NCBI GenBank assembly: GCA_036674765.1
Contig: JARVKI010000006.1
Span: 682,001-746,000 of the forward strand
Reading direction: 5' to 3'
DNA length: 64,000 nucleotides
Source of the DNA: Seiridium cupressi
Taxonomy: Eukaryota > Ascomycota > Sordariomycetes > Amphisphaeriales > Sporocadaceae
This document shows, one piece after another, positions 1 through 64,000 of the stretch. The position numbers and the translations under genes are program-made. Below the pieces are notes generated by a model. That model was not told the DNA's origin. It did not search any database and worked only from the letters and a program-made list of their open reading frames with translations. Positions within the stretch are counted from its first letter, which is position 1; each line of letters starts with the position of its first letter.

Positions 1-620
1 AGCGACATAGACCCCGCTTACGGTCAGGGGCCCCCTGCGCCACCTGCTCACATCATAGGCGGTGGGAGGAGGAAACCAAACAACCGAGTTACCTATGATC
101 TTGATTTGGTCTGACTCTGTTCGTACGAGTGCAACATCCCCCGGATGAGACTGTCTGCCGGTAGTGGCGAAGAATTCTATCGAGCTCTGACTGCTCCTGA
201 CGACGTTTAATTCCGAGTGTTTTGCACGGGACAGTCTGTAAGGTCCTTTCAGAGCACATGGCTTTGAGGGATTCACGATTGGCTGATCTTGCGGAGACCG
301 ACCCCGGGCTGGGGTGGACCCTTCCGTTAGAGACCCTTGGGTCCATCAGTTCGTTGTTGGGTATGACGGTGGAAGGATGCGCTGCGCTCCAGGCTCTCAG
401 CCTCGCTGCAGCTGTAGTGCCCTGCAAGAGCCTGCCTACATTAGTTGCTGCAACTCTGATTCGGGCCCGTCAGCCAGGGATTTCGCCTCTTCTCAAATTC
501 CCATTTCCTGTCTTATTCCTCTGTCATCTGCTTTTGCTACTTCCTAATGTACTCGGCTTGTGAAATAGAAGCTGTCGCGACCACTGAGACGCTGTATATA
601 CACTCGGGCGCGACGCTGCC
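1..620. other. Left-edge intergenic / upstream region
   Basis: No open frame here reads like a real protein and no intron-exon pattern is visible. The last 60 bases before the next ATG contain a TATATA string (595-600), only about 20 bases from the ATG, so it is more likely leader than a positioned TATA box. I see no RNA gene or repeat. Confidence 0.5.
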
Positions 621-2145
621 ATGGCTAAAACATCAATGCGCCGCTTATTCTTCCACCTGCCGCCACCGACCTTGATAGTAGTACTTTCGACAATTTTTGG
701 GCTGACGGACGGGCACGCTCTGCCGCGACAGACAACGACAATAGAACACCACGAGCTGCATGTCATCGCATGGCCGCCTATACCGACGGAAGCACCCCTC
801 TCACCTTTCGAACTGCTACGGAGGCAAGAGGATAACACAGTATGCGGTTACATTGGGGACTCGCCTGCGACGTGCTCGGCAGGGTCGCATTGCGTACTGG
901 ATCCTGAGCACAAGGTGATGGGATGCTGCCCCAACGGAGGCGCTTGCACAGCGGGAGTATTCACGGGATGTGTGGACTATAACAGTGGGGCACTGACTGA
1001 GGCCAATCCTTATGTCTACACATGTCAAGGATCTGATGTTTGCTACAAGAATGACTTTGGGGGTGGAGTGTATCAATACGGATGTGGTACGGCTTCGGGT
1101 TTGGCGACGAGCGTGCAAGCGTCTTTAAGTGGTGTCGACGCATTGGTACTGACCAGATCTGTGCTCTTGACCGAAACACCAACGACGCTGTCGGAACCAA
1201 CCACGATTAACCCGAGCACGGGAACGAGGAGTTTCTCCAGTCGTTCTACGACGCAGTCTTCCTCGACTAGCTCGACGAGCTCGTCATCTTCCACAGGTAG
1301 TACGTCGAAGTCGTCGACATCATCTCAGACAACCATCACTTCTACAAACACAACGCCTTCTACCGGCCTATCTGAAACGACAAGCTCTCCATCTTCAACC
1401 ACCACTGCGGCTGCACCAGCAGCTACATCAGGCTTCGACCAAACGGGTGCTATTGTGGGAGGCACCATCAGTGGCGCCGCAGTCCTTATTGCGCTCGTGG
1501 CTATTGCTATTTTCTATATTCAAAAACGACGGAACCGACGTTTGGGGCCGGGGCCAACACCACCTGTCGCACCACAGTCGACGGAGTACGCAAGGTAAGT
1601 TATAGTGGATAATTAGAGTACAATTTTATATGGGATAGCCCGCTAACAAGAAAAGCAGTCCCATGAGGTCTCACGGTGCGGGATTCGCTCCCCTGCCGAC
1701 GTGGCATGAGGAAGACGAGCCCCCGACTCCACAACCGCAGTACAACCAGCCACATAGCCGGCAGCCATATAATGGGCCAGGCCAGGCAGGCAATACCTAC
1801 AACCCCTATGGACCTGTGCAGGGGAGTTCGACGCAAATCACAGGCGGTCAAGCTGCAGCACAGCCGACTTTCTATAATTCGGCCCCCATTGCCGGGGCCA
1901 CCATGGCTACGACACCCATTGCAGACGCACACATGAGGACCGGTTCTAACGAGCTCGACGACTTCTCTCATGGCTACACAGCTGCAGTTGGCCAGATCCA
2001 GCACGATGAGGATAGGCAACCTCTTACAGCAATGACGGCGGAAGACCATCATGCAGAGTCTGGCTTCGAAAGCCCAATGAGACCAGGGGATAGACCCTTA
2101 TGGCAACAGAACCGACGACAGAGTCGAAACCTTATGTGGATGTAA
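621..2145 (+). CDS. Secreted-type, cysteine-rich, single-pass membrane protein with Ser/Thr stalk
   Basis: Two exons, 621-1594 and 1659-2145, joined over a 64-nt intron (GTAAGT donor, CTAAC branch, CAG acceptor); the split Ser codon keeps frame, giving about 487 aa. Seen: an N-terminal hydrophobic signal segment (residues ~9-32); a Cys-rich ectodomain (~75-160, about ten Cys including a CC pair); a Ser/Thr-rich stalk (~185-270); a transmembrane helix (~276-296) followed by a basic stop-transfer QKRRNRR; and a Pro/Gln-rich cytoplasmic tail. This architecture is common in fungal wall-stress-sensor-like proteins, but the ectodomain is not a textbook WSC domain and no function is known to me. Role as a surface sensor or adhesin is inference. 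Start chosen at the ATG in a GCCATGG context preceding the signal segment. Confidence 0.8.
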
Positions 2146-2967
2146 TGACGATTCACCCGCAGCATTTTTTGAGCGTTTTGGTGGGATACTTTCTTGCATA
2201 AAATTCTAGCATAAACCAATGTTGGTTATAGGAGTTTTGGTTTTGTCGCCGTTATTTAGCATATGAGCATATCATTAGGTATTACGCCAGTGAACCATTG
2301 GAATGCGTGGCGTTTTGGAGAACTTGGGGCATTAGCCATACGTGTTCGGCCCTTTAGCGGGCGGCTACACCTAATACCATTTATTATCTACGAACTATTT
2401 GTGAATCGTGCGTTGTTGTGGCCTGGCCGTGGTAGGGGAAGAAGTGCTTGTCCCAAGTAGGAACATCATCTCTGAAGGCAGTGCAAGCTACGGGTTCGAC
2501 CACGTCAAAACTCTGTAGCTTGAGGATTTTGAGCAACAGTGTTATACACTACTCAAATAGTCGAGCCCCAGGCAGTCCCGGCCCGTCCTCCTAGAGCCAG
2601 TTGGAGTTTTAGGGGTATGAACGCCACCAGGCGATAGCGTCAGTCGTATGTAGCCATCTCAAGTAGACTCACATAAAGACGGGGGCTAGGTCTCGTCAAA
2701 TGTTTCCCATCACAATGGTACACCTAGTTCGAATACAAATCTGCACCATAGCAGATAGTCGGAGTTAATGGGATCGCTAAGAGTGTGCCTATTTTAGCTT
2801 GGATCTCGTAATCGGAGCTAGGGAAACCTTGTTTGACATTATCACCCCGCCAAAATCTCATTTTCCATTAAAATCCGACGCGCTTGAGAGACGCGTCAAA
2901 CCTTCCGCAGTCATCCCGCCTTTCCAGCCATTACCAATGATCTGAAGAGCAGAACACAACAAACACA
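2146..2967. other. Intergenic: 3' flank plus thymidylate synthase promoter
   Basis: Contains the 3' region of the membrane-protein gene and the promoter of thymidylate synthase. Apart from the MCB-like boxes listed separately, I see no gene, repeat or RNA. A short A-rich leader (AACACAACAAACACA) precedes the downstream ATG. Confidence 0.5.
2877..2896. promoter_or_regulatory. Two MCB-like (ACGCGT) cell-cycle boxes upstream of thymidylate synthase
   Basis: GACGCG at 2877-2882 and a perfect ACGCGT at 2891-2896 lie 70-90 bases before the thymidylate synthase ATG. ACGCGT is the MluI cell-cycle box bound by MBF (Mbp1-Swi6) in yeast, where thymidylate synthase (CDC21) is a classic G1/S target. The sites are seen directly; conservation of the regulation here is inference. 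Confidence 0.55.
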
Positions 2968-4077
<1,110 letters not shown>

Positions 4078-7000
4078 GGCACGTTCTGCCTCACGGTGGT
4101 TCTGGCGTCTGGGGGTGGGATTGAATAGATATCTTTGGCCGACATCATGAACATTAATATCTTATCCTCTGGTCTATTGGGTCGTCACTATACGAGTAGC
4201 ACACGACTGCCCCGGCCCCACAATAGTAGTTACCTTGAATTTAGTAGCATCTGCCAGCTGCATAAGAGTCCTTCGCTTAACTCGTCCGCAGCCTCCTAGC
4301 AGCCATGCCTCTGATCTGACCGGTCGCCAGCTCAGCCGCTCCTGTGCTGCGGAAATTGAAATTGATCCTTCCGATTTGCGATTTATCTGCTGCCGCCTAC
4401 CACTCAGCCCGGCCGCAATCGTTCTGTCCGCCATCATGGGATTCATGATTCTATTCCTGTTCAATTTCGGACGACAGTCCAGATACTACAATTCAAACGG
4501 CTTTCGATTGGAAAAAAAAAAAAAAAAAAAGAAGTTACCTATACTTTCTTCCCGTTGAGAAGCGCTCTTGCAAGATGATTCGAGGATGCCGATCCCCACG
4601 CTAAAAGACACCGCCAGGATCCTGTCACTATCCGTAGTGGGCTGAAGCACCTCGAACAGCGACCTTTCTGAAGATTTGTTGTCCCTATGGACTAGCTTGC
4701 CTGGTGGCTCCCCTCTCAGTTTACGTGAGGTATCTCGCACGACCGACCTCTTTGACATGACGACCGTCGAACTCACAAAGCAGCCCGTCTACATATCTCA
4801 CGATCTGGTTGAAGTTCAACGCACTGAGCCATATACATATTGACGATCAGTATTGACGATGTATTCACCTTTCACCTCTATGGGTCCTTTCAAGGCTGTT
4901 TCGAGCCAAACGCGACATTGACCTTAGGGTAGACCGTGGGTCGCATTGTAACAAGTATGGCGCCCCGCCAGGTGAATCGCCAGGCGAGACTGCTCGGGTA
5001 GACTTTTGGAAGGTGAGCGAGATCGATCAGCCTCTAGGCGGGAAGAAGGCAACCTACCCACCCGTTGAGAGTTAATATGTCTTGGTCAGTTCGCCTTGAT
5101 ATGTTTTCCCCATGTTCTCCAGCACTGCTGTAAGCTCTTCCTTGCACTCCATCTTTTCAATTCAAGGATTTCGCGCACCCTGAATCCCGGTCCAATGGTG
5201 GCTGACGCGAATAAGGTTGGTACAATTTCACATTTGACGCGAAGACTACCGAGGGTGAGAGAGTTTACTGCTTGACGGCCGAGGTCTGTTTGAGGTGGGA
5301 AGACGGGGGGAAAGAATAAGCATTATCCACCGGGCCCTTGGGAGTGACTATAATTGGCTAAGATGAACAAAAAGAGACTAACAATGCAGGGAAAAAAGTT
5401 AAAAATGGTTGCCTCGTTTGTCAGAGGTGAAAACAAATAAAAATCCTACCATTTTTAAACAGAATAATTATGCCACGCAGACAAGTACGAAGGGTCGTGA
5501 AAGAAGTATAACATTAGCACTGGTATAATGGTTACACGGCTCCTTTAATAACTTCAGTAAACTAGTGCGTAAGAGACGTATGCTTATATTAGTGACATAT
5601 ATGTTAATGATTATAGACCATCCATCTATATCCTGTTTCATGTGCCACTTCAGCCTGCTTTGCACGCACGCAGTGCTAAGCCGTATTGCCCCAAATCTCA
5701 GATATAACCAGCTGCTTGAACGACAAGACCTCAAGTTTTACAATATTAGCTCTATTTATCTGCAATTTAGTATAATTTCTTTCCCATAAGATATCATTTC
5801 GTTAAATTACCTAATTAGTAATACTAGTCCATTTCCTCTAACAGTTTCCCGCTGGCTACTATGTAGTTTGCTTCCGCTGTTATATTATCGCACGTCTCGT
5901 TACTTTAGGTAAAAAGGGGGATTCTACGTAATTACAATGTTAATGAGATAATAAGTCCATGTTTGAAGTTTCGCTCTGTATATAGCCATAGTTGATCTCA
6001 GAGGCCTGTCGAACTAGTCTCCAACTACAAGGTTACATGTCTGGAAAATAGCCCTATTATGTCCCAGATAAAGAAGTGATCTGCAGGCAGGAAGTGATTG
6101 TTAGTGATTTGATCACCTCAATGCAGCCTTGGATGCGCCGCGCTGAAGGCGATATGTATTGGGAATTCTGTGATACAGATGTGAGGGCCTGAAAATGCCC
6201 GGAGTGCATGATCACAGTAATCGATGGCAAAACTAGATCAGGAAAAGTCTGGCCTTAGCTGAGAATTTTGAACAAACACAAATCCTGTTATAGGCCGTGC
6301 TGGCTGTACTGGATCTAATCCGCAATGTCAACCCTGGTTTCATAGCCATGTTGAGAGCAGACACGCGTTAATTGAGACCTGGGATCCTTTACGTCAAGAC
6401 CAACACATCTACAATTAACTTGAATAACTCCCGTGCGCATTGAGCAAAGTACAAAACATTTTGAGTAGGTACATATAAGTAAGGACAAGCACCAATTCAC
6501 GCAAATCAAATCTACATAAAGCACTGACACGCTGGACCCCTGCACACATACCATGGTGTTCAGGCCAAATCGGTCACTCTTTTTTAATCGCAAAGTAGGG
6601 GGGTCAGCTGGAGACGTTTACGATATTGGGTTGACAGCTGAACTATATGATAAATGAAATACGCTGAGTACCTAAGGAGCATATCTGCCACGGCTATAAA
6701 AAATGACTGTTGTAGCACAAGTAAGAGTTAGACTACGTATATCAGCCACTACAATACTAGAAACATTATATCGGCTACACAAGCCATGCTAAACCACGTA
6801 CGGTCGGTCCATCCTGGTTGAAAATACTGTTTAAGCAACATACATACCTAGCTGGGTTTGAGTAAATATTAGGGCACTTAAGACAATACTACATGGCCGG
6901 GCATGCTCAAGGGGCTTCGCAAATTATTCGGACTCTTCAGTAAAGAGTGCCCAAAGAGCGGCAAGCTGCATAGACTAAGGTAGTGTAGATTTGCAGAATG

Positions 7001-7622
7001 CATGACCTTGTAGATCACGACCGCCGATATCCCATACGACTGAATAATAAGCCCCCGTCGCAGATGTGCCAGCCAGCATGACTTTCAGGAAAGCTCCTGA
7101 TTTGCGTTGTGCTCGAAGGCTGCGGACTTGGTTCCAGCAACATCAGCAGGTTTGTCGGAGCATTGTGCAGTCGAGCGAGTGAGTTTATGCACTTGGGCAG
7201 CTGACATGCACGACGGCGGAGAGCAGTTTTTGAAACGCAAATGCAATGCAAAGGAAGAAAGCAGGCAGAGGGATCGGCGCACGGATTGCAGGGCAGCCCG
7301 AGCCAATAGTAGCTCGCTGGCAAGCGGGGCACGGTGGCAGAACCTGGGGCGCTAGTGGGCGGCAAGCTGGGGCTTAATGCTCAATCAGAAGTTGCTGGCC
7401 CGAAATCCCGCTCTCTTCATAATTTCCTCTTCCTTTACAAGCAAAACCCATCACGCTCCGCCCTGCCAAAGCCCCGACAACGCGATTGTCGGTACTCGCC
7501 AGTCCACTAGCCCATCCCAATTGCATCGTCGACCCATCGACAATTCATTCATCGTGGCTGACGAATCGGATATAGCGCATGCCGCTATCAACTCACTGCG
7601 AGTGATTGATCCCGACCTGACC
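4078..7622. other. Gene-free region with AT-rich core and an A-tract
   Basis: No convincing coding sequence. A pure A run of about 18 lies at 4511-4530. From about 5340 to 7000 the composition becomes strongly AT-rich, with many TA-rich words and stops in all frames, unlike the flanking genes. That is the usual look of repeat remnants mutated by RIP in ascomycetes, but I could not recognise a transposon protein, LTR or terminal repeat. The last ~250 bases are open in the frame of the next gene but read like translated leader. Confidence 0.5.
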
Positions 7623-8726
7623 ATGTCGTCCGTCGACGTGACCACGGCCGATCTCACCGCCGAGGACATCAGCCCCGACGACACCACCGCCTCCACACCC
7701 AAGGAGCGCCATTCCCTCACCCTGGACCAGCGGCGCGCCCTTCGTCGCTGGGCTCATGCGCAAACCACGCGCCCGAGCCACAAGGCCTGCATTGAGTGGT
7801 TCTTCAGCCAGTACGGCCAGAACATCTCGCAGTCCACCATCTCGCATTCGCTGTCGCCCAAGTATGCCCGGCTTGACAACGACAACCAGTTCAGCGGCTC
7901 GCGCCTCCGCTTCGGCAATTGGCCTGATGTCGAGAAGCTAGTGCTGCTGTGGCATCAACAGGTTGTTGCATCTGGTCGCAACCCTTCTAATGAGGAGCTC
8001 GCCGACAAGGCAAAGTCCATCTTCACCCAGCTGCCCCGCTACAAAGGCGAGGCTCCTCCCGAGTTCTCTCCGGGCTGGATTCACAGGTTCAAGAAGCGCT
8101 ACGGCCTGCTGATCAGACGTCAGCGCCGCCATGGGAATGCTCCCAACCCTGCCGATGACATCCCTTACCTTGTTGATGCCGTGCCTCGCTTCATGACCAT
8201 CAGCCAGGAGACTAGCCCGGCCGCTATCCGGGATGCCGTACTGCGTGTTGTAGGTGTTGAGGCTACTCTGGGCATCTGTGCTAGAGTACGCGATGAGATC
8301 ATTCGCCGCATCGAAAACCCTGGACAGCCCCATCCGCCTCTGGCCGGCCAGCCCAGCGAACCCGACGCCTATGTTGACGATGATCCAGAGATTGTCCTGC
8401 AGAATGCACTGCGCGCCCTGCAGCAAGAGGAAGCCGATGCCGAGGCAGAGGCTGCCGCTGTCAGAGATGAGCGCGAGCGACAGGATCAAGGACTACCTCC
8501 TCTCCCAGGCCTTCAAACCCCTCAGCAGGCACCCGCTCAGCCCGCGCGATCAAATGCCAGGTTCACCCCTGCCACGATCGAAGAATTGACCTTGACACCC
8601 ATATCTAGTGGAGGGCCCATTGCTCAGAATGACCGTCCACTGCGATGCCCGTTCTGCGTGAACCAGCGTATGCTAAGGACTATCAAGGAAGCTGTAGAGC
8701 ACATGAGCACCCATGTGGTTGTTTAA
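7623..8726 (+). CDS. CENP-B/ABP1-like DNA-binding protein (transposase-derived helix-turn-helix protein)
   Basis: Single exon, 367 aa from the ATG at 7623. The frame is open from 7377, but the extra 82 residues are low-complexity and unlike the family, so 7623 is preferred. Residues ~20-75 form the N-terminal helix-turn-helix seen in fission-yeast Abp1/Cbh (LTLDQRRALRRWA, QSTISHSLSPKY). Residues ~95-165 form a Tc5/CENP-B-type DNA-binding domain (VLLWHQQV, FSPGWIHRFKKRYGL). No DDE nuclease domain follows. Instead there is a coiled, Ala/Glu/Gln-rich segment and a C-terminal zinc-finger-like CPFCVNQRMLRTIKEAVEHMSTH (C-x2-C...H-x3-H). Family knowledge: such proteins bind centromeric or repeat DNA or act as domesticated transposases. 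Function in this fungus is not established. Confidence 0.82.
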   Translation: MSSVDVTTADLTAEDISPDDTTASTPKERHSLTLDQRRALRRWAHAQTTRPSHKACIEWFFSQYGQNISQSTISHSLSPKYARLDNDNQFSGSRLRFGNWPDVEKLVLLWHQQVVASGRNPSNEELADKAKSIFTQLPRYKGEAPPEFSPGWIHRFKKRYGLLIRRQRRHGNAPNPADDIPYLVDAVPRFMTISQETSPAAIRDAVLRVVGVEATLGICARVRDEIIRRIENPGQPHPPLAGQPSEPDAYVDDDPEIVLQNALRALQQEEADAEAEAAAVRDERERQDQGLPPLPGLQTPQQAPAQPARSNARFTPATIEELTLTPISSGGPIAQNDRPLRCPFCVNQRMLRTIKEAVEHMSTHVVV

Positions 8727-10507
8727 GTTTCGTGGAGGGCATCCAGAAATGAGGCCTTCTCACCTCAACGCACGCACCAATGAACACACACTGATTTTCT
8801 TTGGCGTCGTCATGGTCTTCTGGCCTATGACATTTAATACCTGGGACGTGTTTTGTGTACTTGTTGTCACGACATGTCTGTCTGGGAAGCACATGGTAGG
8901 AGGCGTTCCTGGTGGGACTAAGTTATGATCAGGTCAAGAGGGAATGGACAAATTATATGCATGAAGATGCGGGATCAGGCCGCTTGTTAATTCACTGCGA
9001 AGCGCATATCATCAAGACAAATTTGCACTCCTTTATTATGAGAGCCATCATGTGCCATAATCGATTTCAAAACACATCCTCCGTTGTCAACACTGATGGG
9101 CTCACTACTATGTACTTTTGATCCCGTCAAGTTCCTCACTGTTGATCATGCCAGGTGTTATTTAGTCAACCCCTAACCAGATGTGTCGCGATCAGGCATC
9201 TCTACAACAACATATCATATATACCTGTTGTGTGCTGTGCCAAAGTCTCAAAGGGTATTATAATCACTCACGGTATGATTCGTAGGATAATTTCCTTTGC
9301 AACAAGTACGCCCATTCCACTCAATCGTCGAACAGTCTATGCACACAAGATACGACATTTCAGCTTGTCACCTGAGCAAAATCTAGACGGTTTGGTCAAA
9401 GTCTAAAACTGACCTCGATTCTCGCCGTATCCCGCGGTCAAACATTGCTTGGTAGAACTATATATCCACTGAGTGTTGATTCGATTTGGGTTATATTGCG
9501 ATAGAACCAAAGTAGAACTGTTTCACTGGCTGGCCCCTGGTCGAAGACAACATTATAATAGCTATTATGATTTATCTTGCGCGCTCTATGCTTTCAATAG
9601 TTACTCACATAGAGCAAGATTGCCGAGTAGAGCTAAGGGTATTTACATGTTGGGACACTAAGTCATGATTTAGAGAGAGGAGGCTGAGGGGACATACAAC
9701 CCCATGTAAACCATGGCATACAGATAATCGATAAGCAGGCACCGGCCAGCTGAATCGGGGCGAGAATTTAGCATCAGTCATCTATACATTCATTGCTCTC
9801 TTGCATGCGCGGCTGTTAAGAACGCCCCATCCCCGACTGCACTGGCATCTGCCTGAAATGCTACCAATGCCATTCCATATCTCATTTCGTCGCCCACTTC
9901 TCCATGCCCCTTGCGGAGCCCAACACTTCCAAAATTGAGCCCCAAAAAGGCTAGAGTTCAATGGCAAACACCATGCCCACGAACCTGCAGCGTACGACTC
10001 ATCATCCTATGCCTTTTCACCTCCTAGCCCCAAATCAGAATAGTCCCAAGAAGAGTTGAATATGAACAAAAAGGGAGAAGCCTGAACGAAGAAACCTTTC
10101 GAAAAGTCGAAAGGTATTCACCATACCGCACCCAAAACCAAAAGATATTTCCGTATAGAAGAAAACAAAAGAACCCCGCCGCCCGCCAGAATCCTGCTTG
10201 GTGCTGATGCTCAACATGATGATGGACGAGTGAATTCGGCGTTGGTCTTGAATATCGTGTGCGTATTCAAGTGAATATGGCTACACCAGACACAACGCTT
10301 AGCTACTAAAAAGAGTTTGCATGAGAGCCAGCGTGTTCGCTAGATGCAGGGGATATATGGATGTCCATGAAACAAGCAAAGGGGATGTCAAGTATGCTTT
10401 TCAAACGACCAGCTAATGGACCATTGCCTCCGAGTATGCATATGAAAAGTTCAAAGGGTATAAATATGAACAGTTTCGAAAGTCAGTGAACGGCAAAATC
10501 TTGCCTC
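8727..10507. other. Intergenic between the CENP-B-like gene and BEM1 3' end
   Basis: Both neighbouring genes end into or near this interval (plus-strand gene ends at 8726, minus-strand gene ends at 10508), so it holds two 3' flanks. Composition is mildly AT-rich. I see no credible coding region, tRNA or tandem repeat. Confidence 0.5.
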
Positions 10508-12478
10508 TCATGATTGCTCAACAAAGATAACGAGCTTTTCATTGTGGTCCAAGGCATAGTTGAGGTCGTTATCGCTCATTAACCCTAGCTTGTCTCCACT
10601 GGCTTCATCCCGGTAGAAGAGCTGTAGCTCTCCTCCCACCTTGACGCGTTCTCGAATCCTGTCGTGTAATTGCGGGAAGTTGGTGTCGGAGGGAACCCGA
10701 ATGACAAATGTGTCACCATTAAAGAAGAGTTTAACCTTGAAAGCAGGCACCTGCTGCTGCATACCAGGGGACAAGGAGGTCTGCGATGGTTGAGACAGGG
10801 AAGAAGTCTGACGCGTCACTTGTGGTTGTCCGTTTTGCATTTGTCGAGGAGCGGCTGAAGAGCCACCGTAAACATTGCCGTCCAGGTTGGTTCGTGACGA
10901 CTGCCGCGAAGCACCCTCCCTTGGGGAATCAGTCGAAGACTGTCCAGAACCTCCTGACAACCGGTATTCGCCACCTTCGTTCATATCAATCTCGTAATCG
11001 CCTTCCCTTGGCGCGAAGAACTGCTTCACAAGGTTGCACTGTGAAATATAATCAGGCTGTCCCAGGAGGTTCTTGACATATGCGTCTAGGTTATGTAATC
11101 GACCCTCAGTGATCGCATCCGTTACGTAGTTGACAGGACCAGGCATATAAGGCAGCGTGCGCTTTTGGGTGTTTGTGTTGCCAGCTTCAGCGGGGAATTC
11201 TGTGAGGAGAGCAATTTGGAAGTCATAGAAGTCTTCGTAGTAGCGAGAGAGCTCCCAATGCCGACCATCTTCGAGCTGAGCTTCGATGACGAACCAGTAT
11301 TTTTCCTCTGCAAAACAGTACCGTGGTATCCGCGCAGATAGCGGGGCCAACAGAGGATTGGCAGGTTTGGCGCCGTATGGGTTTTGCTGGGTATTGCGCT
11401 GTTGCTGCTGGGGCGATTGGGCAGCGCTTTGTGGCGATTGCTGAATTGTCTGTTAGATATGATTTCCCACGAGCCCAAAAGGTTCTGACACTTACTTGTT
11501 CGCTTCCGCGTCTGCCTCCCTGCTGTATACTCATGCGCTCCATACCCTGCTCGATACCTTGCTGACCGGGTGCACCGCCAACCTCGAACTTGCCAAGAGT
11601 GATGCTGCTGTTCTTGTACTCGGCGGCCATCTTTTTCCACTCTTCCACACGAGGCACACCGGCTCTCTTAACCGCATCATGGGGATTCTGCACCGCGGTG
11701 TCGGTGCCCATGTCCCGAATCTCAATGAAAGAGACGGGAATAAGCCCAGGGCCACCGAGTCTCCCAATGGGCTTGGCTACAAACCACTCTGGGTTGGATT
11801 GAGCAATTACTATGATAGCCTCGCCAGCCTTGGCTTCAAGCTCATCCGCTCTTTCGGCTTGGAAATCATACATCACAATGCCGTAGACCATAGCGCCCGT
11901 CGGCTTCCCGGATTTTGAGCTGCGTTGGCTGGCAGCTGGGGTAGAGGGCGTTGCTTCAGCATATCCGGAGTCATGATCGAGATTCTTGGACTCGGGCCGT
12001 CCGGAATCTGACTGAGCGCTGTCCCTTTCCGTGCGACCCAGCGCCTGAAAAAAAGCAACGGGTACAAGACCACGGGCGTCTGGCAAAGCCGGGTTGCAAG
12101 CCTCATACCAGTCATTGTCATTCTCGCGGCCAATTACATGGAAGAAATCTCCCCGAGAGAAGCTTAATTCTTGTGACGATTGTGCCTCGTAGTCGTAAAG
12201 AGCCCGAATGACCTGTGTATCTCGGTTCAGCATTTGGAAAGTGGGGGTCGTATGTCAGCAGGAGACGAGGAGAGTGGCGAACCTTCTTTGGGGGCACAAT
12301 AGCAACGGCAGCTTTGGGCGCGATAGAGACCTGAGATCCCTTATCCTTTTCGCCTTTGATGGATCTTCTGAGGGCCTTTCTCCAAACGTTAGCTATCTTG
12401 GTGTCTAGAGAAATGGTCGAATTGCGCGTGGAATCTGCATCTGGGTAATACATGTTTGGGGGAAGAGGAGCCTTTCAT
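10508..12478 (-). CDS. BEM1: Bem1-like polarity scaffold (SH3-SH3-PX-PB1)
   Basis: Scaffold that links Cdc42, its exchange factor Cdc24 and PAK kinases at sites of polarised growth. Domains in order: basic ALRRSIKG start; SH3-1 (~41-98, VIRALYDYEAQ, ARGLVPVAFF); SH3-2 (~148-210, GIVMYDFQAE, GLIPVSFIEI); PX (~315-430, RIPRYCFAEEKYWFVIEA, RTLPYMPGP); C-terminal PB1 (~513-589, KVKLFFNGDTFVIRVP, SDNDLNYAL). Exons on the minus strand: 12375-12283, 12212-11496 and 11440-10508, with introns of 70 and 55 nt that restore KK|VIRALYDY and SEQ|QSPQ. The first exon is uncertain. An ATG at 12478 with a 76-nt intron (donor 12451, acceptor 12376) gives MKGSSSPKH-ALRRS and about 589 aa; an unspliced start at 12453 is the alternative. 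Confidence 0.93.
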
Positions 12479-15400
12479 GAGTAGAGCCTGCTCAGGTTTG
12501 CAGGTAGACGGCTAAGCGCGAATGTCTCGCAACCAGAAGTAGAACGCGGGCCATGGCAGGAGGGGGAAGCGGTGGGTTTAATGACATACCTTCATCGTGG
12601 CACAATGTATCGGTTGAGGTTTGTGGGACTGGGGCGATGAAGAGGGACCAAGGTCACGATAAGTGTGGTACGCCGTTTATGAGCGCACCCCTGTCCCGAC
12701 GTCCTGGACTCTTCAAGGGCGGGCAAGCGTCATATGTTGGCGCACTGCAAATAAGTGAGTACCGTGCTTCCTGGACCGTCGATTCGACAGCAGGTCTGAG
12801 TCAGTACGACCAGGCGTATCGTGCGTAGAATGAATGAATGCGAATGAATGCGCGAGAGAGATCGGAGCGTGGGCGGCGAAATATCCGAAGTGAGTGCTTG
12901 TGTCGTCGCTGTGAGACCTTGCGCAGAGTACGGAGATCCAAAGGCAAATCCTAGATGTTTGGTTGGGAAGTCTAAAATTATGGTGATTGCAATCGAGCCC
13001 GGCGCGTGGGGGATTGTCTGAGTGCCCAATGGAGCGTCGTCGCAAAATCACAGTCGGAACCTCGTGATGTGACTCCTCGTTCTTTGTTCCCCCAAATTCC
13101 ACCCGGGTAAGTCTCTTTCAGTCTTCCAATACCAAACGACAAGTGTATCTTCGGTGAATTGCTGGATTTCTCCCCGTCTCCCGAAAGTGTGAATCAGGTG
13201 CACGTCGAGTGCGTGGTATGATGTCGGCCTCGTCGGTGATGGTCGGGTCCTGCTTGGCGAAGGATAGGTGGGTTGTTCAGGTGAGGAGCAGCAGAGTCAA
13301 AAGTCGAAGGAGGGGAAACCGTTCAATTAGGTGCACCTCCAAAGGATTGGGGAGCGGCTCGAATGGAAGTGCCCAGGACTGGCAGCCAGAGGCTACCTTG
13401 CGCCAGCGCTTGGCGGCAGGGATCAGCGCAAAGCTGGGATGGACCTGGCACCCGTCACCATGATCGGGGCTTCGAACCGCTGCAGTCGAAAAGAAACGGG
13501 TGGAATATTGGCAGCCCTCCAGGGTTGTCTAGGCCTGTTTTGGCCTTGTCTTTGGGGGAATGGCGACTTAATGTGGAGTGGCCCGAGTGGCACACCGGCC
13601 TTTGGGCCGTGTAGGAAGTGCAGGAATGCAGGGTGTGCCGTGGGTGTGTGCGTGCCATGGGGGGGGATTGGGCAGTGGGCAGATGGCGGATGGCAGATGG
13701 CTCAGCTATGCCCTGCAGTATCGAGACGCTCTTTCCCATGAACCAAAAACCACACATTATCCAGCGCCGTGATTCATGACTGGTAGAAATGACCCAGGGT
13801 TGACTCGTGGGGCGCGGGTGCTCTGGGCCTGCAGATCGCGGCGCGCTTCTCGCTGAACTTAACCTGAGTGGTCTAGGTTAGTATCGATTATGTAGGTACG
13901 TACATGTACGATCATATTATCATATTGGTATGTGGATACCACCTTTCCTTTTCGCAGTAGACATGATCATCCATGCATCTTTAAATAACTTTCTGCGAGT
14001 GCTCGGCGTTGATCCATGGCCATGATCCTCTGAAACTATATTTTGCCATCCTGCGGCTGTTCAAGGGCAACTCTGAGGTAGAGACAGAACGTCAGTGCTG
14101 CTCTAACCTTGATCAGTGCGCCGCCCTCAGCTTCCCAAGGTTAGTAGCGGCAGTACCCAAAGCCTAAACCTGCTGACCTGACCTTCGGCCTGAAATAGTA
14201 CGCATCTATGATAGATGTTCTTTTTCTGTCTGCTTACTTTTTTTCCTCGGTCGAGACTTGCATTATACACCTCTTGCACCCCAAACCCACAGCGAACAGC
14301 GCGGCTTGCGCCCCGGCCCTATCGCATCCTCGGACATGTTCAAGGATCCCCCAAAAAAAGCAAGTATCCACATACACATGGCACTGTCGCATCCGGCATT
14401 TAACCAGACTAACGAATTCGCGAAGGTATCGTCGCTAACTCTTAGAGGAGCTAGAGCGAGTATGGACCACGTCAAAGTCTTCAGCCTTTGTCCAACTATG
14501 TACATTGTATGCCATGTAGTATTCAAGAGCAGAATCCAGGCTGTTGGGCGTGCTAGTCTAACGTACCTAGTGAATACCGTGCCCAGCTGAAACTTTGCCC
14601 TACTTGCGTCAACGGAGCTATTTGTGTCTCCTGTGAGACGGAGAAGACTAACTACAGGCTCATCCACACCAAGGCTAGCCATTTTATATCGCGTATCCCG
14701 TCACTACCAACGGTGCCCCGGTCTCTAGTCATGCCGGCGAGATTACACCCTCTTAGACGACGTCACAGGTTCTGAAACAAACATGCCCGTCGCATTGGAG
14801 TTTTCTGCATGTCACTGGTTTGAGAGGCAGCCTGATTGACTACCTGCCTACTCCAGCCGGATGTCTCCCGTGCGCAACGACACCAAACCTCTCCGCAGGG
14901 TTTGGTTGACAGCGGTTTGCATACCTCTTTGCACTGCATTGACAAGAGAGCTCCGCATAGAGCCGACGGAGCGGCGGCTTATCGATTTGCGTCCTGTCTT
15001 CACCATCAGAATATAGTTTACACATCGTCACCATGATGACGTCCGTCGCCAAACACGTCAAGCCTCCTCAAAACATATTCCGAGCAGCTAATCTTCTAAT
15101 TTCCTGGATCAAGCCACCAATTTTCAGCGTCAGCCCTAATTGGACCCAGAGCTCTGGGTTTTGACCAATGCCGAGTCATTCAGGAGCTGAAAATCTTGTC
15201 GACGGCCTCGTGCGGGGAGATCCAACTAACATAGTCCGGTCGAGGAAATGCTTTTCGAAGGATGTCAGATTCCATCTTATTTTGTCCCATTGGCAAAAAG
15301 AACTGCCATCTACGACGGGATGTTGGCGTGTCGTCTTTGGTCAAACTCAAATAGTTGTACCTGCATTGCAGAATTCATCCGATCAACGAAATTCCGGATC

Positions 15401-18119
15401 CAGGAGAGAATGCCCCATTCCGGCATGCCAATCCCAACGGGAATACGGATGAACGTGCTTTCGCAAGTTCTGCTGGATCTCTATCTGACCCACGCCTCTT
15501 GGCCAGCCTCGGATTCTACCTAACACAGCATTTACGAACAATCGCATTATTGGATGTAAATAGAGCCAGGCTGGACCTGATTGCTGCATTTCGGGATGAT
15601 ATAATTAGCGTTGGCTAGGGGACTGTTGCTGTTCTACGGCCCCGAGCCACTCAGCTCATTGCCCTATCGAACTTCCAATCGGTTGTTTCGCGTGGCGCTA
15701 TCGTTGGCGCGCGCGTCAAGAACCTGAAGTAATCACACCTCTGTGCATCTATCCGCATGCTGCAATGGAATCTGGTCCAGTGTCTCTGGCAAACTCGGGC
15801 TTGTATATCAACACTTCACAACTCCATGAAGGTCACCAACACGATGACACACTCGAGTACTCCAGGCCAGGATGGCCTTCCTCTGTGCCATTTGCGCTGC
15901 GGAGTTTCATCTCTTCTGCCCTTCGACGGTGGTCTCACCTAGATTGGAGGTGGACGCCCGCCCTCCACCAATTTGGACCCCTGCTGACCCTTTGATGGTG
16001 GGGTCTCGCTCTCTTTTCCGGAGGACCACCCCATCCCACCAACAACGAGTTGGCAATATTCGTCATGGGTGTTATACTAGCACTAGTCTAGTCACCATAG
16101 GTGTTTTTTTTTTTTCTTTTTTTTTTTTTTTTTCTGGAGGTTGTGTCGAACAACCTAGCCCCATCATCATTGAGTCAAGTGTATTGATGCATTTCTCGAC
16201 AATGCGATTTCCACAAAGGATAACGGCTTCCATCAGTGGCTGTCGTTCCACGACATCAGCAGTGACCGGCTGCCACTGCCATCAGCCCATATCGTTTCCA
16301 AATGACGTATAGGGACATGAGATCCATGATTCCCACTCTGCATGCCAAGTCTCTTGTGCTAATGTCCGGGTTCCTGCAGTTATCACATTCGAATTGTTCC
16401 AGAAGCAACAATAACAACGCTGAGGCAGCCCATGGGATGGCATACCAGACGGAAAGCATTGAATGCCTGCATCGCGCAGGAACACCATGATTCCAAATTG
16501 TAGATGGGCCAAGAGCTTGGACCCTTGGACCCTCATGCATAACAACTCGGATCACCACCCTCCCGTGGCGGGAGATGCAGGCTTTCATGAAACTATGGTT
16601 GGCAGACCCCAGATTCTGAAACAATTATCGTCCAATATCGCTCACGGTATTCGCTCCCCCGCTTGGCCTCATACCCCGCCTCGATATGATGAATAAAGCC
16701 GAACAAGAGTGTTTTAGTTCGATGATTTGTGTTGTGGAACTCAAATAGTTCGGGGCTGTGCTTGACCTTTGCTCGAGTATAGTTTTGTCTCTCGCTGGAG
16801 TGGGTCAATGAGGGCGGACCGCCCTGCCAGGCGAGGAGTCGTTGCTTGCAGGTCTCAAGGGAACTGTCGCAAGTCTTCCCTTTTCTGACTGAGTCATTAT
16901 TGTCACTGTTACCTCACCGGTCGTCTCCTCCGATGGCATATATTCGAAAGCACGGTAACTTGCAACCCACCAACCTCTGATATTACCATATTTGGTGAGA
17001 GGACATCTGGTTGTCTTGAGGGAGTCTTATAACCCCACCTGATAATGTCTGTGGCAACATGGCCTCTCTCGAATATGCGTCTTCACGTTATTGTGCCGCA
17101 GAAAAGGTGAAGTATTTGGCCGTAATCAATTTCTTTATGGGGGACTTTGACATCTTTAACTTTGCTATAGTATTCAGGCTGGTAGTATGAATTGTTTGCA
17201 TGCCGCTCGGTCTCTGATATCAGATCACTCTAGTCAAAATCTTACATGCCGTAGGCGAGGTCGAGAAAGTTATCAATAATGTTAGGCCAGTGCCGAGCAT
17301 TGCTATCCGTAGATTTAGACGACCCCATGCCCGGAGGAGATCCTGAGGTATGAATTGGCGATCAATGAACTTTGCTCAAATCTAGCTGCAGTACTAATAT
17401 GAATTTATTTTTGACAACCTGTCTGACGAACCACTCTGCATGCCAAAAGCTTTGATAATGGGATCAAACTCAAATCTGAGCTTGAAGGATTGGAGGCATA
17501 ACGAAGTCAGTTAAAATATAGGACCATCATCTGCCAAGCTACTATACTTATCGTATTATTAGCCTGGGCGATATCAGAAAGTGAGACCATGCATGTTCAT
17601 TGCTCAAGTCTTCCGGCGTCAGAACTTCGCTTCTGGAAAACCAAGAGCCCATTGTCCGCCATGCCGCGTTATTTGCGAAGCCTTAGAGGGCCATTTTATT
17701 TGAGAGAGTTTAGTGCTAGTGCCAAATTCGACTCCAATTCATTCCAAGCCATAGGTAATTACAGCTCGCGGAGGTCGCGGAGGTCGCTGTGGGGAGTGCA
17801 ATTGTCAATTTTATTCTATTGGTCAGTGAGCACGATGTCGAGCTATACGTCCAAGGATTGTTGGTCATATCTGCACTTTTGTGGCCCAGCGCCATGCAGG
17901 CTGTCAGCCTCGTGAGCGGGGTGAGGCACATGGGATCTATTTAAATCTCAAAGACTCTGGGCCCTAGGGGTATTTCTTCACAATAGTGCCCATCTCATCT
18001 CAGTTCGCTGCATTCCATCAGGTATACAGCGACAGAAAAGGATGAGTAGTTGAGATAGACCTGCCGACCACTTGTACTGGACTCGAAGTATACCAAACCG
18101 CGACCCGACGACTTACAAG
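12479..18119. other. Long gene-poor interval
   Basis: 5.6 kb without a gene I can defend. Part 1 (12.5-13.8 kb) is relatively GC-rich upstream DNA of BEM1; its open frames are overlapping shadows with no family features. Part 2 (13.8-18.1 kb) is mixed, with an interrupted T-tract at 16105-16133 and several short frames of 60-145 codons that lack motifs and splice structure. No rRNA, tRNA or recognisable transposon end was seen. Fast-evolving or non-coding transcripts cannot be excluded. Confidence 0.45.
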
Positions 18120-18974
18120 ATGGGCATCGAGACGATCAAAACACTCACGATGGCTCCTGTGAGTATACCCGTTAACTGATCGGATTGATCAGCAACGTCA
18201 ATTTCCAAGGAAACATTCCTAATGTGTGTCAGGGAGTCACCCTGGAGATCAATGTCAACACCGACGTTTCCGAAGACTCCATCGACAGATATCACATGGA
18301 CACAATTTGTACTGGTGACCCAGGCGTTGAGCCTCTCTACGTACCCCCGCACTGGCACAAAGTACGCCTAGATTCTCCTTTGCTGTAGCTGAACGGCTGT
18401 CGATGAACCAATCACCTGTCTGCTATATGCCGCTCCTAACAATCCGCGATAGCACCAGACCGAGCACTTCACCGTTCTGGAAGGCCGCATCGAAGCAACG
18501 CTGGACGGCCGCAAGAAGGTGGTTCGCGCCGGCGACCCGGACCTCATCATCCCCCCTCGAGCAGTTCACAGCCTTCAGGGCTTCAAGGGCGAGAAGCTGG
18601 TCGTGCGCGAGCGCACTGACCCGGCGGGCGATTCCAAGGCTCTGTAAGAAGCAAACCCCTGTATCACTTGAGAGTGCATTGGAATAACGCATTGCTCGGT
18701 TTGACGAGATGTTGATGTATTTTAGATTCTTCAACGACCTCCTGTCGACCGGTAGCTTTAGTAAACTGAGCGATGTACCGCGCACACTGCGTGCTTTCCG
18801 CGATGGAGACACATACCTGGCTTTACCCTTATACTTCCGGGTTTTCGATGAAGTGGTGAGTACATGGACCTCCTGCTTTTCAGTGCCCGTAGATGGCTAA
18901 CCAATTTCAAGTTCATCATGATAGCTGGCAGCGTGGCGCAGTTATTTGCTCCCGCAAAACCAACTAGGTTGTAG
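18120..18974 (+). CDS. Small single-domain cupin protein
   Basis: Five exons predicted: 18120-18158, 18233-18361, 18453-18643, 18726-18855 and 18912-18974, about 183 aa. Phases agree at every join, and each donor is good (GTGAGT, GTACGC, GTAAGA, GTGAGT). The first intron's acceptor (CAG at 18230-18232) was chosen because the upstream alternative at 18192 meets a stop. Cupin motif 1 is intact across the third exon junction: HWHKHQTEHFTVLEG, with ligands H53, H55 and E60. Motif 2 follows (GDPDLIIPPRAVHSL, fourth His). It therefore should bind a metal in a beta-barrel. Small fungal cupins of this size act as dioxygenases, cyclases or isomerases, often in secondary-metabolite clusters; no biosynthetic core gene is visible next to it. 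Substrate unknown. Confidence 0.8.
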
Positions 18975-19935
18975 GTTTTAAGGTATCAATATCCATGACC
19001 AATCAGCAAGTGAAAAAAGGTTGTGCCGGCCAAAGTAAAGTGAGGGTAGACGGTCTGATAGGGAACTTATGGAGTGTTGATTTGTCATTCTGAGTAAGAG
19101 AGCCATTCGCCGCAACTGAAGACATCATACTCGTATGGAAAGCGCCTGGCTATGAGGGCTTAGAAGGAGGGGGAGTAACTCGTGCCCTTTTTCTCAGTGA
19201 AGCAAAGAAGTGGGATGCTTTGAGCTGGGAATCGACGACAGACGAGGGCAATCAAGCTCATAGGGCACACGAATGATTTACTTCATGGGAAAGGAGAGAT
19301 AAAAAAGTGGTTTCTTCAAGTCAATATTGTCTCTCGAGACGTGAGGGCTATAACAATTCTATAGATATGGTCATCCTATCCATTCGCTTTTTGTGCCCTA
19401 CCATCAACGCCAACGACCAGTATCAGAGTAGGCGCCCTCTGAGAGAACTTCATCTCATCGGGTATCATCTAGTATAGCGGACCACTTAGTCCAGAAACTC
19501 CAAACGCCTAGATGCTTTCCATGCCAAGTCTCGTCTCAAATAATAACAAGATCGTCACACCCTCCTAGCCTGCCGCGACATTGCCAACCAGTCTCATGAA
19601 GCTTTGCCCACAAAGATGGACGCCTTATGCACCTTCTACCGAATTGCTAGGGTGGAAGATGGCTGTTATGTTCAGTTGCGTGAGACCATTCAGACAGATG
19701 AAGAGCCCCTTGGCAACGTCGGATGCATCTATCCACATGCACGACTTGTCTCCTCAACATTCCGTTCGCCGGACGATGATAGCTGCCCAATGGTTGCTGT
19801 AGTGGATTATCAGACTTGCAGGGCTACAAATGTGTCTCGGTTCGGTGGAGGGCGTTCACGGAGGTGGCTTGTGACTAGACGTGCCACAGTATAAGGGATA
19901 TTTAATTAGAAAGCAGGAAAAAGCGCGCGAAAGGT
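18975..19935. other. Intergenic between the cupin and THP3-like 3' ends
   Basis: Convergent 3' flanks. One 91-codon plus-strand frame from 19619 to 19894 starts with ATG but has no recognisable motif or splice pattern; I leave it unannotated. No repeats seen. Confidence 0.45.
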
Positions 19936-21678
19936 TCATATTTGACCCTTGAGATCGACTCTGCGGAAGGCCTCTGACCTCGCAGTGTCGAAGAGCCCTT
20001 TGGCATTACCTGCCAAGAAGATGATTGTATCATCCCGCTCTTGGAGTAAATGCTGGCCGTTGTGGTCAATGATGAATTGGGCAGCTTCGGCGTCGTGCTC
20101 AAATGCCAGTTCCTCGGTGATGTAGCGTAGTTTTAGATCTGGCTTGTAACTAGAAACAATGTTAGTTTTCTCTCGTTTCGGGCGGGGTAGAGCGGGTGAG
20201 ACGTACGCTCTACACATATTTGCTAGTGCAGCCAGCCGCTCGCGTTTGACAAACATATCCATGAGATACGCTCCCATGTTCGGGACATCGAGGTAGAGCT
20301 GGAAGAACCTATGATAGTTCCCAAGAGCAAGCGCGGAACGCACGTTGAGGGCATGTTTGATGGCGAGTTCCTCCTTATCTGCTGGTGTTAGATCGGCAAT
20401 GGCGTCATTCAACGCCGTACGGTTCGCGGTATGAATGAAATACAAAATACGGTAGGCCTTGAACTCGACGGGGTTTCCTTTCAAACCCATGGCGTAGAGT
20501 GCACGCAGCTGGGTCTGGCACTGGTTATACTCACCGAGGTCCCCCTTCTCCAAAGCGATACGTGCGTGAATCTCATAGACCGAGACAGTGAAATCATTTC
20601 GGATGCGTTGGACAGTCAAATCCTGGCGCAACGACTTGAATTGGTCACAGATGTAATTGTAATTCTGTTCCTTCCTCCACTTCTTCTTGAGGAGATCAAG
20701 AGTCTGATGCAAGATGTGCTCGGGGCGAACCATGGAAGCCTTGGGTGCGGCGGTCAAACGAAGATATCTCTTCTCCAGATCGGTGCAAAGTCCGACTACG
20801 GGTCCGGCAGTGGGCGGCGGGCTAGGTGACCGATAGGTAGACTTATAGCCCCCATCAAAGCGACGCTGCCGCTTCTCTGCTTGCTTCTGAAACTTACTTT
20901 TGGCAGGCAGAGCTTCTTCCATGGCCGAGTAATTATGGATGGGTTGGGTAATGCGGTCTTGCAAGGAGGGGCCCTTGGTATTACGCCAGGGAGTGTTCTG
21001 GTCACTTTCTGAAAATTCGGCCGACTTCCTCTTCTTGTCGTTTGGTGGGGTGTGGCGCTGGGTTTGGGCATGGTCCATCATCGAAGCAGTGGTGCCTATG
21101 CTTCCGAAACCAGTCAGAGCTTGAAGACGCTGAGACTGGATCAGGTGCTGTGGCAGAGGCAAATGATCCCAGTCAGTGGTATACATCCGGCCGTTGTCCC
21201 TGGCGTGGGCAATGGTCTCCTTGAGCTGGGCCTGCATCTCTTCTCTGGATACGTCGGCAATCATGTTCTTCTTCTCGAAAGATCGTTGCACGTAGGAGCG
21301 AACCGAGTCCGGCCAGTCGATCTTTTGTTCTTGCTGGGGTTGAGGGGCGCCGAAAGTGGGAGCCGGGGTTAGGTTTTGCGGTGGATTAGCAGGAACGGTA
21401 TATGTGTTGGAGTATGGAGGCTGAGGTGGAAATGGTTGGCCAAAACCGCCTATTCGGACAGGGACTGAAGTAAACGCAGTGGCAGCTGCAGGTGAGAATA
21501 CGTTAGCAGTGAGGTGAGAATAATGTGACGTTGACTTGAAGGGGAAGCCCGGTGGCGACAAGCATAGATGAAGATGGTGCGGTATGGTTGGCTGTGAGCC
21601 GGGATACATACTTTGAGGGTAGCCATAGGATGAGCCTGGCTGGACGCCGGGAGGCGGTGGTACTGAAGCCCACGACAT
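19936..21678 (-). CDS. THP3: SAC3/GANP-domain protein, Thp3-like (mRNA elongation/splicing-linked)
   Basis: Exons on the minus strand: 21678-21612, 21485-20207 and 20149-19936, about 519 aa. Both introns (126 and 57 nt) are multiples of three without stops, so the unspliced frame is open, but each has a strong donor (GTATGT, GTACGT), a CTAAC branch and a CAG/TAG acceptor. The N-terminus is Pro/Gly/Tyr-rich (SWASVPPPPGVQPGSSYGYP), as in fungal Thp3 proteins. The C-terminal half is a SAC3/GANP/Nin1-type PCI-related fold (RPEHILHQTLDLLKKKW, RQDLTVQRIRNDFTVSVYEI, KGDLGEYNQCQTQLRALY). Yeast Thp3 works with Csn12 in transcription elongation and splicing; by inference the same here. It is divergent from VPS36 across about 620 bp. 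Confidence 0.9.
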   Translation of the reverse strand: MSWASVPPPPGVQPGSSYGYPQSMYPGSQPTIPHHLHLCLSPPGFPFKSTSHYSHLTANVFSPAAATAFTSVPVRIGGFGQPFPPQPPYSNTYTVPANPPQNLTPAPTFGAPQPQQEQKIDWPDSVRSYVQRSFEKKNMIADVSREEMQAQLKETIAHARDNGRMYTTDWDHLPLPQHLIQSQRLQALTGFGSIGTTASMMDHAQTQRHTPPNDKKRKSAEFSESDQNTPWRNTKGPSLQDRITQPIHNYSAMEEALPAKSKFQKQAEKRQRRFDGGYKSTYRSPSPPPTAGPVVGLCTDLEKRYLRLTAAPKASMVRPEHILHQTLDLLKKKWRKEQNYNYICDQFKSLRQDLTVQRIRNDFTVSVYEIHARIALEKGDLGEYNQCQTQLRALYAMGLKGNPVEFKAYRILYFIHTANRTALNDAIADLTPADKEELAIKHALNVRSALALGNYHRFFQLYLDVPNMGAYLMDMFVKRERLAALANMCRAYVSPALPRPKREKTNIVSSYKPDLKLRYITEELAFEHDAEAAQFIIDHNGQHLLQERDDTIIFLAGNAKGLFDTARSEAFRRVDLKGQI

Positions 21679-22298
21679 GGCGATGTTCGTTGTTATGTCG
21701 ACGATTTTTCTTGGCTTTCGGATGGTTAGTATGGAATCAGTGGTATCTCGTATCGTCGTCGACCGTCACAGGCTGATGACATGTGCTAGATACAACAAAG
21801 ACGGCTTTGCTCACAAATTCGTCGATGGCGGGTTTGGGAGGATGGCGACGAGAAGTGAAAGGACGGTGTGGTGTGTGGTGGTTGCGAAAGCAAGAAAGAA
21901 GTTGGGCTGGCGCCGAACAATGGGGTGGAGAGGGCCAAAGTGCCTCAGCGCCTGTCCGCACAGCAGCCAAGCGCGTCCTTTGCCAACCTGCTTACTGCCA
22001 GCTCAGGCGCTAACCGGCAGCGGGATCATTAATATCCGGCTGCCGGCTCCTACTCCCCCAGGCAATGGAATGCGTTAATAACTGGTGGGGCTACATTGTA
22101 TGATTCACTGGCTGGCAGGTGCTCGCGTGGGCATTTTTAGTGGGCAGTGATATGATGGAGGTGGTTATTGGATAACTGCTCGACTAGCCATGTATCATGC
22201 AAGGATGACAAACAACGTGCCAACTACATCTTGCAACACACATTCACTGCGGTCGTCCTGGGGCTTCCTCTTTAGATCCTTCTTGACCGATATGACGA
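21679..22298. promoter_or_regulatory. Divergent promoter region of THP3-like and VPS36
   Basis: 620 bp separate the two divergent ATGs. No gene lies inside; short open frames overlap each other and have no motifs. The interval must contain both promoters. I could not identify specific factor sites with confidence. Confidence 0.55.
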
Positions 22299-24409
22299 AT
22301 GTTTCTAAAACAAATCGACCTGACTACAGCCCTCAGGCCCTCTTACCTGCCCGATGAAGTACTGCTCTTTGTCCAGGACAATGTGGGGTTATATGAGGGG
22401 TGAGCAGTCCACGATGCATTCACAACTCTCATTTTCACCTTGTTCTCTCCGTTTAGCGCCCGCTTGCTTGCGTCTGTAGAACACACTGCTGACAATAGAC
22501 TGCCCCCAAGCAAATACAAACTGCCGAACCATCAAAATGGCCAGGTCTACTTGACTTCGCATCGCATATGCTATGTCGACAAGCACGAACCCAGGAAGCA
22601 CTCTGTTGCTCTGGACTTGAAGGATGTCGAGCGATATGAGCACTATGTAGGATCAACCTGATGACAAGGCCCCTTCAAATGCTTACTCGGATTGCGCAGG
22701 CTGGCTTTCTCAAAGCTTCGCCCAAGGTCACCCTCGTACTAAAAGCCGCGAAGCGAAGTTCTTTAGTGTCACGGGCGACTGCTGCGACATCGAGTCCATC
22801 GAGGAGCGGCTCTGCGTCTCCAGCAACTGTCAATGACTCCAAATACCGATCTTCGACGACGAGCTTAGCGCCGGCCACTTCAGCTACATGGATTTGCACC
22901 ATATGCAGCTTTCCGAACCCAGTCCCATCTAATTTCGATCCAACAACCGCAAGTGAACATACGCCGCTACCCCCTTGCCTGGCATGCGGTATCAAGCCTG
23001 CTCTTACGCACGTACTAAAGGCGTCTATATCCAATGTCACCAAAAGACAAGCTTCAAATTCCGTATCCAGTGTTGGAAGCCCTATACCGTTCCGCCCACA
23101 GCCCCAATTCGCAGTGGACACCGCAGGCAGCTCCCCGCGTCCGTTGTCAGCATCACCTCAACTGACTTCGACAGACACAGATGCCGGCTTTCAATGTCCG
23201 AGGTGTACTTTCCTTAATCATCCCTCGCTTCTATCCTGCGAAATATGCGGGGCGCCGTTGGTTTCTCATGATTTTCCCCAGCAAGCAGTCCAGGAGCCTC
23301 AACAGCCCAGGACTGACTCGCCCGGACCAATGCTCAATTATGGAAATGCCAATGGCTTGGAGAACCCCGAAAATGTCAAGATATCTTTTAGAGGTGGTGG
23401 TGGTGGCGACAAGATCTTCTACGAGCGGCTGAAAGGCTCAATGACACAGCGCAAATGGCTGCTCCAAGAAGCTCCGCCTGTTCCCAGCAGCAACAGAGCA
23501 GGCGATGGATCGGGCTCTTTGTCACGGTCTGGTTCTGGAGCAGGCCGCACCAGGACTGCTGGTATTGCTGGTCTCGAACAAATGGGGCTTGACAGGCGGA
23601 AGAACAATGAGCTCGTAATCGGGAATGCATTCGAGGACCTTGAAGCTCTGATGGCATCTGCTAAGCAGATTGTTGCGCTGGCAGAGTCGTTTGCTAGGCA
23701 AACTAAGAGTGGCACGGATAGCGCGACTTCTGAAGCCAATGCCTTGTTGGCAGAGTCAGCAAGCCAGCTTGGCCTTGTGACTACCAAAGACATTGTCGGC
23801 GGCGGGAGCGGGTCCGGTGCTGAGAACCTGTATCTGTCTGAGCTGGCTAGGAATCTAGCCGAGTTTCTAACCGATGATGCTAGGGGCGTGCTGAAGAAGG
23901 CGGGAGGTATAATCAGCTTGGTTGATCTATGGGCAATGTTCAACCGAGCTCGAGGAGGTGTAGAGCTTGTAAGTCCCAACGACTTCGAGAAAGCTGCTCG
24001 ACTTTGGGAAACGCTCAAACTTCCGGTTCGTTTGCGAACTTTCAAGAGCGGTGTTTTAGTGGTGCAAAGCCGTGACAGAACAGATGACACCACTGTCAAG
24101 GCTCTCCTTACCTGGTTACGAGATCTCCATGACATACCTCCTGACCGAGAGGTGGCCTGGGATTGGCAGGAATTCGGTCGAGGTGTCACCGCGCAAGATA
24201 CAGCCGAGAGGTTTGGTTGGAGTATCGGAGTGGCAGAAGAAGAGCTCGAAATGGCGGAAGAGCGTGGAGTTCTCTGTCGTGAAGAAGGTATAGAAGGCCT
24301 TAAATTCTGGGAAAACTACATCGATACTGGGGAGCATCGTAACCGACCCCGCCAAAAGACTGAAGCAGATAAGATTCTCGAGGCGTTGAACAGTTCTGGC
24401 TTGCTTTAG
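22299..24409 (+). CDS. VPS36: ESCRT-II subunit Vps36
   Basis: Exons 22299-22399, 22457-22646 and 22700-24409 (introns 57 and 53 nt), about 666 aa. Vps36 is the ESCRT-II subunit that binds phosphoinositide and ubiquitin on endosomes and helps sort cargo into multivesicular bodies. Domains: a split GLUE domain (start MFLKQIDLTT...YLPDEVLLFVQDNVGLYEG, second half AGFLKASPKVTLVL after the second intron); within it two zinc-finger-like inserts (WICTICSFPNP...CLACG and FQCPRCTFLNH...CEICGAPL, NZF type); and the C-terminal SNF8/VPS36 winged-helix region (LYLSELARNLAEFL, ISLVDLWAMFNRARGGVELVSP). The ATG was chosen because it begins the conserved GLUE start; the ATG five bases upstream is out of frame. 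Both joins restore conserved GLUE sequence. Confidence 0.95.
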
Positions 24410-24838
24410 GGCATAGCGAACAGGCCTGGCCAAAATCCTGAAGGACACTCGTGGCCATGAGGATATTCGACTTTGTTTACAGAAAGGCCTTGCCGCCTCT
24501 TACTCACTACGAAGATAAGTCTAGCATTATATGCGGTGGAACACTCGAAGCGTGTTTGATGTCTATGATTGAAAGCAACTCTATGGTATTATACATATCA
24601 TCAATAACCCCAGCCACGCGCCCAAGAAGGACTTGCTTCCAGTCTATATATTGTTGGTCATTAGACATTAGACATGAGACAAGAGAGGGGAGAAATGTCT
24701 GAAGATCTACCAACGGCCAGGCCGGAAGCTCATCGTACCTGAACGCCCAGCGCGCGCAGTACAAAAATGACAATCATCTATACCCGTCCTTCTATAAAAC
24801 CACGATCGCTACTCTTCGACACATGAAATGCCTCTTCC
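24410..24838. other. Short intergenic between convergent 3' ends
   Basis: VPS36 (plus) and the next gene (minus) end toward each other here. I see only 3' flanking sequence with a direct duplication-like GACATTAGACATGAGAC near 24664; no gene. Confidence 0.5.
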
Positions 24839-25800
24839 TTAGGCCAGTCGCTCCATCAATGCCTTCCTGACCCTCGTATTCACGACTCCGCCGAGACCGA
24901 AAGCCGGAACAATTCTGCAGACTCTTGCGGCAGTACTGACAGCCCAGTTCTTCTTGATTGCCAGCCAACGCTCACTCCAGGCTTGCCCGGGGCGATTGTA
25001 TAGGTCTAGACCGAGTAAATGTAGTGGCGTACTGAACAGCTGGACCATTGCTGGGGCGGCGAACTGGGCTATCGTTTGTCCAGAAAATCTCTTCTGGAAT
25101 TCCTGCGACATTTGGTTCGAGAGCACGGGTCCAAGTAGCGGGGGAACATTGAACGATGCGAAAATAGTCATGCAGTCGCGCAGTGTGAACAGAACATAGG
25201 ACGGGAGTGGCACCGGGCGAGGTGGGCCTGAGGGTCCGAAGAGCTTTACGTAAACCTGGTCCTTATATATACCGAGGCCAACGTTTGCAGCAGAGCTACT
25301 GGCGAACTTCAGGGCTCCGGCCGTAACGTGAGATGCAGGCTTATTGTGGACAGTCGATGTTGCCGTGTCGAGCGTATTGGCTGTAAGATACGTGCCTCCA
25401 TAAACCATGAAGATTAAGGCTACAGGCTTCGAGAATAGGAGGGCATGTGGACGTATCAAGAAGGTCGAGAGGGAGGATTTCAGAGCGCTCGCCATGGACT
25501 GGCGGCCCGAGGCGTTTTCCATGATCGACCTGAGCATCAATAGTCAGTTTGGGAATGGCGATAGAGAAAAGGACAGTGGTCTTACCGGTCAATGACGGAG
25601 ATCAGGGGCGCGATCAAGCATGCGGCGCTGGCAGCGCTCACGAAGTCGGCAGCAACGCGCAGACCCAGGTTCTTGGTGTTCCATGTTTTCTGCAGCTGCG
25701 CCTTGACTTCCTCAGAGGGCTTTGTTGGCATGGCGGCCACCTGTGGTGCTCGAGGATCGAGCGACGGTGCCAGCTTCGAAATCGAAATATCGTCCTTCAT
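24839..25800 (-). CDS. Conserved fungal protein with hydrophobic segments, function unknown
   Basis: Two exons on the minus strand, 25800-25586 and 25529-24839, joined over a 56-nt intron with GTAAGA donor and CTCAG acceptor; frame is kept inside an Arg codon. About 301 aa. The first ATG in frame is at 25800 (MKDDISISKLAP). The sequence has several moderately hydrophobic helices (FVSAASAACLIAPLI; PVALIFMVYGGTYL; VLFTLRDCMTIFASF; and a C-terminal SLGLGGVVNTRV-like region) with conserved-looking small residues. It has the feel of a fungal-wide organelle membrane family that mitochondrial-carrier searches sometimes pick up, but I see no PX[DE]xx[KR] carrier repeats. I do not recognise a named function. 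Confidence 0.82.
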
Positions 25801-27166
25801 TCTGAGCTGAGGTGCCAACTTCTTTGACTGGCAGTGCCTGCTGACGAACTGCCTTCTACTCCTCTACCTACCCCCTTTAGTCAGATCGTGTGAAGCTATG
25901 TGAGAACGCTGGATGCATTCCGTGCTATGAACGTCCTACGGGGATGCTTCTTTGATGATGATCACGAAACTCGAGAACGACGCCATCCAAGGCTTGCAGA
26001 GAACAGGTCGATTGAGCAATGCGCTACCAGATATACTGCGAAGTGCCGTGCGAAGTGAGTGTGCTTTGGGATGGAAACAACGGTTTCGCCTGACCCTGTC
26101 GTCAAAGCAGCGCTGCTTTTTTTTTTTACGGGTTATCGTATGACGCTGGAGATAAGCTGAGTCGAAACCCGCGACTCGTGTCCATCCATTTTCTAAGCTC
26201 GGCCGCTACCGGAGTCCACAGCCAGCTCGGGGAGCACTGCCGCGAACTTAGCCCTGGAGCTAGCGCCGACCAGAATATTGGCCGGGGTGTTGCTTATCCT
26301 GCAGCGCTGCAGGAGCCGACTAAACTGAAATGCAATGCATTGAGTACCCAAAGCATAAATGAACGGCATCAGATGGGATAACATCGCCATGCTTGCGCGC
26401 GTATTCCCCCAAAACCTCCAGCATCTCAGCGGATATTTGAATGCGAGAAAAAACGGGTGCTTGCAGGCGAAGATCATCGTAGGGTCCGGGGCCCAGTCCA
26501 CGGCGCGAGCTAACTAGTGGCCGTGCTAAGCTGTATCCCAGTCAGCAGGCTTCGATTACCAGCGAGATCCGATGGTGGGAAATGGGGATGGGAGCGTGAG
26601 TCAACATCCCACGACTGGTTGATACGCAAACATAGGAGGTATTCAAGTTTCAATATAGATACAGCAATATCTATACGGTACAGCTGGGTTGGCCCCACGA
26701 TCTCCTAGATCAAGCTAATGTAGTTATTGAGTGTGTTGCGATGCGACTTCGAAGCCACAGCTCGTGAATGTGACAGCCGAGTGTCATTTGGACTGAGGAT
26801 GGTCATGCCAATACCACAGATCTGATCAACGTCGGATTGTTCCTCTTGCCAATCCAACACATCTCGGGAAATCTTTGGCAGAGCGTTCAACTTCATTCCT
26901 TCAAAGTTTCGGCCAAGATTGCTTGGAGTGTGATCCAAGCTCCGTCCTCCAGGCAGCCGAATTCTTGAGTAAGGAGACGAGCTTTGTCTGGACGCCTGCC
27001 GCGTAATCTGGTTGCCGTTGCCTCCAATTACGTCTAGGCCTCGCAATAACCGCGTATCGATATAGTAGGAAAATTACTTCTTCAATTGATGAATATTCTT
27101 CTTGAACCGTTTCTTTCCATCAGTCCGTGAGATACTGTCTCTCTGTGTAACATTACCGCAGTCAAT
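25801..27166. other. Intergenic / divergent upstream region
   Basis: Lies between two divergent ATGs. Contains a T-run near 26116-26125 and a perfect 18-bp palindrome (TCCTGCAGC/GCTGCAGGA) at 26297-26314. Two minus-strand frames of about 100 codons (26193-26501, 26705-27046) lack motifs and are not called. Confidence 0.45.
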
Positions 27167-29509
27167 ATGGTTGTCGTCCCCAAGCTCACACCAGAGGTTC
27201 TCGTCTCTGCTCCCCGACGGGGACCGGCAGTTCCAAACTATGACGGAACACTTGCATTTCTCAGCCAGTCGACACACGAAATTGGCGGGAAGACGTTGAG
27301 GGAGTTCCTGATCATGTCCATCGAAACGGGTAAAACAGAACAACTCATTGCGGACGAAAAAGCTAGAGACGTCGTCTGGCTTGGGCAAGGCACCAACACC
27401 GTCCTTTATCTTAGTCAAGGAGAAGGCGGATACACGTGGATCAAGACAGTCGACGCTGGGAATCCTTCTGCGGAACCATGCGTCGTTGATTTCATCGAAG
27501 CGCCCGTCAGGTCCCTCAAGGTTAAGGCATTGAAAGATGGATCAATAGCCTTTGTCGTTGTTGGACTTGCGGATGAGGACGGTAATCTATACAACGAGGA
27601 GTCCGATAAGAAACCACATACAGCCAGAGTCACTGATAGCTGGAATCCCCGCATTGTGAGTCGATATCTGTCATTCATATCAAGTAGAGACCTGACCGCC
27701 TATGCTTTCACCCAGTGGGACGAATACACGAAGCCGCAGAAAATCGTGCTCTGGTACACCAACCTAATCCAAGAGGATGGAGAATGGAAACTCAATAAGC
27801 CCCTGAAGAACACCTTGTCGGGCACGACTCTGACAGCACCTGCTGGGCCGCTCGGTTCAAGGGGTTCCACTGATGATTTCGACATCAGTGACGAAGGCAT
27901 CGTCTTTGCCGCCGCAGAGCATCACGTGAGCGAGCCTATGAAGGTTGGTCTCTGCAATATTTACCAACTATCTCTGTCATCTTTCTCCGAGGCCAGTACA
28001 GGAGGTCCTCGGAGGATTTCTCTCCAAGTAGATGTCGATCCCCAAACAGGGACGGACCGGGGCTACTGCACGCAACCTAGATTCAACCCTAGTGGGTCAA
28101 TGATTGCCTTTTCGAGAGCTCCGTACGGAAGAGCATATATCAAGTCGATATGGGTTAAACATGCCGAATCCCCAAATGCTATAAACGTCTTCACCATGGT
28201 TACGGGCAAGGAGTGGGATTTATTGCCAGAGAACTTTGAGTTCAGTACCGATGGCCACGCGATATACATCCTAGCCGAAGATTCCGGCAGACGCGGTCTG
28301 TTCAAGCTTGACCTCCTACCGAATGCACAACCCAGGTTGATTAGTCGCTTGGGTTCCGTGTCGGCCGTCTATCATCTTCAACAGGACAAGGGCAGCACTG
28401 AAAAGTTACTCGTCACAAGCTCTAGCTTTGTTGAGTCCTGGATCTATCAGGTCATCGATGCTAGCCTTACCGCCGACTCGGAACCCTGGGTCATTTCCAA
28501 AGCCTCTCAACATACCAACTTTGGCTTATCGCCAAACCAGATCTCGGAGATCTACTTTGAGGGCGCAGGTGACTATGTCGTTCAGGCGTGGGTTATCACG
28601 CCTCGTGACTTTAATCCCAGCAAGAAGAAATACCCCTTATGTTTGCATGTCCACAGTGGACCTAATAGCAGCTGGGATGATGAATGGAGTTGGGAGGTAG
28701 GTCAGTTTCTACTGAAAAGAAGACTTTTTCATGACAAATATCATAGTCGCACCCAGCCGTCTGGGCCGAGCAAGGCTATATTGTTGTTAGGCCGAATATC
28801 ACTGGAAGCCTAGGATTCGGACTAGCAATGGCCGAAGGTGAGACTCCTAGAAGTTTGACATGTCTGGCTACTAATTGTAGGACAGCGATCAAAGACAATT
28901 GGGGAGGTCGTCCCTATGACGATCTGGTCATTTGTCTCGAGCATATCAAGGATATGCCGGGCATCGATATGGAAAATGCGGTCGCCGCTGGAGCTAGTTA
29001 CGGTGGCTACATGATGTACTGGATTCAAGGCCACGAGCTCGGCCGCCGCGTAAGTCTGCCCAACTTGGCCGCCTTTCAGAGGTCGTAATTAACATCTTGG
29101 ATGGCAGTTCAAGACCATTGTCTGTCATGATGGCATCTTCCACCTCCCCACTTTCATGTTGCAGACAGATGCTCTTCCCCTCTTGTCCGCAGATTTTGGC
29201 GGACCACCGTTCATGTGGAATAATTTTGATGGATTGGAACGCTACAACCCAGCGCGCCCAGATTTGCTGAAGAACTGGAAGACTCCGATGCTGATAGTCC
29301 ATAGTGACAGGGATTACCGCTACCCAATCACTGGCGGAATTGCAGCCTTCCATACCTTGAAGGCTTTAGGCACTCCAGCCAGGTTATTAACTTTTCCAGA
29401 CGAAACCCATTCCATTCAGAGGGAAGAAAACTTGCTTGAGTGTTACAGACAGATTATCGCGTGGATTAACAAGTGGTCAGGTGTGGCATCAAGAAATGGA
29501 AACTATTGA
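27167..29509 (+). CDS. Prolyl-oligopeptidase-family (S9) dipeptidyl-peptidase V-like, no signal peptide
   Basis: Four exons, 27167-28696, 28747-28837, 28886-29049 and 29108-29509, about 728 aa; introns of 50, 48 and 58 nt all keep frame and restore conserved sequence (WSWE|SHPAVWAEQGY; AMAE-AIKDNWGG; GRR|FKTIVCHDG). Residues ~1-480 form a beta-propeller-like region and the remainder an alpha/beta hydrolase. Catalytic triad visible: S578 in GASYGGYM, D664 in HSDRDYRYP, H695 in DETHS. The oxyanion motif reads HSGP instead of the usual HGGP. Secreted fungal DPP V starts with a signal peptide; this protein starts MVVVPKLTPEVLVSAPRRG and has none, so a cytosolic peptidase is inferred. Substrate preference (X-Ala, X-Ser or similar) cannot be read from sequence. 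Confidence 0.92.
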
Positions 29510-30428
29510 ATGATGAGGAGTATGGGTAAATTGAGCTTAAGTTGATTACTATTCTTCACACTGCATGTCCCCCTAGTGATCCAAAACCTGACACAATTTC
29601 GACTATTGTTGACGGCCTCTCTATGGCATCTGCAATCAAGAACGATTATACTAAAGTGAATAACCAACTTCGGAAGACCCGGCAAGCAATAAATACGATC
29701 CTCCGATACGTGATATAACATAGTGATACTCTAAATACGAACCACCGGCTGGCAGAGCTCGAACTGACGTAAACAATTACCTCGCGCAAAATAAATTCTT
29801 CTAGCAATCAAATCTTTTCCGTGTACCCTGGTATTGCCCATACTACCAATTCAACTCTGGTTGCCCAGGGGACTTGGGTGTACCCAGAAATTCTCCCAGC
29901 TCGTTGTTACTCCCCTTCAATCCGAATAGCGACGACTTTTCTCAACAACAACAGCAACTTGGTTCAGTGGCTCAATGGCTGATTGCCACAAATGACTAAC
30001 AATTCTATCTTAGTCGCAACCCTTTGGTGATCATTTACTGATCACACGTCACGCGTCTCACGCCAACCGTCACCAGTCAGCCGTCATCCCTCATCCGTTG
30101 AGGAGCAGATTCTGCTCCTACTCAAGTAAGTACCTATTCTCTCTCTTAATCCTCCTCTAAGCCCAGAACCAAGTTGTTGTTGTCGTTGTTGTTATCACTT
30201 AACTGCTTGACCTTGACCTCCTTCGATTGAGGGAGTTCAGGTCGGCTTTAGTTCGGGGGGTTTTCTTTTTCTTTTTTCTTTCTTTCTTTGCCGCTCCCTT
30301 CCCTTCTGTTTCCTTTTTTTTTTTTTTTTTTTTTTATAATTGGCATTTTGCTCCTTCAATTTTGACTCTTTTGTATTGTGTTTCCGGATATCTCTTTCAT
30401 TTGACCTACGTACTATATCTAAAAGTAA
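29510..30428. other. Intergenic with a strong-promoter-like leader on the plus strand
   Basis: After the peptidase 3' flank, the DNA from about 29980 changes to a CT-rich promoter-like block. A putative non-coding exon follows, ending CTACTCAA before GTAAGT at 30126, and then an intron-like stretch with GTT repeats and T-tracts (30309-30335) that reaches TTTCTCTTTAG at about 30452. No coding exon follows on the plus strand; the aldo-keto reductase is antisense there. Confidence 0.5.
30101..30119. repeat. Perfect inverted repeat in putative leader exon
   Basis: AGGAGCAGA and its exact reverse complement TCTGCTCCT (30101-30109 and 30111-30119) flank a single base. The hairpin would sit seven bases before the GTAAGT donor-like site at 30126. 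Function unknown. Confidence 0.6.
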
Positions 30429-31415
30429 TTAATCTGTTTTTTTCTCTTTAGCAAGCTCCCAGATGAGACTTTTGAATTCGATTACCCAAGGTGACAACTT
30501 CTGCAAGAGCTTATCATCCTCAAATGTCGTTGTGACAGCTGCTAGATCTGCCTTCATCCGCTCGCCACGTGTCGTTCCATCCAGCACCTGCACGTCTCCC
30601 AAGCTTAAGACCAGGATGTAAAACGCGACTTCCTTCTCAACTGCCAGTATTTCGGCGACAGAAGCTACGACCTCAGCACCCAGCAGTTCGGGATTGTGCG
30701 TCAGCATATAGAATGCCTGGTACGTAATGCCATTGTCTGCGCAGAAGTGCCTGACCTTGATATCATACGACGATTGCCGTATGAAGCGATTTTGCACGAT
30801 GGTCGGCTTGACTGAGGCTGCATCGCACAGAGCCTGGAGCTGTTCCAGGTTGAAATTGGATACACCCAGCCGTCGGATCTTGTGCGGCACAAATGTTTCA
30901 AAGACCTTGTAGGCCTTGATGCTGTCATGGATATCCGTGTATGGTCCGTGGAGGAGGAAGGAGTCCAGGTAGTCCACTTTCAGGTGGTCCAGACTCTGTT
31001 GAATGGACTCCTTTACCTGCCCCTCGATATCCTGGTCCGGGTTGTAGGGGATCTTATCTTTCTGGTGCGCAAACAGAGGTGAGAACTTTGTCTGGATCTG
31101 TTCAAATCTAAGTGTATTGCACATAGGATATTCTACTGCCCTATCATGGCCTAATGGGGTGGGCATAGGACTCACGAATAAATCCTCTCGCTTGATGACA
31201 CCTGACTTAATCGCTGCAGTAATGCCGCCACCCGTATGAGGCTCATTGTAAGCTGTCGGATGATTGGCCGTATCTACCGCAGTGAAGCCAACATTCAATG
31301 CTACCTCAGTCAAATGCCTCGTGTTGTTTTCTTTGCGGGAGGTGCCATAAAGCAGCAGCGGTGTACTGCGGGTAGTGCCCGTAGGTAAAGGGAGATCTGC
31401 GAAGGACTCTCCCAT
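30429..31415 (-). CDS. Aldo-keto reductase
   Basis: NADPH-dependent carbonyl reductase of the AKR superfamily, likely cytosolic. Exons 31415-31176 and 31097-30429; the 78-nt intron (GTGAGT..GAACAG) is a multiple of three without a stop, so an unspliced frame is open. Splicing restores DLF|IQTKFSP, the usual strand bearing the catalytic lysine. About 302 aa, close to family length. Catalytic tetrad: D48, Y56, K84 and H130 (FLLHGPY). The D-to-Y spacing is longer than usual (VDTANHPTAYNE), a small insertion beside the active site. Also visible: RRLGVSNFN and an EKEVAFYILVLSLGDVQVLDGT segment replacing the more usual cofactor-binding IPGS-type motif, which may affect NADP binding. Substrate unknown. 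Confidence 0.9.
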   Translation of the reverse strand: MGESFADLPLPTGTTRSTPLLLYGTSRKENNTRHLTEVALNVGFTAVDTANHPTAYNEPHTGGGITAAIKSGVIKREDLFVSPMPTPLGHDRAVEYPMCNTLRFEQIQTKFSPLFAHQKDKIPYNPDQDIEGQVKESIQQSLDHLKVDYLDSFLLHGPYTDIHDSIKAYKVFETFVPHKIRRLGVSNFNLEQLQALCDAASVKPTIVQNRFIRQSSYDIKVRHFCADNGITYQAFYMLTHNPELLGAEVVASVAEILAVEKEVAFYILVLSLGDVQVLDGTTRGERMKADLAAVTTTFEDDKLLQKLSPWVIEFKSLIWELAKEKKTD

Positions 31416-31546
31416 TTTGACTGAAGATTTCAGTCGCGTTATGAGCGATCACTGTAAACTGCTGCCTTTCTACAACGGCTATCACACGCATTCATCAGTC
31501 GATTGGGATTGAGGACACACAACTTTTTTCGAAGTCGATTTTACAC

Positions 31547-31575
31547 GGCAGAGGACCGAGGTACGGTCCTCTGCC
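31547..31575. repeat. Perfect 12-bp inverted repeat upstream of the aldo-keto reductase
   Basis: GGCAGAGGACCG (31547-31558) and its exact complement CGGTCCTCTGCC (31564-31575) flank a 5-nt loop, 132 bases before the reductase ATG. It may be a dyad for a dimeric (for example zinc-cluster) regulator or a hairpin in the leader. The match is seen directly; the role is inference. Confidence 0.55.
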
Positions 31576-31829
31576 TTGGAACCAGTCGTATGTTACTAAG
31601 CACGTGAATGTCGTCTATACGTAAAGCAAGGAGGGGTAACTGACAGGGGGCATGTTCCTTGCCTCATCCTTTTCTGTCCTAAACTGTCACACATGCGAGG
31701 ATAGAAGATGCGGCGGAGTTTGCAAAAAAGTCGAAGGGGATCTTGTACTTTTCATAGCTAATATGCTGTAAATTATGCAGCGACAACCCCGATTATTCTA
31801 TTATGTGACTTAGACTAGCAATGTCTTTA

Positions 31830-33280
31830 TTAGTGGGAGGGTGGTTCCTGATCGAAAATAGCACCAAGGTGGTTGTCTCTGAACCATCGACCATCCTTTC
31901 TTATCCCATAGCAGATCATATCTCTGCCTAGCTTGACAATCCTGCGAACATCTCCATCCTTTCTGACCTCCCCAGAGCCTCGTACGAACCAGCCAATCAA
32001 GTGCGCTCCGGCGTGGATGAGAACTCGGAAAGCCATCTCCTTGCTAATTGCACCATAGCCTTCAACAAAACTGTCGAGGGTATGCAAGAATATCTCCAAG
32101 TCAGTATTTTGGTATAGCTCGATGAGATCACCAACCATCTGACCGAGATCATACGCCCTGGGGGCGAGTTGGGCAAACTCCCAGTCAACGACTGCAAAGC
32201 CGGGGTTTCTCACCGGATCAGGAGATGGCGGACAAAGGATGCTATACATGTATGTCAGCGTCCTGACTGCGAACGAGTGGGAAATTCCACCAAGCATACT
32301 TCCCAGTCCAAAAGTCTGCATGCACAGGCCCCCACTCGTCAGTCATTTGCCTCGAGTGAGTATCAGAAGACTCTTTTGCGACCAAGTTATCAACTTTTAG
32401 GAACATGGCACGAGTATTGTCGTCTAGCAGTCCCGACGATTCGCACCATTTGGAGATATTACGATAGGTGATGAGGTGCTTGAACTTGCACATTTCTTCA
32501 TACTCCCTCATCCTCTCTACCAACCTATCTTGAGCAGGCTTTGTTGTCCATTGGTGAAAGGCTCTGAGCCAGCCACCTAGATCCTTCCCCAGCTTTCTTG
32601 CGATCACTGGATCTGAAGTGTTAGCTCCTAGTAATTGTTCTTTTAAATCCACAGTTTCTGAGCCGAGGTCCTCGATAACGAAGGTGTTTTTGGACTGGTT
32701 GGTATGAAGTAGGCGCGGTGCCTGTAAGCGATGATTTGGGTTATTTGATGGCGCGCAAGACGAGGATTGTTCCGATCTCCAGTCGAAGTCGTCAAGAATG
32801 CCGAGCATAAAGCTCTCGAACCGCTGATTAGTGCACGTTAGCCCATTGTTCCTCTGTAGTGGTGTGATGTATGAAGCCCGAAACTCTTAGGGAGCATGAT
32901 CTAGAATTACCCCAACCCCAATTCACGTTTTCAGGCTTTTGTGATCTGTCCCCAAGCAAGAATCAAATATCACCCTAAAACCAACTTACGGCGCGCTGAC
33001 CGTCAATGTGGAGGGCCGGATTGAGTCTTGCAAAGCTCTCCAGATGCTTGATGATGACGGTCGAAACCATCTGTCCGTCATGTGGTGGCCATGGATCCTT
33101 TACAGCCAAAGAGAAAGGCTGCTCCAGCGTGCCACGAAAAACAAAGTTAGTCGTGCCAGCCGGGAGCGGCGTCAGTGTGGTGCAGGCAAACAGTGTTGTT
33201 GACAATTCCTCGAGGATTTCCCGTTGGCATCTTTGCGCAATGGCTTCAACAGAGCTTTTCTGTTTGTTACTCTGGCTCAT
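31830..33280 (-). CDS. APH/choline-kinase-fold phosphotransferase
   Basis: Three exons on the minus strand, 33280-32990, 32823-32300 and 32241-31830, about 408 aa; introns 166 and 58 nt. The second join creates the catalytic loop HADFWTGN-ILCPPSPD from ...GGGAA|C, strong support. Protein-kinase-like fold of the aminoglycoside phosphotransferase family: N-lobe (LPAGTTNFVFRGTL, SLAVKDPWP with the likely ATP-binding Lys), hinge region VIEDLGS, Brenner-type catalytic loop HADFWTGN, and metal-binding VVDWEFAQLAP followed by AYDLGQMVGDL. Fungal members are abundant and mostly uncharacterised; they phosphorylate small molecules or are pseudo-kinases. The key residues here look intact. Substrate unknown; it need not confer antibiotic resistance. 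Confidence 0.86.
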
Positions 33281-34038
33281 TGTAAATGACCTGCGACGTA
33301 TGGTGTGTTGATTGTGTAGTGTTTGTGTAGAGAGAAGGAAGTTGTGTTATTGAACTATTCGAGCATGATCAAAGTAAAGGACTACAATTTGCAATCTAGA
33401 GAGCCGAATCATGTGTCTATGAGGAATTAAAATGCACAGTTCTGGGTCTGGGCTATGCCCATTGAAATCTCAGGTACTTTTCCGCCTTTTGAGCTTGAAG
33501 TGACTGCATGATGTGACTCATAGAAGCTTGCTTGCATTCTACCATCGTCAGCCAATCACAGGCCCACAGCTTGATGCAGCAATGGCTCAAAATCGCACGT
33601 ATGTGATATGAAGATAAATGAAAAGCAGTGACGATCAACAATGCAACATGTGCTTAAATATCCTGGAACATCCTACGTAGTGTTCCGCATATGTAATGGT
33701 AGAGGTTGGAAACTCTCACGCCCCCTATTGTAAGGCTACAACTGTACGTGGAGGAGGTTCAGAAGCGACAGTGTGTCAAGTTGCTGTAGATTGAACTAGG
33801 AACGAGGCTTGAAGACTCGATTTTAGAATCTTGTGACGCAGCGATCATCAATCGGAACCATCTTATTTACAACTGTATTATTTTGTATAATCTTAAGCTG
33901 TCAACTATGCTAGTAGACGCGCATTGACCGTTATGAAAGGGTTCCAAATCCGAGACGTCGCTACTTCCTTATCCACTCAACGCCTCTTGTCAATAATATC
34001 ATCGCCCGCAAACTCACACCATGTGCCGCAAGAGCAAT
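33281..34038. other. Intergenic between APH-fold gene and phospholipase D gene
   Basis: Upstream region of the APH-fold gene and 3' flank of the phospholipase D gene. No coding features, repeats or RNA genes recognised. Confidence 0.5.
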
Positions 34039-36517
34039 CTAGAATCCGCCAGTGCCCTTCAGCCTCTGCACAGCACCAACCACCCCCTTTGCCCAACTGA
34101 ATCGCCCTGGATCCACTCCGGTCGAACCCTCTGCCTCCTTCCCGCTTGTATCTCTCCATACTCCGTCCTCCTGACCGAGATACCCATACCGGTGCGTGTT
34201 CTGATTTCGTCTCAAGCCGTCGATCCATGCTTTGCACACAGAAGGGCTCTCCAGCATGATGTTGACCTCCTGACTGTGAAACCAGGATTGAGTATCTTGA
34301 TTCCCAGATCCGACGATACCAATAGTCTCATCCACGATCATGAGCTTCACATGACAGGAGCGCTTCTTGTGTTCGGCCACAATGGGCCGCGTCTGGTCTT
34401 TTCCTACGTACCAGAAGTAGTGCAGACGTTGGCGTCCGGCAAGCGAGAGTGTCTTGTAGAAATGTGCAGCAATCATTTCATTATGTCCACCTTGCATAGG
34501 GAGGAGTTCGCCCTAGACACGGTCAGTGATCTCTTCTAGATTGAGCAATAGACATCTTTGGACTTACAGCGTCATTGTAGCCTAGGCAAACGTAACAGTA
34601 CACATCAATCCCACGTTCGCAAGCTTCGATAATGGCTGGGACGAGCGGCTCGGCATTCAAGGTCGGGGTTTGAATGAAGACGTTCTTCTGCGCATTGCGC
34701 AACGACGACAACCATGCTGCGTTCTGAGGAGTCGATACTGATTTATGGTTTGGTGGTCCATACGGGGGTCTGTTCACCAGTGCCATGGGGAAAGGCTCGT
34801 GAGTCGGGTGGGGAATATACGGTGTCATCTCATCGGCGGCGTCACACTCAGGAGCATCTCCCTTGAAACCCTTGTTGACAGTGTGATTGAGATGACGAGT
34901 GATCGCTTGCATCTGCGTCTCCTGAGGTTTTGCCGAGACGGCTGTCTGCACACGTGCCACTTCACCGGCGATATCAATGTCGTAGTGCGGGTCATCATGA
35001 GTGTGCTCTGGAAGTAAGGCCTCTTTTGAAGGCTCGCTTATCTGATGCTGTGGTACATCCTGCTGGCCTGTCGCGAGATATCCTCCAGTGCTGTGGTCGG
35101 ACGCTCCCGCTGTTTCTGTTGAAACGACATGCGACCTGTGGAATCCATTTGCGTTTGACTGAGGTCTGCCGGATGATACTGCAGGTATCGTGTTTTCGGT
35201 TGTGGATGGACCTTGGCCGGACGATAGAATTTGATCGGCCTCCGGGCCATATGCACCAACTCGGTGTGCCATTCTCGCGGGATCGATGACCACTCCATGA
35301 TCTTTCAGCGTCCCTTGTGCAGTGAATATGGAATCATGGTTTGGCCCGAACCCCCCCAAACCACCTTGTGCCGCTGGTGTATTGCGGCTGGGCATTGGAG
35401 GGTCGAGCTTTTTATGCCAGCTCAGCAAGGCCATATCGTACAGCCCATCTACGATTGGCCCTTCTACCTGGACCATCATTTCCACGTTCTCATTGTCCTG
35501 AATGTTGTTGCTCTGAACAACGCCAATCTTCCGATCCACGATCATAAATTTTGAGTGGAATGTTCCAAGCATAGGGTCGTGGTAGTTCATCACCTCAAGA
35601 TCGATATTTGGAATCTCGTGCTTGGCTGGCAACGCGACAGCTTTGCCCGTGTACTCCTTCTCTGAAACAATGTAATGCGGCTCGAAAAGCTGCTTGGGGC
35701 TACCGCGGTCATACAGCACCTTCATCACGATTCTGGTGCCTCTCTCGCCTGCGCGACGCGAAAGTTCTTTCATGGCGTTGGTGATGTACTTCGATGCGGC
35801 ACTATTTTGCCAGAAGTTTGTCGCAAGAAATACTTCTTTATCAGCCCTGACGATGAGATTCGACATGTGCCTCACAATATCCGGGATCCTAAACTCTGCT
35901 GAGCAGTTGGTCTGCAAATATGAACGCAGAACTTACACCGATAGAATGGTGAGGGGAGCAACACCACTACTTCCAAACAGCGAGGGACTACTCATCCCAT
36001 GGGCAGGGTTGTCGTTCAAAGTGCATAGTGAATCGTGATACAACTTGTCCATGTTAGTCAATCGGTCCGTAGGAAAAGGAAAGTGTAGTATTCTTACCCT
36101 GAGAAAGAGTTTGCTAGGTCGCGTGTTTCCCCATTTGCCGCACTTATAAGCCAGCTCCAATTGCTCGTCGGTAACATCGCCTTTGCCTATATCGCGTATG
36201 TCCTGGGACTCATGAGAGTGTTTCTTGTAATGACTGGATAACTTCTTCCAGGCTTGACCAGGCGTAAGCGCCGGATCTTGGGCTAGGAGTGCCGAAACAC
36301 TATCATCCGACTGGCAGAGCTTTGCTAGAGGGTCGTCAAGCGTATAAGCAGTATAGCCGGCGGGGCTAGCTTTGGCGTGAGGCATTTCAGCATCTGCAGA
36401 GGTCGTTGTCTGATCAGGGACTCTTGGCACTGAGTAGGCACTATAGGGAAATTCAACAAAAGTTTGGTATAGTACACTGCCAAGCTTTGGCATACCCGTC
36501 TGGTCGGTCGAAGACAT
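34039..36517 (-). CDS. Phospholipase D-superfamily protein with two HKD motifs
   Basis: Four exons, 36517-36098, 36043-35937, 35888-34568 and 34512-34039, about 773 aa. HKD motif 1 is HSKFMIVDRKIGVVQSNN; HKD motif 2 is HVKLMIVDETIGIVGSGNQD. Between them lies an unusually long, low-complexity linker (roughly 250 residues of His/Gln/Ser/Pro-rich sequence) in place of the compact spacer of cardiolipin synthases. The third exon junction matters: the uninterrupted frame meets a TAA at 35933, but a 48-nt intron (GTAAGT at 35936 to TTTAG at 35889) joins LTILSV to IPDIVRHMSN and removes it. The family hydrolyses or transfers phosphatidyl groups; membership as phosphatidylserine/cardiolipin-synthase-like enzyme or lipase is inference. 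No signal peptide or clear membrane helix. Confidence 0.9.
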
Positions 36518-37248
36518 GGTTGCGGTTCATATAATGTACCAATGGTTGAGCGCCGAGAAAATGCGAGTGAACCTTAGCGGAGAAAAGACAGGGGCGTCAT
36601 CCATGACGGACCTGCGCACCCCATTATGTAGGTGCCGTGTGAGCCGTAGTGGTGGTGAAGCAAATCCGGGAATTGGCGAGCAAGAGCAAACTAATGCCAA
36701 GAAATGCGGCTGTCCTGCGTCACTGAAACAGGGTCCAGCTAGAAGGCGTGCCGCGCACCCGGGGAAACTAGCCCCACTGCCTGCACGCATGGCAGGCATC
36801 TAGAAGCAGTGGCCGAGTCTATATCTACCGGGCAGGGCTACTGCTGGTCGACCCCGGTCCCATCTGGGTTTAAGGCTTATCTGGCCGCTTTTCTGGCATT
36901 GTTCTCGTTGTTCCTGGTAGCAGTCTACTGCAAGACGACATGGAAGTTTGGCGCATCCGATGCTCAACTGACGTCAGAGGGAAGACGCCCTGTTCCTCTA
37001 GTAAAGTTAGTCGACACAGCCTTTCGGCTATTGAGTGCGGGGCACAACATGACTACAATGAGGAACACTTTTGCGCCATGACGGATAGGAACGTGTAAGC
37101 GAGTGAACCAATAACTCTTGATTTGCCCTGTCCAACTTGTGCCAACATTATTGGCTTATGGTAAGCCTACACAGGTATGCGCACCGTTTGATATGCAACA
37201 CAACTACATGTGTTTCTGCTATCCTGAAAGTCGCTCACAACTTATTCG
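36518..37248. other. Intergenic upstream of the phospholipase D gene
   Basis: One plus-strand frame (36809-37081) encodes a hydrophobic helix (AYLAAFLALFSLFLVAVYC) but begins with GTG, has no clear splice continuation and no family match I recognise. It may be a membrane-anchor relic; not called as a gene. Confidence 0.4.
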
Positions 37249-38688
37249 TTATAACTCGCCAATCGTGGACTTGCCATGCTTGTTCTCCAACTTGGCAAAG
37301 TCAGTGAACCCGAGCTCATACACAAGGCCAAGAGTCATGCGTGCGTGTTGCAGCATGTGGTCGAAGGATAGGTACTCGATCAAATCGTCGGTGCCGTGGA
37401 TACGGTTGTCCGAATCTCCAAATTCAGACTCGATGACAAACGCTGATGGATAACCTGCCTTGGAAGCAGATGCATGGTCCGAGCAAGCGTAGCCGCATTT
37501 GGTCTCGACCCAGGGAATTTCACAGTATGCCTCGATGACTTTCTTGATAAAGACAGTCAAGCCAGGGTCGACATAGTCGGTTATGACACCGACACTCTCC
37601 GGCTTGCCAGCATCAATAGTGCGTTGGATACTACAACATCTGGAGTCAGTCTTTGCTTCTTCTAACATGCTTGATGGGTTGTCGGGAGTAGGAAACCATG
37701 TTTGAAGAGCAGAAACGCTAAGTCAGGAACCGGTGAACTCTCAAAACAGGCTATACGGGGCATGAAGTAACTTCGGAAGTTGCTTACAAACCGGTCATGT
37801 CTTGTTGCAACATAGCCTTGACCACGCGCCCCCTCTTCTCGTAGTCAGCGAAGATAGCCTGGCTACCCAACAGACCACCTTCTTCGGCCGAATACCAGTG
37901 GAATTCGATAGTGTTGGGTGCCTTGCCCTCGATGACATCTTGGGATTGCAGGAGTACCCGGAAAGCCTCTAGGATAGTGACTGTTCCACTACCATCATCA
38001 TCGGCACCGGGTGCAGGCAGGATGGAAGGCAGCCAGAGATTGATGGAGTCCTGGTGTGCACCAATAACCACAGTGGAGTTTGACTTTCCAGGTATGGTGG
38101 CGATGATAGAGTTTTGGCCCCATGGATGCTTGAAATGTTTGGCGTTGACACCATACTCATCGGCGCCGGCATCTTCGATGGTGTCCTGCACTTGCTTGAG
38201 CAACCACTCGGATGATTGCCGTCCGTAATCGGACTTGTAGTAACGGGTGCGGAAGCTAGTAAAGGTCTCGAGGTGATCCTTCATGTGCGACTTGCTCAGA
38301 TTCTTCAGAAGAGGGTTGATTTCGGATTCGAGTTGAACCTTGGAAGGGAAGACAGGCTTCGCGTTGGTCTTGATGTGATAGGCTCCGAGGTCGCCATGTT
38401 CGGTAATGTCCATGAACTGCTGGCCATTCTGTAGGCACTAGGTATCAGAGAAGGCGATCGCATGAGGCGGCATTGGTAGTATCTTACACGGCGAAGCTCC
38501 CACTTCTCCTCCTCACTGACCCATCTTGTCTCTCCGGGAGCCAGCTCAACCAGGAACTTCTCTGCGGGCTCGACGGGGTCCTCGAGAAAGCCGTTGGGAT
38601 AAGGAATGACTGGGTCGGTCTCGTGGGCCTCGATAAAACGGGCGCTCGCCGCTGCTGGCAGCAGAAGGGTCAATAATGAGGCCTTCAT
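37249..38688 (-). CDS. LAP1: Secreted leucine aminopeptidase, M28 family (LAP1 type)
   Basis: Releases N-terminal residues from peptides outside the cell. Exons 38688-38488, 38428-37788 and 37630-37249, about 407 aa; introns 59 and 157 nt. Both joins are in phase and restore [14 protein letters not shown] and [20 protein letters not shown]. Signal peptide [16 protein letters not shown], then a propeptide with [16 protein letters not shown], typical of LAP1. Two-zinc site visible: H192 (AHQDSIN, with D194), D211 (ADDDGSG), E249 and E250 (YSAEEGG), the Asp/Cys region [14 protein letters not shown] (disulfide plus Asp ligand), and the last His in RIHGTDD. Length and motifs match the fungal M28E enzymes. 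It is divergent from the Kex2-repeat gene, with 953 bp between their ATGs. Confidence 0.94.
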
Positions 38689-39641
38689 TTTCAGGTGATG
38701 GATTTTGCGTATCTTGCAATGATGGACTTGCTCGACGATGTTGTTTGGAGCTCAAGCGGAGAGCTCTGATGCACTGCGGCGAAGCACGCGATAAGCTGCG
38801 ACAACTGACCGTTGCCTGGGGAAGCACCCGCTAAACCGCGACACCTGCCCAATCTGGTGGCGGGCCAATGACGTACCTGCGTCAGAATCACATGGGCCGC
38901 TCCTCCACTGAACTAGGCTAACCACTAAAAGCCACGCCCCTCTCCAGGCTCAATGACTGGATTTGACCAAATATAGTTGTTTATAGAACAAACAACTTGG
39001 TACAATCATAGTAAAGTCATGTGTTCTTCAAATCTAGCCACCATTGTTTCCTCCACGTAGACAAATTTTAGGGTCTCTTTTTTGACGTCTGGCCCTTCAT
39101 TGCTTGGAATCACTATAGTGCTTCAAAGTAGTACGTGCTCTTGAGGTAGCGTATCAGTCTCATCTGACATCAAGAACAAAGTTGTTCGGAGTACACAACA
39201 GAGGCGGTCACTATGCCGTCTCTCATTTCAGCATTTTCCAAAGAACCATAAAGGGCCGGTGTTATTCCTACAGTAACGGTTTGCACCTGCTAAGGTCGGG
39301 ACTGTGTCACCTCAGAGTCAGCAGGGATGCCCGTGCCTTGCATCTGGAATTGCTTACTACGGGATCAGCAGTATTGTTATACAGATTCGGCATCACGATA
39401 TTTTGGCCGGATGAACTACTCAGACACACTGGTGATATGTTACACCTTATACAGTAATGATGACCTTCATTTTGCCTACAAAATGCGAGAATGGCCACTC
39501 CCAAGCCAGACAGTGCTGATCCAACCAGCTTCAATCGTTGCACCTAACCACAACCAGCAGTGCCTGCGGTAGACAAGAGCAGCATCAACAGATACGTAGA
39601 TCCAACACCCTTGGGTATCACTTCCCAATCCAACGTACGGG
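38689..39641. promoter_or_regulatory. Divergent upstream region shared by LAP1 and the Kex2-repeat gene
   Basis: No gene between the two divergent ATGs. Short overlapping frames on both strands have no motifs. Shared regulation of the aminopeptidase and the peptide precursor is possible but not shown by any site I can identify. Confidence 0.45.
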
Positions 39642-40805
39642 ATGCAGTTCAGAACAGTCTTCTCCATCTTTCTGGCTACTCACGCCGCCGCCAGCTCTAT
39701 ACCATCACAAACTCGAGCTGATTGCGCAGGCTCTCTAGGCTGCATCGCCGGCACGCAATATTGCTTACACATCGGTCAACTAACGAATCTACACACTCCC
39801 TGCACCAACACTTCGGGCCACTGGAGTACATGGAGTCGTGAAGTACACGCTCGCGCTGATTGTGCTGGCTCTGTTGGTTGCATCGCTGGCACCCAATACT
39901 GCTCTTACAACGGCCAGCTGACCAACCTACACACGCCGTGCACAGAAGACTATGGCTCCTGGAATGACGACAAGAAGCGCGATGTCCCGGCTCAGGAGAA
40001 GCGTGCTGACTGCGCTGGCTCGATCGGCTGCATCGCTGGCACCCAGTACTGCTCCTACAACGGGCAACTCACCAATCTTCACACAGCATGCACAGACAAC
40101 TGGGGCAGCTGGGGCGATGACAAGAAACGTGCCAACGCCGAAGAAGAGAAGCGCGCCGACTGTGCCGGCTCTATTGGTTGTATTGCAGGCTCCCAATACT
40201 GCTCCTACAATGGCCAGCTAACGAATCTCAACACGCCATGCACCGAGGATTGGAGCACTTGGGGATCGGACCGGAAGCGTGCTGACTGCGCCGGCTCCGT
40301 GGGGTGCATCGCCGGAACAGAATACTGCTCTTACAACGGCCAACTCACCAACCTACACACTGCGTGTCCAGATGAAGAGTGGGATTGGAAAGCACTTTCT
40401 CGGCGGACGGACTGCTCCGGCACCGTCGGGTGTGTGGCGGGCGAGCAATATTGCTCTTATAGTGATGGAAATGGATGGCACTGGAACCCCATGGGCACGC
40501 CGTGCCAGTCGTCCGATGTCCCCATCTTCGTGGCTGATGACCATGATTCCTTTACCATCAGCCACACATGGTCCACCGCAACGCCAACGACCAGTGTGAC
40601 CGTAATCACGACTTCAGCGAGTGGGTCAGGTCTATCGACGATCACGAGCTCAAGTGTGGTGACACCAACTGCGGCGGCTCTCAGCTCTGGAACCACCACC
40701 GGATCGGCTACTAGCACGAGCGTGAGCAAGGCAGGCGCGCCAGTGGCTACCGCGGGATTCGGCCTCCTGGCTGGTGCAGCAATTGCTGGGGTCGCTTTTC
40801 TCTGA
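39642..40805 (+). CDS. Predicted Kex2-processed repeat precursor with six four-cysteine repeats and a GPI-type tail
   Basis: Single exon, 387 aa. Signal peptide (residues 1-~19). Six tandem repeats start at residues 26, 72, 122, 172, 214 and 256 with the consensus ADCAGSxGCIAGTQYCSYNG...C; Cys spacing is C-x5-C-x6-C-x12-C in repeats 1-5 and C-x5-C-x6-C-x16-C in repeat 6 (24 Cys in all). Repeats are separated by dibasic sites: KR at 112-113, 120-121, 162-163, 170-171 and 212-213, and RR at 254-255; repeats 1 and 2 are preceded by single Arg (25, 71). Two spacers between paired KR sites read DVPAQE and ANAEEE, like the acidic X-Ala/X-Pro spacers of fungal pheromone precursors. After repeat 6 comes a Thr/Ser stalk and a hydrophobic C-terminus (GAPVATAGFGLLAGAAIAGVAFL less its ends), a likely GPI signal. 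Seen: repeats and sites. Inferred: Kex2 cleavage to disulfide-rich peptides of about 40 aa. Function unknown. Confidence 0.88.
   Translation: MQFRTVFSIFLATHAAASSIPSQTRADCAGSLGCIAGTQYCLHIGQLTNLHTPCTNTSGHWSTWSREVHARADCAGSVGCIAGTQYCSYNGQLTNLHTPCTEDYGSWNDDKKRDVPAQEKRADCAGSIGCIAGTQYCSYNGQLTNLHTACTDNWGSWGDDKKRANAEEEKRADCAGSIGCIAGSQYCSYNGQLTNLNTPCTEDWSTWGSDRKRADCAGSVGCIAGTEYCSYNGQLTNLHTACPDEEWDWKALSRRTDCSGTVGCVAGEQYCSYSDGNGWHWNPMGTPCQSSDVPIFVADDHDSFTISHTWSTATPTTSVTVITTSASGSGLSTITSSSVVTPTAAALSSGTTTGSATSTSVSKAGAPVATAGFGLLAGAAIAGVAFL
39717..40503 (+). repeat. In-gene tandem repeats (units of 126-150 bp)
   Basis: Six direct repeats begin at 39717, 39855, 40005, 40155, 40281 and 40407, so periods are 138, 150, 150, 126 and 126 bp, all multiples of three. 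The central four units are very similar in both DNA and protein; the first and last are diverged. This gradient fits duplication by unequal exchange with homogenisation in the middle. Confidence 0.85.
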
Positions 40806-41188
40806 TTTGTGTAGAGGATGAGGCTAGGCGTTGGGCAACGGGACGATGTGATGATTTTACCGGATTTGTGGTGGCGTACTAAGGGACACTCATTTCGGGC
40901 ATATTTATATCTGCATATTCAAAACACGTATGTGCAAATCGCCTTCAAGAACTCTTTTATTTTGGGCGTCAAGTGGAGGAAAGAATAGATTTCTGGCCGA
41001 GTTTTCTTTGTTTGAGAGGAACAATAGAGTTTTGCATACTCCACAGACCCTGGGAGGCTGGCATCGTGACTTCTGCTATGTGACTGGTTGCTTACTATTT
41101 GGCGAGGTAGCCAGTTTTGCTAGATACCCAAAATAGATATAAGATCTAAATGTATTTGACGAGTAAGTACTCCTGGCGAGCGAGGCTC
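40806..41188. other. Intergenic between convergent 3' ends
   Basis: 3' flanks of the repeat-precursor gene (plus) and the MFS transporter (minus). Nothing else seen. Confidence 0.5.
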
Positions 41189-43256
41189 TCAAAGGGCCAC
41201 AGCACCTCCAGCAGAAGGCCTGGTTGTGGGACCTTCCTCATCTCTGGTCGTCTCGAGCTTCTTCTTTTGCTGGTCTCGTTTGTACATATACGCCACAGCA
41301 GCTGTTATCAAGGCTTGCGCCCCAAAAGCGACAGTGGTGAATATGAATCCCTTCCTAAACATGGGCGAGTCTACTTGGGGGTAGGTTAAAATCGGCACCC
41401 ACGCATTGAAGGCGTAGCCGAGAGAGTTGATGACCCCAATGACCACAGCGCGCTCTTCGGCGTCTGCTCCACAGATCTCGTTGGCCCAGCTCATGCTCAG
41501 CGGCCCGTAAGGCACCGAGGCGCGTTGCAGAAGAAATGCAAACCATTTGAGGCCGTCGGGGACGTACCAGATGGCCAGAACTAGTGATGCGAAGCCGCCA
41601 AGCAATGTAGAAATCGACATGATTCTTGCGCGGTGTCGGATGGCATCGGATATGATGGCAAAAGAAACGGTCAACACTAATTGGATGGCGCTCGCTGCTG
41701 TCGGGATTATATTCTGTGCTTGAGTTAGCTTTTTATAGTTGTTCTCATCCGAGATTCATCTTACAATTTGCTGCACAGAATGGCCCGTTGCTTTGAGCCA
41801 GATCGACATCGGGTTGATGCTCGACGATGGCCCAAGATTGATGAAGATGATGTAAAGAATAGAGAGAAGGTATATATGCCATCGTCCGAAGATTCGCTTG
41901 AACGCAGACCGACCAAGTTTTGTACGTGGAGCACGGCCGACAGACGCCATTCGTTTCCGTGCCATTTCGCGATCCTTATTCTTGTTTAGTCTTATCCATT
42001 CGTTGCCTGAGGCTTGAAACTCACGTTTTCATTCAAATAGAATGCCTTGGTGTTCTCTGGCAGATCCGGCAACAAAAAGAACCCCGCCAGGCAGATAGGT
42101 GTACTGATGATACCATCCATAATCTGGCACTTGGTCAATCTCATGGTAATTTCCCTCGAATGATATTGAACTCACGAATAGCCATTTCCAACCGGGAAGA
42201 CCACCAACACCGTTCAGTCCTGAGTAGACTCCAGCCTGTAGATAACCACTGAACATGCTAGCTGCTGCTGAGGAAGCATGAAAGATGCAAGCTCGCTTGC
42301 CTAGCTCATTCGGCTTATACCAGCTTCCCAAAATCGTATGAGCAGCAGGGTAGAAAATCGACTCAGCCAGTCCAACGAAGAAGCGAATGGCAATAACGTG
42401 GTCTGACGTCTTTGCCGCCGCCAAGGAGAACGTCAACACTGTCCACAGTAGCTCACAGGATGGAACCCAAATCGATGGTCGGACCTTTGTGAGAACGATT
42501 TGCGAGGGAATCTGTCCTATGACGTAGCCCACAGTCCAAGCAGTATCGATGAGATTGATCTGATTCCCATTCATAGCCAGGTCTTCCTTCATTCCACTCA
42601 CGAACGCATTAGAAATATTTGTTTCTAGTGACAAAAATACGTTAGCTTAAATTTTCTTTTATCGCGAGCGAACTAAGAAACCCCGCTGATTCGAGTACAA
42701 TCGACAGTTGATCCTTCTAAATAACCGAAGAAAAGACGCAAGTTCCTCAAGTATATTGTATTTTACCCATATGATATAGTATAATGGATACGGAAGCATA
42801 GAAGTAAAGGTGAGACGCACGATCGAGATTTTTAATAAAATATCTGTTGCTGAATTAGTGCCTGAATCGAAACACAACTGCACTGGAGTCGCAGAGGGAA
42901 AAGACATACCCAAAAGATAACATTGTGATCAGGTATATATCAAGCTTCTGTATAAAGACGCGTTCTTCGTGCGACCTGCCTGGGTCGTAGTCCCAGATGT
43001 AAGACCACCATGGCGCTTTTTTCTTTCCCTCAGCATCGCCCACACTGAAACTATCAGGACGGTCAGAAGATGATTCCTGAATCGTGGACTCCTTGCTCGG
43101 AGAGATCTCCTCTTGCTTGGAGCCCATGCCGAGTAATGCCTCTGTCTCGGACGACGAAGAATCCCCTGTCACTGAATTATGGCGGGCTGACGACGACGCT
43201 GTACCGCTCCTAGGCGATCTCGAGTTAAGAGACGCGAGAGAGGATATGCGCACCAT
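41189..43256 (-). CDS. MFS transporter, Dal5/allantoate-permease (anion:cation symporter) family
   Basis: Six exons on the minus strand: 43256-42910, a 23-nt microexon 42843-42821, 42624-42176, 42123-42025, 41974-41765 and 41713-41189, about 550 aa. The microexon supplies YFIKNLD and completes flanking Gly and Gln codons, giving the family signature GYFIKNLDQTNISNAFVSG; without it the frame breaks. Introns are 66, 196, 52, 50 and 51 nt. Other family features: a long hydrophilic N-terminus with Ser-rich and acidic stretches, DLAMNGNQINLIDTAWTVGY, RFFVGLAESIFYPAAHTILGSWY, and 12 predicted membrane helices. The family moves allantoate, nicotinate, pantothenate, dipeptides and related anions with protons. 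The acceptor of exon 5 could instead lie six bases upstream (adding Asn-Lys). Substrate not predictable. Confidence 0.9.
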
Positions 43257-44929
43257 CGAGCCGAAGGTGCTCTGTATTTATTCGATTATCGTACCCGTCT
43301 GCTGCAGGCTCTCACGGACATACGATCTCATTATCCATGTTCACGATAAGAGCCGGCGCCTGGGCAGTCCTTGCCAACTCGACTTCATATTGGCTCTGTG
43401 TCGCCATACTGGGGTAAGCTGTCGCGATGTGTCCACCTTCAATCACACGAGCTGTGTCATATCTTGACCCGTTGCACGCTGATTGGCCGTTGGGTTAATG
43501 GGTGATTAGAGACTATAATTGCGCAATTGCCGATACGGACCTTGAACTGCTTCTTATCTCCGATGGCATCTTAGCTGCATTAATAACCAATAATAAAGCG
43601 ATTTGCACGGGAGATGTCGCTGATATGTTACTTCAGCCTTATTAGGCAATGCCAATAATATATTCTGTTACTGAATTGTAACTAATGTGTCTTAAACACC
43701 CTTGTTACTGGCTAATCTCATACACAGTCTTGATTTGTCGGGTAGGTAAGTAATGCCAATAGAAGATGAGCACACCTAAAACCATGGTCAGGATGGCCTG
43801 CAATAAAACCACAACTGAAGATATAGGAGTATAGCCAAGGCTCGGTAGTTGGCCTCGCCCGTGCGTAGGCCTTGTCCACAAGTTATAGCTAGCGAACTCG
43901 GAGAGTATAATCTTTCTGGAGGGCTTTTGTTGGGAACTGTGGTAATGTGCTAAGATGAAGACCTGCGTAGTACATTGTACATAGTCGCAGCTTGTGCAAA
44001 ATCAGGATCAATTGATAAGAATATTTTCTCGGGTTGTAGGCTCGTGAAAGGGCACTGGTAGAGCCCTCCAATGATACTCCTCGTTGGGTCAGGTGAAAAT
44101 ATAATTACATGTAGATATAGTGACTTTTTGACGCCACTCTAGTTACTAGCAATCCTCGTCAGGTTGAAAGGATGTTAGGTTCGATCAATAGTGAGGCTCT
44201 GAACAATCGCTAGAAACTCTCTGAAAGATATTTGAGATAGAGTTACTTGATACAACGTACCTTTATAATGATGCCCGCCCTCGAGCTTGACCGCCAAACC
44301 CCGTAAACTTGCCTTTAGAAATTGATAAAAGAAGTTACGATTCAAAGATTTTACAATTAGAAAGGTATAGCGCAATGTGACAATGCGTCTGTTGACGTTG
44401 TAGGCAGCCGGCAGCCGTTACCTACATCTTGTTGATCCTTCTTGACCCATGAGAGTCTTGCATGGCCAATTGAATCAACTTTGCAAAACCAGGATGTCTG
44501 GACATGGGAGAAAGAGTCAATAACCTGAAACCAACTAGAATCGAATGATCCTTTTGTGTATTTTGGTCGAGTAAAACTAATCTGGACCCATTATCTGCCT
44601 GGTTACGGTGGGTTGCGACCGGGAAGCATCACAATGCCCGTTACGCCGATTTGCACAGCCCTGTTGCCTACCTCGGGCGCAGCAAACAAAGATCAAGAAA
44701 AGGATGTTTCCTGAGGCAGATAATGGTAGCATACATATAAGGAATTTCGTTGTTGCACATTCGGCAGACAGCTCTTTCCCATCAACAATTCATCAGGCTT
44801 GCGAAACACATCCCCTGGAAACTCCACCAAGATATCAGAAGATCAGCATCCCGTACCAGAAACGAACCAAGAAGAAGTAGGTCTCCATTCAATGCATGCT
44901 AAATCGTTTACCTAATCCGGCTCAGCCAT
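43257..44929. other. AT-rich gene-free interval upstream of the AAA pseudogene
   Basis: From about 43500 to 44400 the DNA is AT-rich with stops in all frames. A 90-codon frame (44608-44880) just before the pseudogene may represent its first exon (GTAGGT donor near 44879, CTCAG acceptor near 44926), but it has no motif to confirm it. Confidence 0.4.
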
Positions 44930-47214
44930 TCGGCTCCATCCTCCAGCTGGCCCATCCCATTCGTCCCGGGAGGAACATTCAGATGTCGAAGCCAAGGGCG
45001 CAGACAGCACGAAGCATCATGCCCAAGTTCTAGAGGGCGTTGATGTTGCACCCTTGGCCAAGAACAGCAGTGGAACTGACGAGGCACCCAAATTGGGCTA
45101 TCCGACCAAGCTTATCAGCAACTGGTACCACCACGAGTGCCAACACAACTCTTGTCAGGCCCGATGGAGTGAATTTGCTGTCGTCGACGAGGACGAGTTG
45201 GATCTGAAGCAGAGAAGTCTTGAGATACCCATTGTTCATCGACATGAATACGTCAACAAGCATTGGGTCACAGCATCGATCACGGTCCAGGACCCAGCTA
45301 TGCGAACTGTCCTTGCTGACGTCCTACACAAGTACCAGGACCTCGACCTTGAGGTAGAGAATTGGACATTTCAGCCTCCATTTATGCCTCTTGTTCACCG
45401 TTGGGAAACCCTGAAAGCGTATCAACTCAAGGCTGACGACAGCAAGCTGAAAAATGCAGCTTCAGCGCTGCTTGCATTTCTCACTCCAATTCTCGCATCG
45501 TCTGTCCTTTCCCTCGCCCAGACTCTGAAGACAGGCAAGGCCGACTTTGACAGTGTCTGACAGATCTTTCCGCCAAGCTCCCTGGTCTTGACCAGATTCT
45601 TTGGCGTTGACATAATTTGTCGCGTCCTGAAGTACAAGAGAATCGACGGATGTGGTTCTCAGCCTGATGCTTGGGCTATCGATATGAAGTATGTTGACTA
45701 GAATGGTGAGACTACCAGCTTTACGACAACCCAACTCAAAATCTAGGAGTTTGATGATTTCAGGCGGGTGCTTGCCCTCCCAGTCTTCCCAATTTCATTC
45801 CTCGCTGATGTCGAGAAGACCAAGACAACCATGATAGAGCGTGGTCGCAAATTTGAAGCACTCCGCGGCTACCATTACATGCTTTCAAATGGCACAAAAG
45901 TCTTGCTGGAGACTGAGAAGCGGGAACAGCGTCCGGTTGCAGGAAAGGTGTGCATCGACGCCTATGCTTACTATCGATCGTGCAACCTGGTCAAGCCTAT
46001 ACTTCGCGCTCTATACGCTGATGAAGATGAGAAAGATGGTGATGAAGAGCAGTGTGATGCCGAGATATCAGACACCCAATACGAGACCGACTTCACAGTT
46101 GCTCCCGTCGAAAGTGCATCGGCAGCCAAAGGCCCCGCCGAGCGAAACGAAGATCTAAGACGCCTTACGGATGAGCACTGCCTACTGGCGACGCCTTGGC
46201 TAAAGGGCTTCGATATGAAATCGAAAGATTGGTGCGAGCTTCGAGTCGATGATTTGAAGCAGATGCTTTGGAACGACGAGGCCTTCGACAAGCTTGTTCT
46301 GCCTGGAGGAGAAAAGGACCTTGCTGTAAGCAATATCTGTCATTATTCCATACCCTATCTCAGGAGCAGTGACTTCCTGGTTAGGTGTTTTGCTCTTGAA
46401 ACATGAGCTCCAGCTCCTGATGATCCACCAAGCATACTCGGAGAAGGAAACGCTAACGTGAAGTGTTGCAGTGAGCTTTTGTGGAGAACAAGAGTCTTTC
46501 CAAGGCAGGATTTGACGACTTCATTCCAGACAAGGGGAGAGGTCTTATAATTCTGATGTTTGGACCACCTGGAGTGGCAAGACCTTCACCGCAGAAGCAG
46601 TTGCTGAAAGGTCTCGAGTACCCCTATACTCGATGTCTGCTGGTGATCTCGGAATCCAGCCTACGGAAGTGGAGAAGGCACTTGAGCGAGCCTTGGAGTT
46701 GTGTCGAATGTGGAATGCCATGTTACTCCTGGACGAGGCTGATGTCTTCCTAGGTGCCCGAACCAACGAAAGCCTTGCTCGCAATGAGCTTGTGTCAAGT
46801 AAGTTTTCACCCTTGGATTGCTTGGCCCGACTAACAACCACAGTTTTCCTCACCAAGCTTGAATACTACCAGGGCATCCTTTTCCTGACTACCAACCGCA
46901 TTTCGAGTATTGACCATGCATTCCAGTCGCGTGTCGACTTGTTTCTGCCATACCATGATCTCGAACCGAAAGCCTGTCGCCAAGTATGGGAGAATTTCAT
47001 CGATCGTGCGGGTCGTGACAACTTCGAAGTAGATGATAGCTCTCTGGAGAAGCTCTCTCATCTCAGCCTTAACGGAAGAGTAATCAAGAGCCTCATCAAA
47101 AGTGCTCAGCTTCTCAGCCTGAAGTCTGGTGGCGAAGTGCCAATGGATCGTCTTTATATGTTGGCCGACAAGCGCAACCAAGCGCTCAGAGTCCTGGATG
47201 GGCCTCACAACTAG
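44930..47214 (+). pseudogene. AAA-family ATPase pseudogene (DUF7025 plus AAA core), multiply disrupted
   Basis: Reads through as one fungal AAA protein: an N-terminal DUF7025-like region (VHRWETLKAYQ, IFPPSSLVLTRFFG, VLALPVFPISF, MIERGRKFEALRGYHY) and a C-terminal AAA core with Walker B LLLDEADVFL, sensor TTNRI and DHAFQSRVDLFL. Lesions seen: TGA at 45558-45560 (family Trp expected), TAG at 45699-45701, TAG at 45744-45746, TGA at 46472-46474 right after the acceptor of a 146-nt intron, and a one-base loss at about 46574 inside the Walker A loop (GPPGV then out of frame; the GKTFTAEA reading continues in the next frame). A 45-nt intron (46799-46843) looks intact. All four stops can be explained by C-to-T or G-to-A changes. 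The living family members are hypothetical fungal ATPases of unknown role. The 5' end is uncertain. Confidence 0.85.
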
Positions 47215-47810
47215 CTTACTCAATCCTTTAACTGATTGGTAACTGGCTATGCGTTTGAGAAAACGTAGAGCAACGCTGGTGGAAGATGATCATCGGCGAT
47301 GACCGCAGATATATTGATTTTGAAATGACTTTTGTTTTCACCAGTCCGGACAGCCTGACTGAAATTATGTCGATGCTTAGACGGACGAATAATACCCAGG
47401 GCATAGTGTTAGTGCTAGTTTGTATCTGAAGCCCAAGAACAGAACTACATAGGAATCCATTTGGTATTGATGATGTCCCATAAGCATACCATACTTTCGA
47501 TGAGATCTAAACCCACAAATTGAGTCGCTAGAATTAACATCAAATGTCGGAAACGGCGCCGCCATTTCCAAGGGCGCAGATCCCGGGTTCTAGCGGCCGC
47601 TCACTAAACTCAATACCGGACCCCATTTCGTCATCGACACTGGCTGTCGACGCAAGATCTAAGATTCGTTTTCTCTTGAATGTTTCGTTCCTCGTCAAAA
47701 ACGGTATTTACTGTACTTGAAACTGCTCAAGATCTGTTTCCGCCTCATGTTCCGATTGGTCACTTTGCATATCTATACGTTGGTGCAAGCTCCAGTAAAA
47801 CCCGCGTATC
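47215..47810. other. Intergenic upstream of the acyltransferase
   Basis: Holds the acyltransferase promoter. Contains a run of restriction-site-like words (CCCGGG, then GCGGCCGC at 47581-47602) that is discussed under rejected items. No gene seen. Confidence 0.45.
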
Positions 47811-49175
47811 ATGGCGCCATCAGACGCCTGGAAGCAGCAACCAGACGGTTCTTGGTTGCAGGGCTACGACGGAATAGAGAATTACTTTTACGCCGTATCC
47901 GCTCCCGAGGGTCATGCCACTCCGTTCATGATTGGCAGTAGGGTCAAATTCTCTTTCAATGGTGGAGAAAAAGACATCATGCCCTCGCTCCAGAGAGCCT
48001 GGGTTGAGATGAGACTCAAGCAGCCTACTTTGGCAGCCATAGCGACCGAAAAAGGCAAGCTCTATAAGACTGCGGATACCAGTGAGGTTGAAAGCTGGCT
48101 CAAATCTTCTTTCAAGGTTCATACTCACGGTGAAGATCCTGAATCTTACTTCGAACAATTTCTGCAAGTGCCTTATATGATTTTACATTATTTCCCTTCG
48201 TCAAATGAGCTTCTCTTACAGGCTTGTCACATCTTAATTGATGGGATCGGTGTTCTCTACTTCTGGAATGAGTTCTTCTCAACACTTGAAAGCTCTCAAC
48301 AACCAACAGATCATTCGCAGTTTGGCTCGGAGTACGCGCGGCTACCACCCACAGTGACAGAACTTCTAAGCTTACCTGACGAGTCTCCCCCGTCTGGCCA
48401 GCAGCGCGCCACGGAATTAGTTACAAAGTGGGCGGAAAAGGCATATGCAAAAGACGCAGCTGGGGTTCCGGTGCGCGACGCCACAAGCGCTCCCGCCAAT
48501 CACTGTTTCCGCAGGGAGATCAAGCTTTCTTCTGGTACGACTCGGGCAATCATTGAAACGTGCAAGAAGAATGGCTATACGGTCACTTGTGCCTGGCAGG
48601 CGGCCGTCATACTGGCCATGCAACAGCACAAAAGCATTAATGGGCTGGATCCAAAATCGGCTACAGCTGCGATACCCATGAACTTACGGAACTACTTCCC
48701 CGAGACCTTCGACGCTCGTCGTGACTTTGCAGCCCCTTACTATATCACAATGCTGTTCCAAGTTGATTACGATGGAGACGGCTCATCATTCGAGAATCTC
48801 GCCAAGTTCAAGAGCTCATACTTCAGGACGACCTTGGCACCAGACAGCGGGGATTTTGAGATGCTGCCCGCATACATCGACATGTCCGTGGGTGGAGCGA
48901 AGGCCGACGCACCTCCGCCAAGTTCAGCGCCTGTGCTGTCTAGTATGGGGCTGGTAGACCGGTATCTCGGGACTAAGCACGGAAGGTGGACGGTCGATGA
49001 TTTTTGGATCGCCGACACAACGACGTTGCCGATGTGCGTTGTCTTCCTGTGGACTTTCAATGGTCAAATGGTTCTCAGTTTGTCGCCGAATGCAGCGTAC
49101 ATGACCAGAGAGATGGCAGATGGATTTTTAAAACAGGTTCAACATATTTTGTTGGATAATCTAGGCTTAAAGTAG
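47811..49175 (+). CDS. Condensation-superfamily acyltransferase (Tri3-like)
   Basis: Single exon, 454 aa, ATG in a good context (ATCATGGCG). The first half carries the active-site motif HILIDG (HxxxDG, His at about residue 140) in QACHILIDGIGVLYFW, characteristic of CoA-dependent acyltransferases and NRPS condensation domains. The second half contains AAIPMNLRNYFPETF and DFWIADTTTLPMCVVFLWTFNGQMVLSLS, corresponding to the solvent channel and the DFGWG-like region of the family. Fungal stand-alone members of this length include the trichothecene O-acetyltransferase Tri3 group, which modify secondary metabolites. No polyketide, terpene or peptide synthase lies in the window, so its partner pathway is unknown. 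Next to an AAA pseudogene and, further on, two tannase-like esterases. Confidence 0.84.
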   Translation: MAPSDAWKQQPDGSWLQGYDGIENYFYAVSAPEGHATPFMIGSRVKFSFNGGEKDIMPSLQRAWVEMRLKQPTLAAIATEKGKLYKTADTSEVESWLKSSFKVHTHGEDPESYFEQFLQVPYMILHYFPSSNELLLQACHILIDGIGVLYFWNEFFSTLESSQQPTDHSQFGSEYARLPPTVTELLSLPDESPPSGQQRATELVTKWAEKAYAKDAAGVPVRDATSAPANHCFRREIKLSSGTTRAIIETCKKNGYTVTCAWQAAVILAMQQHKSINGLDPKSATAAIPMNLRNYFPETFDARRDFAAPYYITMLFQVDYDGDGSSFENLAKFKSSYFRTTLAPDSGDFEMLPAYIDMSVGGAKADAPPPSSAPVLSSMGLVDRYLGTKHGRWTVDDFWIADTTTLPMCVVFLWTFNGQMVLSLSPNAAYMTREMADGFLKQVQHILLDNLGLK

Positions 49176-49780
49176 TGCTAGATGGGGGATTGATGTCCCT
49201 TCTCAATTTCGTCCATCAAAACAACGTGCCCATTAATTAAGCCATACGTGTGGCACGTGAGCCTAAAATATTAATTTCGAAGCCGGCTTGCACGCTTCAG
49301 TGTTATGTGGACTACAGATTTTCTTCGTCTAATAATTATCACAGGCGCCAGATTCATTAGACTTGAGTGGTCTTGAAATATTTCAATTAAATGAGATAGT
49401 GCTTCGAGTAGTATCTGAGCAGCTCTACGAAGCTGTTAGGAGACGTAAAAGAACCGCAATAAGTGCAGTCTCGGACAGGAACCATGCCGCGAGCGGGCCC
49501 AAGTCCTTCCATGAAATTATCAAATATGAAATACGCTGATACGGTTGCGGTGACGATGTTAGGGAATGCTCCTACAAGATTTAATGGAAATAGCCTGAAG
49601 AACAGGTATGAACTTAAATCAGTCACTGAGAAATAAGACACAACATTGATTGACATTGCAGCACCATAGCCAACGCGTGACTACTGATTTCGCGTAGGCA
49701 TCGATAGGGCCATGATAGGGGAATGGGATAAAATTAGATATTATCATCATGATACATAGCAACATAATGACACTGATGTC
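49176..49780. other. Intergenic between convergent genes
   Basis: 3' flanks of the acyltransferase and the first tannase gene. A 90-codon minus-strand frame (49387-49656) has a hydrophobic stretch but no motif; not called. Confidence 0.45.
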
Positions 49781-51439
49781 CTAGGCGCAGGACCAGCTGT
49801 CTGCATCATTTGGATCCCCCGTCTGATTATAGAGAGCCTTTTGAGGATAAGGACATAGTGGCCTTTGTCTCGAGATCTGAAGTGCGCCGGTGCTGATGTT
49901 GAAAGCGCTAGCAATGATCGAGACCACCTTGGTAGCACTCTCCACCCAAGCCATCAAGGCCAACATGGCATCGTGCTGACGATTCACGTTATCGGGAACT
50001 GAGTATCCGGTGGTGTAAGCCCCGAGTGCATTCTGCTGGCCGCCGCCGCCAATCATCCAAGGGGCGTTCACTCCGGCCGGGCTTAGCCAACAGTGCTGCA
50101 TTCCTGGAATGAGGAAAAGTCGGTAGAAGTCATCAACATCGCCTCCAACGGCTTCCTTGGTCTTGTTGTAGAAGTCGATCGAAGATCTGGTCGGAATGTA
50201 TCCATCCGAAGTGCCGTGGTACATGAGGAGCTTGCCTCCGTGGTCGCGGAAAGCCGAAATATCAAACCCATCTGCGGTGGCGTTGCCGGGGTTTATACGG
50301 CGGGCATCGTAGAACACAGTATCATTGAACTCATCGATGGTCCACGAAGGGTCGTTGTACAGGAAATACTTCTCCCAGCCTTGGTCAAAATTGGCCGGAT
50401 TGCCGTACAGCTGCCAGATATCCCACTGTGCCTCGGAACTGTGCTCAAGTCCGGGATAGACGAAGGTGCCGTTAGCTGTGTAGTAATCCTGCCAGACCTT
50501 CTTCGCGTTCTCAATTTGCTCGGGAGCCAGACAGCTCGAAGCATTCACTCCTTCATTGCCGCACTGTATCACAGACAGATCTGGCTCGCAGATCTCTGGA
50601 GAGCTCACAATGTTGTCTTGAAGCCCGTCATCTGAATCACACTGAGTTCTGACGACATTGGCTAGAAGTTGAAATTGGGTAATGTTTGTGAAAGCACCAG
50701 GATCAGTGATCGGGAGATCAAATGTCGCTAGGCGAGTTATCCAAGGCATCAGAGCTGCCGGATCCCAGGCAGGTGCGCCGATCAGCGCACCGTCAAACGC
50801 GTCAGGATTGAGCTGGATCTCCTTCAGACCCTGCCTGCCGCCGGTTGAGCAGCCACTGTAGTATGAATAATCGATGGGCTGCTGATAGAATGTCTCGACC
50901 AGGAGCTTGGCGATCACCACGGAGCCATGAATCGCGCGCCAGCCCCAGTCCGTGACGGTCTCCGGGTCATTGTAGCCCCAAGTTATGTCACCATTAGCCG
51001 AAACATGCCCAGTATCGGTTGACAGCGTCGAAAAGCCATAATGAGGTCCTGGGCCCATGTCGCGCCAGTTGATGCCGCCTAGAAACCCGCCATTGCCGAC
51101 AGTCAGAATTCTGCTGTTCCAGTTGTCCGTGGTAGGAAGAAATAGACCGAAGCGGAAGTTTGAAGTTGAAGAAGAAGTGACATTGATTATCAAGGCGCAC
51201 AGCTCTGGAAGACCTGTAACATTGTTCGGGTATCCGAGGTCCTTGGCGCCCTCACCGTACGCCCCTCCGTCAGCAACGTAATCGATTCTTTCGATGACAG
51301 CGTTTGACGGAAGTACAGCGGCGAAGGTGGCTGCCGAGCAATTCCCTGGGGCTACAGACTGAGCTGTGCATGTACCACTCAGGTAAGGGGAGAGAAAAGT
51401 GAGAAGCCCCCACAAAAAGGGAAGCGTTAGGAGCGGCAT
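49781..51439 (-). CDS. Tannase / feruloyl esterase family, secreted (copy 1)
   Basis: Single exon, 552 aa. Hydrolyses ester bonds of plant phenolics (gallate, ferulate or similar) outside the cell. Signal peptide MPLLTLPFLWGLLTFLSPYL. Alpha/beta hydrolase with catalytic Ser in SGCSTGGRQG, Asp in YHGTSDGYIP and His in PGMQHC; the CS and HC cysteines form the family's CS-D-HC disulfide next to the triad. Lid domain present with several Cys and NxS/T glycosylation sites (NVT, NIT, NGT, NDT, NAT). The C-terminus contains the conserved RQRPLCPYPQ. Length is normal. No intron is needed: the frame runs through all motifs. Substrate class within the family cannot be decided by eye. Confidence 0.93.
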   Translation of the reverse strand: MPLLTLPFLWGLLTFLSPYLSGTCTAQSVAPGNCSAATFAAVLPSNAVIERIDYVADGGAYGEGAKDLGYPNNVTGLPELCALIINVTSSSTSNFRFGLFLPTTDNWNSRILTVGNGGFLGGINWRDMGPGPHYGFSTLSTDTGHVSANGDITWGYNDPETVTDWGWRAIHGSVVIAKLLVETFYQQPIDYSYYSGCSTGGRQGLKEIQLNPDAFDGALIGAPAWDPAALMPWITRLATFDLPITDPGAFTNITQFQLLANVVRTQCDSDDGLQDNIVSSPEICEPDLSVIQCGNEGVNASSCLAPEQIENAKKVWQDYYTANGTFVYPGLEHSSEAQWDIWQLYGNPANFDQGWEKYFLYNDPSWTIDEFNDTVFYDARRINPGNATADGFDISAFRDHGGKLLMYHGTSDGYIPTRSSIDFYNKTKEAVGGDVDDFYRLFLIPGMQHCWLSPAGVNAPWMIGGGGQQNALGAYTTGYSVPDNVNRQHDAMLALMAWVESATKVVSIIASAFNISTGALQISRQRPLCPYPQKALYNQTGDPNDADSWSCA

Positions 51440-51446
51440 CAGAATG

Positions 51447-51692
51447 CTATGGTTGGATCGCTGACTCAGAGCTGACGATGTGATCTGTCTTGGTACACGC
51501 TTGTCTGCAAATTGGACGACGCGGCCCTATATTAATACATGTACACTCAAGACGATCGGGGTACCTGAATGACATACCCTTCTCCCAAGGCCAGCCATAC
51601 CGCCTTATCTTCGTCCCTGCAGGCTTCACAGTCAAATAGCCGGAATGACCATTCTGCACATCCTCTGGGATGATTTCATACACGGCCGGCAT
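51447..51692 (-). CDS. Possible small ORF immediately upstream of tannase copy 1
   Basis: An 81-codon frame begins MPAVYEIIPEDVQNGHSGY and reads protein-like for about 39 residues (TVKPAGTKIRRYGWPWEKG), after which a GTATGT donor-like site occurs. It ends only 7 bases before the tannase ATG, too tight for an independent fungal gene. It could be an upstream ORF in the tannase leader, or the first exon of a gene whose body is gone. Family not recognised. Confidence 0.3.
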   Translation of the reverse strand: MPAVYEIIPEDVQNGHSGYLTVKPAGTKIRRYGWPWEKGMSFRYPDRLECTCINIGPRRPICRQACTKTDHIVSSESAIQP

Positions 51693-54328
51693 CCTTCACG
51701 ATCCCCGGGCCCCTGCCGGTGCGACAGGTGAGGATTGGTGGAAGTGAAGGGTCTGACCAAGTCGACTAGTCCGCTATATTGATGGAGGCGGCTCACGGGG
51801 GCCTGCACCGGTGCGCTAGTGAAATGTCAACCCCAATATTACGACCCACCACGATTGACTTAGAGGAGCCTGACTGGCGATCTTGTCAGTGACAGGTGGC
51901 TTACATTCTATAGTCTGTGCCTAATGCGCGAGCTGGGCGTTGCGCCACGCGACTGCACGACATGTAAGACACGGTTGTGCTGGCTGGGCGTCCCGGAAGT
52001 CGGGACACATGGCGACAAGAGGCGCAGGGTTGCAATATTTCGCGCGCTTACCGTTAAGGCTGACCGGGACATGCAAGAGCACGCCATAACGGCTGGGATT
52101 GCCGCAATAGAAAATTGCCGGGGTCCCACGCCAAGACTGCCGTTGCAGGGAGCAATACTACATATGTAGTAAGCCCAGCACTTGTTCCGCCACCCCGCTC
52201 CCGGCCTGTTGTGGAGCAGGGTATAAGTCGAGGAAGAGACGCTTTGAGCCACCACCACGCGCACTCACTCTTGGACCCATCTGTACCCTGATCTAAGCTG
52301 TTATATGAAACTATGAATTGCATACCCGTCGCAAGGGTGTCTCCCTACTCGGATGGACTGTCCCGTGCCGGTTTCTTGGTTGGCCCTGCAGAGATTAATT
52401 ATCGAATCCAAATATAGCCAGTACATATTAATGAATCAAATATTTACGGCCTCATGCAGGAACAATACTCCACCCGTCCGAAGAATAAAGTAGATGAACA
52501 GACGGCATGAGATACACTGTACAGCCATCATGGTCGTGTCCAGGCACGTCTAGGACAGATTCAAGGCTTTGCTGTCCTCGCCGAAAGGCATCTCCTCCAC
52601 CGACACATGAAGGACGCAGCCCCAAATGTCTCATCTCGTCATCTCGCGCAATATTTGCATTTGACGTTGGGCTAAAATGGCGTCAACATCCTTGCAGTCA
52701 AACCCATCACAGCGCGTACCGCGAATAGTGAATCTGGATTTCTCGCATCCAAGATCCTGGTGATAAGCATTGGTGGACCTCAAGGCTCGGGCGCCAATTC
52801 CTTGGCACGGCTTTTCCTGGTGGGCACAGGGAAAACGTCCCGGCAGTTGGTGGCCTCGCGTTAATTGAGGCTATTCGCACTATGAATTGGCGGAAGAACC
52901 TTTCCCTTCTGCTGACGGCTAATCTCACTGAGCTCGTCATAGATGAAAACCAGACACACCCTCAGATAAATGAATGGGGGCTCATAACCGTTGACTTGTC
53001 AGCTGATAGGCTCATGTGAAATAATGAAAATCATTGAGCCCAGCTGGCAGCCACACCGTGTGTTGTGCACCTGCACCAACAAATATACATTGTACCCACT
53101 CAGTCATTAGGTGGCATTTAGATGGAGAACTGCATCATGATTGAACTCAAATTTGATCGCCTGAGTCAACTGACCAATCGCATCACAGTCCAAAATGATT
53201 GCGCCTTGATTTTGTGGCACTGAAATCTTCTTGCTGAACAGCGATTTTGGCTCAAACATTGCCCAAAAATATTGCTCGAGAGGTGGAAGATTGGAGTTCA
53301 AGAGGTGATGAGGTCTGGTATTGGAAGACACAAGTAGAGGAGAAGGCCCAATGACAATCATGCTAGGTCGGCTGTTACCACGTGACATCGATGCTCGAAA
53401 GCCGAGTGGCCTGGTGTTTGTAGCTCCAGGAGGTGTTGAGATTCATCCAATGAATGTCAAAATATGGAAATTACATTTTTTAATTAAAACACGATGATTT
53501 GCATACTTGCCATTGCTTAGGTTTACTTGTGCCCTGACGGCTGAGGTGTGCGGGAGCCGACATCCACTTCAACAACGTGGGATCAATCCAATGTGACTTT
53601 AGGAAGTAATGATAACTTCCAAAATTTCACATATCTTGCCCTACGCAAATAAACCTATCTGCAAGCATTCATTTGGTATGCTCTGAACCGATACTACGAA
53701 CTCCCTCTCCTGCGCAAGCTCTGCGGTAGCAGCCACCAGTACCACACCTTCATCTGGCAAAACGACAAAAGAATCAGGGTCGGAAGGAAAACACAAACTG
53801 TGTGTATATTCTTTAGCACTTGAAACTTAACTTTCCGAAACCAGAATCCGCTTCACACGCCCACGTTGTTATAAATCACATTTCGGGAAGACTCAGCACC
53901 AGAAGACACTGTTAGGTAGTTTGGCTTCATCGCGTGCACTAGGCAGTCCTTAAGACTCACTATGAATATAAAATGTACATGATATTGATCCTAGGCTCAA
54001 TCGGAGAAGCTACAGTTACGGACTTCAAACACATAGCTACTCTAGTGCTCTACTAGCCCTAAGGTAACGCATCCATCGATAAATGATAAAATCAATCCTA
54101 GCATTCAAGGACTTAGACTGGTCACGGACTTGCCTGTTTGCAGAACTGTTGGAACCAAATAATGTTTCATACACTGCTCACAGAGAGATATGGGCAACAG
54201 GGAGGTAGAAATCACGGTAGGGGTATCCGGCACAAGGCGGAAAGGAAGAGTAACAGTAAGGGAATTCGAAATATTTCGATTGATCAAAAAATCAATTATC
54301 CAACTCCTTGCCAGGCACATTTGTCATG
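51693..54328. other. Gene-free interval between the two tannase genes
   Basis: 2.6 kb with no defensible gene. A 93-codon minus-strand frame at 53107-53388 starts with ATG but has no motif. The stretch 53450-54330 is AT-rich. No RNA genes or clear repeats seen. Confidence 0.45.
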
Positions 54329-56025
54329 CTAGAGACACAAGAACGAGGACTTCTCGTTCGGATTGGGCCCAGTATACGTTAAAATTTTAGGATATAGGCA
54401 TAGGTCAACAGCTCGAGTCGCTTGCGTGCTGGAAGACCCGACTGCTGGTCCGACTGCTGGAAGCGTTTCCGGGGCCGTGCCATTCTCAACCCAGGCCCGC
54501 AGGACATCAAAGACAGTACTACTAGGATCCAGTCCTGGGCCCCCGCCACAATGACCAACTCCTGGCGCCAGAAAGAATCGATAATACTCGCTGATGTCCC
54601 CATTGAAGGCAGTAGCGCGCTCGTAGTAGTCTACTGTGCCGTTGGAAGGAATGAGGGGGTCCTGGGTCCCGTGCCAAGCGAGCAACCGCGTGCCTGCATT
54701 CTTGAGATCTGTCAAATCAGGATTGTCGGTTCCAATAATGGACGTGTATTCGTCGACAGATTGGCGAAAGAAGCGGTCCCATTGTTCATGGGTGAGGGTG
54801 CCAGTGTCGTAGGAAGCATTCCTAGCAAGGAAAACTTGCAGCCAATCCAAACCAATCTGAAACGGGTTTACAGTGCAATTTTCCACAGTCGTACATGTTG
54901 TGGTTAGAAGCCCAGTGAGACTTGCATCAGGGTTGATGCCGTACCACTGAAAGTCGCCATTCGCGGACGTTGGTCCCTCCCATATGGCGTTCGCAAGTTC
55001 GGCCATGCCTTCGGTGATGACAACGATGCCATTTGGCATTGAACAGTTGACAGATTGCCCTATCAACGATTTTGCGTCGAATTTACATTGTCCAGGATAC
55101 GCTATCACTGAGTCGGTCACTCCATCTAAGCCATCACATGCAGCAGTAGCAGCTTTTGTGATGGCTTGTAGAACACACGATGGCGGTCTAGTCTCTGCAG
55201 AATTCGATAAGCGTGTTGAATGGAAACTTTATGGAGATACCTACCCAATTCCTGTGCTTTAAAATCAGACCAAAATTGCTGTAATTGAAACTTTTGCCAA
55301 TTGATCGCAGGTGATCCAGCAACAATACCATCGAACTGCTCGGGATAGCGCTGGCCCATCATATGGCCCTGCCTGCCCCCGGTAGAGCAGCCGTTCCAGT
55401 ATGAGTACTTTGGCTTTTCTCCATAATAGATCTCCGTCGCGAGTTTGCCCAGTGAGGCCGCTTCATTCAACGCCACGCTAGCAAAGTCCGAGAGAGCAGG
55501 CCAATTTGTATTTCCCGGGCTGACAAGGCCCCAGTCTGCTGTACTTTGGTTGCCGCTATGCCCACCATCCGTCGATGAGGTTGAATACCCATCGACAACT
55601 GGCGACACGATAGTGCTCTCACTGCCAGCACTCCAGCCTCCACCTCCGGCCATCTGGAATCGGGAGTTCCAACCGGCGGCATCCAGAGGCAGTCCAATCC
55701 AAGTGTTCACGACATCGTTCTGACCAGGGTGAGTATACTCGATTGCAATCTTGCAGAAGTCCACGACCGCTTCCAGTTCGATAGCTGGATTGGCCGTCTC
55801 TTGTACTAGGAGGCCAAGTGAATCTGTCGACGAAGGCAGCGGCGCTCCACCTCCACCATCAACAGCCGAAACGTTCAGCGCGACAGTGACATTGAACGAC
55901 AAAATCTCGATATTGCCCAAAGTAAGGGATCCAAAAGTGGTAGAATTGCAATTCGTTGCTACCACGCCTGCGACAGTCAACATGGCGACCGCAACGGTAG
56001 GACTTGACGCAGAAGCGAGCATCAT
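54329..56025 (-). CDS. Tannase / feruloyl esterase family, secreted (copy 2)
   Basis: Two exons on the minus strand, 56025-55245 and 55194-54329, about 548 aa; the 50-nt intron (GTAGGT..CTGCAG) restores KAQELETRPPSCVLQAITKA, the family's conserved EtxxPPC segment. The start is placed at the paired ATGs at 56025/56022, giving a short signal-like MMLASASSPTVAVAMLTVAG. Triad visible: Ser in NGCSTGGRQG, Asp in WHGTQDPLIP, His in PGVGHCGGGPG; the CS and HC cysteines are present. Many NxS/T sites. It is clearly diverged from copy 1 (different N-terminal half and substrate-facing sequence such as AGGGGWSAGS), so the pair is not a recent duplication. Same strand as copy 1. Substrate not decided. Confidence 0.92.
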
Positions 56026-56635
56026 GCTCTCCGCCTTCTCAATCCACAATCGCTCAGTGTGGTGAAAGGCGTAGGTCGGTATATTAGGCAAGATACATGA
56101 AAGACAATGAACCCTGAAATAGCCGAGGCCCTGGAGTTCTTTCCTCGTTCATTAACAGGGTGGGCATGTTGTAGAGTAGTAATAGAGCATGTTGGTAAGC
56201 TTCATCGTCAACGGTTCGGTAAAACGGTACGGCAGATCCTTGCAACTAATTCTTGGAGAAGGAGGTAGGTAAGCGAGTTGGAGATTGAATTGATCCGCTG
56301 TTACCTGTCCGAAGTAGGCAGTCCGGAACGATAAACCTCTGCTTTATAGGTTGAGGTGGTCTGTGCATCAGACACCACCTAGGGACGGCCTTCGAACGAA
56401 AGCCAAGACCTACTGACAAAAAGACAGTATACAGACGGAGAGAATGTGAATACTTGCAGGCCTTGGAACCTACAGCGTCTGGCAGTAGTATATCCGAAAT
56501 GATTTGCACTCATTCGTGCTATCACCAAAATAAGGGACTTCAGGATGAAAGTGATTCGATCTGATGTGAGATATCGAGATGCTGCTATTTGACGGCACTA
56601 GATTAAGTGGAGGTACAACGGAAATATAAGCAGTG
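56026..56635. other. Intergenic between DUF2235 gene 3' end and tannase copy 2 start
   Basis: Promoter side of tannase copy 2 and 3' flank of the DUF2235 gene; both genes are on the minus strand. No other feature seen. Confidence 0.5.
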
Positions 56636-58422
56636 CTACATAAACGCGTCTTGAGCTTCAAGAATATCCTTGGGAGCAAAGGTCCGCTCGAGGCTCTTCT
56701 GCCAGAAGTCATAGCCTGAGCCGGGTTGGAATTCGCCAAGCTTTGGGATGACATATTCGTTGAGAATTATCTCCTTGCCGTTGCCCTTCTTCTTCTTCAC
56801 CCAGTGAGCCCTGTTGCCTGGCGAGGCTTCTACGTATGTCCAGTCATGTGCGAAAGGTGCCGGCGTATAGTCCTTGCGGGTATCCTTGCGATGACGAACA
56901 CTGGGATGAACCTCCTCGTTGAACCAGTTGTAGTCGATGGCCTTCTTCTGGCCTCCGACAATCTCGGTGGCGGGTGTTTCGCCGGGGGTGCGTTTATAAG
57001 ACGCCGCTCGCGTAGAGATCAACGATGGGACCCACCAAAAGTCTGTCCACCCATTAGTATCATCAAGAGTACCATCGCTCCAGGTGATCTTGTTCCAGGC
57101 CGGCTTCAGGTTTCGGATGTTTTTATTATTGGTGTCGAGATTGAGCTCCCCTATCCTGAATAGGATGTATTTCTGCAAAGCTGTGCCGCTTAGCTGCAAT
57201 AGACCGAATATCTGGTCGCACATCCAGGCAAAGGCGATCTCGTCGACACTATTGGTATCAATCTCGCCCTTGCTGTGACCTCCAACGTCGGAATGGTAGC
57301 CAGGAAACCAGCACTGCTTGAGATTCACCTTTGGCGTTCCGTCTTCCTTCATACATGATGAGTCTAGATACCAAAGTGTGGGCGGAAAATTTCCACGAGT
57401 TTCGTCAATTGCCATCGCATGGAAGGCGTTTTCGATTTCTTCTCGAGTCAGCCAGTATTCCGAGTAAATATGATGATTCCAAAAGACTCACTAGGGTTCA
57501 GCTTGGTGCTGTGAAAGTATTGATCTGCTCCAGCTTGACCCCACCAATTCGTCGCACCCAAACTGGCGACAGTGTCCCACACGCCAACTACCTTGATCTT
57601 CGCGTGCACATGGACGGACTTCCTCAGGTAATTGATGCGCGAGCCAAGGTCTCTCTTGGCGTCACCTTCGCGTGGTGGGATCGTCCCAAGTTCACCAGCA
57701 ATCAGAGGCTCATTGGCCCACTTGGTCTCGTCAAACTTCTGATCTCCTCTGTTACTGTATGCCTGGTAGATCTCATAGAAATGATCCAGCATGAGTGGTG
57801 TGAGGAGCCCCAGTTGGCAGATGAAGCCTGCGAGAGATCGAGCTGTATATGCACCTCGAGAAAACCCGAAGATGAAGATTTCATCGCCGGGTCCCCAATT
57901 ATTGGCGAGAAAGTTGTAGGCTTCACATACTTTTTCTGCCAAACTTTCACCAACAGCACCTGGAGTGCATGAGTACGAGTGTATAAGACAAAAGGGTCTA
58001 GAGCATACCTTGGCGGGTCTTGTCAATGAAGGAAAGAGACCCGGTTCCGACGCCCGACTGGTAGTAAACAATCTGGGGCAGCTTTTCACCTTCACTATAA
58101 GACTCAGGGTCAGCCGTCCCTTCTTTGCAGATGCTTGGTAAGTTGTGTGGAGTTGACGATCATGCTTTAGGATCAAAAGCACATTAATTGGGCAGTGTGC
58201 ATGTGCTTGGGTGACACTACAAGGTGGACAAAGCGACACTGAAAGTGCTTACGGTGTGATGCCAACCCTGGAGATGGCTCGACTCAATCGCGCGACATTG
58301 CTTGAGTAGTCCTGAGTTCCTTTGTCCACGCCGCTGAATGTCCCATCGCAGCAGACGATGAGCCGCTTCTTGATGGAACCGTTGAGGTATGTCGACGTGC
58401 AAGCCAAGCAGTTGGTTTCCAT
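56636..58422 (-). CDS. DUF2235 alpha/beta hydrolase (Tle1-like fold)
   Basis: Four exons, 58422-58253, 58094-58009, 57959-57492 and 57441-56636, about 509 aa. Each join is in phase and restores motif: ITP|EGEKLPQIVYYQSGVGTG, TRQG|AVGESLAEKV, LNP-KEIENAFHAMAID. Motifs: N-terminal RLIVCCDGTFSG (the DGT signature of DUF2235), the nucleophile elbow FGFSRGAYTARSLAG (catalytic Ser), KVVGVWDTVASLG (acidic residue region) and GYHSDVGG (catalytic His region). Family knowledge: bacterial Tle1 effectors are phospholipases; fungal members are very common and mostly unstudied. No signal peptide, so likely intracellular. A Lys-rich patch (HWVKKKKGNGKE) lies near the C-terminus. Enzyme class lipase/esterase is inference. 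Confidence 0.9.
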
Positions 58423-61400
58423 TTTGGGCTTATGTGGACTTCGATAGTAGAGGGTAGTAGGCCTGGGATTGCCGTGGTCCTCTCCCAGATCTCTGGGTCT
58501 CTTTAAAACAAACAGAGGTAATGAGCGCCGGAGTCGCCATGGCTCGAGGCGTAATATTCAGCTCTGCAAGTGGCGGGAGTCTTGCTGCTTGTGGCAGTAG
58601 TCACGATAGATCAGCTTGTTGGAGTCCCCTGAATATACGGTTCAACTCCAATAGTCTGCAGGTGCCTTTCCCGTTTACGTTCAAGTCCTTTGTCCAGCCA
58701 AGCCAAGCGCTGCAGCATTTTCAGCTCGAGCCATTAGGACCACTGCTTCCGACGACAAGCTGAGCGCTAATGCCCTGGAGTCAGCTCTCGGCCCCAGCCC
58801 TGGTCGCGCGGCTCATGTTGAACGCGGCAGTCACATGTGGCAGGCATGTTTATCTCTTCGACATGCTTGCTTCCACTGAAAAAGCATTTTGTGCGCTATC
58901 CATGAATAGCTGTCGGTGCTCCGACGGGCAACAACACTTCGTGCAGAGTTGTGTTGTGGGGTGCGCGTCCTCCACTCTAGCGGACAGCTGAATTGCGGGC
59001 CGGACCGTTCTAGGCCTGTGCAGGCACCGACAAGCTACGGATTGCCGCTCTTAGCTACAACTAGCATTTGTGTTACTACCAGTCACTACTTATGCGAACA
59101 GATGCGTAGCACTGACCATGGTATAAGAACAGAGCCATTTTGCTCGTTATACTATCATACTGGTGGTGCACATACTAGAATAAAATGACCGGCGTAGACT
59201 CATTGAATGTCAGCAAAGCTTGTTTGTCGCAATCTAGTTTTCGCACATACGGTACCTTTCTGTCCTTGGCCGTGCAGAGGACGGAGAAGAGAGACAAAAC
59301 ATAAGAGCCTCGAAGACTACATATATTTCTAGATGCGCATTTTGAGAGGTGTAGTCGCGTAGTAGATAATCTCCTGTAATCCAATTATTGATTTACATTC
59401 GTCGTGATGCCCGCGGTCTTATTGGCCCGTGGGTTATATTGTTATATCAAAGGTTATGATAAAGTAATTTCGAGCGTTCGCCCAACATGTACAGTGGCAG
59501 GTGTTCAGTGGTAGGAATTTTTAAATCAAATTAATGGTTTGCGCAATGCAATCTTGTCGTTCCAACAAAGTAGAAAATATCTCCCAGTCCCGAGTTTAGA
59601 CAACAAGGTCGGCCAATTCTCGGCCATGAAGGCCTCGGTCTATGGGCTAATAGCAATACCGAACAGCCAGATATAGATCTAATCCTTGAACCACCGCAAT
59701 AGCTGCTAGTCATGAATGCCTATGCACCGAAGACCGTTCATCGCTTATTAAGATTTGACATCAGCCGAGACCGACTAGATTCAAACCCCTGACGCGTACT
59801 CTTGGGACTTTACTACAGTGTATAGTTTTTAGGCTAGGAAACTATTGACTGTCGGTTGGACTAAAATCCAAGAGAACACTGTCAGTCATATGACTGCATC
59901 TCCAAGGTCAAACTTCAACACTATTCAAAAAAGAACTCACTACCCTGATGCCATTTCCACTCACGTCATTGACTTCCCGCTCAATAGCACATGGAGCGAT
60001 TTCAACATGATCTCTATACCTACACTATCAATATGGCATCTGCTTAATATTATCCTCTCAGTCCGGTTGCCAGCCCACTGCTTACTGTCAACACGTGTGC
60101 TATGTTCACCCGTGAGCAGTTCTGCCTCTGTGAACCACGAGTTTCCCTAATCAAACGAGCATTTATCTCAGCACTCCAAGAAATTCCAGACAGGTGAAGA
60201 CAGTTGAAGTGCGCAGTTGCCGTCTTTTCGTGTTGTGATGCCTATCTCATACTTCGGGCTGGCCACACTGTCACTAGCTGCATTCGATCAGGAGTCTCAC
60301 TTCGAATTCCCGGAATTCATTAGTACCTTGGTGTGAATGGTGTCAAACCTCCTAGTCCCTGCGTGGGTCTCTAATAAGATGCTATCAAGGAATGCAGATA
60401 CACTAATTTGCAAGATTATTTCCGCTTGGATGATTCGATACTCTACCGCCACCCATTCAACCTTGAGTCTTGGCGAGCTCTAGGATGCATCTATTTCTAC
60501 CGATTTCGCGCTCTATGTAGAGCATGGCGCTATAGTTCCTTGGTCAGTAAATTTAAGCTTTTTGCCATCCTGATCAATTAGACGAAGTCAAAAGGAAGGG
60601 GGCGGGTCGGGTAGGACCTTAAAAGCGTCAAGAGCAGCAAAGCTACACCTTTACTTAAGCTTTTTTGGACGGCTTCAGCATTACGAAAACTAAGACCTAC
60701 TCCAGGTACAGTGCTGGGATTTCAGTGTTAATAACCTGGGAAATTTGAGTGACTAGGCGTCGCCTTCGCAAGGGTAGTATATCCTAAAAGGATACCAAGT
60801 ATCCACAATTGACATTATTTGAATATGTTATCGACCAAAGTCCTCGTATCAAAGCATTGTAACAATTATTTGCTTACGGCTATTCGATCAGTGTAGAAGA
60901 CTTCGTGAGCGGTCCAGTAGTGTACTGGTAGGAATTATAATCTATTTCATGGTACTGGTCTGCTTCCAATAGTATTGACATGCCCTCTCAATTAGGACAA
61001 ACATCACGAATCATAGGCTGGCCGAGCTTGGGAAACATCAACGGTTGAATGACTCGGTTGGAGGTCCATAATTTGGAGTAAAATTAAAAAAGAACAAAAT
61101 GAAGAAAAGGGAAGTACTTGTTTTAATCCAAGCAGAGACAATGTTTATCATGTCTTCGCAGCTTACAGCCACGTCCCACGAGTCCGGGTTGGCGACGACA
61201 GCTCTTCATCTACACTTACTTGCGCTATTGACAGAGGCGCGCAGTGTCAGCTGGCCAAATGTAATATGTTGCAAAAATAAGGTTATGGAAAATCCACAAC
61301 TTGAATTTTGCCATGGTCCGAGTTGCACAAGGAAAGACGTCCACTTGGGATGAGACATGTCTCCACATGTCCCACGTGTGATCCACAGCACCAATCAAGG

Positions 61401-62130
61401 CTGCAAGCTGTCAGTTTTGAGCCGCATCTGGGCCCCTTAATCTGTTCCCCCATGCTCCAACATGGTGAGAACGCGCACCAGCTGAGCACTGCCAGGATGA
61501 GGGTGGCAGCACCATGGCCAGTCCCGATGTACAATGCAGCTCAATCTGCTCCTCGCGTGGGCGGACCAGAGCAGTCGTCCTGAAGAAGTCCCAGCTTCCT
61601 TGTGACTAGACACAATAATCTGGCGGCTGCCAGCGAGCCAGCGCATTCTCCCTGCCAAGAGTCATGCATAGTCCATAGTAAGTTGAATGCTAGAGCCAGA
61701 GGCCCCGGCTCGTCTTTGCCGCCCAGGAAAGTTTTGCTCGAGGTTATGCCTCACTTGGGGTGTGTCCAAACTACCTGAGATCATGCCCACTACCTCCACC
61801 AGATTGACTTGGAGCCACGATCACAGTTCAAGACATGATCCTCCACCCGTGGCTGATCTCAGAGTTGGGCGGAGGTTTTCTAGATGCTTCACGATGCTTG
61901 CAGATCTCATTCTTAATAGGCACTAGCAGTTTTTGCGACGACATGGACGGCAACTCACGTGGCCAAGCATATCACAACCTATATGGTATCATGGTCGCTC
62001 ATGAGCATTCCAAGCTGTCCCGAGGGGTTCGAGGTTTACAAGCCATTCTCTGTCGCTTTCACTCTTTCTCTGTCTTTATCTCCAACCTCACTCTTTTATT
62101 CCTTCTTTCACTTAGTAATCGTTGGCAACT
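58423..62130. other. 3.7-kb gene-free interval
   Basis: No coding region I can support. 59000-61100 is AT-rich with scattered short frames; 61100-62050 is nearer average. A 14-bp palindrome (CAGTCATATGACTG) lies at 59883-59896. On the minus strand near 59780 there is a T-arm-like string, but no complete tRNA cloverleaf forms around it. No transposon ends recognised. Confidence 0.45.
62045..62130 (+). promoter_or_regulatory. Pyrimidine-rich core promoter/leader of the DUF7908 gene
   Basis: A long CT-rich run (from CTCTGTCGCTTTC to CTTCTTTCACTTAG) ends about 15 bases before the ATG at 62131. Such CT blocks are typical of well-transcribed filamentous fungal genes. The terminal CACTTAG could also be a splice acceptor for a leader intron. 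Confidence 0.5.
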
Positions 62131-64000
62131 ATGCGTATAATCATAGCTCTCGCATTCTGCGCGGTATCCTTTGGAGCTAGGGTGCCGCGATTTGGCCCTC
62201 ATCGCAAGCTTCACCGCCATGCTGAACATCACGAGAATCGTGGTGTAAACGCAGAAGATGGCTACCAATGTTACGCGCGCACTCGTACATACCTCACGAC
62301 CTACATGACCACAGTTGCAACCACCACGGGAAACCCGGAAAGCATTTCCCAGGCCGGCACGTACAGTAGCATGCCAACTTCTGGATCTGGTAATGACGGC
62401 AACGGAGGCAACGGCGGCAACGGCGGCAACGGCGGCAACGGTGGCAACGGTGGCAACGGTGGCAACGGTGGCAACGGTGGTAACGGAGGCAACGGGTACG
62501 TTGTTCGGAACCTATCCCCAACCCCTTTCGGAATGTCCAAGGAGCTCAAAGTCCCCAATTGGACCTGTTATAGCACTCACTCCTCAGATATGACTCTTCC
62601 AACTCATATCCGTGTTTAAAGGAGTAATTACTGACTCATTTTCGTACGCAGTGGTGACGGCGGTGACGGAGGTGATTCGTCTTCTGGTACAATTACGTCC
62701 CAAGGCACTGACGGCGACGTCACTACTGTCACTGTTACAACGACAACAACCCAAACGGATCCAAATGGCAATACAGAAACTATTACGACGGTCATAACTA
62801 CGACAGTGTCTGCTATGCCGACAACGGCAGACGACCAAACATCTACTAGTGACAGCACCGCTCAGGATGCGGGCGATATTACATCCACGTCTACAGTAGA
62901 ATCTACTTCTACAGTAGAATCCACGTCTACAGTAGACAGTTCAACAGATACCATTTCGCAATCGACTCCAACATCACCAATCACCACCACCATCACCACC
63001 ACTGAAGTCACATTGACCACCGATTTAACCACATCAACTATTGATGCATCAGCGGTTATTCTTAGCGTTCAGCTCGCAATGGCTACTCCAGAGGCAACCG
63101 TAAGCTCGACTGCTGTTGCTCGGAGGGCCCATTGGAGCTGGAAACGTCAGGACGATCAGCCTGGCGAAGGATTTGTAGGCGATGGGAATTCCTCTAATCC
63201 GGACACGTGCGGGAACGCGGCTGTGTTTTCGCCAATGGGCGGGCAGCTTGTCAGAATGGGGCGGCCCATAGCCGTAGATCCTGGCGCTCCCTACATCAGT
63301 CTGGCTAATTATCCTAACGGTTCCATTACCGGAAACTTCTCCTTCGAGAATGGCATACTCGTCTGGAGGAACAGTCAGTTCTTCAGCGGGACAGCCAGGT
63401 TTTGCCAAGTCAACGGAGACGACGTGTATGCCTTGTTCACCGACGCGACCATTGTCAACTGTGTGGCTGTCAACCTGGTTGTATATCTAGGTATGTCCTC
63501 AATTCCATTTTCCGATTTCCGAGCGCTTTTTCTAACAAAGATCTTCAAGCGGACCAATGTCAAAACAACGTTCTCGTCGGCACAGGCCCTATCACAAGCC
63601 CAACTCCGAGCTTTCCTTCATCGGGAAATAATATATCGACCACGCCAACAGCGTCGACCTCGGATACAGCTTCCACTTCACAGACAACTTCCAACGGGAA
63701 CCTGACATCCGCGATAACAAGCGGCACTATATCAATTATAAGTTCCATACTATCGCAAATTTCAAACTCGAGCACGAGTATGGTCACTCTCTCGCCTGTA
63801 ACAGGCAGCGTGACTTTCTCATTCACGAACACATCCCAGACCACGACAAGCCCTTCAACATCTGGCCCCGATCAATCCAGCGCTCAGTCCACGAGCACCC
63901 TCGGATCATCAAACAGTACAAGCTCGACTGTTTCAACCAGTTCGACTGAGCCCACAAGCTCAGATGTGTCCACAAGCTCAGATGTGTCCACAAGCTCAGA
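62131..64000 (+). CDS. DUF7908-domain, Gly/Asn- and Ser/Thr-rich secreted protein (3' end outside window)
   Basis: Exons 62131-62495, 62652-63490 and 63550 to beyond the window; introns 156 and 59 nt, both in phase (GNG|GDGGDGGDSS; VVYL-ADQCQNN). Signal peptide MRIIIALAFCAVSFGA. Then a (GGN)n run of about eleven units, a Thr/Ser-rich region with TSTVES repeats, a basic segment ARRAHWSWKRQ, the DUF7908 domain (EGFVGDGNSSNPDTCGNAAV through TARFCQVNGDDVYALF to LADQCQNN, four Cys), and a second Ser/Thr-rich region that continues off the end with STSSDV repeats. DUF7908 proteins are secreted or wall-linked fungal proteins without known activity. The KR and RR around the basic segment could be Kex2 sites. 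A GPI signal may follow beyond the window. Confidence 0.85.
62392..62495 (+). repeat. 9-bp minisatellite encoding Gly-Gly-Asn
   Basis: About eleven tandem copies of GGCAACGGN with third-position changes, ending at the donor GTACGT of intron 1. Likely variable in length between strains. Confidence 0.85.
62888..62944 (+). repeat. 18-bp tandem repeat (TSTVES)
   Basis: Three near-identical units TCTACAGTAGAATC(T/C)AC(T/G) encode TSTVES/TSTVDS in the Ser/Thr-rich part of the DUF7908 gene. Confidence 0.75.
63953..64000 (+). repeat. 18-bp tandem repeat at window edge (STSSDV)
   Basis: Units of CACAAGCTCAGATGTGTC repeat at least twice and continue past the window end, in frame with the Ser/Thr-rich tail of the DUF7908 protein. 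Confidence 0.75.

Follow-up and report, generated by a model that had tools for sequence, protein, structure and literature searches.

A candidate Kex2-processed precursor of four-cysteine units with a divergent last unit on a GPI-type tail in Seiridium cupressi

Introduction

The closest described systems are the fungal Kex2-processed repeat proteins (KEPs; Le Marquer 2019, PMC6339444; Umemura 2020, PMC7329392), which share with the precursor described here a signal-like N-terminus and at least three similar repeats at KR/RR-type sites. Their repeat number differs between species, as it does between our precursor and its relatives. In one screen the repeats had to cover 15% or more of the protein, and membrane proteins were dropped by TMHMM (PMC6339444). 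The other asked for a minimum of three repeats in tandem, each 8-100 aa long and set between KR, KK, RK, or RR sites (PMC7329392), and both counted dibasic sites only (PMC6339444, PMC7329392). Catalogued KEP repeats span 3 to 352 aa (PMC6339444), and the peptides of Rep1 measure 35-53 aa (PMC4617103). The statement of the first-pass annotation that known Kex2-processed cores are short was therefore not borne out.

Candidalysin is the product of Ece1 of Candida albicans. Ece1, which is cut by Kex2 into several peptides and has a longer fragment at one terminus, resembles our precursor in this predicted layout and differs from it in having seven less conserved repeats (PMC2515848), and candidalysin is described as linear (PMC9769878). 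Rep1 (repellent) and Hum3 of Ustilago maydis, which we compared by description only, carry repeats of 34-55 aa and 31-36 aa, respectively, between Kex2 sites and, like our precursor, a different C-terminal portion, but their repeats are described as amphipathic and a hydrophobin domain lies behind the repeats in Hum3 (PMC4617103).

Compared with the KEPs, our precursor differs in its apparently folded four-cysteine units and in one deviant unit type carried on a GPI-type tail, and its family differs in that some junctions are monobasic with an aliphatic P4 residue. The four-cysteine motif was absent from the conserved motifs in one section of PMC6339444. Text searches of 5.39 million open-access papers with three unit strings and with three locus names of relatives gave no hit, and topic searches gave, among the matches listed, no paper on the repeat by its title or the start of its abstract.

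Results

Architecture of the precursor

The window, i.e., the whole 64,000-nucleotide stretch analyzed here, sits on contig C6 of a 45.4 Mb assembly with 228 contigs. The ORF that had been read as six four-cysteine repeats (39642-40805, forward strand, 387 aa) is real, and 24/24 of its cysteines sit in six units. It is apparently a single exon, since its alignment with four full-length relatives begins at the first Met and runs through to the C-terminus. Its parts are listed in Table 1.

A signal-like N-terminus and a GPI-type end had both been reported for this protein, and both were recovered. Hydropathy alone placed a hydrophobic window at residues 6-16. Behind unit 6, a stalk of 77 residues with 48% Ser/Thr was followed by a hydrophobic C-terminus, and by alignment and hydropathy this putative GPI-type stalk and tail is common to the precursor and the four full-length relatives. 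The repeat cores make up 178 of the 387 residues, above the 15% level of the KEP catalogue, and at least three repeats between dibasic sites were counted, by eye rather than with the published pipeline.

Table 1. Features of the precursor, with positions in the window.
Feature	Position	Strand	Basis or remark
Whole precursor ORF, 387 aa	39642-40805	+	End-to-end alignment of relatives
Likely signal peptide, residues 1-17	39642-39692	+	Sequence, hydropathy; cut perhaps between AAA and SS
N-terminal pro-segment SSIPSQTR, monobasic end	39693-39716	+	SSxPxxxR common to four full-length relatives
Unit 1 core, residues 26-54	39717-39803	+	
Junction 1-2, R-EVHAR, without dibasic site	39837-39854	+	VHAR: P4 aliphatic, P2 Ala not favored
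Unit 2 core, residues 72-100	39855-39941	+	
Junction 2-3, KKR-DVPAQE-KR	39972-40004	+	
Unit 3 core, residues 122-150	40005-40091	+	Modeled peptide: 40005-40121
Junction 3-4, KKR-ANAEEE-KR	40122-40154	+	
Unit 4 core, residues 172-200	40155-40241	+	
Junction 4-5, RKR, one site without spacer	40272-40280	+	
Unit 5 core, residues 214-242	40281-40367	+	
Junction 5-6, RR	40401-40406	+	
Unit 6 core, residues 256-288, divergent, x16 loop with Trp and His	40407-40505	+	
Ser/Thr-rich stalk, residues 289-365, 77 aa	40506-40736	+	
Hydrophobic GPI-attachment-type tail, residues 366-387	40737-40802	+	Similar tail in four relatives; anchor putative

Unit types and constraint

The spacing of the four cysteines had been called invariant, which is not the case. 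Units 1-5 follow ADC-x5-C-x6-C-x12-C, whereas unit 6 starts with TDC and has C-x5-C-x6-C-x16-C with a different loop, GNGWHWNPMGTPC, and a x13 spacing also occurs among the units of relatives. Judged by these patterns, the precursor has two types of unit, five of type A and one of type B (unit 6).

At the DNA level, a 150-nt reference copy recurred three more times (74, 69, and 63% identity) and a 111-nt reference four more times (68-75%). Silent divergence among units 1-5 was high, with dS of 1.03-1.44 in 7 pairs and saturation in 3 of the 10 pairs, while dN was 0.03-0.11; the resulting dN/dS of 0.025-0.079 in the 7 measurable pairs comes from a counting method that is rough at 29 codons. High dS together with low dN indicates that the copies are old and that each was apparently held separately to nearly the same peptide, and on these substitution counts recent duplication is no explanation for the likeness of units 1-5. 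The net charge of the six cores was −1 to −3, unlike typical antimicrobial peptides, which are cationic.

Basic residues at the unit borders

Lys and Arg avoid the cores. The 268-residue repeat region holds 19 of them, and 0/19 lie in the cores, which make up 178 of its residues (hypergeometric P = 2.5e-10). The corresponding counts for the relatives P0002-P0006 (our precursor being P0001) were 1/12, 0/13, 0/12, 1/13, and 2/9, respectively; P0007-P0009 had too few units for this count. Arg stands directly before 6/6 units of the precursor, a result matched by 1 of 200,000 shuffles within linkers, and directly before 26/27 units in eight proteins, with P0008 as the exception and P0009, whose unit is split, giving no countable unit.

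Dibasic sites had been placed between all repeats. They were present at 4/5 inter-unit junctions, before units 3, 4, 5, and 6, so that units 3, 4, and 5 are each enclosed by two of them, unit 6 has one in front, and unit 2 has one behind. Junction 1-2 (WSREVHAR before ADC) is monobasic, and the site before unit 1 (SQTR before ADC) likewise has no dibasic pair. In the four full-length relatives, all three junctions had the form KR-spacer-[K]R. In relatives from other genera the basic junctions are kept while the linkers differ in sequence and length, which agrees with the initial proposal of a Kex2-processed precursor.

At the monobasic inter-unit sites P4 was Val, Ile, or Leu in 10/10 cases, compared with 1/10 at the dibasic sites, in seven proteins (P0008 and P0009 left out), for a pattern that was sought after the sequences had been seen and with counts that are not independent, as the relatives are few and P0002/P0005 and P0003/P0004 are close pairs. 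Seven distinct strings were involved, namely VHAR, VETR, VKTR, VAVR, VDAR, IAAR, and LNSR. The background of these three residues was 17/375 among inter-unit linker residues of five full-length proteins (P0001-P0005), and the N-terminal monobasic sites had them at P4 in 0/6. The extended Kex2 motif has an aliphatic P4 and favored P2 residues including Thr, and Asp at P3 is unfavorable (PMC8528282). A favored P2 residue (Thr) was present at only 2/10 monobasic inter-unit sites, the others having Ala, Val, or Ser, and VDAR, which accounts for 2/10 of these sites in two proteins, has the unfavorable Asp at P3. Taken by its P4 residues, the pattern suggests that the monobasic junctions are alternative kexin sites.

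The residues following the precursor's basic sites were KKR-DV, KR-AD, KKR-AN, KR-AD, RKR-AD, and RR-TD. The spacers DVPAQE and ANAEEE had been likened to those trimmed by Ste13-type peptidases. Both are indeed enclosed by doubled basic sites, but they start with D-V and A-N, and a KR...KR pair could remove a spacer with no need of Ste13. The Ste13 signature is X-A or X-P directly behind the Kex2 dipeptide (PMC6339444), and it is lacking behind the basic sites of our precursor. This bears on an alpha-type mating pheromone precursor, with which our protein shares the general Kex2-repeat layout. As no match to a pheromone family was found either, and units of ~39 aa stand against the 9-24 aa class of alpha pheromones (PMC6339444), we consider this identity extremely improbable.

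Relatives and predicted fold

Searches of ~5.8 billion proteins gave eight relatives of the precursor; in two of them scoring covered the ~8,000 candidates with the most words in common, and in one there were 45 candidates. Full-length relatives with four units each came from Neopestalotiopsis clavispora, Neopestalotiopsis sp. 37M, Pestalotiopsis sp. 9143b, and one entry without an organism name; the three named ones are hypothetical proteins with 53-54% BLASTP identity over 70% of the query. Pestalotiopsis belongs to the Sporocadaceae, Amphisphaeriales. The Pestalotiopsis and Neopestalotiopsis proteins are like the precursor in unit, junction design, divergent last unit, stalk, and tail, and unlike it in having four units instead of six and Asp/Gly-rich unit tails. 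A units were up to 90% identical to those of relatives. The unit 6 core has its counterpart in the relatives' last unit (70% identity), and the last-unit core is identical between the Pestalotiopsis and Neopestalotiopsis relatives. Among the shorter entries, P0006 showed the starts of three units, P0007 a single last-type unit, and P0008 a single unit.

P0009 (155 aa) has its unit split by an apparent unspliced stretch; behind the unit, an acidic tail and KR lead into a Cys-rich segment of another kind in place of further units. From this protein, the four-cysteine unit may occur in other precursor contexts. No second locus for the precursor was found in the 45.4 Mb source genome, and no relatives of P0001 were found in viral or prokaryotic contig collections. 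The phage family phrog_10322, of unknown function, scored against the whole of P0001 with an E-value of 2.8e-8, but the signal faded with single units and was taken as the probable sum of weak similarities of Cys-rich repeats.

Pfam, NCBIfam, and PDB gave no relative of the precursor or of its unit, and in these libraries the unit carries no family name, in line with the first-pass annotation, which recognized none. To speak of a candidate new family, as was done earlier, is fair for the unit, but the KEPs, to which the precursor would belong, are a known category. Chitin_bind_1, a cysteine-rich domain, gave no match in the precursor or in the seven relatives, out of eight, that were scanned. 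In this the precursor is unlike KEP type S-6 of Neocallimastix and Piromyces, whose Chitin_bind_1 annotation, in a table where profile annotations look loose, suggests that Kex2-bordered repeats can be Cys-rich (PMC7329392). With the KEP repeat sizes, Rep1, Hum3, and this Chitin_bind_1 type, large, possibly Cys-rich units and a different C-terminal portion each have a precedent.

A fold had been asked for by the first reading, and one unit (39 residues, 40005-40121), aligned with the window's five other units, was modeled as a three-stranded beta-meander (strands E6-10, E13-18, and E21-28) with a pLDDT of 80.5 and a pTM of 0.50. It gave no match among solved structures, a result of little weight with a model of 39 residues. 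The model of the whole precursor was unreliable (pLDDT 35.2, pTM 0.20).

The comparison with relatives bears on whether the protein is cut at all. It could stay uncut as a wall protein or adhesin that is held by a GPI anchor, with six small domains on a stalk and basic linkers that are merely flexible. The GPI-type tail and Ser/Thr stalk kept in four relatives, the varying number of units (6 vs. 4 in four relatives), and the missing dibasic site at junction 1-2 are in line with this, and many non-processed fungal repeat proteins are GPI-anchored (PMC5923269). Against it stand the precursor's cores without Lys/Arg, a border Arg that is kept while linker sequence and length change, and the aliphatic P4 of the monobasic inter-unit sites, and we regard an uncleaved protein as unlikely.

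Processing enzymes and neighborhood

In the genome a single P_proprotein match passed the cut-off, with 65.3 bits, and it closes a 432-aa frame; the matched stretch holds one TAA, probably an intron. By eye, this frame reads as a subtilisin, i.e., a kexin. S10 carboxypeptidases were represented by 34 stretches, with no Kex1 singled out among them. A strong DPPIV_N match was also present in the genome, for which the precursor's spacers do not call.

Pfam matches of frames near the precursor included an M28 peptidase, PLD-like, MFS, aldo/keto reductase, alcohol acetyltransferase, and tannase domains. No peptide-modification cluster was seen among 30 window frames scanned, from which small exons may have escaped. 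This concerns the possibility of a dikaritin-type RiPP precursor, whose repeats would be cyclized by UstYa-family enzymes. The repeats do contain Tyr and have Kex2-type sites at their borders. Against this, 0/42 of the UstYa stretches listed for the genome lie on contig C6, no UstYa was found at E<=0.001 in the 30 window frames, and the units are ~39 aa long with four cysteines, whereas three precursors of dikaritins have repeats that typically measure 13, 14, and 8 aa (PMC7329392). Such a product is highly improbable.

An M28-type peptidase in divergent orientation lies ~950 bases upstream of the precursor (37784-38688, reverse strand). Its frame at 37784-38413 matched Peptidase_M28 with 5.4e-22, and a possible signal-bearing first exon falls within 38305-38688. 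That this enzyme trims the peptides is pure speculation.

Other features of the window were noted. About 11 copies of GGCAACGGT occupy 62398-62495 inside a 162-aa frame (62131-62619, forward strand), for which no Pfam match at E<=0.001 was found. The frame at 62815-63705 (forward strand) matched DUF7908 (7.8e-22) and holds an 18-nt tandem array at 62883-62936; a second 18-nt array lies at the window's end (63952-64000). The frame at 7377-8726 (forward strand) carries HTH_ABP1_N and Tc5-transposase DNA-binding domains, and that at 56636-57415 (reverse strand) a T6SS Tle1-like phospholipase catalytic domain (1e-15), here in a fungal genome.

Discussion

We consider it likely that the precursor is a Kex2-processed repeat protein whose units are released while its last portion stays GPI-tethered. 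Going by known pathways, the units would fold in the ER with two disulfides each. Kexin in the late Golgi would then cut after the Arg preceding each unit and at the KR, KKR, or RKR behind it, a Kex1-type carboxypeptidase would trim the basic tails, and the spacers would be discarded. Four or five acidic peptides of ~39 residues would be secreted, with units 1 and 2 possibly left as one piece should their monobasic junction be cut poorly, and unit 6 would be held on the cell surface via the putative GPI anchor.

This processing is supported by the avoidance of the cores by Lys/Arg, the Arg at the unit borders, the aliphatic P4, the spacer-bearing junctions of the full-length relatives, the constraint on the units, the apparent kexin and the S10 carboxypeptidase matches in the genome, and the beta-meander predicted for one unit on its own. 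It is weakened because junction 1-2 and the N-terminal site are monobasic, because P2 at the monobasic inter-unit sites is mostly not a favored residue, and because a GPI tail would be compatible with an uncut protein as well. Predicted Kex2 sites, high-scoring ones included, sometimes stay uncut (PMC2515848). The pairing of a GPI-type tail with Kex2-type junctions may not be unique to this family, as Kex2 substrates with potential GPI sites are marked in the legend of Fig. 9 of the same paper (PMC2515848).

If the units are processed, their target may be considered. Host-directed peptides, apoplastic effector- or toxin-like, or antimicrobial ones, overlap with the processing described above and are a somewhat doubtful possibility. 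Small, secreted-type four-cysteine peptides with relatives in Pestalotiopsis and Neopestalotiopsis would suit such a role, members of these genera are reported from diseased and healthy plants, and virulence factors occur among KEP products (PMC6339444). The low dN/dS and the identity of up to 90% of A units to those of the relatives speak, however, for constraint instead of an arms race, the acidic cores are unlike cationic antimicrobials, and no second genomic copy was found. Constraint and acidic charge lead us to a mild preference for a conserved surface or self-directed role, in which the peptides would act extracellularly on a conserved, slow-changing partner (the wall or surface of the fungus itself, or else a signal passed between fungi) and not as fast-evolving host effectors; at present this is conceivable but doubtful.

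Tentatively, and with reservations, we propose that one polypeptide may give both diffusible A-type units and a surface-tethered, separately conserved B-type unit of one mini-protein. No description of a KEP that is both released and tethered was found in the portions of the KEP literature examined. Both published KEP screens might miss such proteins, as the TMHMM filter of one may catch a GPI tail and both count only dibasic sites, whereas the present family seems to use monobasic ones with an aliphatic P4 as well. The family offers a search rule for them: Cys units that are free of K/R inside, with Arg at the border and a GPI tail. If the units are released, a disulfide-type mini-protein family would be present among 'hypothetical proteins', with several copies per gene and one on the surface, and the tethered unit, if the proposal is true, could be an anchored partner, a seed, or a receptor-like counterpart of the released ones.
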